Of a DNA stretch of 40,472 bases, positions 1 to 40,472 are shown piece after piece. The translations under genes were made by a program, and so were the position numbers. The stretch is from Candidatus Omnitrophota bacterium (lineage in GTDB: Bacteria > Omnitrophota > Gorgyraeia > VGKH01). Each line of letters starts with the position of its first letter. The stretch's first letter is position 1. The DNA is taken from NCBI GenBank assembly GCA_016867135.1, contig VGKH01000009.1, positions 1 to 40,472 on the forward strand, read 5' to 3'. Under the pieces are notes generated by a model. The model was given only the letters and a program-made list of their open reading frames with translations. It searched no databases and was not told where the DNA came from.

Positions 1-53
1 CCCATTAAAATTCCGATTTTACCAAAATTATATTTTAATAACTCGTTTGCCAT
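1..53 (-). CDS. ddl: D-alanine--D-alanine ligase, 5' end only
   Basis: Only the first 17 codons lie in the window; the gene runs off the left edge. They read MANELLKYNFGKIGILMG, and the GKIGILMG stretch matches the first beta strand and glycine-rich start of Ddl proteins. Ddl makes the D-Ala-D-Ala dipeptide that MurF adds to the peptidoglycan precursor. The ATG lies two bases after the murB stop, and murC-murB-ddl is a common gene order. The call rests on this short N terminus plus context, so it is probable rather than certain. Confidence 0.6.
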   Translation of the reverse strand, partial: MANELLKYNFGKIGILM

Positions 54-55
54 AT

Positions 56-1000
56 TTATACAATTTTCAATTCGAGCTCTAAATTTATGTTAAATTTATC
101 TTTGATCTTTTTCTGAACAAACCTGATAAGATTAATCACATCTTTTGCCTTAGCATTTTTTTCGTTTAAAATGAAATTAGCATGCTTGCCAGAAATTACC
201 GCTCCTCCAACGCGATATCTCTTTAAGCCGCTTGAATCAATCAAATAGCCTGCTGAGATAGATCGCGCAGAAAAATTATCTTGTGTGGCAATGCTCGGAT
301 TTTTGAATACGCATCCGGCATTCCTCCAATTTGAATCCTGCGTATCTTTCTTATACCTTAGGAAATCGCTTACGTTGCGCTCAATCTCAACTCTTTTTCC
401 AGGTTTTAATTTAAGTTTTGCGTCAAGTACGATATATTTTGATAAATTTGAAGATCTGTATCCGAATTTTAATTGGCTTCTCTTTAATATTTTTATTCGG
501 CCGCCAGCGTCCATGACCCTTGCTTCTTTCACTAGCTCCCCTATGCTTTTATAATCATTGTTGAATATTGAATTCGGTCTTGCTCCGGCATTCATTACTA
601 AAGCTCCACCCACTGAACCCGGTATACCGGAAAGAAATTCGCAACCGCTAAGTGATTTTTTCCTGGCAAAATCTATAAGTTTTGCAATTTTTACGCCGCT
701 TCCAGCCAAAATGTATCCTTTGTTTATTTTTACGTCGTTAAAGAAACTAGAATTTAATTTGAGCGCTATACCATTAAACCCTTTATCTCTAACTAAGAGA
801 TTGCTTCCTTCACCTATGACAAAAAATGGAATTTTATTCTTGCTAATAAGCTTCAGAATGTTTTTTAAATCTTCTACATCGGCCGGCTCTACCCAGGCCT
901 TAGCTGGCCCGCCTATCCTAAAAGTCGTATGCCTTGATAAAGGCTCATTGAAGGCAACTTTGCCTTTAACGATTTTCTTTAAGTCTCTGCAATAATTCAT
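56..1000 (-). CDS. murB: UDP-N-acetylenolpyruvoylglucosamine reductase MurB
   Basis: Cytosolic FAD enzyme that reduces UDP-GlcNAc-enolpyruvate to UDP-MurNAc with NADPH. The 314 residues carry the FAD-binding signatures GEGSNLLV (63-70) and IPGSVGGALVMNAGA (126-140), and the C-terminal substrate domain with NAGCVFKNP (227-235). In E. coli the proton donor here is a serine; this protein has Cys230, as some other MurB proteins do. No long insertion typical of E. coli-type MurB is apparent, so the short type (type II) is likely. The ATG start overlaps the end of murC by 35 bp, so the two are probably translationally coupled. Confidence 0.95.
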   Translation of the reverse strand: MNYCRDLKKIVKGKVAFNEPLSRHTTFRIGGPAKAWVEPADVEDLKNILKLISKNKIPFFVIGEGSNLLVRDKGFNGIALKLNSSFFNDVKINKGYILAGSGVKIAKLIDFARKKSLSGCEFLSGIPGSVGGALVMNAGARPNSIFNNDYKSIGELVKEARVMDAGGRIKILKRSQLKFGYRSSNLSKYIVLDAKLKLKPGKRVEIERNVSDFLRYKKDTQDSNWRNAGCVFKNPSIATQDNFSARSISAGYLIDSSGLKRYRVGGAVISGKHANFILNEKNAKAKDVINLIRFVQKKIKDKFNINLELELKIV

Positions 1001-2336
1001 CTGAAAGCCTGCCTATATCGCCTGCCCCCAAGAAGATAACAAGATCTCCTGGTTTAGTTACGGAAGCAAGGTTTTGGATAATTTTATCTTTGGGGACGAA
1101 ACAAACTTCTTTTTTGCTTGCCTGTTTCAATCTGGCGCATAAACTTTCGCCTGTAATTCCTGGTATAGGGGCTTCGCTGGCGGCATATATATCGGTTATA
1201 ATTAAATGATCCACTAAATCAAAACTTTTACTGAATTCTTCCATGAGAAATTTTGTCCGTGAATAACGGTGAGGCTGAAAAGCAACCACTAATCGCTTCG
1301 GGTTAAGACTCTTTGCCGCCTCAAGAGTAGCCCTAATCTCTGTAGGATGATGACCGTAATCCTCAATTACTTTGATATTATTTATCTCTCCCTTTAGCTC
1401 GAATCTACGTTGAACGCCGCTATAGAGAAAAAGACATTCTTTAATCTTTTCAAAATCAATTCCTAAACGAAGCCCTAGGGCTATGGCCGCTAGGGAATTT
1501 GAGATATTGTGTTTCCCCGGGATGCTTAAACTTATCCGGCCTAATGGTTTGTTCTTGTAGACACAGCGAAATGAAGAAGAAAAATCCTTCAATGCAATCT
1601 GGTCGGCGTAGATATCGCAATCTTTAGATAACCCAAATGTCAAATATTTGTTATTTTTGCCATCCAAAATGCTCATGATATTCTTGTCATCTCCGCAAAC
1701 AAAAAGCATGCCATCCTCTTTGGTCTGCCGGAAGAACTTTTTGAAGGCATCAAGGATATTCTCAAAGTTATGATAATAATCCACGTGCTCAAAATCTATA
1801 TTTGTTACTATGGAATATAGCGGATTAAAATACAAAAATGAACCGTCGCTTTCATCCAGCTCGGCGACAAAAAATGAACCTTCTCCCAATAAAGCATTAT
1901 TGTTGAAGTTAAAGACGTTCCCTCCGGCAACGATAGTCGGATTAAAATCGGACTTATTCAAAAGAAAAGAAACCATGGAAGTTGTTGTGGTCTTGCCGTG
2001 AGCGCCGGCAACAGTAATACCTTTTTTATCCTTCATCAATTCCGAAAGGACCTGCGCCCTTTTTGCGATAGGAATATTATTTTGCAGAGAGAAAACTAAT
2101 TCTGAATTTTTATGATCTACGGCGGAGGAATACACTACCAAGTCTATATCTTTATCCCTTAGATTCTTTTCATCATGACCTATGTATATCTTCGCTCCCA
2201 AGTCGCTCAGCTCTTGCGTAGCGCTACCGGATTTTATATCCGATCCACTAACTGAATGCCCTTGCTTCATGAGAATCTTGGCGATGCCGCTCATTCCGAT
2301 ACCGCCGATGCCTATAAAATGGATCGACTTATTCAT
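966..2336 (-). CDS. murC: UDP-N-acetylmuramate--L-alanine ligase MurC
   Basis: Cytosolic ATP-dependent Mur ligase that adds the first residue, L-Ala, to UDP-MurNAc. The 456 residues show the N-terminal UDP-binding Rossmann motif GIGGIGMSGIA (9-19), the ATP P-loop GAHGKTTTTS (111-120), DESDGSF (161-167), NIDFEHVDYY (179-188) and a late DYGHHPTEI motif. The order is that of the three-domain Mur ligase family, and the AHGKT version of the P-loop is typical of MurC. It overlaps the preceding peptidase gene by 8 bp and the following murB by 35 bp. No clear Shine-Dalgarno precedes the ATG, which fits translational coupling. Confidence 0.97.
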   Translation of the reverse strand: MNKSIHFIGIGGIGMSGIAKILMKQGHSVSGSDIKSGSATQELSDLGAKIYIGHDEKNLRDKDIDLVVYSSAVDHKNSELVFSLQNNIPIAKRAQVLSELMKDKKGITVAGAHGKTTTTSMVSFLLNKSDFNPTIVAGGNVFNFNNNALLGEGSFFVAELDESDGSFLYFNPLYSIVTNIDFEHVDYYHNFENILDAFKKFFRQTKEDGMLFVCGDDKNIMSILDGKNNKYLTFGLSKDCDIYADQIALKDFSSSFRCVYKNKPLGRISLSIPGKHNISNSLAAIALGLRLGIDFEKIKECLFLYSGVQRRFELKGEINNIKVIEDYGHHPTEIRATLEAAKSLNPKRLVVAFQPHRYSRTKFLMEEFSKSFDLVDHLIITDIYAASEAPIPGITGESLCARLKQASKKEVCFVPKDKIIQNLASVTKPGDLVIFLGAGDIGRLSDELLQRLKENR

Positions 2337-3117
2337 TCGTAGTTAAATATTTATACCAAACATCATTTAATTCTTTAAGATTATCAAATCTGGCGTAAGC
2401 TGAATCGATGGCACTATCTAGGCTCTTTCCGTCTTTTAATGCCCTGCAAAACCTCACAAAATTATGTTTTCCATATTTACCGATAAGGAATGAAACTATG
2501 CTTACTGACTCATTGTAAAAAAGTTCTACCTTCTCATTGTCAAAAGATGATAATGAATTTATTTCCGTAAGCTCATTTATGGTGATAAATTTTTTTTGCT
2601 CTATAGCTTTCTTTACTTCCTTCTCTGAGCCCCATCTTCTTGTGCGTTCTTGATAACAAGCCACTCCTTCATCCAGCCATAATGGAACATTCTTGTTCTT
2701 GAATCCCACAAACTCCCTAAAAATTATATGTCCTAATTCGTGAGGAAGCAAGGTATCAAAAAAACCCCAGGCCAAGGGATAAGTATAAATTGTCTTTTTT
2801 TCGTACTCTGCATGTCCGCTGGCCCAAGAAGGTTTTCCGGAAGTAGCATGGTAATCTTCGGAATCTTTATATATATAAATCTTGGCACGATCTTCCCATA
2901 ACCAATAATCATAACGCGTAAAACCTAAGTCCCTGGTGATTTTCTGATAATAATCCTCTGCCGCATCGACAACTTCTGCTATGAAATCCTCGGGAGCATC
3001 TTTATAGTAAATAATAAAATGATTGCTGCGCTTGTCTTCCCATCTTTGCTCCTCGCAGAAAGAAATATTCGGTAAAAAGGCTAAAATGAATAGAATGGCG
3101 AAAATTCTGATTAGCAT
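2329..3117 (-). CDS. Secreted zinc metallopeptidase (gluzincin, MA-like) inside the dcw cluster
   Basis: A 262-residue protein with an N-terminal signal peptide (about 1-21, Lys-free hydrophobic core ending near SFC-EE; no good lipobox). The mature part has PHELGH (125-130, HExxH zinc motif with His126, Glu127, His130) and a downstream WLDEG (147-151) whose Glu150 would be the third zinc ligand, the gluzincin arrangement. It resembles the peptidase MA family of small exported metalloproteases. It overlaps murG by 7 bp and murC by 8 bp, so it is co-translated with murein synthesis genes. The substrate is unknown; a periplasmic or envelope role is inferred from signal peptide and context. I do not know a standard dcw member that looks like this. 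Confidence 0.8.
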   Translation of the reverse strand: MLIRIFAILFILAFLPNISFCEEQRWEDKRSNHFIIYYKDAPEDFIAEVVDAAEDYYQKITRDLGFTRYDYWLWEDRAKIYIYKDSEDYHATSGKPSWASGHAEYEKKTIYTYPLAWGFFDTLLPHELGHIIFREFVGFKNKNVPLWLDEGVACYQERTRRWGSEKEVKKAIEQKKFITINELTEINSLSSFDNEKVELFYNESVSIVSFLIGKYGKHNFVRFCRALKDGKSLDSAIDSAYARFDNLKELNDVWYKYLTTNE

Positions 3118-4196
3118 CTTCTTATGGGTAAAACCTCCGCTGCTAAATTCTGTACAGCATTATAGTTTTCTATACGCTCAAAATTTACCTTCATCTGCTT
3201 AATTCTAACTGCGTCTGACGCAAATGATTCTAATTGCTCGGTCAAAATTCTTGCGGAAAGGCTATGCTCATCTATTATGGTTGCCGCTTCGACATCAGAC
3301 AATATTTTTGCGTTCATTGATTGATGCCCGCCGGCGAATGGATAAGGGATTATTATCGCCGGAACCCTTAAAGCTATGAGCTCGGAAATTGTCGAAGCCC
3401 CAGCCCGCGTCACCGCAATATTGGCTAATTTATAAGCATAACCTATTTCTTTTAAAAATGCAAACACTAAAGCATCAATCTTCATTTTTGAATATTCTCT
3501 CAGGACAAAATCGTAATCTTGATGGCCAGCGACATGAATTATGCGAAGTTTTTCTTTATTTCGCATGTTAGTGACTGCATCCAAAATTTTCAAATTTATA
3601 CTGTGGCTGCCTTTACTTCCTCCCATAATAAATATTGTAAATTTCTCGTCGTTTAAATTGAATCTTTTTCGCGCATCTTCAATAGTCGCATCGATTATAT
3701 CTTTACGCACAGGGCAACCAGTAAAAACCACTTTTTTAGCGCGAAAATATTTTATGCTTTCCTTGAAACTTACGGCTATCTTATCAACGAATTTGGCAAG
3801 AATGCTATTTGCCTTGCCAGGGACGACATTTTGTTCGTGGATCATAGTCGGAATTCCTAAGAAATGTGCAACCATAACTACCGGAGCGCAATAATAACCT
3901 CCGAAACCTAACACAATATCGGGTTTTATTTTAAAAAGAATCCGAAGGGAATGAATTGAAGCGGATATTAATTTAAACACGGAGAAAAAGGCTTTGCCGA
4001 AAGCAATAAAAGATATGCCTCTAAGTTTAAAAGGCACAATTTGAAACCCCTTCTCGGCAATCTGTCTATCTATGTCTTCATTACCCGTCTGAAGAACAAA
4101 AATTTCTGCATCATTCTTTTTGCTGAGTTCCTCAGCTAGCGCCAACGCAGGAAAAATATGCCCTCCGGAACTACTCCCCGAAAATAATATCCTCAT
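3111..4196 (-). CDS. murG: Undecaprenyl-PP-MurNAc-pentapeptide GlcNAc transferase MurG
   Basis: Peripheral inner-membrane GT-B glycosyltransferase that converts lipid I to lipid II using UDP-GlcNAc. Of 361 residues, the N-terminal half has the glycine loop GSSSGGHIFPALALAEEL (7-24) and FGGYYCAPVVMVAHF with HEQNVVPGKAN (120-130). The C-terminal half has MGGSKGSHSIN (191-201), TRAGASTISEL (263-273) and PYPFAGGHQ (284-292) for the nucleotide-sugar. The start overlaps the ftsW stop as ATGA. Confidence 0.97.
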   Translation of the reverse strand: MRILFSGSSSGGHIFPALALAEELSKKNDAEIFVLQTGNEDIDRQIAEKGFQIVPFKLRGISFIAFGKAFFSVFKLISASIHSLRILFKIKPDIVLGFGGYYCAPVVMVAHFLGIPTMIHEQNVVPGKANSILAKFVDKIAVSFKESIKYFRAKKVVFTGCPVRKDIIDATIEDARKRFNLNDEKFTIFIMGGSKGSHSINLKILDAVTNMRNKEKLRIIHVAGHQDYDFVLREYSKMKIDALVFAFLKEIGYAYKLANIAVTRAGASTISELIALRVPAIIIPYPFAGGHQSMNAKILSDVEAATIIDEHSLSARILTEQLESFASDAVRIKQMKVNFERIENYNAVQNLAAEVLPIRRC

Positions 4197-5281
4197 ACTT
4201 CTCTTGATTTTGAAATATTAAGCAGCAACCCCAAACCTATCATGTTAAAAACCAAAGAAGTCCCCCCGTAGCTAACAAATGGAAGCGGCAGGCCTTTTGT
4301 CGGCAGGCTGCCGATACTGACGCCGATATTAACGATGGCTTTAAAAGCGATTAAAGCAATGATACCTACGCTCAGATAATGGCCAAAACCGTCTGAAGCC
4401 TTCATTGCTATCTTAGCAGCCGACCAGATAAATAAAATGAACAAAATTACAACTGCAACCGTTCCAATCAAGCCTAGCTCTTCTCCAATGATGGAAAATA
4501 TAAAATCTGTGTGCGCGGCCGGTAAATAAAACAATTTCTGCCTGCCTTGGCCCAAACCAACTCCAAAAATACCTCCAGCACCTAGTGCCAGCTGGGATTG
4601 AACCAGCTGAAAACCAATTCCCTGGGGATCCATCCAAGGATTCAAAAAAGAAATGATTCTCTTCCGACGATAAGGAACGCTAAAAATTAATACGTAAAGA
4701 GCTGGCAGCGCTAATAAAATAATTGCGCCAAGATGCGACAGCCTAATCCCCCCTATAAAAAGCATCACAAAAACTACTACAGATATAGAAACAGCTGTCC
4801 CTAAATCTGGCTGCGCCAATATCAAAAGAACAAAAACCCCCAAAACCATCACCATCGGGGCAAAGCCTGAAAATAAATCCTTGATATCCTTATCCTCTCG
4901 GGATAAAAAACTCGCAGTGTAAATTATCATGGCTAATTGGGCAAATTCTGAAGGCTGAAAACTATAGCCCAGAAATCTAAACCAACGCCTCGCGCCAGCA
5001 ATCTCTTTACTTATCCCAGGAACCAAAACCAAAACCAACATCAAAAAAGATATCAACATCAGAGGCTTGGAATACTTATTTAAAATACGATAATCTATGC
5101 CCATAGCAAATAAACTTAATAATATCCCAAGCAAAACATAAAAGATATGGCGCTTAAGAAAGTAAAACGGGTCGCTCAACCTCTGCCAGGCATAGATGCT
5201 GCTAGAACTATAAATCATTACTATCCCCAAACAGATTAATATCGCAGAAACAATGACCAGATATTTTCGCGTGTCTTGCAT
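4193..5281 (-). CDS. ftsW: SEDS peptidoglycan glycosyltransferase FtsW
   Basis: Polytopic membrane protein (362 aa, about ten transmembrane segments) of the SEDS family, which polymerises lipid II at the septum with its partner class B PBP. Seen here: QPSEFAQLA (109-117), AQPDLGTAV (156-164), NPWMDPQGIGFQLVQSQLA (214-232), the PAAHTDFIFSIIGEELG region with Asp259 at the position of the catalytic aspartate, and PLPFVSYGGTSL (332-343). FtsW rather than RodA is preferred because the gene sits between murD and murG, with the class B PBP ftsI in the same cluster. Five bases separate it from murD. Confidence 0.95.
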   Translation of the reverse strand: MQDTRKYLVIVSAILICLGIVMIYSSSSIYAWQRLSDPFYFLKRHIFYVLLGILLSLFAMGIDYRILNKYSKPLMLISFLMLVLVLVPGISKEIAGARRWFRFLGYSFQPSEFAQLAMIIYTASFLSREDKDIKDLFSGFAPMVMVLGVFVLLILAQPDLGTAVSISVVVFVMLFIGGIRLSHLGAIILLALPALYVLIFSVPYRRKRIISFLNPWMDPQGIGFQLVQSQLALGAGGIFGVGLGQGRQKLFYLPAAHTDFIFSIIGEELGLIGTVAVVILFILFIWSAAKIAMKASDGFGHYLSVGIIALIAFKAIVNIGVSIGSLPTKGLPLPFVSYGGTSLVFNMIGLGLLLNISKSREV

Positions 5282-5286
5282 ATTAT

Positions 5287-6543
5287 CTAAATATTCTTAA
5301 CTATCTCCTTAAATTTTCTTCCCCTATCTTCAAAATCAACAAACATATCAAAACTCTTACACATAGGAGAAAATAAAATACTATCTCCGCTTTTAGCACT
5401 ATTACGAGCTAGATTAATCGAATCTTTTAAGGTCCCAGCCTCTATAATCTTAGTAGCTCCTTCCAAGGCCTTTTTTATCTTAGGCTTAGCCTCTCCTATC
5501 AGAATAAGCTCTTTAACTTTCTTAGCAATTAGCTGCTTTACCGTCGCAAAGTCACTTCCCTTTTCCCTGCCGCCGGCAATCATGATAATGGGCCTACTTA
5601 TATTGCTTAGTGCCCATATCGTTGCCTCTATGGTTGTAGACTTGGAATCGTTAATAAAATCTACGCCATCAATATTCCTAACCCATTCTAAGCGATGCTC
5701 TATCCCCTTAAAGTTTCTAAAGATTTCTAGGCATTTTTCTTTTTTTGCTCCGAAAATCCGAGCCACTGCCAATGCTGCCAGAAAATTAGAATTCAAATTC
5801 TCTTTTCTATCTTCCGTGCTATTAAAAAATGAAACCTGAGATTTTACTTCTTTCGAGATGTTTCTTACCAGTTCATCTTCGTAGTTTAATACTGCCCAAT
5901 CTTTATCGTCCTGATTCATAAAAATGCGCTTTTTTGCAGAAAGATAATCTTGTATACTATTATATCTATCGAGATGATTTGGGCTCAGATTTAAGAATAC
6001 CGCTATTTTCGGCTTAAATTTCTCAATGGTCTCCAATTGGAATGAACTGACTTCAAGGCAAACCAAATCATCTTTTTTTATTCTTGTTATTTCCCTTGAA
6101 AAAGGGTTTCCGATATTACCGCATAAATGCACGTTTTTGCCAGTTAATTTGAGGACTTGGGAAGATAAGGTTGTCACCGTGGTTTTGCCGTTTGTCCCTG
6201 TCACAGCCACAATTGGCGCGGGACACAATAAAAAGCCCAATTCAATCTCTCCGATAATTTTTATTCCTTTTTTTCTGGCCCATTCTAATATTGGCAAATC
6301 CGCCCTTATTCCTGGGCTCATAACGATGATATCGCTATCTTTGATAAAATTCTCGCTGTGCCTACCTATCTCTACATCTATTGATGAATCTAGCTTCTTT
6401 GCGTTTTCTCTAATAGAAGGATTATCATTTATATCAGTAACTTTAATCTTAGAGACCTCTTTTGTCTGCGATAAAAGCAAAGCTACATCAAGACCGCTTC
6501 TTGCTAAACCAAAAACAGTAATGGTCTTATTTTTAAAAATCAT
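5287..6543 (-). CDS. murD: UDP-N-acetylmuramoylalanine--D-glutamate ligase MurD
   Basis: Cytosolic Mur ligase (418 aa) that adds D-Glu to UDP-MurNAc-L-Ala. It has the N-terminal FGLARSG loop (11-17), the P-loop TGTNGKTTVTT (115-125), NLSPNHLDRY (central domain) and the NDSKSTT motif typical of MurD, followed by the C-terminal ligand-binding domain (MIAGGREKGSDF). It lies one base downstream of mraY and five bases upstream of ftsW. No Shine-Dalgarno is obvious in front of the ATG, so coupling to mraY is likely. Confidence 0.97.
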   Translation of the reverse strand: MIFKNKTITVFGLARSGLDVALLLSQTKEVSKIKVTDINDNPSIRENAKKLDSSIDVEIGRHSENFIKDSDIIVMSPGIRADLPILEWARKKGIKIIGEIELGFLLCPAPIVAVTGTNGKTTVTTLSSQVLKLTGKNVHLCGNIGNPFSREITRIKKDDLVCLEVSSFQLETIEKFKPKIAVFLNLSPNHLDRYNSIQDYLSAKKRIFMNQDDKDWAVLNYEDELVRNISKEVKSQVSFFNSTEDRKENLNSNFLAALAVARIFGAKKEKCLEIFRNFKGIEHRLEWVRNIDGVDFINDSKSTTIEATIWALSNISRPIIMIAGGREKGSDFATVKQLIAKKVKELILIGEAKPKIKKALEGATKIIEAGTLKDSINLARNSAKSGDSILFSPMCKSFDMFVDFEDRGRKFKEIVKNI

Positions 6544-6544
6544 C

Positions 6545-7633
6545 TTATCTTAATTTTAACGTGGCTAACGTAATCAAGGATAGAATAATGGCAATTATCC
6601 AGAATCTAATAATGACTTTGGATTCATCCCAACCGAGAAATTGAAAATGATGATGTATCGGGGCAATTTTAAATATGCGCTTTTTTCTAAACTTAAAAGA
6701 ACCGACCTGCAAAATTACCGAAGCCGCCTCTATAACGAAAATCCCTCCCAAAAGGACAAGAAGGAATTCTTTCTTTATGAATATAGCTATTGCGCCCAAC
6801 GTACCCCCGAGCGCAAGAGAACCAACATCTCCCATAAAAATTTCCGCCGGATGGCAATTAAACCATAAAAAACCTAAGCTTGCTCCCAGTATGCTGGCAC
6901 AATAAACAGTCAGTTCCCCGGAATCCACTATATAAGGCAGAAAAAGATATTCGCTAAATTTCAGGTTGCCGCTTATATAACTCAAGATTCCAATGGTTAA
7001 AGCTGCTATGCTAATACAGCCTATAGCTAAGCCATCAAGGCCATCAGTAATATTGACTGCGTTGGAAGTACCAACGATCACAAGCGCTATAAACAGAATA
7101 TAAAATAAACCAGCATTTATTACCACATCCTTTAAGAAAGGAAGGCTTAGTTCCAAAGAAAAATTAGGATCTAGAAAAAGAAATGTCCCAACTGCTAAAC
7201 CTAGTATTAACTGCCAGAATAATTTTGATTTAGCGGATAAGCCTTTGGAAACTTTACTGCGCAGCTTTAAAAGATCGTCGGTAGATCCCAAAACGCCCAA
7301 ATATAGACTGACGAATAAAGAAAGTAAAATAAATTTATTGGTAAGATCGGCCCATAATAAAACCGTTATAAAAACACTTAACAAAATAAAAACCCCACCC
7401 ATTGTGGGGGTGCCGGCTTTATGGCTATGTAAATCATCAAGCTTGAGGCTATCATTTTTCTTGACCTTTTCACGGATTTTATAACTGGCAAATTTAGGAA
7501 TAAATACCTTCCCAAAAATAAAACATAACGCAAAGGCCATAACCGCAGCCATGGCCGCGCGGAAAGTAATATAACGCAAAACATTAAAACCAAAGAATAA
7601 ATCTCTTAATGGATAAAGAAAATGATAAAACAT
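6545..7633 (-). CDS. mraY: Phospho-MurNAc-pentapeptide transferase MraY
   Basis: Integral membrane enzyme (362 aa, about ten transmembrane helices) that transfers phospho-MurNAc-pentapeptide to undecaprenyl phosphate, giving lipid I. Diagnostic motifs: GTPTMGG (74-80), the Asp pair GSTDD (116-120), NAVNITDGLDG (191-201), MGDVGS (267-272) and the triple-His IHHHF (326-330). An AGGA Shine-Dalgarno core lies a few bases before the ATG. It sits in the usual place between murF and murD. Confidence 0.97.
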   Translation of the reverse strand: MFYHFLYPLRDLFFGFNVLRYITFRAAMAAVMAFALCFIFGKVFIPKFASYKIREKVKKNDSLKLDDLHSHKAGTPTMGGVFILLSVFITVLLWADLTNKFILLSLFVSLYLGVLGSTDDLLKLRSKVSKGLSAKSKLFWQLILGLAVGTFLFLDPNFSLELSLPFLKDVVINAGLFYILFIALVIVGTSNAVNITDGLDGLAIGCISIAALTIGILSYISGNLKFSEYLFLPYIVDSGELTVYCASILGASLGFLWFNCHPAEIFMGDVGSLALGGTLGAIAIFIKKEFLLVLLGGIFVIEAASVILQVGSFKFRKKRIFKIAPIHHHFQFLGWDESKVIIRFWIIAIILSLITLATLKLR

Positions 7634-7652
7634 GCTATTTTCCTAACTTTAG

Positions 7653-9023
7653 CTAAAAATTACTCTTTATTTTATCTACTATTCTCTCCAACTTTAACGA
7701 TCGAGAACCTTTGATAAGAATTACGTCACGAGAACTTATGATATCAATCAGTTTATTCCCTGCGTCATCTATAGAATCAAAACTAAAAATCATTTTTTCA
7801 TTAAAGCTACTATCCGAAGCACCTTTGCCCAGAAACCTTGCTAATCTTCCAACCGTAATCAATATATCAACACCGTAATCACCCAGCTTTTTACCTAAAT
7901 CGTAATGGAATTTTCTGCTGCCCTTGCCTAACTCTAGCATATCTCCGCATACTACAATTTTGCGTCTTGAATCGAAGCGAGATATAACTTTTAACGCGCT
8001 TTCCAAAGATTGCGGATTGGAGTTGTAGGAATCATCTATCAAAGAAAAACCATTAACTTTTAGGAAATTAAAACGTGACTTAGGAAAAACAAAGCTCTCC
8101 AACGCTCGTTTAGTTATGGCTATATCTATATTAAAAAGATTGGCGCAGGCAATTGCCGCTAAGGCATTATAGATATTGTGTTCTGCTGGCGTATTTAATC
8201 TAATCCAAGTCTTATTATTTAACAAAAACGCTAAAGAATCAAATCCTAAATTTATTTTTGTTGCTTGGAACTTAGAGCAGTCTTTTTCACTATAACTTAA
8301 TATTCTAAATCTTTTTTTATATTTTGACTCGATTTTGCGCAAAGAACAATCGTCTTTATTAATGACTACTGTCCCCTTGGGATGTAAATTCTTTAGTAAA
8401 CTTATCTTTTCATTAAAAACTGATTCTATATTCTTAAAAAACTCTAGATGCGAAGGTCCGACATTGGTAAAGACAGCTATGTCTGGAATAGCAATCCGGG
8501 AAAGGTTTAAGATCTCCCCTTTGTGATTCGTACCAAGCTCCAAGACAACTACTTCGTGCCTACCGTTTAATTGCAACAACGTCGACGGAACTCCGATATG
8601 ATTATTATGCGTGCCTTGACAAGATAAAACATTATATTTCTCTGCTAAGACACAGGCGATCATATCTTTGGTTGTAGTCTTGCCATTGCTACCGGTAACC
8701 GCAATAACAGGAATATCAAATTTCTTACGATGAAAATTTGCTATATCGGCCAGCGCTTTAACTGTATCATCAACCAAGATAGCTACAAAACCCTTGGGAT
8801 AAGCATTCCTTCTATTTTCGGAAACTATCGCTCCTGCAGCCTTCTTTTCTATAGCTTTTTTTAGAAACGAGTGGCCGTTAAAGTTATCGCCTTTTATAGC
8901 CAGAAACAGCTCTTTAGGTTTTATAGTTCTCGTGTCGGTAGAGATACTTCTAAAAGCAGAATCCAGACTACCTTGCAGTAGCCTTCCCCGGGTGCCTTCC
9001 AATATCTCTTTTACCTTAAACAA
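7653..9023 (-). CDS. murF: UDP-MurNAc-tripeptide--D-alanyl-D-alanine ligase MurF
   Basis: Last cytosolic Mur ligase (456 aa), adding D-Ala-D-Ala. P-loop TGSNGKTTTKD (110-120), the HNNHIGVP motif characteristic of MurF, TNVGPSHLEF, and C-terminal DDSYNSNP. The start codon is TTG: AGAAGG lies eight bases before it, inside the 3' end of murE, giving a 13 bp overlap. An alternative ATG that preserves the N-terminal domain is not available. Confidence 0.96.
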   Translation of the reverse strand: MFKVKEILEGTRGRLLQGSLDSAFRSISTDTRTIKPKELFLAIKGDNFNGHSFLKKAIEKKAAGAIVSENRRNAYPKGFVAILVDDTVKALADIANFHRKKFDIPVIAVTGSNGKTTTKDMIACVLAEKYNVLSCQGTHNNHIGVPSTLLQLNGRHEVVVLELGTNHKGEILNLSRIAIPDIAVFTNVGPSHLEFFKNIESVFNEKISLLKNLHPKGTVVINKDDCSLRKIESKYKKRFRILSYSEKDCSKFQATKINLGFDSLAFLLNNKTWIRLNTPAEHNIYNALAAIACANLFNIDIAITKRALESFVFPKSRFNFLKVNGFSLIDDSYNSNPQSLESALKVISRFDSRRKIVVCGDMLELGKGSRKFHYDLGKKLGDYGVDILITVGRLARFLGKGASDSSFNEKMIFSFDSIDDAGNKLIDIISSRDVILIKGSRSLKLERIVDKIKSNF

Positions 9024-10462
9024 TTCAATATCCTTCTTGTAACTTCTCTATCGTCAAAAGCTAGGCTCTTATCTTTCAATATCTGGCTTGTTTCATGTCC
9101 TTTTCCGGCAATCAAAACAGTATCCTTATCTTTTGCCATCTTTATAGCCTTTTCTATCGCCTTAGCCCTATCCAAGATAATATCATAATTCTTGGTTTTT
9201 ATGCCTTTTAATATATCTTTAATTATTTTTTGTGGGTCTTCTCGTCTCGGGTTATCATTGGTAATAATAAAATAATCTGCGAGCCTGCTTACGAGTTTTC
9301 CCATTTTGGGACGCTTGGTAGTATCGCGTTGTCCACCGCAACCAAAAACTACTATAATCTTTCCTTTATGGAACTCTTTTAAGGATGAAATAACATTTTT
9401 TAATGCATCTTCCGTATGAGCATAATCAACAAAAACGCCGAACTTTTGGCCCTGATTTATTGCCTCCATCCTACCGGCAACACGATCTATCTTTTCAATA
9501 CCTCTTTTAATTATGCTGAAGTTTATTCCTTCAATAAAACCAACGGAAACTGCTGCAAGAATATTGTAAATATTGTGCCTCCCGATTAGCCCGGTTTGTA
9601 TGCTGAGCCGACCTTTGGGAGTTAAGATTTGAAAATCGCTTCCCTGAATACTTAGATTGTTGTTTTTGGCTCTTATTTGAGATTTTTTAGAAAAACCAAA
9701 TGTGATTTTCCTGGCTTTGGTCATCTTTAGCAAGCGGCTTGAATAAGGATCATCGATATTTACCGCAGCGTAAGCTTTAGGGTTTAAATTGGTAAATAAT
9801 TTTGCCTTGGCCGTAAAATACTCTTCTAAGCTATGATGATAATCAAGATGATCCTGAGTCAAATTTGTAAAAATCGCTATATGAAAATTAACATCTCTTA
9901 CCCTCTCCTGTTCCAAAGAATGCGACGATACCTCCATAACGCAATATTTCAGCTTTTCTTTAGCCATTTTTGCTAAGAATGCCTGCATTTCAAGCGCGCC
10001 TGGAGTTGTATTTATCGACGGAAGGACCATATGCTTGAATTTGTAATTTATGGTTCCAATCAAACCAGTGGGATAACCTGCTTCCTCCAAAATGCTCTCA
10101 ATAAGATAAGTGATTGTGGTTTTTCCATTAGTGCCGGTTACGCCAATTACTTTTAATTTTTCGGAAGGATAATCATAATATTTTGCCGCCAGTTCAGAAA
10201 TTGCTTTGCGGGTATCCGCAACATTTATAACAGTTGTTTTCTTTAAATCTATATCTTTAGCAACAAAGATATCTTTCTGCTTTACTACGCAAACTGCGCC
10301 ATTCTTAATAGCATCTTTTATAAACTTATGACCATCTTGTTCTGCGCCCTTAATTGCTACAAAAATCTCTCCTCGAGAAATTAACTTTGAATCGGTATTT
10401 ATACCTTTTATCTCTAAATCTTGGGCTTTGTTAAGATTAGTGAATAACTCTCTTAGTCTCAT
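9011..10462 (-). CDS. murE: UDP-MurNAc-L-Ala-D-Glu--meso-diaminopimelate ligase MurE
   Basis: Mur ligase (483 aa) adding the third stem-peptide residue. P-loop GVTGTNGKTTITY (107-119), EVSSHSLEQERV (177-188), DYAHTEDAL (346-354) and the specificity motif DNPR (403-406). DNPR is the hallmark of meso-DAP-adding MurE, while lysine-adding enzymes differ here, so the organism should have DAP-type peptidoglycan. It overlaps ftsI by 26 bp and murF by 13 bp. Confidence 0.96.
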   Translation of the reverse strand: MRLRELFTNLNKAQDLEIKGINTDSKLISRGEIFVAIKGAEQDGHKFIKDAIKNGAVCVVKQKDIFVAKDIDLKKTTVINVADTRKAISELAAKYYDYPSEKLKVIGVTGTNGKTTITYLIESILEEAGYPTGLIGTINYKFKHMVLPSINTTPGALEMQAFLAKMAKEKLKYCVMEVSSHSLEQERVRDVNFHIAIFTNLTQDHLDYHHSLEEYFTAKAKLFTNLNPKAYAAVNIDDPYSSRLLKMTKARKITFGFSKKSQIRAKNNNLSIQGSDFQILTPKGRLSIQTGLIGRHNIYNILAAVSVGFIEGINFSIIKRGIEKIDRVAGRMEAINQGQKFGVFVDYAHTEDALKNVISSLKEFHKGKIIVVFGCGGQRDTTKRPKMGKLVSRLADYFIITNDNPRREDPQKIIKDILKGIKTKNYDIILDRAKAIEKAIKMAKDKDTVLIAGKGHETSQILKDKSLAFDDREVTRRILNCLR

Positions 10463-12152
10463 TTAAGTCTACTAGTTCCATTTCTTCCATACTCTTAAGA
10501 TATTTTAAAGCATCTTCGGCAATCTTCTTAAAAACCGGGGCAGAAACCGTTCCTCCTAAATATGCGGGATGCGGCTCATCGAAAGAAACAACAATGGCAA
10601 GTTGCGGATCCTCTACTGGAATGAAGCCCATAAAAGTAGCTATGAATTTTGAGTGCGAATATACTCCATTTTCAACTTTTTGAGCAGTACCGGTTTTTCC
10701 AGCTGCTCTATAGCCTTTGATCTGTGCGCCTTTGCCCGTGCCTTCTGCGACTACCGCTGCCAAAATATCCTTCATTCTGGACGCCGTTTCTGCAGTGATG
10801 GCTCTTCTTATTTCCTGAGGGGAAAATTCTTTAATTAACTCTCCTTTTTTATCTTGGATGCGCTTGATAACATAAGGCCGCATCTGGATTCCGTCGTTTG
10901 CAATAGCAGACAATGCAGTAACCAGCTGTATTGCAGTAACGCACACCTCCTGACCTATGGGTATTGCACCTATAGAAGTCTTTGACCATTTCTCCGGAGG
11001 CTTATTCTGGCCTCCTACCTCGCCGGGAAGATCAATTCCGGTTAAAGAGCCGAAACCGAAAAGTTTAGCATATTTATATACCAGCTCTGGACCTAAAATC
11101 TGAGCTACCTTTGTGACTCCGATATTACTGGATTGCATCATTACTTCCCTGAATGTCAACGTTCCATGCGGACGGTAATCATGCAAAATATGATTGCCCA
11201 CTTTATACGAACCGTTTTCGCAGAAAAATTTATCTGCCTCCTTGACCTTGTCCTCTTCTAGGGCAGCCGAAGCGGTGACAATCTTGAATACGGAACCCGG
11301 TTCATAAAAATCGCATATAGATCTATTCCTGTGCGACCCTGCTATAGAATCATCAAAATTATTTAAATCAAAAGTCGGACGGTTAGCCATAGCGAGTATC
11401 TCCCCAGTTCTAGGGTCCATAACTATAACGCTTGCGCCACTGGCATTATGTTTCTTGAATGATTCATCTAGCGCTCTCTCGGCTATAAATTGAATTGTCT
11501 CATCAATAGTTAAAACAATATCATAGCCATCTTTAGGGGGGACAAATTCCTTCTCCAGCATTATCCCTTTTTGTTTCGCGTCCCTTAAAATCATGCACCA
11601 GCCAAGTTTTCCTCTAAGATACTTGTCATAATGAAGCTCTATTCCTTCGAGCCCCACATTATCTAAACCAGCAAAGCCAATAACATGGGAAGCAAGCTCC
11701 GCGTCCGGATAATGTCTCTTTGTCTCACGTTTAAAACCTAACCCGTCAATACTCATCTTCTTTATTGCATCATATTGCCGGTCAGTCAGCTTTCTTGACA
11801 GCCAAATAAATGCCTTTTTGCGGTTTAACCTCTCAAGAAAGAAATCTTTTTTTTGACCCGTAATTAGGGCGAGTCTTTCTGCTAAAGCATTTTTGTTTTT
11901 TATCTTCGTGGGTACTGCATACAATGATTGCGCGGGCAGATTCGTGGATAAAGGCCTCATGTGGCGGTCAAATATTATGCCTCTTTCTGGTTCTAGCTCC
12001 AATAACAAATTATGTTGCTTCTCGGCAATTTTCCGAAGATGTTCGGATTTAAAGATTTGTATAAGGACGAGTTTAATTGAAAAAAGTAATAGGGTTAATA
12101 AAAGAAAGGAAATAACCGCCCTGAGGCGGTTTGGGGATTTCTTAATAAACAC
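10437..12152 (-). CDS. ftsI: Class B penicillin-binding protein, FtsI (PBP3)
   Basis: Septal D,D-transpeptidase (571 aa) anchored by one N-terminal transmembrane helix (about 13-33). The PBP dimerisation domain follows (about 50-200, with ERGIIFDRHMRPL), then the transpeptidase domain with the three active-site motifs SVFK (Ser287), SSN (341-343) and KTG (486-488). The C terminus is short, with no PASTA domains. The start appears to be GTG at 12152 without a clear Shine-Dalgarno, nine bases after the ftsL-like gene. Neighbours rsmH, the ftsL-like gene and murE fix it as the division PBP rather than the elongation one. Confidence 0.95.
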   Translation of the reverse strand: MFIKKSPNRLRAVISFLLLTLLLFSIKLVLIQIFKSEHLRKIAEKQHNLLLELEPERGIIFDRHMRPLSTNLPAQSLYAVPTKIKNKNALAERLALITGQKKDFFLERLNRKKAFIWLSRKLTDRQYDAIKKMSIDGLGFKRETKRHYPDAELASHVIGFAGLDNVGLEGIELHYDKYLRGKLGWCMILRDAKQKGIMLEKEFVPPKDGYDIVLTIDETIQFIAERALDESFKKHNASGASVIVMDPRTGEILAMANRPTFDLNNFDDSIAGSHRNRSICDFYEPGSVFKIVTASAALEEDKVKEADKFFCENGSYKVGNHILHDYRPHGTLTFREVMMQSSNIGVTKVAQILGPELVYKYAKLFGFGSLTGIDLPGEVGGQNKPPEKWSKTSIGAIPIGQEVCVTAIQLVTALSAIANDGIQMRPYVIKRIQDKKGELIKEFSPQEIRRAITAETASRMKDILAAVVAEGTGKGAQIKGYRAAGKTGTAQKVENGVYSHSKFIATFMGFIPVEDPQLAIVVSFDEPHPAYLGGTVSAPVFKKIAEDALKYLKSMEEMELVDLNETKRVIH

Positions 12153-12161
12153 AATTTTAGA

Positions 12162-12554
12162 TTACTTTCTGATTCTCTCTGTTGCTTCTGCCTGAGAACC
12201 TAAGTTAAACAATAACGCAACTAAATTATATCTTGGACGCCGCTGCTGGGCTGCTGAGTTTGCATTCCAAGACTTAGCCAATTGAGCCGGCAACTTCAAA
12301 GAAGATATCTGTTCTTCTGCGGTAAACTGAAGTTCCGCTTTGGAACAAAGCATTTTGTTGCCTATATTTTGCGCCGACTCTAATCGATCTATATTATACA
12401 CTAGAACCGTTTTGGTATCAAGCAAGTCGCGCAACTGGGATTCTTTGTCGTTTGCTGCGTAGGCAGACTGAAAAATGACTACCTGCATCTGCACATAGAG
12501 CAGGCTGATAATTGTTACCATTATCAAAAATCCGAAAAACCTGCTTAATCTCAT
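12162..12554 (-). CDS. ftsL: FtsL-like bitopic cell-division protein
   Basis: A 130-residue protein with a short basic N terminus, one transmembrane helix (about 8-30) and a charged, heptad-like stretch (about 35-70) that could form a coiled coil. This is the topology of FtsL, which with FtsB and FtsQ activates FtsW-FtsI. FtsL sequences barely resemble one another, so the call depends on topology and on the exact canonical position between rsmH and ftsI. The start codon directly follows the rsmH stop (TAA then ATG). An oddity is the polar, Gln/Ala/Arg-rich tail of about 50 residues beyond the coiled coil. Confidence 0.65.
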   Translation of the reverse strand: MRLSRFFGFLIMVTIISLLYVQMQVVIFQSAYAANDKESQLRDLLDTKTVLVYNIDRLESAQNIGNKMLCSKAELQFTAEEQISSLKLPAQLAKSWNANSAAQQRRPRYNLVALLFNLGSQAEATERIRK

Positions 12555-13439
12555 TTAGATCCTTTCAGCCACCCGCAAGCGGGCACTTCTAGCACGTACA
12601 TTCTCTGAAACTTCCTGCTCGGTAGATCTCAAGGGTTTCTTAGTAATAATCTCTAGGATGCCCTCTCTTGAAAAATTCTTAAACTTCTCCTTAACTATTT
12701 TATCTTCTAGGGAATGAAAAGAAATAACGCAGATCCGACCGCCCTTGCTCAAAGACCTTATCGCTTTATCCAATGCCATATCAAGAGCTTCTAATTCTCT
12801 ATTGACTGCAATTCTAAAGGCTTGAAAGGTACGTGTCGCTGGGTGGATTTTTTGTGCCGCATATCTGTATCCGACAGCCTTCATGACAATATCTGAAAGT
12901 TGCTTAGTGGTTGCAATGGGATTTCTCATCCTCTCTTCCACAAGATAATGGGCGATACGATTATGCCATCTCTCTTGGCCAAAGTTCTTTAGTATACCTG
13001 AAATTTCTGTTTCTGAGAGCGAATTTACCAGATCATACGCAGAGATATAACTGTTTTTATCCATGCGCATATCTAGAGGGCCGTCTTCTCTTATGCTAAA
13101 TCCCCTTTTGGAGTTATCCAGCTGGAACGATGAAATTCCTAAATCAAAAAGGATTCCATCGATATTCTGCACCTTTAAATTCTCTAATATCCTATCTAAG
13201 TGCCTGAAATCGTCTTTGATAAGAGTGTAGAATCCGCTGAATTCTTTCAAATTGTTTTCTGCGATAGATAGGGAATCGGCGTCTCTATCAACGCCTATAA
13301 GCCTTCCCTGCGGAGCTATCTTCCTAAGGATCTCCTGGGCATGGCCTCCTGTCCCTATCGTGCAATCAAGAACGACTTTGCCTGGGTTAAGATTCAGATA
13401 TTGTGCTATTTCTTCTCGCATAACTGGTTTATGCTCCAT
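12555..13439 (-). CDS. rsmH: 16S rRNA (cytosine(1402)-N(4))-methyltransferase RsmH
   Basis: SAM-dependent methyltransferase (294 aa, formerly MraW) acting on C1402 of 16S rRNA. It opens with HKPVMREEI (3-11), has the SAM-binding LDCTIGTGGH (24-33) and GVDRDADSL, then the family signatures FDLGISSFQLDN and RGFSIREDGPLDMRMD, and ends with ISFHSLEDKIVKEKF. It lies six bases downstream of mraZ and abuts the ftsL-like gene, the near-universal mraZ-rsmH-ftsL order. Confidence 0.97.
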   Translation of the reverse strand: MEHKPVMREEIAQYLNLNPGKVVLDCTIGTGGHAQEILRKIAPQGRLIGVDRDADSLSIAENNLKEFSGFYTLIKDDFRHLDRILENLKVQNIDGILFDLGISSFQLDNSKRGFSIREDGPLDMRMDKNSYISAYDLVNSLSETEISGILKNFGQERWHNRIAHYLVEERMRNPIATTKQLSDIVMKAVGYRYAAQKIHPATRTFQAFRIAVNRELEALDMALDKAIRSLSKGGRICVISFHSLEDKIVKEKFKNFSREGILEIITKKPLRSTEQEVSENVRARSARLRVAERI

Positions 13440-13445
13440 TTCTGC

Positions 13446-13880
13446 CTACTCAATTAACTTTTCAGCAACATCTTCAAAAGACTCTTTGGATGAATTAAAA
13501 AATTCTCCCCAAGAATCTCTGCTCCAGATTTCGATTCTGTTAGAAACTCCGATAATAATTACTTCGCGTTTTATCCCGGCAAAATCTTTTAGATATTGCG
13601 GAACAAGAATCCTGCCTTGTTTGTCGGGAATAATTTCAACTGCACCAGAAAAATATATGCGGTTAAATTGCCTTGATTCTTGCTTAGTAAAAGACATAGT
13701 CCTGAATTTCTGTTCCTGAAGCTTCCATTCCTCTTCAGCAAACATAAATAAACATTTATCCAGTCCTCTAGTTAAATAGAATTTTTCTACGAAATTTGCT
13801 TTGGCAGCATCGCGGAATTTTGATGGCAGGATTATGCGGCCTTTTCTATCTAATGTATGGAGATATTCACCGTAAAACAT
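13446..13880 (-). CDS. mraZ: Transcriptional regulator MraZ
   Basis: First gene of the dcw operon (144 aa). Two SpoVT/AbrB-like half-domains are visible, one with LDRKGRIILPSKFRD (10-24) and one with PDKQGRILVPQYLKDF. MraZ forms a ring-shaped oligomer that binds short direct repeats at its own promoter and represses the cluster in the bacteria where it has been studied. Three AAGTG repeats spaced exactly 10 bp apart lie 37-62 bases upstream of this ATG. No clear Shine-Dalgarno precedes the start. Confidence 0.95.
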   Translation of the reverse strand: MFYGEYLHTLDRKGRIILPSKFRDAAKANFVEKFYLTRGLDKCLFMFAEEEWKLQEQKFRTMSFTKQESRQFNRIYFSGAVEIIPDKQGRILVPQYLKDFAGIKREVIIIGVSNRIEIWSRDSWGEFFNSSKESFEDVAEKLIE

Positions 13881-13916
13881 ATTTTTTCACAAGTTTAAAA
13901 AGTTTTTATACTTTGC

Positions 13917-13942
13917 CACTTCCCTCCACTTTGTGGCACTTT
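13917..13942 (-). promoter_or_regulatory. MraZ operator: three 10-bp-spaced boxes
   Basis: Read on the minus strand, AAAGTG, AAAGTG and GAAGTG occur at 13942-13937, 13932-13927 and 13922-13917, so the GTG cores are exactly 10 bp apart. Known MraZ sites are short direct repeats of this type (AAAGTG-like with about three to five spacer bases). The boxes start just downstream of the predicted -10 box, so bound MraZ would cover the start of the transcript. Confidence 0.75.
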
Positions 13943-13950
13943 ATAGTCAA

Positions 13951-13978
13951 ATTCTACTACTTTGGAGACACTTGTCAA
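13951..13978 (-). promoter_or_regulatory. mraZ/dcw promoter (-35 TTGACA, -10 TAGAAT)
   Basis: On the minus strand a perfect TTGACA (13978-13973) is separated by 16 bases from TAGAAT (13956-13951). This predicts a transcription start near 13944, at the edge of the MraZ boxes, and a leader of about 65 bases to mraZ. The 216 bp between ribF and mraZ hold no clear intrinsic terminator, so read-through from ribF is possible. Confidence 0.7.
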
Positions 13979-14096
13979 GGGAAATTTTTCCTTATTTTAT
14001 TGCTACACAACAAATAGTGTCAAAAATACCGCTCAACAACAACATATTGTGATTTAGTGAATGGATTAATGAATAGGTTTAGGTGGGAATTTTAGG

Positions 14097-15032
14097 TTAG
14101 ATTCTGAAGAATTGTCGTACTGTTTTAAGATCCTCTTCTATCTGACAAATTAGTTTGGTCCTGTTCTTGAATTTTCTTTCCGCGCGAATTCTTTTGATAA
14201 ACTCCAGCTCCGCAGTTTTTCCGTAAATATTCTTATCGAAATCAAAGATATGGACTTCTGCCACAACTTCTTCCCTCTTTAAGGATTTTTTAAAAGATGG
14301 CCGAAAGCCTAAATTTGCAACTCCGAGGAGTTTTTCTTTATCGAAATTTATCCTGACAGCGTATACTCCTGTCGGCGGCAATATCTCGTGATGATAATCA
14401 ATGTTCGCGGTAGGAAATCCTAATATCTTTCCCCGCCTTGAACCTTTAACTATCTTGCCAAAAATTGATACGGGTCTTCCTAAAAACCTAGCGGCAAGAT
14501 CAAGGTTCCCTTGGCGTATCAATTTGCGAATAAATGTGCTACTTATTCTTTTTCCGTCGACAACAACCGACCGTATCTCTCTGGTTTTGTACCTGCAAAT
14601 ATTGCTGAATGCTTCTAGGAACTTTACGTTTCCTGATCTTTTTCTGGCAAAAGTAAAGTCTTTGCCAACAAAAATTTCTTGGGGTTTAATCTTTTTAAAC
14701 AAAAAATTCTTTATAAAAGGGATCTTATCGGTTTGCGAGAATTTCTCTGTGAACTCCTGAACTATACATACATCAACTCCCAAATCAGCAATTAACTTTA
14801 GGCGGTGTTCTAAAGAAATCAGAAACGGCAGGTACGTTCTAGGTTTCAAAACGTGGTAAGGATGAGGATAGAAAGTTAGCGCAACGCTCGTTCCTTTTAT
14901 TTGGCGAGCTTTCTTTACAATCTTTTTTATTAAACATTGGTGTCCAAGATGGACACCGTCAAAAATACCGATCGCTAAAATCGGCCTTATTAGCTTGCGA
15001 TTAAGCTGGCCAACTCCGTAATAAACTTTCAT
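14097..15032 (-). CDS. ribF: Bifunctional riboflavin kinase / FAD synthetase RibF
   Basis: Makes FMN and then FAD from riboflavin. The N-terminal FAD synthetase (nucleotidyltransferase) domain shows AIGIFDGVHLGHQCLI and TFYPHPYHVL. The C-terminal kinase domain shows RPVSIFGKIVKGSRRGKILGFPTANIDY and LPPTGVYAV. The ATG at 15032 (MKVYYGVGQL, 311 aa) is preferred over a TTG four codons upstream; either way it overlaps truB (32 or 44 bp). It is in the truB operon, away from the riboswitch-controlled riboflavin genes, the common truB-ribF arrangement. Confidence 0.93.
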   Translation of the reverse strand: MKVYYGVGQLNRKLIRPILAIGIFDGVHLGHQCLIKKIVKKARQIKGTSVALTFYPHPYHVLKPRTYLPFLISLEHRLKLIADLGVDVCIVQEFTEKFSQTDKIPFIKNFLFKKIKPQEIFVGKDFTFARKRSGNVKFLEAFSNICRYKTREIRSVVVDGKRISSTFIRKLIRQGNLDLAARFLGRPVSIFGKIVKGSRRGKILGFPTANIDYHHEILPPTGVYAVRINFDKEKLLGVANLGFRPSFKKSLKREEVVAEVHIFDFDKNIYGKTAELEFIKRIRAERKFKNRTKLICQIEEDLKTVRQFFRI

Positions 15033-15666
15033 TGACGTCTTCAAGTTTGATCGCCTCTTCTATCCTAAAATGACCTATAGCAATTCTTCTTATCTTTGAT
15101 ATATGGCCACAGCAGCCGAGGGCTTCGCCTATGTCTTCCCCAAGCTTACGAATATAGGTTCCCTTGGAACAAATTACCTGAAAATCCACTTCCGGCGGGC
15201 AAAATCTTTTGATCTCCAAGGAATAAATCTTTATTTTTCTTGATTCGCGGGGAACACTTATGCCTTTTTTGGCCAAACTATACAGCCTTTTGCCTTTATA
15301 TTTAAGGGCCGAGACCATCGGAGGAATCTGTTCAATATCCCCGACAAATCTTTTGGACGCTTCTTCGATCTTTTCTTTTGTTATATGTGCGAAAGGTTCG
15401 TTTTTTACCATCTTGCCTAAAGCATCCCCCGTATCGGTAGACTCGCCAAGAGTTAAGGTGGCAAAATATTCTTTGTCAAAATTAACAAATTTATTAAAGG
15501 ACTTGGTAACCTTACCAACTAAAACTATCAATAAACCGGTGGCAATGGGATCAAGCGTACCGGCATGCCCTACTCTTCTAATCCCCAATTTTCTTCTGAC
15601 AGAATTTACAACATCATGAGAAGTAATCCCTTGGGGTTTATCAATAAGCAGAATTCCTTCTTTCAT
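15001..15666 (-). CDS. truB: tRNA pseudouridine(55) synthase TruB, PUA-less
   Basis: Makes pseudouridine 55 in the T loop of tRNAs. Shows IDKPQGITSHDVV (8-20), the catalytic loop RVGHAGTLDPIATGLL with Asp39, and CSKGTYIRKLGEDIG. At 221 residues it is about 90 shorter than E. coli TruB (about 314). The sequence stops soon after the catalytic domain, so the C-terminal PUA domain appears to be missing. It overlaps nrnA by ATGA and ribF by 32-44 bp. Confidence 0.94.
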   Translation of the reverse strand: MKEGILLIDKPQGITSHDVVNSVRRKLGIRRVGHAGTLDPIATGLLIVLVGKVTKSFNKFVNFDKEYFATLTLGESTDTGDALGKMVKNEPFAHITKEKIEEASKRFVGDIEQIPPMVSALKYKGKRLYSLAKKGISVPRESRKIKIYSLEIKRFCPPEVDFQVICSKGTYIRKLGEDIGEALGCCGHISKIRRIAIGHFRIEEAIKLEDVNESLLRSWPA

Positions 15667-16619
15667 ACCAATTTATATAATTTACTAAGGACTATTTGCT
15701 TAGCGCCTTTAAGTCCCCTAGAGATATTGCAGCCGCTGGCATTATGATGGCCTCCCCCGCCGAAAATCCTGGCAAACTTTGCTACATCAACCCTGCCGCG
15801 CGATCTGAAATTTACTTTTGTTTCTCCGGAGTTAATCTCTTTAAAAATTAACGAAACCTCTATCCCTTTTATCGACCTTAAGAAATCAAAAACATTATCA
15901 GCGATATCGACTCTTGAATATAATTTTTGCAGGGTATCGGCTTTAATCTCTACCCATGCCACCTTTCTTTTCTTATCAGTTTCAAACCCATTAATAATAT
16001 CGGACAGGATTTTCATTTCATCTAAAGGGTTTGCTTCGTAAATTTTCTGATAAATCCTGTTGGCGGACAAGTCTTTACTGAGCAATTCTGCGACGATACG
16101 ATGCGTGTTAGGGCTGGTATTGCTGTAACGAAATGATCCCGTATCTGTCAAAATCCCCACATATAATAATAGAGCCGAGATTTTGTCTATTTTGATTTTA
16201 GTTTTCTTAAATAGGTGATAAACCATCTCGCAGGCAGATGAAGCGTAAGGCATCACCCAATTTATATCGCCAAAATTTACATTGGTTTTGTGGTGATCGA
16301 TGTTAATTATGAGTTTATCTTTATGAATATAATTAGATATGCGACCGAGCCTTTCTCTGTCAGCGCAATCCAAGGCACAGAAAACTTCATATTCCGGCAT
16401 TTTCCCTTGGAATCTTGAAATCGACTTCACCCCTGGTAGAAAATTGTAAAGCTCGGGGATTTTATCAGAATTAACGATAAAAATCTTCTTGCCCATTCTT
16501 TGCAATAACCTTGCAAAGGAAAGCTCGGAGCAAATCGCATCGCCCTCAAGATTTGTATGGGCACTGATTAAGAAACTTTTATATTTCTTTATCGTCTTTA
16601 CTATATTTTCTAGACTCAT
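15663..16619 (-). CDS. nrnA: DHH-family nanoRNase / pAp phosphatase (NrnA-like)
   Basis: A 318-residue DHH/DHHA1 phosphoesterase expected to degrade very short RNA oligonucleotides and/or 3'-phosphoadenosine 5'-phosphate. Motif I is AHTNLEGDA (20-28), motif II CALDCADRERLG (81-92), the DHH itself is at 108-110 (NIDHHKTN), and the C-terminal DHHA1 domain has FGGGGHHNASGC. Position between rbfA and truB is usual in many bacteria. It overlaps the end of rbfA by 41 bp. NrnA and the related cyclic-di-nucleotide phosphodiesterases differ by extra domains, none of which are seen here. Confidence 0.88.
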   Translation of the reverse strand: MSLENIVKTIKKYKSFLISAHTNLEGDAICSELSFARLLQRMGKKIFIVNSDKIPELYNFLPGVKSISRFQGKMPEYEVFCALDCADRERLGRISNYIHKDKLIINIDHHKTNVNFGDINWVMPYASSACEMVYHLFKKTKIKIDKISALLLYVGILTDTGSFRYSNTSPNTHRIVAELLSKDLSANRIYQKIYEANPLDEMKILSDIINGFETDKKRKVAWVEIKADTLQKLYSRVDIADNVFDFLRSIKGIEVSLIFKEINSGETKVNFRSRGRVDVAKFARIFGGGGHHNASGCNISRGLKGAKQIVLSKLYKLV

Positions 16620-16950
16620 CTTTCAACCTTTCTATTTCTTCTGCGATGTGGACACTATATTCAGTAGACTTATCCAATTTAAAGATCAGTTCCGGCGTAA
16701 GCCTTGTTTTAATTCGGTCGGACAATAGTTTTCTAATGTAGCCAGCGGCGCTTAATAACCCCTTTTCTACCTTTTGGGTCTTTTTGGCATTGGCTAATAC
16801 GCTAAAATAAACTTTGGCATAGCTTAAATCGCGCGTAATCTCTACCCTGTTTATAGTGATAAAACCTAAACGCGGATCATTCAGCTCGTTCTGGACGATA
16901 CTGCTGATTTCCCTTTTAAATTGCTGATTTAATTTCTCTATCCTGCTCAT
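16579..16950 (-). CDS. rbfA: 30S ribosome-binding factor RbfA
   Basis: Small KH-fold protein (123 aa) that binds the 30S subunit and helps mature the 5' end of 16S rRNA. Typical features are the N-terminal SRIEKLNQQFKREIS helix, NDPRLGFITINRVEITRDLSYAKVYFS, and LLSDRIKTRLTPELIFKLDKS. It lies one base after DUF503 and upstream of nrnA and truB, a standard translation-factor neighbourhood. The last 15 residues are charged and overlap the nrnA start. Confidence 0.93.
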   Translation of the reverse strand: MSRIEKLNQQFKREISSIVQNELNDPRLGFITINRVEITRDLSYAKVYFSVLANAKKTQKVEKGLLSAAGYIRKLLSDRIKTRLTPELIFKLDKSTEYSVHIAEEIERLKDESRKYSKDDKEI

Positions 16951-16951
16951 C

Positions 16952-17233
16952 TTAAAATAATTCTATTTGGTAATCCAATATTTCCACGCTATTTGAATTC
17001 CTGATATAATCAACGATGTTTCCGAAAGATGTATCAATCATTTTGCGTTCTTGATCAACCTTGGCGATTGCCAAAGTTGACTTCTGCCATTTATCCTGAT
17101 CTTCAATCTCTGTTATAGAAATATTGTATTTATCTCTTAATTTATCTCTTAGGCTATGCAAGACCCTGCGTTTTTCTTTCAAGGAATTACTCCCGGGGAT
17201 CTTGATAATTAATTGCAATAACCCTATAGTCAT
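16952..17233 (-). CDS. DUF503 (YlxP-like) protein
   Basis: A 93-residue protein of the DUF503 family, identified from MTIGLLQLIIKIPGSNSLKEKRRVL (split: start MTIGLLQL, then SLKEKRRVLHSLRDKLR at about 17-33) and the terminal alternating strand. These proteins are nearly always next to infB or rbfA, as here, and are thought to have a ribosome- or RNA-linked role, not proven. The start overlaps the polymerase stop as ATGA. Confidence 0.85.
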   Translation of the reverse strand: MTIGLLQLIIKIPGSNSLKEKRRVLHSLRDKLRDKYNISITEIEDQDKWQKSTLAIAKVDQERKMIDTSFGNIVDYIRNSNSVEILDYQIELF

Positions 17234-18507
17234 TGGTTATCTATCAATTTCCTTGCGTATTCTATTTCTTCCTCTTTAGTCTGGAGTTCTCCGTCTAGCT
17301 TTTTATAAAATATCTTATCTAGGATTTTCTTAAAACCGCTATCAAGGCTCACACCTAACTCAGCCAGGTAATCACCGTTTATACTTAATTTGACTTTATC
17401 ATAAATGTTTAAAAAGTCATCTATTCTTTTCTTTATAATCTTATTCTCGGATTTAGCCCTTAAAATCAGGATGGTCTCATAGCTTAAATGCTCCAACATT
17501 ACATAAACCTGGCTGGGCTGCAGATTATTTTTTCCCAAGAAATTAAAGAAATTCCGGTTTAAATTCTTAAAGGAATACAATCTGTCCCGTTGGTCTTTTT
17601 TAAGATTAAACCTTTCCGCAAGATATTTAATTTCGCTACGTTTAAGAGCGTCTGTTAAAGCCATAAAATAAAGAAACCAATTCTCCACCGGTTCATTATG
17701 CGGATACAGCTTTTCATAAGAAACTAATAATTTATCGATCGCGTCAAACAACCTTAAAGTATCTCTGTTTAACCTTAACTTAGGATGTATGAACCTGAGG
17801 TCGCAGACCCCGGCTATACGCATAAAGTATTTTTTTGGACTTTTCTCGTAAAGGATGAGGATTAATTCACGCCAAATCCGAGGCGGCTTTATAGTTTCAA
17901 AGGCGTGATGCTTCAATGCCTCTTTGATCAACTTCAGAGAATGATCCTCAATTCTGAATTTTAACCTCTGTTCGAATCTAATCGCCCTTAAGATTCTGGT
18001 CGGATCATCTATAAAACTCAAATCATGCAGAACCCTGATTACCTTTTTCTTTAAATCATTTAATCCGTCAGAAAAATCGATCAATTCTCCGAAATCTTCA
18101 GGATTTAAAGAAGCCGCCATAGCATTAATCGAGAAGTCTCTGCGCAAAAGATCGTCTTCTATGCTCCCCGGCGTAACCTTAGGAAGCGCGCCAGGATGTT
18201 CGTAGGTTTCTTTTCTTGCCGTGGCTATATCAATTTTTATTCCGTTCGGCATAAATAGGGCTGCCGTACAGAATTGTTCGTGATCTACCAATTTAGCCTT
18301 GAATTTATCAGCTAATATCTTAGCTAAGGCTATGCCGTCACCTTCAACGATAATATCAAAATCAAAATTCTCTCTTCCCAGATACAGATCGCGGATTACC
18401 CCGCCGACTACAAAGACTCTGCAATTATTCTCCTGCGCTATTTTGCCAATTTGGCTAAATAGCCTAAGAATATCTCGGGGCAGATTATTTAAATTCTTAA
18501 CTAACAT
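17230..18507 (-). CDS. tRNA nucleotidyltransferase / poly(A) polymerase family protein
   Basis: Class II nucleotidyltransferase (425 aa). The head domain shows VFVVGGVIRDLYLG (31-44) and the metal-binding FDFD with Asp49 and Asp51, then RKETYEHPGALPKV, LLRRDFSINAMA and DDPTRILRAIRFEQRL, the motifs of bacterial CCA-adding enzymes and poly(A) polymerases. The two activities cannot be separated by eye. The one tRNA in this window already encodes CCA, so an exclusive CCA-adding role is not required by what is seen here. No HD domain is apparent. Confidence 0.88.
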   Translation of the reverse strand: MLVKNLNNLPRDILRLFSQIGKIAQENNCRVFVVGGVIRDLYLGRENFDFDIIVEGDGIALAKILADKFKAKLVDHEQFCTAALFMPNGIKIDIATARKETYEHPGALPKVTPGSIEDDLLRRDFSINAMAASLNPEDFGELIDFSDGLNDLKKKVIRVLHDLSFIDDPTRILRAIRFEQRLKFRIEDHSLKLIKEALKHHAFETIKPPRIWRELILILYEKSPKKYFMRIAGVCDLRFIHPKLRLNRDTLRLFDAIDKLLVSYEKLYPHNEPVENWFLYFMALTDALKRSEIKYLAERFNLKKDQRDRLYSFKNLNRNFFNFLGKNNLQPSQVYVMLEHLSYETILILRAKSENKIIKKRIDDFLNIYDKVKLSINGDYLAELGVSLDSGFKKILDKIFYKKLDGELQTKEEEIEYARKLIDNQ

Positions 18508-18509
18508 AT

Positions 18510-19397
18510 TTATGGCCTGGGATGAAATTTTTGATGAATAGATTTCAATCTATCTTTATTTATATGGGTATAGACCTGGGTTGTGGAAATATCAGAGTGC
18601 CCCAGCATTTCCTGAACCGATCTTAAATCCGCGCCTCTCTCCAAAAGATGCGTGGCAAAAGAATGCCTTAAAGTATGCGGCTTAATTTCTTTTTTGATCT
18701 TAGCTTTAAGCGCGTATTGTTTTACCAGCTTCCAAATCGACTGGCGGGAAATTCTTTTTCCCATCCGGCTTAAGAATAAAAATTGGGGCGCTTCTTTTTT
18801 AGCTAGCTTTGGCCTGGTTTTATCTAAATACCTTCTAACCGCAAGAATCGCACTTTTGCCGATAGGAATAATTCTTTCCTTCTGGCCTTTTCCCAGGCAT
18901 CGGACAAAACCGATATCCAGATTCAGATCCGAAACTTTCAGATTTACTACTTCTGAAACACGCATTCCTGAAGCATACAATAATTCCAAGAGTGCTCTGT
19001 CTCTTATGCCCTGCCAATCACGCGGGTAGCTGGCTTCAATCATGGCTTCTACTTCATCGGTTGATAAAACATCCGGAATACGCTTCCATAATTTCGGAGA
19101 CTCAAGCAAGCTTGTAGGATCTTGCTTGGCATGCCCTTCCCTGACTAAGAAACGATGAAACATCTTTATAGCAACCAAATTCCTGCTTATAGAGTTCATA
19201 GAAAGATGCTTGTCTTTTAAAAAGAACAAAAAGGAACTGATTTGCTCCCTATCGATTTTAGTCGCATCAGAAAAACCCTTAGATTTCATATAAGAGATAT
19301 ATTTCTGCAAATCTCGTTTGTAAGATTCCAAGGTATTCTTGGCTAAGCCGCGCTCGATAGACAAATAATTAATGAAGTTTTCTAATAATTCTTGCAT
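18510..19397 (-). CDS. xerD: Tyrosine recombinase XerC/XerD
   Basis: Site-specific recombinase (295 aa) for chromosome dimer resolution at dif, working with FtsK. The N-terminal SAM-like domain (about 1-100) is followed by the catalytic domain with Arg146 (ASGMRVSEV), Lys170 (GKGQKER), His241-x-x-Arg244 (HTLRHSFATHLLERG), His267 (LGHSDISTTQVYTH) and the nucleophile Tyr276. XerD is favoured slightly over XerC by the LLERGADLRSVQEMLGHSDISTTQ style, but a single Xer protein may do both jobs here. It lies one base after the MBL gene. ftsK is 20 kb away in the same window. Confidence 0.9.
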   Translation of the reverse strand: MQELLENFINYLSIERGLAKNTLESYKRDLQKYISYMKSKGFSDATKIDREQISSFLFFLKDKHLSMNSISRNLVAIKMFHRFLVREGHAKQDPTSLLESPKLWKRIPDVLSTDEVEAMIEASYPRDWQGIRDRALLELLYASGMRVSEVVNLKVSDLNLDIGFVRCLGKGQKERIIPIGKSAILAVRRYLDKTRPKLAKKEAPQFLFLSRMGKRISRQSIWKLVKQYALKAKIKKEIKPHTLRHSFATHLLERGADLRSVQEMLGHSDISTTQVYTHINKDRLKSIHQKFHPRP

Positions 19398-19398
19398 A

Positions 19399-20001
19399 TT
19401 ATATAAATGGATTTGATTTTTTTTCTTCTCCTATGGAAGATGCCTGGCCATGGCCGGGAAAAATCTTTATCTTATCGGGCAAACTCATCAGTTTCTTCAA
19501 GGATTCGCGCATTTTCTCCTCGCTGGCGTAAGGAAAGTCAGTCCTTCCTATCCCACCATAAAATAATGTGTCCCCGGTAAAAACAATATCCCCTATTTTC
19601 AGGCAGATACCTCCCGGAGTATGCCCGGGCGTATGAATAACTTCAAGGCTTAATTTCCCCAAAGTTATCTTGTCTTTATCATTCAAAGTCTTTATTTTAG
19701 AATCCAGAGCTACCGGAGAACCTAAAAATGCCGACATGTTTCTTTTGGAATCCAGAAGACAATTAGCATCATCTTTATGAATATAAACCGGCAAGCGAAA
19801 TTTATCATTTGCCCCTATGTGATCTATGTGGCCGTGGGTATTGATGACGATCTTGGGAATCAATTCGTACTTATCGATGGCTTTTTTTATCTTATTATAG
19901 TCTCCCCCCGGATCAATAATTATCGCCTCCGAGCCTTCTTTTTCGGCTAAAATATAGCAATTTGCCTGATAGGGCCCGACAACTACAGTCTCAAGTATCA
20001 T
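19399..20001 (-). CDS. Metallo-beta-lactamase-fold hydrolase (glyoxalase II-like)
   Basis: A 200-residue MBL-fold protein with the binuclear metal motif THGHIDH (55-61: His56, His58, Asp60, His61), then HTPGHTPGG and GDTLFYGGIGRTDFP and a terminal FPGHGQ. This is the small hydroxyacylglutathione-hydrolase-like group (YcbL type) common in bacteria without a full glyoxalase system. The true substrate cannot be told. It starts within the stop of the lipoprotein gene (ATGA). Confidence 0.88.
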   Translation of the reverse strand: MILETVVVGPYQANCYILAEKEGSEAIIIDPGGDYNKIKKAIDKYELIPKIVINTHGHIDHIGANDKFRLPVYIHKDDANCLLDSKRNMSAFLGSPVALDSKIKTLNDKDKITLGKLSLEVIHTPGHTPGGICLKIGDIVFTGDTLFYGGIGRTDFPYASEEKMRESLKKLMSLPDKIKIFPGHGQASSIGEEKKSNPFI

Positions 20002-20504
20002 CTTATTGATTCTTTAATTTTATTATAGTTAAATTTTGTTCTTATCGTTTTTTCTACCCTAGCTAGGTTGCTTTTTAACTGTGGCAGAATGGAATTCTTA
20101 AGCCTTGAGTTCATTAATTGCTCTTTATTCTTAGAAATATCGCTTATGCACACATCTAATTCTTGCTGTTTTTCCTCTTTGAGCAGATTACGCATCTCGC
20201 TTAGATTCTTGAGGACCTCATTAAAACATTGCAGCTGCTTTTTATAGCTGCCTTCATCCTTTAATGAATCTAATAAATCTGAATACCAAGCCTTACAAAG
20301 AGTGTAAGAATTTTTATAAAGCTCGGCATTATCATGGACCACTTCCGGGTATTCCTGTGGCTCTAGGATCACCTGCCCGACAGTATCTTCTTCCGCTTGT
20401 TTCTTTCTAACAAACTTTTTCCTGAAAGCCTCGCATCCTTCGCAAGAAAGAAAAGTCAAAATAATCGAAACCAGAATTAGCCTTCTTAAGAATAATTTAT
20501 CCAA
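19998..20504 (-). CDS. Small putative lipoprotein, unknown function
   Basis: Not recognised. I place the start at TTG 20504, because AAAGGAGG stands five bases before it; the longer frame opens at a GTG lying inside the neighbouring repeat element. This gives 168 residues: basic N terminus, hydrophobic segment LILVSIILTFLSC with two cysteines in CEGC that could serve as a weak lipobox, then a Lys/Glu-rich alpha-helical domain with three further cysteines (CKAWYSDL, QCFNEV, DVCISD). It probably sits at a membrane. It is co-transcribed with the MBL gene. Confidence 0.6.
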   Translation of the reverse strand: MDKLFLRRLILVSIILTFLSCEGCEAFRKKFVRKKQAEEDTVGQVILEPQEYPEVVHDNAELYKNSYTLCKAWYSDLLDSLKDEGSYKKQLQCFNEVLKNLSEMRNLLKEEKQQELDVCISDISKNKEQLMNSRLKNSILPQLKSNLARVEKTIRTKFNYNKIKESIR

Positions 20505-20515
20505 ACTAACCTCCT

Positions 20516-20656
20516 TTAATGAGCCCACGACTTATGTCGTTTGGGCGAATTAAACCCTTGACATTTTGTCTAAGGTTTAATTCATTCGCAAAATGTCAAG
20601 GGTCAAATTCAGACAGAGACTTATGTTCACTTCGTTCCATAAGTCTCGTCTTCATT
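20516..20656. repeat. Three-hairpin intergenic element, copy A
   Basis: Fills the gap between ligA and the lipoprotein gene. Hairpin 1 is 20524-20546 (GCCC/GGGC closing CGAC/GTCG). Hairpin 2 has a perfect 13 bp stem, CCCTTGACATTTT 20555-20567 with its complement 20590-20602. Hairpin 3 has a perfect 10 bp stem, 20616-20625 with 20638-20647, closed by AGAC/GTCT with a bulged A. The ends are TTAATGAG and TTCATT. A 9-bp direct repeat, TAACCTCCT, flanks it at 20507-20515 and 20657-20665. An alternative stem GAATTAAACC/GGTTTAATTC (20547-20556 with 20574-20583) competes with hairpin 2. Confidence 0.85.
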
Positions 20657-20663
20657 TAACCTC

Positions 20664-22673
<2,010 letters not shown>

Positions 22674-23399
22674 CTACATCCCAGTAGATAATCTCTCTGC
22701 CAAAAAAGGAGGCAGTCCCGCTTTGATAATCTTGGCTTGAGTCTTGTCTATGCTGTAATCTACTCTTTTTAAATACACCTCTTTCCTATCGGTATCAAAA
22801 ATGCAAAAAGAAGCACGATTATCTCGGTCTCTTGGCTGTCCGACACTACCAACATTGACGATATATTTTTTGTTAGGATCAATCTTAATTTGTGTTTGAA
22901 CCGAATAAGAAATTTCACCCTTCGCTTCAATAAAAATACCCGCAATATGAGAATGACCGATAAAACAGATATTCTTCTTCATCAACTTAAAATCAACCTG
23001 AGCCAGTTCCACATCCATCAGATAATTAAACTCTTCCGGCTTGTTAAGCGTTCCGTGAACTAAGATTAAATCGGAATTCTCATAAACCAGTTTCAATGAT
23101 TTCAAGAAATCCTTTTCTTCATCCGATAATTTAGCTCTGGTCCAAAGGATTGCCTGCTCGGCTACGGGGTTAAAATATGTTATGTCAGTCATTCCAACTG
23201 CTGCCCAATCATGATTTCCGGCAACTGTCAAAGCCTGAAGCTGCCTTGTTTTATCAATGCATTCATTTGGATCCGCGCCATAGCCGACGATATCGCCGGC
23301 ACAAAGATACTTATCTATCTTTTCATTCTTATAAGCGTTGATGACCTCCTGGAAAGCCTCTAGATTGCCGTGTATATCTGAAAAAATCCCGTATCTCAT
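22674..23399 (-). CDS. Metallophosphoesterase (calcineurin-like, YfcE type)
   Basis: A 241-residue phosphoesterase with the binuclear metal motifs SDIHGNLEA (7-15, Asp-x-His), AGDIVGYG (Gly-Asp), AGNHDWAA (Gly-Asn-His-Asp), VHGT and GHSHIAG, and INVGSVGQPRD close to the end. It belongs to the group of small bacterial phosphodiesterases and diadenosine-tetraphosphatase-like proteins; the substrate is not predictable. It overlaps the acylphosphatase stop by one base and precedes ligA by three bases. Confidence 0.88.
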   Translation of the reverse strand: MRYGIFSDIHGNLEAFQEVINAYKNEKIDKYLCAGDIVGYGADPNECIDKTRQLQALTVAGNHDWAAVGMTDITYFNPVAEQAILWTRAKLSDEEKDFLKSLKLVYENSDLILVHGTLNKPEEFNYLMDVELAQVDFKLMKKNICFIGHSHIAGIFIEAKGEISYSVQTQIKIDPNKKYIVNVGSVGQPRDRDNRASFCIFDTDRKEVYLKRVDYSIDKTQAKIIKAGLPPFLAERLSTGM

Positions 23400-23668
23400 T
23401 AGAATTTAATCCCGAATCCTTTAAATTCTCCCGTAGCCTCTAGCCAATGTGTCTCGGAATCTTTGATATAATTAGCAAAATATGCATTAATTTCTTTTAG
23501 GAATTTCTCTAGATTTTCCTGTTTGCCTTCGGCGAGTATCTCAACTCTTCCATCATGCATATTCTTTACCCAACCGGTAATTTCTAATTTTGAAGCCAGG
23601 TTTTCTGCGGTAAACCTAAAGCCTACGCCCTGGACTCTTCCTGAATAAAAGACATGGACTCTTTTCAT
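23399..23668 (-). CDS. acyP: Acylphosphatase
   Basis: An 89-residue ferredoxin-fold enzyme hydrolysing acyl phosphates. The phosphate-binding loop GRVQGVGFRF (10-19) supplies catalytic Arg18, and GWVKNMHDGRVEI (32-44) supplies catalytic Asn36. Length and both motifs are standard. Co-transcribed with the phosphoesterase (TAATG junction). Confidence 0.94.
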   Translation of the reverse strand: MKRVHVFYSGRVQGVGFRFTAENLASKLEITGWVKNMHDGRVEILAEGKQENLEKFLKEINAYFANYIKDSETHWLEATGEFKGFGIKF

Positions 23669-23706
23669 AATAATGAGGATAATTTTGAATACTCTACTGT
23701 ATATTT

Positions 23707-23976
23707 TTAATCAGTAATACCCAAATCTTTGTAAGTATTTCTGAGTTGCTTCTTCAAAAAACGTCTACCAGCGCCACTCTTTAAGAATTTTTCCCTACCC
23801 TTTGCATCCTTCTCACTTATGTACCCTTCACGATAAATCTCTAAGAGTGGCCGCCTATCTTTAGTTGAAATTACTTCTCCATTATTATGCTTCTTAATTC
23901 TTCCTTCGATATTGGTCGTATAACCAATATAAAAACCTTTATCTTTTTGGCTGTAAAGCTGATATACGTAAAACAT
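23707..23976 (-). CDS. Stand-alone GIY-YIG domain nuclease
   Basis: An 89-residue protein consisting of one GIY-YIG domain. YVYQLYS (3-9) and FYIGYT (15-20) are the two tyrosine-containing strands; Arg26 (EGRIKKHN), Glu46 and the later KGREKFLKSGAGRRFLKKQL complete the pattern of small UPF0213/URI-like proteins. The role is unknown. Such proteins occur in many copies in some candidate-phylum genomes and may be mobile or repair-related. It sits between a nested palindrome next to tRNA-Pro and the acylphosphatase. No clear Shine-Dalgarno. Confidence 0.85.
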   Translation of the reverse strand: MFYVYQLYSQKDKGFYIGYTTNIEGRIKKHNNGEVISTKDRRPLLEIYREGYISEKDAKGREKFLKSGAGRRFLKKQLRNTYKDLGITD

Positions 23977-23989
23977 ACTAAAGCTTTCT

Positions 23990-24096
23990 GTCCCGTAAAA
24001 TTCCGCTTCGCGGAATCACGGGACTCACGTAAAAACTCAATAAACATCCAATGGTGAAACCACGTGAACTTGACCGAAGGTCAAGTTTTTACGTGG
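23990..24096. repeat. Nested palindromes between GIY-YIG gene and tRNA-Pro
   Basis: Three inverted repeats. GTCCCGT (23990-23996)/ACGGGAC (24018-24024) closes ATTCCGC (24000-24006)/GCGGAAT (24010-24016) with a TTC loop. A perfect 12 bp pair, CACGTAAAAACT (24026-24037)/AGTTTTTACGTG (24084-24095), spans an inner perfect 9 bp hairpin AACTTGACC (24067-24075)/GGTCAAGTT (24079-24087). A competing CCACGT/ACGTGG pair (24060-24065, 24091-24096) includes the bases encoding the tRNA 3' CCA. No U-run follows, so it is not a standard terminator. Confidence 0.75.
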
Positions 24097-24172
24097 TCGG
24101 GGAGGTGGGACTTGAACCCACGACCTCTTGGTCCCGAACCAAGCGCTCTAAGCCAAACTGAGCCACTCCCCG
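24094..24172 (-). tRNA. tRNA-Pro (anticodon CGG)
   Basis: Complete cloverleaf on the minus strand: acceptor CGGGGAG/CTCCCCG, D stem GCTC/GAGC, anticodon stem CTTGG/CCAAG around the loop TTCGGGA, so anticodon CGG reading CCG, short variable loop, T stem GTGGG/CCCAC around TTCAAGT. The discriminator A and the 3' CCA are encoded. A C1-G72 pair is usual for bacterial tRNA-Pro. Confidence 0.95.
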
Positions 24173-24189
24173 AAGAATATTAATAAAAT

Positions 24190-24218
24190 AGTTTATCATC
24201 TTGGAAGGAATTAGTCAA
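24190..24218 (-). promoter_or_regulatory. tRNA-Pro promoter
   Basis: Minus-strand TTGACT (24218-24213), 17-base spacer, TAAACT (24195-24190). The predicted start lies about ten bases before the mature tRNA 5' end. The rest of the 24173-24291 gap shows nothing else. Confidence 0.55.
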
Positions 24219-24291
24219 TCTATTCGTAACTGAGAAAACCGAATATCTGGCGGGAAAATTAACTTATTTTATATTTAAAACCTATTGAAAT

Positions 24292-24729
24292 CTAACCCTT
24301 TACGCTAAAAGCTAATTCTGCTGTGGTCACTAGATTGTCTTCAACATACGCCTCACCCGACAAAATACCGACATTGGAAAGCATTTTTATTGGCTTTATT
24401 TCTAATCTCAGCTGGTCACCGGGGATAACCGGTTTCATGAATTTCGCCTGTATCTTGCCCAGATAATAAATCAGGTTCTTGTCATCTTTGGTCCTCTTGC
24501 TTAAATAGAAAAATACTGCTCCAGCCTGCGCTAATGCCTCAACTATCAAAACTCCCGGCATAACTTTTTCTTGGGGAAAATGGCCCACAAAAAATTGCTC
24601 ATTTGCCGAAACATTTTTAACCGCAATAAGCTTTTCATTGGGAACGCAATCAATAACCTTGTCAACCAATAAAAACGGGTAACGATGAGGAAGAATCTCT
24701 TTTATCTCTTCGACTCCCATATATTTCAT
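24292..24729 (-). CDS. fabZ: 3-hydroxyacyl-[acyl-carrier-protein] dehydratase FabZ
   Basis: Hot-dog-fold dehydratase (145 aa) of type II fatty acid synthesis. LPHRYPFLLVDKV (13-25), the catalytic His50 in GHFPQEKVMPGVL (49-61) and Glu64 in IVEALAQ are present. The ATG follows AGGAGA by six bases. It comes after fabG, with repeat copy B lying between them. It could serve bulk fatty acid synthesis or a dedicated polyketide-like pathway with the degenerate ketosynthase upstream. Confidence 0.95.
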   Translation of the reverse strand: MKYMGVEEIKEILPHRYPFLLVDKVIDCVPNEKLIAVKNVSANEQFFVGHFPQEKVMPGVLIVEALAQAGAVFFYLSKRTKDDKNLIYYLGKIQAKFMKPVIPGDQLRLEIKPIKMLSNVGILSGEAYVEDNLVTTAELAFSVKG

Positions 24730-24745
24730 TTCTATTCTCCTTTTT

Positions 24746-24921
24746 TAATGAGCAGACAATTTACGGAGTCGTAAGACGACGTAAATTGTAGCCCCGATTT
24801 ATCGGGGCGTCTGCGAATTAAACCCTTGACATTTTACTTTAGAGCAAGCAGCGGCAAAATGTCAAGGGTCAAATTCAGACAGCAATTTACGTCTCATTGT
24901 TCCGTAAATTGCGTCTTCATT
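24746..24921. repeat. Three-hairpin intergenic element, copy B
   Basis: Lies between fabG and fabZ. Hairpin 1 is a branched structure: GCAGAC/GTCTGC (24752-24757, 24809-24814) encloses CAATTTACG/CGTAAATTG (24757-24765, 24780-24788) and GCCCCGAT/ATCGGGGC (24791-24798, 24801-24808). Hairpin 2 has the same 13 bp stem as copy A (24823-24835 with 24856-24868) but a different 20-base loop. Hairpin 3 is GCAATTTACG/CGTAAATTGC (24882-24891, 24903-24912), again with AGAC-A before and GTCTTCATTT after. Two blocks, of 23 and 27 bases, are identical to copy A. Confidence 0.9.
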
Positions 24922-24925
24922 TGAT

Positions 24926-25672
24926 TTATCTCATTGCCATACCGCCATCAACAGTGATCACCTGTCCGGTGATATACTGCGCGGCATCACTTAAAAGAAA
25001 CAAAACTACCCTTGCAACATCTGCAGGTTTTCCGAATCTGCCTAAAGGAATAAATTTCTTTAAATGATCCTTCTGTTCTTCTTTTAAAGTATTTAACATA
25101 TCAGTCTGGATGTAACCAGGAGCCACTGCATTAACTCTAATATTATATTCTGCCACCTCTTTAGCTAAAGCTTTAGTAAAACCGATTATTCCAGCTTTTG
25201 AAGCCGAGTAATTCGTCTGCCGCGCCTGACCGGTGATGCCGCTTACAGAAGAAATATTTACAATCTGACCGCTCTTTTGTTTAAGGAATGTAACGATGCA
25301 GGAGCGGGTTATATTAAATGCGCCGTTTAAATCGGTATCTATAACTTTTCTCCAATCCTGCTCTTCCATCATCATAAGAGCTTTATCAATAATAATCCCG
25401 GCATTGTTAATAAGGATGTCTAATCTACCGAAAGTATTCTTTGTCTTCTCCACAAACTCTTTTACTTTTGCGAAATCACTGATATCGACCTGCTCGGCCA
25501 GGGCTTTTCTACCCAAAGAATTAATCTCTTTAACCAAGATCTTGGCCTGTTCGGAATTCTTTAAATAATTAAATGAAATGTCTGCGCCCTCTTTAGCTAG
25601 CTCCAAAGCAATCTCTCGACCAATACCCCTGGAGCCACCGGTTATTATCGCTACCTTTCCTTTTAGAATCAT
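24926..25672 (-). CDS. fabG: 3-oxoacyl-[acyl-carrier-protein] reductase FabG
   Basis: NADPH-dependent short-chain dehydrogenase (248 aa from the chosen start). Cofactor loop TGGSRGIG (11-18), NNAG (89-92), catalytic Ser142, Tyr155 and Lys159 (YSASK), then NAVAPGYIQTDM and a C-terminal ITGQVITVDGGMAM. I choose ATG 25672, which overlaps the upstream stop as ATGA and has AAGAGGT upstream; the longer frame starting nine codons earlier adds residues that do not belong to the fold. Confidence 0.93.
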   Translation of the reverse strand: MILKGKVAIITGGSRGIGREIALELAKEGADISFNYLKNSEQAKILVKEINSLGRKALAEQVDISDFAKVKEFVEKTKNTFGRLDILINNAGIIIDKALMMMEEQDWRKVIDTDLNGAFNITRSCIVTFLKQKSGQIVNISSVSGITGQARQTNYSASKAGIIGFTKALAKEVAEYNIRVNAVAPGYIQTDMLNTLKEEQKDHLKKFIPLGRFGKPADVARVVLFLLSDAAQYITGQVITVDGGMAMR

Positions 25673-26907
25673 TTCTCGTACCTCTTTATTATCAAGCAAC
25701 TATTGTTGCCGCTCGGCCCGAAAGAATTTATTAAAACGTTCCTGACTTCTTTCTGGCGCGCCTGGTTTGGGACATAATCTAAATCGCATTCCGGGTCTTT
25801 CTCTTGATAGTTTACCGTCGGCGGAATAAAACCTTCTTTTATCGCACCCACCGCTGCGGCCACTTGAAACGCAGCAGAGACGCTAAAGCATTCTCCTGTC
25901 ATGGATTTTATAGCGCTCACCGGGATTTTCTTGGCCTGGTTACCAAACACTTCTTTAATCGCATCTGTCTCAATTTTATCGGCCTTTACAGTTGAGTTAG
26001 CATTGGCACAGATATAATCTATATCTGACGGCTTTAGCCTTGCTTCCTCTAATGAAGAATGCATTGCCTTTTTTATCCCATCGCCTCTGGGATTATATTT
26101 ATTTATCCTGTAGGGATCAAAACAGATTGAGAAATTTACAATTTCGGCCAAAATATTTGCGCCCCGCGATAAAGCATGCTCTAAATCCTCTAATACTAGA
26201 AAAGCCGCCCCTTCCCCAAAAATGATCCCGTCTCTTCTTTTATCAAATGGGCAGGAAATCGGCTGATTGCCGTTTTTAGATCCAGACATAAATTCCAATT
26301 TATAAAATCCTAGGAAAGTCTGGATACACATCTCCTCAACTCCGCCGGCTAAAACAACTTTAGCCCTGCCAAAATTCAAGAAATCAATTGCATAACCGAT
26401 AGCATCAAGGCTAGCGGTAAAACCCGTCGAGATCGTCGTAGTAAAACCTTTGATATTAAATTTTATGGAGACCTGGCTACCGGGAGAATTAATGACGGTG
26501 TTGGGAAATTCTGCGGGATTTACAGAACGAGGGCCTTCTCGAAGCGCCATTTTATCAAATTCGCTGATACTGTAGACACTTCCCAGAGTTGTGCCAACTA
26601 CTACTCCTATATTATTGGTATTTTCTTCGGTTATGGCAAGGGCTGCATCATCAATGGCAAGTTTTCCGGCAGAACAGAGAAGCTTGGTGCTTCTATCTAA
26701 CGAACGCAATCCCTTTTGGCCTAAAAATACTTTGGGATCAAAATCGCTGATTTCACCGGCAATCTTTACTTTAAGATTAGAGACATCAAAAAGGCTGACT
26801 TCTTTAAATCCAGTCTTGCCCTGTCGCAATGACTGCCAGTATTGTTCTCGGCCGATACCGTTTGATGCGAGAACCCCAACTCCTGTAATGACAATGCGTT
26901 TATCCAT
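25669..26907 (-). CDS. FabF-like ketosynthase fold lacking the catalytic triad (chain-length-factor-like)
   Basis: A 412-residue thiolase-fold protein aligned along its length with FabF/KS-II (ITGVGVLASNGIG, GTTLGS, LAGGVEEM, PFDKRRDGIIFGEGAAFLVLE, INSFGPSG). The active site is gone. The nucleophile position in TGFTASLDAIGYA is Phe163 instead of Cys; the first His (AHGTST in FabF) is Asn302 in CANANST; the second His (SMTGHS) is Glu339 in SMTGEC. Lys334 remains. The gating NSFGFGG is NSFGPSG. This matches the logic of chain-length factors, which pair with an active KS. No active KS or ACP is in this window. Co-transcribed with fabG, and 42 bp after ribE. Confidence 0.85.
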   Translation of the reverse strand: MDKRIVITGVGVLASNGIGREQYWQSLRQGKTGFKEVSLFDVSNLKVKIAGEISDFDPKVFLGQKGLRSLDRSTKLLCSAGKLAIDDAALAITEENTNNIGVVVGTTLGSVYSISEFDKMALREGPRSVNPAEFPNTVINSPGSQVSIKFNIKGFTTTISTGFTASLDAIGYAIDFLNFGRAKVVLAGGVEEMCIQTFLGFYKLEFMSGSKNGNQPISCPFDKRRDGIIFGEGAAFLVLEDLEHALSRGANILAEIVNFSICFDPYRINKYNPRGDGIKKAMHSSLEEARLKPSDIDYICANANSTVKADKIETDAIKEVFGNQAKKIPVSAIKSMTGECFSVSAAFQVAAAVGAIKEGFIPPTVNYQEKDPECDLDYVPNQARQKEVRNVLINSFGPSGNNSCLIIKRYEK

Positions 26908-26949
26908 TATATTAGAGAATATCCTAAAATATGATTTATTTCAAGCAAT

Positions 26950-27543
26950 TTATCTTGGAGTCTTATTCAAATTTGCCGCGTATTTTGAAATTTGGTCGAC
27001 TTCGATGTTGACCTTATCTGAGTTTGACTTCTTGGCCAAAGAGGTATTTTTATAGGTATGAGGTATGATATGGACGCTAAATATATTGCCTTTTACTTCT
27101 ACGACGGTCAGGCTTATCCCGTCGATAGCTATAGAACCCTTAGGGACAATATAGGGAATCAATTCTTTTGAGACTGCTATAGAAAAAATATGGCTGCCAT
27201 TCCTGAATTCTTTTCTTCTGATAATTCCTTTTTCGTCTACGTGGCCGGCAACGAAATGGCCGCTCAAGCGATCATTGGCTCTCAGGGCTCGTTCAATATT
27301 GACGGTATCCTTTATCTTTAAATCATTTAAATTTGATTTATCTTTTGTCTCCTGCATCACATCAAAGGTCAATAGGCCTTTATCTATTTTGGCGACCGTT
27401 AAACATACTCCATTAACGGAAATGCTTTCACCCACGACAATATCATCTAATTGCTTATCCAGCTTTATTGCAAGCTGCAAGCAACCGTTTAAAAAAGATT
27501 TTCTCTCTAGCCTACCGAGATTTGTTATTATTCCTGTAAACAT
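26950..27543 (-). CDS. ribE: Riboflavin synthase, alpha subunit type
   Basis: Dismutates two 6,7-dimethyl-8-ribityllumazine molecules to riboflavin. The 197 residues show the tandem lumazine-binding repeats: MFTGIITNLGRLE with VNGVCLTV and FDVMQET in the first, then GHFVAGHVDEKG, IAIDGISLTVVEV and IPHTYKNTSL in the second. It overlaps ribD by 32 bp and is the last gene of the riboswitch-controlled operon. Confidence 0.95.
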   Translation of the reverse strand: MFTGIITNLGRLERKSFLNGCLQLAIKLDKQLDDIVVGESISVNGVCLTVAKIDKGLLTFDVMQETKDKSNLNDLKIKDTVNIERALRANDRLSGHFVAGHVDEKGIIRRKEFRNGSHIFSIAVSKELIPYIVPKGSIAIDGISLTVVEVKGNIFSVHIIPHTYKNTSLAKKSNSDKVNIEVDQISKYAANLNKTPR

Positions 27544-28624
27544 ATCCCTCTACCATTAAATCATCGCCGATTCGTTTTATTTGGACACCTTTTATCTGGA
27601 TAGCATTATCTATTAACCTTGCGCCTTTTCCGGAAACCGATGAGACAGACCTTTCTCCTCCGATAATCTTTGGCGCAATAAAAAACATAACTTTATCCAC
27701 TAGCCCTTCATCAAATAGGGACCCGATAATCTTTCCTCCGCCCTCAACTAAAAGATTCATAATCTCTAATCTCGCAAGCTGATTTAGCAGAAATCGTAAA
27801 TCTACCTTGCCTTCTTTTTTGGGAGTCTTGATAAAAATCACGCCTTTTTCCGATAAACTCTTGTGTTTACTATTTTTTGTAAAATCTTTGGTGGTAGCGA
27901 TAACGACCTTGCCGTAAGAAATGCCAGATAATATCTTTGCCTTTGGTGGTATTTTTAAATTGCTATCAACAATAACCTTAAAAAACTTTTTCTCTTTATC
28001 GGCACAATTGAGTAAAGGGTCATCGTTTAAAACTGTATTGATCCCTACTAAGATAGCGTCATAGAATCCTCTTAAATCATGAGACACGCTTCTTGATTTA
28101 TCGGAAGTAATCCATTTTGAATCTCCTGAGTCCGCCGCAATCTTTCCGTCGAGGCTCTGGGCTACCTTTACGGTAACAAAAGGTAATTTTTGCGTGATAT
28201 ATTTTGTAAAATCTTCGTTGATAGGCTTTATCCTGTCTTCAAGGCAGCCGACTTTAACATCTATCCCCTGGCTGCGAAGAATCTGGATAGATTTTCCGTT
28301 ATTAATGGGATTGGGATCCTGCATACCGATGATTACTTTCTTAATTTTATTTTTGATAATTTCGACTACGCATGGCGGGGTTCTGCCAAAGTGCGAACAA
28401 GGCTCCAGGGTAACAAATAAAGTTGAATCTTTTGCATTCTCTTTGGCTTTTCTTAATGCGACTATCTCAGCATGGGCTTCACCGGCTTTTCGGTGAAAAC
28501 CCTCGGAGATAATTCTATTATTTTTTACCAGAAGAGCGCCAACTACAGGGTTAGGACTCGTCTTGCCTTTGGCCTTAAGCGCAAGCCTCATAGCTAAATC
28601 CATATAAAATTCATCTTTTTTCAT
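27512..28624 (-). CDS. ribD: Bifunctional pyrimidine deaminase/reductase RibD
   Basis: Second and third steps of riboflavin synthesis (370 aa). The deaminase half has the zinc motif HAEIVAL with CSHFGRTPPC (LEPCSHFG...PPC), and the reductase half has VTVKVAQSLDGKIA, KWITSDKSR, DAILVGINTVLNDDPLL and LLVEGGGKI. Both are intact. It overlaps PHP by 14 bp and ribE by 32 bp. Confidence 0.95.
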   Translation of the reverse strand: MKKDEFYMDLAMRLALKAKGKTSPNPVVGALLVKNNRIISEGFHRKAGEAHAEIVALRKAKENAKDSTLFVTLEPCSHFGRTPPCVVEIIKNKIKKVIIGMQDPNPINNGKSIQILRSQGIDVKVGCLEDRIKPINEDFTKYITQKLPFVTVKVAQSLDGKIAADSGDSKWITSDKSRSVSHDLRGFYDAILVGINTVLNDDPLLNCADKEKKFFKVIVDSNLKIPPKAKILSGISYGKVVIATTKDFTKNSKHKSLSEKGVIFIKTPKKEGKVDLRFLLNQLARLEIMNLLVEGGGKIIGSLFDEGLVDKVMFFIAPKIIGGERSVSSVSGKGARLIDNAIQIKGVQIKRIGDDLMVEGYVYRNNNKSR

Positions 28625-29438
28625 TTTTCGCCTGTTTTAGCTTTTCAACCAAATCATATGGAACTCTTGGAATCCCGATAACGCTGCCTTCCTTTACATC
28701 TCCGTGAAAATCAGAACCACCGGTTAAAAGCAACCCATATTTTGCGGCTAAATTAGCATAGTGTTTTACTATGCTCTCAGGATAACCGGGATAATAAACC
28801 TCTAAACCTTTAAGGCCATAACCGACAAACTCGGGAATCAAATTATCCTCTCCTGGATTATGCGGATGAGCAAACACAGGAAGTCCGCCGACATCTAAAA
28901 TAGTTTTTATTGCCTGCTCAGGCGTCATATTGAATTTTCCTACATAGGCAGGGGAACTATTGCCAATATATTTCCGGAAGGCTTCAGAGACAGTCGACAC
29001 CCACCCCTTCTTCTTTAAAATCGAAGCAAGATGAGCCCTTCCCACCGTACCCATGCCAGATAAATCAAACACATCCTGGGCTTCAATATCATCAACGCCG
29101 AGCTCTTTTAATTTTTCCACCATATCAAATATGCGTTTTTCGCGTATAACTTTTATTTTTTCTAACTTTTCTAAGAAAACTTTATCGAGATAATCAATGA
29201 AATATCCCAGGATATGGACTTCTTTTCCGTCTTTTTCCGCTGTCAGCTCAATACCGGGAATAATCTCCAATTCAAATTTCTTGGCTTCTTCCTGTGCTGG
29301 GCATATCCCCTCAACGCAATCGTGGTCGGTAATAGCGATGGCGCCTAAATCGGCATTGACCGCTACCTGCACCAATTCGGCAGGCGATAAAGTGCTGTCG
29401 GAAAAATCTGTATGTAGATGTAAATCGGCAAATTTCAT
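28611..29438 (-). CDS. PHP-domain phosphoesterase (RNase AM / TrpH-like)
   Basis: A 275-residue PHP-fold metal-dependent phosphoesterase: DLHLHTDFSDS (5-15, His7, His9), AITDHDCVEG (35-44), PGIELTAE, VFAHPHNPG and TGGSDFHGD. The family includes the 5'-3' exoribonuclease YciV/RNase AM, which trims rRNA 5' ends and degrades pAp-like molecules. An RNA role would fit nusB, only seven bases upstream, but a role in riboflavin synthesis cannot be excluded, because the gene is between nusB and ribD and overlaps ribD. Confidence 0.85.
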   Translation of the reverse strand: MKFADLHLHTDFSDSTLSPAELVQVAVNADLGAIAITDHDCVEGICPAQEEAKKFELEIIPGIELTAEKDGKEVHILGYFIDYLDKVFLEKLEKIKVIREKRIFDMVEKLKELGVDDIEAQDVFDLSGMGTVGRAHLASILKKKGWVSTVSEAFRKYIGNSSPAYVGKFNMTPEQAIKTILDVGGLPVFAHPHNPGEDNLIPEFVGYGLKGLEVYYPGYPESIVKHYANLAAKYGLLLTGGSDFHGDVKEGSVIGIPRVPYDLVEKLKQAKNEKR

Positions 29439-29445
29439 GGGAAAA

Positions 29446-29871
29446 TTATTTGGATTGTTTATCTTGGCAGTATGTCTTGTTTATTTTATCCAGGATGCCG
29501 TTGACGAACCTTCCTGAATCAACGTCCCCGAATCTCTTCGCAAGATCAACCGCTTCATTAATGGAAACCTTGGGAGGTATATCCTGCTTAAACAATAATT
29601 CAAAAGTAGCTATTCTTAAAATATTCCTATCGATAACTGCCATGCGCTTCAGTTGCCAATTTGCGGCGGATTTGCTTATTTCCTTATCGATTCTATCTAG
29701 ATTCTCTAAGACGCCCTTAACTAAAATGCTGGCAAATTCTTGCACTCCTGAATCTTCAATCTCTTGCGACTGCCAGAAATTGTCTATAGACTCTTGGATA
29801 GCATCACCGGTAATGTCAATGCCGTAGAGAATCTTTAAAGCGCATTCTCGCGACCTAGTACGTTTACGCAT
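29446..29871 (-). CDS. nusB: Transcription antitermination factor NusB
   Basis: All-helical protein (141 aa) that binds boxA RNA with S10 in rRNA antitermination. It starts MRKRTRSRECALKILYGIDI, has WQLKRMAVIDRNILRIATFELLF (split: WQLKRMAVID, RNILRIATFEL) and PPKVSINEAVDLAKRFGDVDSGRFVNGILDK near the end (read in parts). The adjacency ribH-nusB is widespread. Here 157 bp separate the two genes, filled by an inverted-repeat block. Confidence 0.95.
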   Translation of the reverse strand: MRKRTRSRECALKILYGIDITGDAIQESIDNFWQSQEIEDSGVQEFASILVKGVLENLDRIDKEISKSAANWQLKRMAVIDRNILRIATFELLFKQDIPPKVSINEAVDLAKRFGDVDSGRFVNGILDKINKTYCQDKQSK

Positions 29872-29900
29872 TTTAATTTAAATTTATTTTTTTGTCTTTC

Positions 29901-29965
29901 GTCTAATGGTTGCGCTGCTGGAAACGTTAAACGTTATACGTCAGACGATTCGAGTTGCGCAACCG
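29901..29965. repeat. Interleaved inverted repeats between nusB and ribH
   Basis: CGTCT (29901-29905) pairs with AGACG (29944-29948), while GGTTGCGC (29909-29916) pairs with GCGCAACC (29958-29965). The two pairs interleave, the arrangement of an H-type pseudoknot. Between them are two self-complementary AACGTT words (29924-29929, 29931-29936). The rest of the gap (29966-30028) is plain AT-rich sequence. Confidence 0.55.
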
Positions 29966-30028
29966 AAAACCTTTTAAAACGAACTTACTTAAATACAATT
30001 ATCTGTTTCAAAACTACTTTAAGATTTA

Positions 30029-30496
30029 TTATTTTAATTTATCTATCAAATTGACCATCTCGATGGCATTCATTGCCGCATCTTTTCCTTTATTGCCATC
30101 TTTTGTCCCAGAACGCTCAATAGCCTGCTCAATAGTATCGGCTGTTATCACACCGAAGATTGCAGGTTTTCCAGTCGCCATAGCAACATGAGCGATACCT
30201 TTAGCAGCTTCAGACGCAATGTAATCAAAATGCGGAGTCGAGCCGCGAATCACTGTACCTAGACAAATCACTGCATCAACAGACTTATCGGTTGCCATTC
30301 TCATCGCTACAGACGGCATCTCGAAAGCCCCGGGAACCCAGGCGATCTGGATTTCTTCATCCTTTACACCATGACGAACAAGCGTATCAACACAACCATC
30401 AATAAGTTGTTTGGTAATAAAATCATTAAACCTCGATGCGACGATAGAAAACTTTTTGCCCTTTGCCACCAGTTGCCCTTCAATTACCTTTGCCAT
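30029..30496 (-). CDS. ribH: 6,7-dimethyl-8-ribityllumazine synthase RibH
   Basis: Condenses the ribityl pyrimidine with 3,4-dihydroxybutanone phosphate, forming capsid-like assemblies in many species. From the chosen start the protein is 155 residues: [40 protein letters not shown] and a terminal [17 protein letters not shown] 30496 is chosen because GGAGGTG stands seven bases upstream; a longer in-frame ATG at 30535 adds 13 residues with no homology and lies in the repeat-rich gap. Confidence 0.95.
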
Positions 30497-30532
30497 GAAA
30501 ATACACCTCCTCTTATTCCAGTTTTTTAAACT

Positions 30533-30680
30533 CATTAAAAGTCAAACTCTAAGCACAAAACTCTAAGCCCTAAATAAACTCAAGATTCAAAATCACAAAC
30601 TCAAAACGTTTTGGGTTTTTGGATTTGGGATTTGTTTAGAGTTTAGGGTTTAGGGTTTCGGATTTAGGGTTTAACTTCAT
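30533..30680. repeat. Imperfect inverted repeat made of CTAAACC/TTTAGGG-like units
   Basis: The ribBA-ribH gap contains a left half with almost no G (repeats of AACTCTAAGC and CCCTAAATAAACTC) and a right half with almost no C (GAGTTTAGGGTTTAGGGTTTCGG, given in parts: GAGTTTAGGG then TTTAGGGTTTCGG). They face each other around AAAACGTTTTG at about 30604-30614. The two halves could fold into one long, imperfect hairpin in the mRNA. Confidence 0.7.
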
Positions 30681-30693
30681 TCAACAATCCATT

Positions 30694-31908
30694 TCAAAGA
30701 ATATGTCCTAGTTTCTCTTTTTTAGTCTTAAGATAATTTTCATTTTTTGCAGTAGGAGAAATCTTAAGCGGCACCCTCTCAACCACCTCAAGACCATAAC
30801 CCTCTAAACCTACGATCTTGCGCGGATTATTGGTCAGGAGCCTGATTTTATTGACACCTAGATCAACCAGAATCTGTGCTCCAATGCCATAGTCGCGTAA
30901 ATCCGCGACAAAACCTAAAGCCTCGTTGGCTTCAACCGTATCCATACCCTTATCCTGAAGGCTATAGGCACAGATCTTATTTTTTAAGCCGATCCCTCTT
31001 CCTTCTTGATTCATATACAAAATTACGCCCTTGCCTTCCTTATTAATCATCTGCATGGCTTTCTTAAGCTGTCCGCCGCAATCGCAACGTAGCGAACCAA
31101 AGACGTCGCCGGTCAGGCAACCTGAATGCACTCTGGCTAAAATCGGTTCATCTTTTTTGATTTCGCCCATCACTAAAGCCAAGTGATTTTGATTTTCTAT
31201 CTCTGATTCGTAAAGAATCAAATTGAATTCTCCGAATTCAGTAGGAAGAAGCGTCTGAGTGACTCTTTTTACTAATTTTTCGGTTTTTCGACGATACTCG
31301 ATAAGATTAGCAATAGTGCAGATTTTTAAATTGTGTTTCTTGGCGAATTCCAGTAGTTGCGGAGTTCTCGCCATAGAGCCGTCTTCATTCATTATCTCGC
31401 AGATTACTGCCATAGGATACAGCTTTGCCAGCTTCATCAAATCAACCGAGGCCTCGGTATGTCCTGCCCTGACTAAAACTCCTCCTTTTACGGCTTTTAA
31501 AGGAAAAACATGGCCCGGACGGATTAAATCCTCCGAGTTTGACTTAGAGCCCACTAAGACTTTGATTGTTCGAGCTCTATCAAAAGCAGATATTCCCGTC
31601 GTAATGCCGGCTGCTGCGTCGACAGAAATCATCCAGGCGGTTCCGTATGGATCCTTGCCTTTTACGCGTTCCTTGACAAAACTATCAGCCATTGGTTGAA
31701 TATTTAAAGAATTCAATCTCTCTTCTTCCATAGGAACACAAACAAGCCCTCTTGCCTCTTTGGCCATAAAATTTATATCACCGGGCTTTACAAAAGAAGC
31801 GGGTATAATCAGGTCACCTTCATTTTCGCGGTCCTCGTCATCGATGACGATAACCATGCGGCCGAGCTTTAAATCTTCGATTATCTCTGGAATAGTGTTA
31901 AAGTTCAT
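30694..31908 (-). CDS. ribBA: Bifunctional DHBP synthase / GTP cyclohydrolase II RibBA
   Basis: First committed enzyme of both branches of riboflavin synthesis (404 aa). The N-terminal DHBP synthase domain has [14 protein letters not shown] (21-34), [12 protein letters not shown] and [11 protein letters not shown]. The C-terminal GTP cyclohydrolase II domain has the zinc cysteines in [21 protein letters not shown] ([17 protein letters not shown]) and [16 protein letters not shown] stands six bases before the ATG. It is the first gene after the FMN riboswitch. Confidence 0.96.
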
Positions 31909-31920
31909 TTCATGACCTCA

Positions 31921-32020
31921 ATTCCGCCTACGCTGAAGCGCTTTCGCCTTCAGCTTCGGCGGATTAAATTCAGGCATACGATTTAGCTCGCTATCGCTTC
32001 GCTAAATCGTGCCTTCATTT
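31921..32020. repeat. Hairpin element, copy C (two modules)
   Basis: Lies between the riboswitch terminator and ribBA. The left hairpin is CCGCC (31924-31928)/GGCGG (31958-31962) enclosing GCTGAAG (31932-31938)/CTTCAGC (31948-31954). AAATTCAGGCA follows, then hairpin 3: ACGATTTAGC (31978-31987)/GCTAAATCGT (32001-32010), closed by AGGC/GCCT and followed by TTCATTT. Copies A and B have AGAC/GTCT at that closing position, so both sides changed together. The 13 bp central stem of A and B is absent. Confidence 0.8.
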
Positions 32021-32049
32021 AAAAAAAATCCCGAAGTTTCCTTCGGGAT
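32021..32049 (-). terminator. Intrinsic terminator of the FMN riboswitch
   Basis: On the minus strand ATCCCGAAG (32036-32028 as the complement of CTTCGGGAT 32041-32049) folds with its partner over a four-base loop and is followed by a run of seven to eight Ts (32027-32021). It stands between the aptamer and ribBA, as expected for transcription attenuation. Confidence 0.85.
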
Positions 32050-32089
32050 ATCTTTGCGCACTTTGCGTTGATATTTTGCGTACTTTGCG
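32046..32089 (-). repeat. Tandem 22-base repeat in the riboswitch expression platform
   Basis: Two adjacent copies, minus strand 32089-32068 and 32067-32046, both beginning CGCAAAGT followed by CGCAAA and ATATC, with one indel and a few changes. They form the linker between aptamer P1 and the terminator. Confidence 0.7.
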
Positions 32090-32092
32090 GTT

Positions 32093-32297
32093 ACAACCTT
32101 CTCCCATCTAGACTGTGACTATTGGCGTTGGAATCTCACCAACTCAACCATGAACATAGCGTTCGAGGCTCGTGGGCTTTACCCCGTTAGAAATTTTTCT
32201 TTGTTATTTGCTCTATGGAAATTTCTGACGGGGTGAACCACCAGTCGGGAATTTCACCCTAGCTCCGATTTACAATCGGAGCATCCCGAAGGTAGGC
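32093..32297 (-). ncRNA. FMN riboswitch (RFN element)
   Basis: The minus strand carries the conserved RFN core: ACCTTCGGG at the 5' P1 side, AGGGTGAAATTCCCGAC, then TGGTGG, an enlarged variable hairpin (ACCCCGTCAG with CTAACGGGGT), AAAGCCCACGAGCC, GGTTGAGTTGGTGAGATTCC, a CAGTCTAGATGGGAGAAGG end closing P1. It binds FMN and normally shuts off riboflavin genes. It precedes ribBA and the whole rib operon. A -35/-10 pair sits just upstream of it. Confidence 0.95.
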
Positions 32298-32299
32298 CT

Positions 32300-32328
32300 A
32301 ATATACCAAATACGGATAATTTTGTCAA
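32300..32328 (-). promoter_or_regulatory. Promoter of the riboflavin operon
   Basis: Minus-strand TTGACA (32328-32323), 17-base spacer, TATATT (32305-32300). The start would fall a few bases before the aptamer 5' strand, as expected for a riboswitch leader. The remaining bases up to 32409 show no further feature. Confidence 0.8.
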
Positions 32329-32409
32329 GTTAAGTTTAGAACAAGAAACAATTTGATTCTGTAAGAATTATTTTCGGATAGTTCTTATGTTTTTATATTT
32401 TATTGCGTA

Positions 32410-32778
32410 TTAATCGCTGCAGTCGCTATGGTCGCAAGCAGATTCAGAGGTTATCTCCTCAAGTGATCCTTCTTTATATCGCTTTATAACATCAGCTGTA
32501 GTTCCATCTGTAGCTTTATAAGCCTTGATACCGCTATCATTAAGTTTTGTTACTGCTCTTAACCCCATGCCGCCACAGACAACAACATCAATCTTTTTCT
32601 TATCTAATGCGCTCATGGGTTGACACATGCCATGCATATGATGTTGGTTACTATTATTAATTACCTCAAAGGCTTCCTTATCCGTATCGTAAATAGTAAA
32701 ATACGGCGCGCTGCCGAAATGAGCGTTGATTTTAGCTTTTAGCCCTTCATCCGTTTGCGTCGGAATGCAAATTTTCAT
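32410..32778 (-). CDS. NifX/NifB-type dinitrogenase-cofactor-domain protein
   Basis: A 122-residue protein of the NifX/NafY/NifB C-terminal domain family: MKICIPTQTDEGLKAKINAHFGSAPYF (starts MKICIPT, then HFGSAPYFTIYD at 20-31), VVVCGGMGLRAVTKL (65-79). The family binds iron-sulfur or iron-molybdenum clusters in nitrogen fixation, but most members like this one occur in non-fixers with unknown metal roles. It has a His/Met/Cys cluster HHMHGMC (46-52) and a Cys/His/Asp C terminus (CDHSDCSD). It overlaps DUF134 by ATGA. No nif genes are nearby. Confidence 0.85.
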   Translation of the reverse strand: MKICIPTQTDEGLKAKINAHFGSAPYFTIYDTDKEAFEVINNSNQHHMHGMCQPMSALDKKKIDVVVCGGMGLRAVTKLNDSGIKAYKATDGTTADVIKRYKEGSLEEITSESACDHSDCSD

Positions 32779-33242
32779 GCGCCCACCCTCCTACATTTGC
32801 CTCTTCCAAAACCGCCGCTTCGCGCCCAACCCCTATCTTTTGCTGACCTATGAATATTGCTGCTTTTGCATTTAGGACACTCGCTGGGCCGACCCGATCC
32901 GTGGGGCAAACTCCATTCATGCTTACAATCATAACAAACAAAATTCCTCCCTGCCATTTTAACAACGCCTCCCTCTATCTTTAATGCCTTGCTATTGACT
33001 AATGAATCCGCTATCTTCTTGTGCGCTGAAGCAATAATATTTCCGAAAGTCTGACGTGAAATATTCATTTTCTTGGCGGCATCCTCTTGATACATATTCT
33101 CTAAGTCAGCAAGCCTCACCGCCTCCAGCTCATCCATGGTTAAATTGACTTCTTTCAATACGCCTATTGGAATACCTCTTGGCTTAAAATAATTTGCGTC
33201 TGGCCTGCAACAAACTTTTCTAAATCTAAATGGCCGCGGCAT
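32775..33242 (-). CDS. DUF134 DNA-binding-like protein with zinc ribbon
   Basis: A 155-residue DUF134 protein: MPRPFRFRKV start, ELEAVRLADLENMYQEDAA (38-56, in part) and the helix-turn-helix NISRQTFGNIIASAHKKIADSL (60-81), similar to sigma-region-4 helices. Then comes a zinc-ribbon-like four-Cys module, CYDC (103-106) and CPKC (122-125). In many genomes DUF134 is next to NifX-like proteins, as here, suggesting that it regulates a metal-related partner. Overlaps trmO by one base. Confidence 0.85.
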   Translation of the reverse strand: MPRPFRFRKVCCRPDANYFKPRGIPIGVLKEVNLTMDELEAVRLADLENMYQEDAAKKMNISRQTFGNIIASAHKKIADSLVNSKALKIEGGVVKMAGRNFVCYDCKHEWSLPHGSGRPSECPKCKSSNIHRSAKDRGWARSGGFGRGKCRRVGA

Positions 33243-33691
33243 TATCTAACCTTCTTTTTAGATATCTTATTTGTCAGCCAACCAATCCTTACCTTAAAAG
33301 CCGATGAGAACTCCGGCACATATGGCTTAATATCTAATAACGGTGTCCCATCAATGACATCGATACCTTTTACAAATAAAACATTGCCCTTGCGTCTTAA
33401 TAGTCGCACTACTGAAATCCCAATTTGATTTGGTCTACGAGGAGACCGCGTAGAAAAAACACCATGTAATTGGTCATCTAGAAATGGCTTAACCAATAAT
33501 CGCCACCCCCTGGATTTATGAAATTTGTAAATAAGGATGATGTGGGAGAATCCTACAATATCCTTAAGACCGTCTCTAAATTTCTTGCAGACTTCAACCC
33601 TGCCGATTTTATTTGATCTAAACGGCTGGATAGGAGTATCTTTCCTGTTCTTAAAAGTCGAATGGATTATCCCAATGGGTTCTATTCTCAT
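33242..33691 (-). CDS. trmO: TrmO/TsaA-family tRNA methyltransferase
   Basis: A 149-residue protein of the UPF0066/TrmO family, which N6-methylates t6A37 in some tRNAs. MRIEPIGIIHSTF at the start, GFSHIILIYKFH, FSTRSPRRPNQIGIS and VIDGTPLLDIKPYVPEF are family signatures. The longer frame upstream (TTG 33727) lies ahead of the predicted transcription start, so ATG 33691 is chosen, with AAGG just upstream. First gene of the trmO-DUF134-NifX operon. Confidence 0.85.
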   Translation of the reverse strand: MRIEPIGIIHSTFKNRKDTPIQPFRSNKIGRVEVCKKFRDGLKDIVGFSHIILIYKFHKSRGWRLLVKPFLDDQLHGVFSTRSPRRPNQIGISVVRLLRRKGNVLFVKGIDVIDGTPLLDIKPYVPEFSSAFKVRIGWLTNKISKKKVR

Positions 33692-33717
33692 CTCAACCTT
33701 GTTATTGGCATATGCTA

Positions 33718-33746
33718 ATAATACCAAATTCGCTTAATCTTGTAAA
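33718..33746 (-). promoter_or_regulatory. Promoter for trmO operon
   Basis: Minus-strand TTTACA (33746-33741), 17-base spacer, TATTAT (33723-33718). The predicted start near 33711 leaves a leader of about 20 bases. Confidence 0.6.
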
Positions 33747-33766
33747 GAAGTTTTCGCACTTTCGTA

Positions 33767-33795
33767 TTGAAGCCTGCAAGTATTTAGAATATAAT
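33767..33795 (+). promoter_or_regulatory. Promoter for pncC-thpR
   Basis: Plus-strand TTGAAG (33767-33772), 17-base spacer, TATAAT (33790-33795), back to back with the trmO promoter. The predicted start is 33801-33803, coinciding with an in-frame ATG. Confidence 0.6.
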
Positions 33796-33801
33796 ATGAA
33801 T

Positions 33802-34287
33802 ATGAAATCCTTAGAGCAAAATGTCGCGCAGCTGTTAACTAAACAAAAAAAGACTGTCTCAATAGCGGAATCCTGTAGCGGCGGCCTTGTCGCAAATAGG
33901 CTCACCAATATCCCGGGAAGTTCAAAATATTTTAAAGCGGCAATTGTTGCTTATAGTAATGAAATAAAAATCAACCAATTAAAGATTCCTGCCCGAGTAA
34001 TTGCTCAGAATGGCGCAGTTAGCGAAAAAGTAGCCCTTCTGATGGCAAAAAATATCAGAAAGATAGCAAAGACCGACATTGGATTGGGGATAACCGGGAT
34101 TGCCGGTCCGGCTGGCGCGACTAAAACTAAGCCTGTTGGCTTAGTCTATACTGCCTTGGCCGCGAAGAATTATCGCGTTTGCAAGAAATTCAGATTTAAG
34201 GGCAACAGGCTCAGCATAAAAAGAAAAAGTTCTTCTGCCGCTTTAAAACTATTAAATGATTATTTTGAGCCCCGAAGACAAACCTAG
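33802..34287 (+). CDS. pncC: Nicotinamide-nucleotide amidohydrolase (CinA C-terminal type)
   Basis: A 161-residue protein equal to the CinA C-terminal domain alone. SIAESCSGGLVANRL (20-34, nucleophile Ser24 or nearby), NGAVSEKVA and GITGIAGPAGATKTKPVGLVY are the family signatures. It deamidates NMN in pyridine nucleotide recycling. There is no N-terminal COG1058 domain. The start is ATG 33802, although ATG 33796 is also in frame. With the predicted promoter this would be a leaderless mRNA; no Shine-Dalgarno is present. Confidence 0.88.
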   Translation: MKSLEQNVAQLLTKQKKTVSIAESCSGGLVANRLTNIPGSSKYFKAAIVAYSNEIKINQLKIPARVIAQNGAVSEKVALLMAKNIRKIAKTDIGLGITGIAGPAGATKTKPVGLVYTALAAKNYRVCKKFRFKGNRLSIKRKSSSAALKLLNDYFEPRRQT

Positions 34288-34294
34288 AATATCG

Positions 34295-34452
34295 CTATTA
34301 CCCTCCTTCGCTCGCCGAAATATGAAACGTGAGCGAGCTACGGCGGGTTATCCGCAAACAAGTTTTGGGCGAAATCCGCCGAAGCAATCACCCTTTTCGT
34401 TATCTTCGCATTTATCCCCGGAAAAAACCAGTTTTCTGCGAAGGCGGATAAA
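34295..34452. repeat. GC-rich inverted-repeat block between pncC and thpR
   Basis: Contains TCGCTC (34308-34313)/GAGCGA (34331-34336), TTATCCGC (34348-34355)/GCGGATAA (34444-34451) and several CCGCC/GGCGG words. The last bases (AAGGCGGATAAA) directly precede the thpR ATG and act as its only Shine-Dalgarno-like sequence. Confidence 0.6.
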
Positions 34453-35028
34453 ATGAGCGAGAAAATCCGCGCATTTATTGCTATTGAACTCAATAACGAA
34501 GTTCAGAATAGTTTAGCTAAGATCCAAAACGAGATCAAGACAAGCGGCGCTGTAGTAAAATGGGTTGAACCTAAAAATATTCATCTAACCTTAAAGTTCT
34601 TAGGTGACATTGACACTGATTTAGCTGCTAAGATAAAAATTATACTCGAAGATTTAGTAAAAAAACACCGAAGATTTCCCGCAGTAATAAATGAACTGGG
34701 CGCCTTTCCTAATACGAGAAGCCCGCGGGTGATTTGGGCAGGAATTGAGGCGGGAAAAGAAAATGCGATATCATTCGCTAATGAACTTGAAGACAATCTT
34801 TCCAAGCTGGGAATCCCTAAAGAAGAAAGAGCTTTTGCTCCTCATTTAACCCTGGGAAGAGTCAAGAGCCCGATAAACCGCTTCAAATTAAGCGAATTGC
34901 TGAACAAAAATAAGAATATATCTGATTTAAATTTTATTGCAGACAGAATTACTTTCTTCAAAAGCACTCTCACTCCCCAAGGCCCTATCTATGAGGCTAT
35001 CGCGGAAGTTAATCTTAAAGAAAGCTGA
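34453..35028 (+). CDS. thpR: RNA 2',3'-cyclic phosphodiesterase ThpR (2'-5' RNA ligase family)
   Basis: A 191-residue 2H phosphoesterase with both HxTx motifs, HLTLKFLGD (44-52) and PHLTLGRV (130-137), and IRAFIAIEL at the start. The family opens 2',3'-cyclic phosphates and in vitro joins 2'-5' RNA ends. Its 3' end overlaps the convergent pgpA end by 40 bp. Confidence 0.93.
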   Translation: MSEKIRAFIAIELNNEVQNSLAKIQNEIKTSGAVVKWVEPKNIHLTLKFLGDIDTDLAAKIKIILEDLVKKHRRFPAVINELGAFPNTRSPRVIWAGIEAGKENAISFANELEDNLSKLGIPKEERAFAPHLTLGRVKSPINRFKLSELLNKNKNISDLNFIADRITFFKSTLTPQGPIYEAIAEVNLKES

Positions 35029-35447
35029 ATAATTAGGTTGGTATAAATTGCGGCGATGATATCATCAAACATAACACCTGCGCTTCCAGGCAAATGCTGC
35101 AATCTATCAAACGGAGGCGGTTTTATGGTATCAAAAGCCCGGAATAGTAAAAAAGCGATAATTATGATCGGTAACCTTACCGGTAATAAAAAAAGCGCGA
35201 TGAGCATACCAGAGACTTCATCAATAACGATCTTGCGCGAGTCCTTCTGTTGAAAAACCTTTTCCGCTTTGCCGCTTGTCATGAATCCTAAAATCAAAAT
35301 AACTGCCAATACAATCGCATACAATAAATTATTCTTATTAATCAGAAAGTAAATCAATAATCCGACCAGGCTTGCCATTGTCCCGGAAATCGGCAGATAC
35401 CCGACGTAGAATACCGTAGAAACAAGCTCAATAATCTTCTTAATCAT
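34989..35447 (-). CDS. pgpA: Phosphatidylglycerophosphatase A-like protein
   Basis: Membrane protein (152 aa) of the PgpA family that dephosphorylates phosphatidylglycerol phosphate. VFYVGYLPISGTMASLVGLL (split: VFYVGYLPISG, TMASLVGLL) and DEVSGMLIALFLLP are the conserved parts, with RAFDTIKPPPFDRLQHLPGSAGVMFDDIIAA (in parts) in the C-terminal half. It follows pgsA with an 8 bp overlap, so synthesis and dephosphorylation of PGP are coupled. Confidence 0.92.
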   Translation of the reverse strand: MIKKIIELVSTVFYVGYLPISGTMASLVGLLIYFLINKNNLLYAIVLAVILILGFMTSGKAEKVFQQKDSRKIVIDEVSGMLIALFLLPVRLPIIIIAFLLFRAFDTIKPPPFDRLQHLPGSAGVMFDDIIAAIYTNLIIQLSLRLTSAIAS

Positions 35448-36015
35448 GGATAAGATTCCTATTCTGCCATAGATAAGATATCCCGGAGATAAGCGTCAGC
35501 GCTACCGTAATCAACATCGTAACGAATATCCCTATTCGGCACCAGAATTCAACATTATCTGTCCAGATAAAGAAATGCACCATTACCTCTTTGAATATCA
35601 GATACCCCAATATTAAAAATATCGCCACCATCTGAGAAACCGTCTTATGTTTTCCGCCTTTCTCGGCTTGCAAAAACTTTCCTTTTGTCATGGCAAAAAA
35701 CCTCAAGCTGGTGATAATCATCTCCCGGCTTATAATCAAAACTACCATCCAGGCCGAAATTATATGCAATTGCACGAATGCCAGAAGAGCGCCGATAACC
35801 AAAAGCTTATCGGCTATCGGATCCATGATTTTGCCGAAATTTGTCACTAAGCTTCTTTTTCTAGCGATATGCCCGTCATAGAAATCAGTCAGCGAAGCCA
35901 AGGAAAATATCAGTAAAGCAAAAATCTTAAAAATCAAACCCCGAGAAAAAATAAATAACATAAAAATAAAAGTCAGGACAATCCTCAATATGGTTAGTTT
36001 ATTGGGTAGATTCAT
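35440..36015 (-). CDS. pgsA: CDP-diacylglycerol--glycerol-3-phosphate 3-phosphatidyltransferase PgsA
   Basis: Membrane CDP-alcohol phosphatidyltransferase (191 aa). The motif TDFYDGHIAR (43-52) continuing to NFGKIMDPIADK (59-70) gives the diagnostic D..DG..AR.G...D...D pattern (Asp44, Asp47, Asp65, Asp69). PGP synthase is favoured over other family members by adjacency to pgpA. Overlaps rimO as ATGA. Confidence 0.93.
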   Translation of the reverse strand: MNLPNKLTILRIVLTFIFMLFIFSRGLIFKIFALLIFSLASLTDFYDGHIARKRSLVTNFGKIMDPIADKLLVIGALLAFVQLHIISAWMVVLIISREMIITSLRFFAMTKGKFLQAEKGGKHKTVSQMVAIFLILGYLIFKEVMVHFFIWTDNVEFWCRIGIFVTMLITVALTLISGISYLWQNRNLIHD

Positions 36016-37277
36016 ACTTTATCCGCATCCAAATCGTATTCATAAGTATCTTTTATTTTAACTTTTACAAAATCTCCCGGATTTAACCTGTCTTTGGAAT
36101 GCACATAAACCATACCGTCGACCTCCGGAGCATCTGCTTCGGTCCGCGCTAAGTACAAATTCTCTTTTGGATCTTTTTCGTCAATCAGAACTTCAATTTC
36201 TGTGTTCAAATATTTAGAGTTAACCTCTTGGGCGATTACCTGCTGCATGGACATTATCTTATGCAGGCGCTCCTCTTTGACCTTCTGCGGAATCTGATTC
36301 TTGAAATCATAGGCAGCGGTATCCTCTTCGCGCGAATACATAAAAACTCCGAGCCTCTCAAATTTTATTTTACCGATGAAAGCCAGGAGTTCCTGGAATT
36401 CCTCCTCTGTTTCCGATGGAAAACCGACTATAAGTGAAGTACGGATAGCTATGCCTGGGATCCGATTCCTTAATTTCTTAATAAGGCTAGTAATCTGCTC
36501 TTTAGTAATCTTGCGGCCCATTAGTTTTAAAATGCGATTATTAACATGCTGAATCGGCAAATCAAGATATCTACAGATCTTCTTATTTTCTGCAATTAAC
36601 TCAACAAGCTCATCGTCAATATGGTTAGGATAAGTATAAAGAAGCCTGATCCATTTTATATTGTTGGTTTCGGAGATTATTTTCTTCAGTAATCTGACCA
36701 GGGAAGGTTTTTTATATATGTCTAGCCCATACGAAGTAACATCCTGGCCGATAATATTGATCTCTTTAGTATTATTTTCATCCATTGATTTTACTTCTCC
36801 CAAGATATCCTCTATCTGGCGGCTTCTGAATCTACCCTTAATTTTGGGAATAACGCAATAGCTGCAATTATTATTACATCCTTCAGAGATTTTTAGGTAA
36901 GCAAAATGCTTAGGCACAAGATTGTAGCGCTCTTTGGGAAAATTATCCAGCGATAACCTCCCCACAAAGGCATCAACTTCTTTTAAATGCGGGATTAATT
37001 CTTTTTTGTAGCGTTGCGGAAGGCAACCGCTGACTATCAGCTTCTTAATCTTACCTTGAGTTTTTAAATCGGCAAGTTCTAATATGGTTTCTATGGATTC
37101 TTCTTTGGCTTCCTTGATAAAACAGCAGGTATTTACTATCGCAATGTCGGCAGCTTGCACATCTGTGATTTTATAGCCTTTATTCTTAAGATTCCCTAGA
37201 ATAACTTCAGAATCCACTAAATTACGCGGGCAGCCCAAACTGACAATTCCGATTTTCGGTTTTGCGTTTTTTATCAT
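36012..37277 (-). CDS. rimO: Ribosomal protein S12 methylthiotransferase RimO
   Basis: Radical SAM methylthiotransferase (421 aa) modifying Asp88 of S12. The N-terminal UPF0004 domain carries SLGCPRNLVDSE (13-24, Cys16), Cys51 and Cys85 for one cluster. The radical SAM motif is GCNNNCSYC (133-141, Cys134, Cys138, Cys141), and a TRAM domain ends the protein. SLGCPxNLVDSE distinguishes RimO from MiaB and MtaB. No good Shine-Dalgarno; the region upstream is repeat-rich. Confidence 0.95.
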   Translation of the reverse strand: MIKNAKPKIGIVSLGCPRNLVDSEVILGNLKNKGYKITDVQAADIAIVNTCCFIKEAKEESIETILELADLKTQGKIKKLIVSGCLPQRYKKELIPHLKEVDAFVGRLSLDNFPKERYNLVPKHFAYLKISEGCNNNCSYCVIPKIKGRFRSRQIEDILGEVKSMDENNTKEINIIGQDVTSYGLDIYKKPSLVRLLKKIISETNNIKWIRLLYTYPNHIDDELVELIAENKKICRYLDLPIQHVNNRILKLMGRKITKEQITSLIKKLRNRIPGIAIRTSLIVGFPSETEEEFQELLAFIGKIKFERLGVFMYSREEDTAAYDFKNQIPQKVKEERLHKIMSMQQVIAQEVNSKYLNTEIEVLIDEKDPKENLYLARTEADAPEVDGMVYVHSKDRLNPGDFVKVKIKDTYEYDLDADKV

Positions 37278-37293
37278 TTATTAAGGAGAGATT

Positions 37294-37440
37294 TGCCCGC
37301 CTTCGCAGAATGTTATGGTCCTAATTTATAATATAAGCGGGCATCCGCCGAAGCTGAAGGCAAAAGCACCTCAGCGAAGGCGGATTTGCTTCGGCGGATT
37401 TCGCCGAAATAAGTAAAAATATCATATACATTAGGTCCTA
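37294..37440. repeat. Inverted-repeat block between rodZ and rimO
   Basis: TGCCCGC (37294-37300)/GCGGGCA (37337-37343); perfect 12 bp ATCCGCCGAAGC (37343-37354)/GCTTCGGCGGAT (37388-37399); inner TCCGCC/GGCGGA (37344-37349, 37379-37384). The CCGCC...GGCGG core closely matches the left hairpin of copy C read on the other strand. GGTCCTA occurs on both sides in direct orientation (37317-37323, 37434-37440). Confidence 0.7.
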
Positions 37441-37465
37441 GAGCTACGCTTATTTGACTAAAGAA

Positions 37466-38215
37466 TCAGCGGCCTTTACCAAGAGTGAACCCATCCCTGG
37501 TAATAACTATATTTTTGATAACTTCGCCCTTCTTGCCTAAAGGAGACAAGATCTGCCCGTTAATCTCTGCTTCAATAGCGCCGGCGTTGCCTACTGATAA
37601 TTCAATCTTTTCCTTGGCCTGCCAGCTATCCGACATATTCTTCTTATAAGTTCCCTCAAAGATATTTTTCCCATCTAGCTTAACCTGCAGCCAGCTGTTC
37701 TCGCTGGAACGTATGGCTAATTTGGCAAATTTTGGTTTTCTTTCCTCGGAAAGCGGCTTGGGCTTGACTATTGTCTCCTGGACTACTTCTTCTTGTTTAG
37801 GTTGTCTATTGGATAATTTTGCTTTAACGAATCTAACAAAAGAAATAAGTACAAACAATAAGGCTATTATTGCTATGGCAATTACTGCTAATTTTATTAA
37901 TCTGGGATCAATCTTGAACTTAGGCAGGCTAAAGCCTGTTGTCCCCTTCGGCATTTCCCTGCGAGCTGTTTCGCCGGTTTTGGGCTGATATAATTCCTTG
38001 AACTCCTGCATTATGGCTTCAACATCTAATTTCAGGAACTGGGCGTAAATCTTCAAGAAACTTTTCAGGTAAATAAGGCTCTGCTCCTGGAACCTATCTT
38101 CCTCAAGTGCCTGTAAAATATTAACGTGTATCTTGGTTTTGGCGTATACCTGCTCTATAGATAGCTTTTTAGCTTCTCTTGCCTGTCTTAATTTTGCGCC
38201 TATAGTCTCGCTCAT
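37466..38215 (-). CDS. rodZ: RodZ-like membrane protein with helix-turn-helix
   Basis: From ATG 38215 the protein has 249 residues: a cytoplasmic xre-like HTH domain (about 1-75; MSETIGAKLRQAREAKKLSIEQVY region), a basic linker, one transmembrane helix (about 115-138; LAVIAIAIIALLFVLISFV), a disordered part and a C-terminal DUF4115 beta domain (WLQVKLDGKNIFEGTY). RodZ links MreB to the envelope and cell shape. The start forms ATGA with the ftsK stop, which is why I reject the longer frame. AGGAG is two bases from this ATG, unusually close. Confidence 0.88.
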   Translation of the reverse strand: MSETIGAKLRQAREAKKLSIEQVYAKTKIHVNILQALEEDRFQEQSLIYLKSFLKIYAQFLKLDVEAIMQEFKELYQPKTGETARREMPKGTTGFSLPKFKIDPRLIKLAVIAIAIIALLFVLISFVRFVKAKLSNRQPKQEEVVQETIVKPKPLSEERKPKFAKLAIRSSENSWLQVKLDGKNIFEGTYKKNMSDSWQAKEKIELSVGNAGAIEAEINGQILSPLGKKGEVIKNIVITRDGFTLGKGR

Positions 38216-40374
38216 TTCTCCTGACTTTCTTTCTGTAACCATGCGTCTTTATCTACCAGGATTTCCCTGGGCTTGCTTCCGCAGAACGGCCCAATAATAC
38301 CTTCCTGCTCCATCATGTCAATCAGACGCGCGGCCCTAGTGTATCCCAGCCTCATCCTTCTTTGTAGTATTGATACTGAAGCGTGGTTTGATTCTAATAT
38401 TAATTTCACGGCTTCATCGAATAATTCGTCTTTTTCTAAATCCATGTGCAAAGCTTTCTTCTCTTGTTCCTTGATTAAGTCTTCATCATAAATCGGTTCT
38501 TGCTGAGAACGGATAAATTCCACGACCCTTTCAATCTCTTTATCCTGGATAAGGCTGCCTTGAGCGCGAATCGGTTTTGCCTCGCCCGGTTTTAAAAATA
38601 ACATATCCCCCTTGCCCACGAGCTTATCTGCGCCGTTCATGTCTAAAACCGTGCGCGAATCTACTTTTGATGCAACCTTAAATGAAATCCTCGCCGGGAA
38701 GTTCGCCTTGATTACGCCGGTGATAACATCTACCGAAGGCCTCTGCGTAGCTAAAATCAAATGAATTCCCACGGCGCGGGAAAGCTGCGCCAATCTTGTA
38801 ATAGCATTCTCTATCTGGGCTGCGGCAACCACCATCAAATCGGCTAATTCATCAATGATTACTACTATATAAGGAATTCTCTCCTTTTTTTCGTTGTAGC
38901 CCTCAATATTTCTTACGCCTGCCTGGGCCAACAAAGTATATCTATCTTCCATTTCATTAACCACCCAGTTAAGGGCAGAGGAAACTTTCTTATGATCGGT
39001 AATAACCGGGCACAAAAGATGCGGCAAGCCGTTAAAAGGAGCAAGTTCCACCATCTTAGGATCAATCATCACAAATTTTACTTCTTGCGGGGTTGACGAA
39101 TAAAGCATGGACATGACAATCGAATTTACGCAGACGGTTTTACCCGAACCGGTAGCCCCGGCAATTAAAAGATGAGGCATCTCGCCTAAGTCCGATATCA
39201 AAGGCTTCCCTGCCGTGTCCTTACCTAAAGCCAAAACTAATTTTGAACCGAATTTCCTGAAATCATCGGTAGAAAAGACCTCTTTTAAATAAACAATGCT
39301 TGACGAGATATTCGGCACTTCCACTCCCACGCGGTTTTTGCCCGGGATGGGCGCGACGATTCTTACCGTCGGCGCCTTCATCGCCAATGCAATATCGTCG
39401 GAAAGGCTGACAATCTTATTGACCTTAACACCCGGAGCCGGTTCAAGTTCGTAACGGGTAATAACCGGGCCTCTTTCAATATCGGCGATCCTGACGCTTA
39501 CGCCGAAATCATTTAAAGTCTCTTCTAACACCCGCGCATTTTCCATCAAGTCCTCTTTTATCTGACGTGTGGCTAAAGGAGGCGGATTATCCAATAAATC
39601 CAAAGAAGGCAAATTATATTCTCCGATAAATCTTTCTTTTTCAACCACCGGCTTAGCTTTGGCTTGCGGTTCTCTAATTATTAGTTGCGGCTTGGGTTGC
39701 CTGATATCTATCTTTGGCGCCACTGGCGGCTTAGCCTGCAATGGCGGTGTCGGTAGTATCTTAGGCTTGGGTTTAACCGAGAGGATTTCCTTCCTCTCTC
39801 TTTTCTGCGGCAGTGAAATCTTTGGGAGCCTGAATCCTCTGACATAGGAGACTATATTGTCAAAGAATCTTAAGACAAAGGGCGAAACTAAGACCTCGGC
39901 GATAATGATAAAAGACGACACCCCGAAAGTCAGGATTATAATATAGGCGCCGGATTGCCCTAGGTATTTAACCAAGAAATTAGAAAAAACCATGCCCAGG
40001 ATTCCGCCTCTTAGGAATTTTAAATCAGTATCCTGGTTTCCCGCCGTGCTAAAAAGCGCGCTCACCGCTAGGAATAAAACAAAGATGAAGAATATCTTAC
40101 TGATCCTTATTCCTGTCTCCCGAGACATGAACTTATTAAAACTCCACAAGAGTAAAAGGAAGACTATAAAATAGCCGCTCCAACCGATAAGGAAGAATAT
40201 TCCTCCGGCCAAATAGGCTCCGAATATGCGTACAAGATTTTTGGGTGGCGTGTTTGGATGAGAGGTATAAAAAGACAGATCTTCCTTATGGAAAGAAATA
40301 AGGCTTGCAAAAATCAACAAGGCAATTGCAAAAATCACAATTGCCTTTATTTCGTTAATATGTTGTCGTTTCAT
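38212..40374 (-). CDS. ftsK: DNA translocase FtsK
   Basis: Septal DNA pump (720 aa). Four transmembrane segments occupy about 10-170, then a Pro/Lys-rich linker (200-245), the alpha/beta motor with Walker A GATGSGKT (406-413) and Walker B VVIIDELADL (504-513), and the C-terminal winged-helix gamma domain (650-705, KPREI region), which in other species recognises KOPS and activates XerD. A xer gene sits 19 kb away in the same window. Start overlaps the pnp stop as ATGA. Confidence 0.96.
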   Translation of the reverse strand: MKRQHINEIKAIVIFAIALLIFASLISFHKEDLSFYTSHPNTPPKNLVRIFGAYLAGGIFFLIGWSGYFIVFLLLLWSFNKFMSRETGIRISKIFFIFVLFLAVSALFSTAGNQDTDLKFLRGGILGMVFSNFLVKYLGQSGAYIIILTFGVSSFIIIAEVLVSPFVLRFFDNIVSYVRGFRLPKISLPQKRERKEILSVKPKPKILPTPPLQAKPPVAPKIDIRQPKPQLIIREPQAKAKPVVEKERFIGEYNLPSLDLLDNPPPLATRQIKEDLMENARVLEETLNDFGVSVRIADIERGPVITRYELEPAPGVKVNKIVSLSDDIALAMKAPTVRIVAPIPGKNRVGVEVPNISSSIVYLKEVFSTDDFRKFGSKLVLALGKDTAGKPLISDLGEMPHLLIAGATGSGKTVCVNSIVMSMLYSSTPQEVKFVMIDPKMVELAPFNGLPHLLCPVITDHKKVSSALNWVVNEMEDRYTLLAQAGVRNIEGYNEKKERIPYIVVIIDELADLMVVAAAQIENAITRLAQLSRAVGIHLILATQRPSVDVITGVIKANFPARISFKVASKVDSRTVLDMNGADKLVGKGDMLFLKPGEAKPIRAQGSLIQDKEIERVVEFIRSQQEPIYDEDLIKEQEKKALHMDLEKDELFDEAVKLILESNHASVSILQRRMRLGYTRAARLIDMMEQEGIIGPFCGSKPREILVDKDAWLQKESQEK

Positions 40375-40472
40375 TCTTCCGCTTGTTTCTTGCTTAAATT
40401 AATCCTGCCTAATTCATCGATACCGATTACTTTGGCTTTTATCTTATCTCCGAGCTTAACCACGTCTTCTAC
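40371..40472 (-). CDS. pnp: Polynucleotide phosphorylase, 3' end only
   Basis: The last 33 codons run in from the right edge and end with ...VIGIDELGRINLSKKQAEE at the stop 40371. VKLGDKIKAKVIGID followed by GRINLSKK is the end of an S1 RNA-binding domain of the kind that terminates PNPase. The gene upstream of ftsK is often pnp in related clusters. The identity of the full gene cannot be seen, so the symbol is probable only. Confidence 0.65.
   Translation of the reverse strand, partial: VEDVVKLGDKIKAKVIGIDELGRINLSKKQAEE

Follow-up and report, generated by a model that had tools for sequence, protein, structure and literature searches.

Few gene clusters of bacteria are as stable as the dcw cluster, whose canonical order runs mraZ ... 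murG-murC-(murB)-ddlB-ftsQ-ftsA-ftsZ (PMC8871954). The window analysed here, namely, the whole stretch of 40,472 nucleotides taken from a Candidatus Omnitrophota MAG (G000), holds the same genes in the same order, plus one gene for a predicted exported protease between murG and murC. Is this gene a genuine and lasting member of the cluster, what kind of enzyme does it encode, and what might such an enzyme do among the genes of division and wall synthesis?

A peptidase gene between murG and murC

The gene lies at 2329..3117 on the minus strand and encodes, from an ATG start, a protein of 262 aa annotated as a putative exported gluzincin-type zinc peptidase (Peptidase_MA_2). Its start shares 7 bp (3111-3117) with the end of murG (3111..4196, minus strand), its upstream neighbour, and its end shares 8 bp (2329-2336) with the start of murC (966..2336, minus strand), its downstream neighbour, which overlaps murB (56..1000, minus strand), the operon's next gene, by 35 bp. 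The contig stops just past murB; the congener L004 continues with ORFs whose lengths suit ddl, ftsQ and ftsA. The other dcw genes, ftsW, murD, mraY, murF, murE, ftsI, ftsL, rsmH and mraZ, occupy 4193..13880 on the minus strand with mraZ at the 5' end, which gives a single-strand run of 13 genes, mraZ-rsmH-ftsL-ftsI-murE-murF-mraY-murD-ftsW-murG-peptidase-murC-murB, whose largest intergenic gap is 19 bp. MurB, MurC, MurG, FtsW, MurD and the peptidase were assigned from Pfam matches, and MraY, MurF, MurE, FtsI, FtsL, RsmH and MraZ from gene order and translations. Promoter predictions across the region did not rise above chance level.

The initial annotation, made from the sequence alone, had described an ORF with a HELGH motif overlapping both neighbours by 7-8 bp, and our coordinates agree with it. 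It had also noted that such a gene was not known from any standard dcw cluster; the dcw gene list of a review does not mention a murG-murC peptidase (PMC8871954). The portion consulted of a PVC cell-division study (PMC12283558) makes no mention of one either, and we found no published description of a peptidase between murG and murC in the full-text literature, a scope that leaves out most subscription journals.

A chance ORF was considered and ruled out, since the same protein occupies the same slot in 97 genomes and comparison with L004 gave a pN of 0.10 against a pS, already saturated, of 0.85; the ORF is thus genuine. The peptidases of G000 and L004 are 82% identical, whereas the same pair of genomes shows 80% identity for MurC, 68% for MurB and 65% for MurG, such that, between congeners, the peptidase is conserved about as well as MurC and better than MurG. 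The nearest named relative is isolate RA.bin136, whose peptidase is 82% identical to that of the window. The gene is under strong purifying selection, and conservation of this strength disfavours the status of a passenger.

A long-standing operon member in one class

Relatives of the family were found somewhere in 305 of the 384 Omnitrophota genomes searched, and the top 30 are all located between murG and murC. The locus could be read in 182 genomes, a sample biased by the partly deliberate choice of genomes without a match: the slot is occupied in 97 of them, murG is directly followed by murC in 83, and two are unclear. A random draw of 64 genomes yielded 19 with the gene, 36 without it (one of these unclear) and nine unreadable loci, that is, 19/55. 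The 97 dcw-plus genomes represent 19 family-level groups, all from one class, and the dcw peptidase was found in none of 16 genomes from other Omnitrophota classes. Beyond the survey, which covered Omnitrophota genomes, the family was not found in 14 control genomes, and viral contigs scanned with the family profile contained no relatives.

These data show that, in one large Omnitrophota class, the peptidase has long belonged to the dcw operon. A survey of dcw clusters in related genomes was the check proposed in the initial annotation, and its outcome is that 97 genomes, from 19 families, carry the gene at this place; the alternative raised there, a gene found at scattered loci and here by chance, does not fit a family divided into location-specific subfamilies (see below) whose dcw place is kept across 19 families. 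The fixed role that it suggested stands only in part: the place in the cluster is fixed and non-random, but the gene is missing in other classes and was lost about ten times within its own.

Some loci depart from this arrangement. Two dcw-plus genomes of the same family have further genes between murG and the peptidase, namely, a toxin-antitoxin-like pair of HEPN and nucleotidyltransferase proteins (L194:5253-6282, minus strand) and a DUF559 protein (L191:4026-4412, plus strand). In a genome without the dcw peptidase, the reading frame of a MurG homologue (G126:C1:180039-181118) contains a single TGA, either an assembly error or real.

Predicted active site and export

The window protein matches Peptidase_MA_2 (PF13485, a gluzincin family of clan MA) at residues 79-258, with E=3.2e-22 and a score of 79.8 bits, where the family cut-off is 32.4, and the same family was matched by 20 of 20 subfamily members tested. 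The dcw peptidase shares with PF13485 the HExxH motif and the downstream Glu, and the dcw subfamily is set apart by its dcw location. NCBIfam and PHROGs returned no match for the peptidase, and our full-text literature search found no assigned role for PF13485.

First, concerning the active site, HELGH corresponds to residues 126-130, E150 is the third zinc ligand as judged by sequence, and Y201 is the candidate catalytic Tyr. Ten residues are identical in 125/125 relatives (H126, E127, H130, E150, Y201, W72, W98, I110, P145 and F220), and the gluzincin signature, HExxH with an invariant Glu some 18-20 residues downstream, is present in all 125. The invariance of H126, E127, H130, E150 and Y201 makes the protein look like an active M1-like gluzincin with an intact catalytic site.

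Second, a profile built from 20 relatives and compared with solved structures had M1-type aminopeptidases as its nearest matches, the best being 4kx7 (E=3.5e-4, profile positions 117-240); phmmer with the window protein against solved structures gave nothing meaningful. When the profile is aligned with M1 aminopeptidases (PF01433; human glutamyl aminopeptidase, 4kx7, and a cold-active aminopeptidase, 3cia), HExxH and the third-ligand Glu coincide, and a Tyr falls in the part of the alignment where M1 enzymes have their catalytic Tyr. From this alignment, together with general knowledge of M1 enzymes, Y201 may be the equivalent transition-state Tyr. Weak matches to PF01433 were also obtained for five of the 20 members at a threshold of 0.01. 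Despite this core similarity, identity as an M1 aminopeptidase was rejected: the dcw peptidase has less than one third of the length of these enzymes, and it lacks the GAMEN-like glutamate that anchors the substrate N-terminus, the stretch before HExxH reading WSxGxAxYxxKxI, with no GxMEN. The missing GAMEN motif makes an endopeptidase more likely than an aminopeptidase.

Third, a signal peptide is predicted at about residues 1-21 of the window protein. A hydrophobic signal core occurs in 95/96 dcw copies and an AxA-like end in 96/96, as called with a simple hydrophobicity scale and a pattern rather than a dedicated predictor; a lipobox occurs in 1/96, which does not suggest a lipoprotein. A signal core ending in an AxA-like motif, with no conserved lipobox, points to a soluble product located in the periplasm or outside the cell. 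The sequence evidence for Sec export and for a zinc-protease fold is strong, and the predicted signal peptide and intact catalytic residues thus sustain the initial label of an exported zinc peptidase. AlphaFold2, run with the window protein and its L004 relative alone, returned an unusable model, with a pLDDT of 42.

Losses and sister subfamilies

On a tree of MurG, MurC and FtsW, presence or absence of the dcw peptidase requires 11 changes, as compared with 47 when labels are shuffled. Since the minus genomes from other classes fall within one large minus clade of this tree, the simplest reading is a single gain, after which the gene was cleanly lost about ten times; several independent gains may have taken place, but they are not favoured as the simplest reading. 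No remnants of the gene were found in dcw-minus loci, and a short murG-murC overlap is common at loci where it was lost. Several of the losses fall in one family. Repeated loss implies that the gene is not universally essential.

In the peptidase tree, dcw copies and copies from two other settings form separate groups, with few exceptions. One sister subfamily resides in type II secretion (T2SS) operons, between gspF and pseudopilin genes, in several Omnitrophota classes (L133-L136, L138, L139, L190, L237, L238, L242-L245, L247 and L248), including classes other than that of the dcw copies (L242-L244 and L247); this wide spread suggests that the T2SS copy is perhaps older than the dcw copy. 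A third subfamily (L132, L137, L140, L141, L198, L201, L240, L241, L246 and L250) follows genes for a large secreted-looking protein, of up to ~1900 aa within the stretch read, and for a conserved exported-looking protein of 228 aa, directly upstream of ATP synthase genes. With close relatives fixed in secretion and ATP-synthase-linked loci, the role of the family is broader than division. Fixed differences between dcw and T2SS copies at positions 66, 89, 131, 135 and 155 hint at distinct partners for the two.

Functional interpretation

Based on these results we lean, with modest confidence, towards a periplasmic endoprotease that is co-produced with the wall-synthesis enzymes. Its task, while the cell grows or divides, would be to process an envelope protein or to remove it. 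By means of the overlapping frames, the peptidase would be translated together with murG and murC, so that its amount would follow that of the wall-synthesis machinery. After Sec export, the soluble enzyme would reside in the periplasm, with HELGH and E150 binding zinc and Y201 steadying the transition state. There it would act on the periplasmic side of the growing or septal wall, cutting a specific envelope protein, such as a division or wall-enzyme partner, for its maturation or removal. However, about ten losses, several of them in one family, indicate that the peptidase is dispensable; operon membership could reflect expression timing alone; and the sisters at T2SS and ATP-synthase loci mean that a division-specific role does not follow from the family.

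The processing of a division protein, which the initial annotation had suggested, would be a reasonable reading, and regulated proteolysis of division proteins has precedents. RasP acts on FtsL in Bacillus subtilis, and in E. coli PBP3 and MepS are targets of Prc. As proposed for the dcw peptidase, these are proteases of the division and wall machinery, but they are of the intramembrane or serine type, their genes lie outside dcw, and their sequences are unrelated to that of the dcw peptidase. A further precedent is VgrG2b, a gluzincin acting in the periplasm; E. coli shows septal blebbing under its action, and it pulled down PBP5, PBP6a and MltC (PMC6899460). Its C-terminal domain combines HExxH, a periplasmic site of action and a connection with septation and with enzymes of the wall, although VgrG2b is a T6SS toxin of the DUF4157 family delivered into rivals, whereas the dcw peptidase is encoded in the wall operon of its own host.

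VgrG2b also bears on whether the substrate could be murein itself, given that it did not hydrolyse murein in several assays (PMC6899460). A murein endopeptidase that cuts peptide cross-links for strand insertion, made together with the precursor enzymes such that cutting balances synthesis, would agree with the place of the gene among wall-synthesis genes, with the predicted export and with sisters in the operons of wall-crossing machines such as the T2SS; moreover, three dcw-plus genomes have no M23 match (G112, G130 and G101) and a fourth only a weak one (G169). However, at E values up to 1 the window protein matches Peptidase_MA_2 as its sole Pfam family, with no murein-hydrolase or murein-binding domain found, the closest solved relatives act on protein or peptide substrates, and most genomes, whether dcw-plus or dcw-minus, already have M23 endopeptidases, G000 having two. 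We therefore regard murein cleavage as possible but less likely, and as an account of the gene it seems to us unlikely; the murein cross-link processing that the initial annotation had entertained is weakened by the single domain and by the VgrG2b precedent.

Other envelope peptidases were compared with the dcw peptidase by eye, and neither S11 carboxypeptidases, S41 processing proteases nor M23 endopeptidases showed a clear tie to its presence or absence. G000 has no match to an S11 D,D-carboxypeptidase, and few clear ones occur in the class, where S41 and M23 peptidases are common. M23 domains were also seen in giant open frames of other Omnitrophota genomes, of 42,913, 57,756 and 38,661 aa (G080:C2, G243:C2 and G095:C8, respectively).

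We are equally doubtful of a general envelope protease, for quality control or nutrients, that happens to be tied to the dcw promoter and whose location would count for dosage rather than for a partner in division. Repeated clean losses, sisters in unrelated operons and a host genome with a single copy of the family, the dcw one, would all suit it. Nevertheless, the place is fixed over 19 families, the clades are location-specific as opposed to shuffled between sites, and dcw and T2SS copies differ at the five fixed positions listed above. Lastly, a catalytically intact hitch-hiker retained by its location in an essential operon, with no fixed function, agrees with clean loss in several lineages but is very improbable, as a neutral passenger would be expected to decay across 19 families and not to keep its catalytic residues invariant in 125/125 relatives under strong purifying selection.

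The periplasmic endoprotease that we favour could belong to a wider pattern. It is tempting to speculate, and we do so tentatively, considering it somewhat less probable than not, that copies of one ancestral exported gluzincin arose by duplication and became fixed, each on its own, in T2SS, giant-protein/ATP-synthase and division loci, giving rise to a family of envelope-machine proteases of which the dcw copy would be the dedicated wall-growth member, new to described dcw clusters. The sister copies at T2SS and dcw loci provide a natural comparison for partner choice.

It is unusual for an exported catalytic protease to be kept inside the dcw cluster in much of a class, and its long fixation between murG and murC points to a hitherto unrecognised protease acting on the cell envelope as it grows. 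The dcw peptidase is a concrete candidate enzyme for a substrate search. If our reading is correct, proteolysis would be an integral part of wall growth or of division in this phylum, whose bacteria are uncultured and mostly ultra-small.
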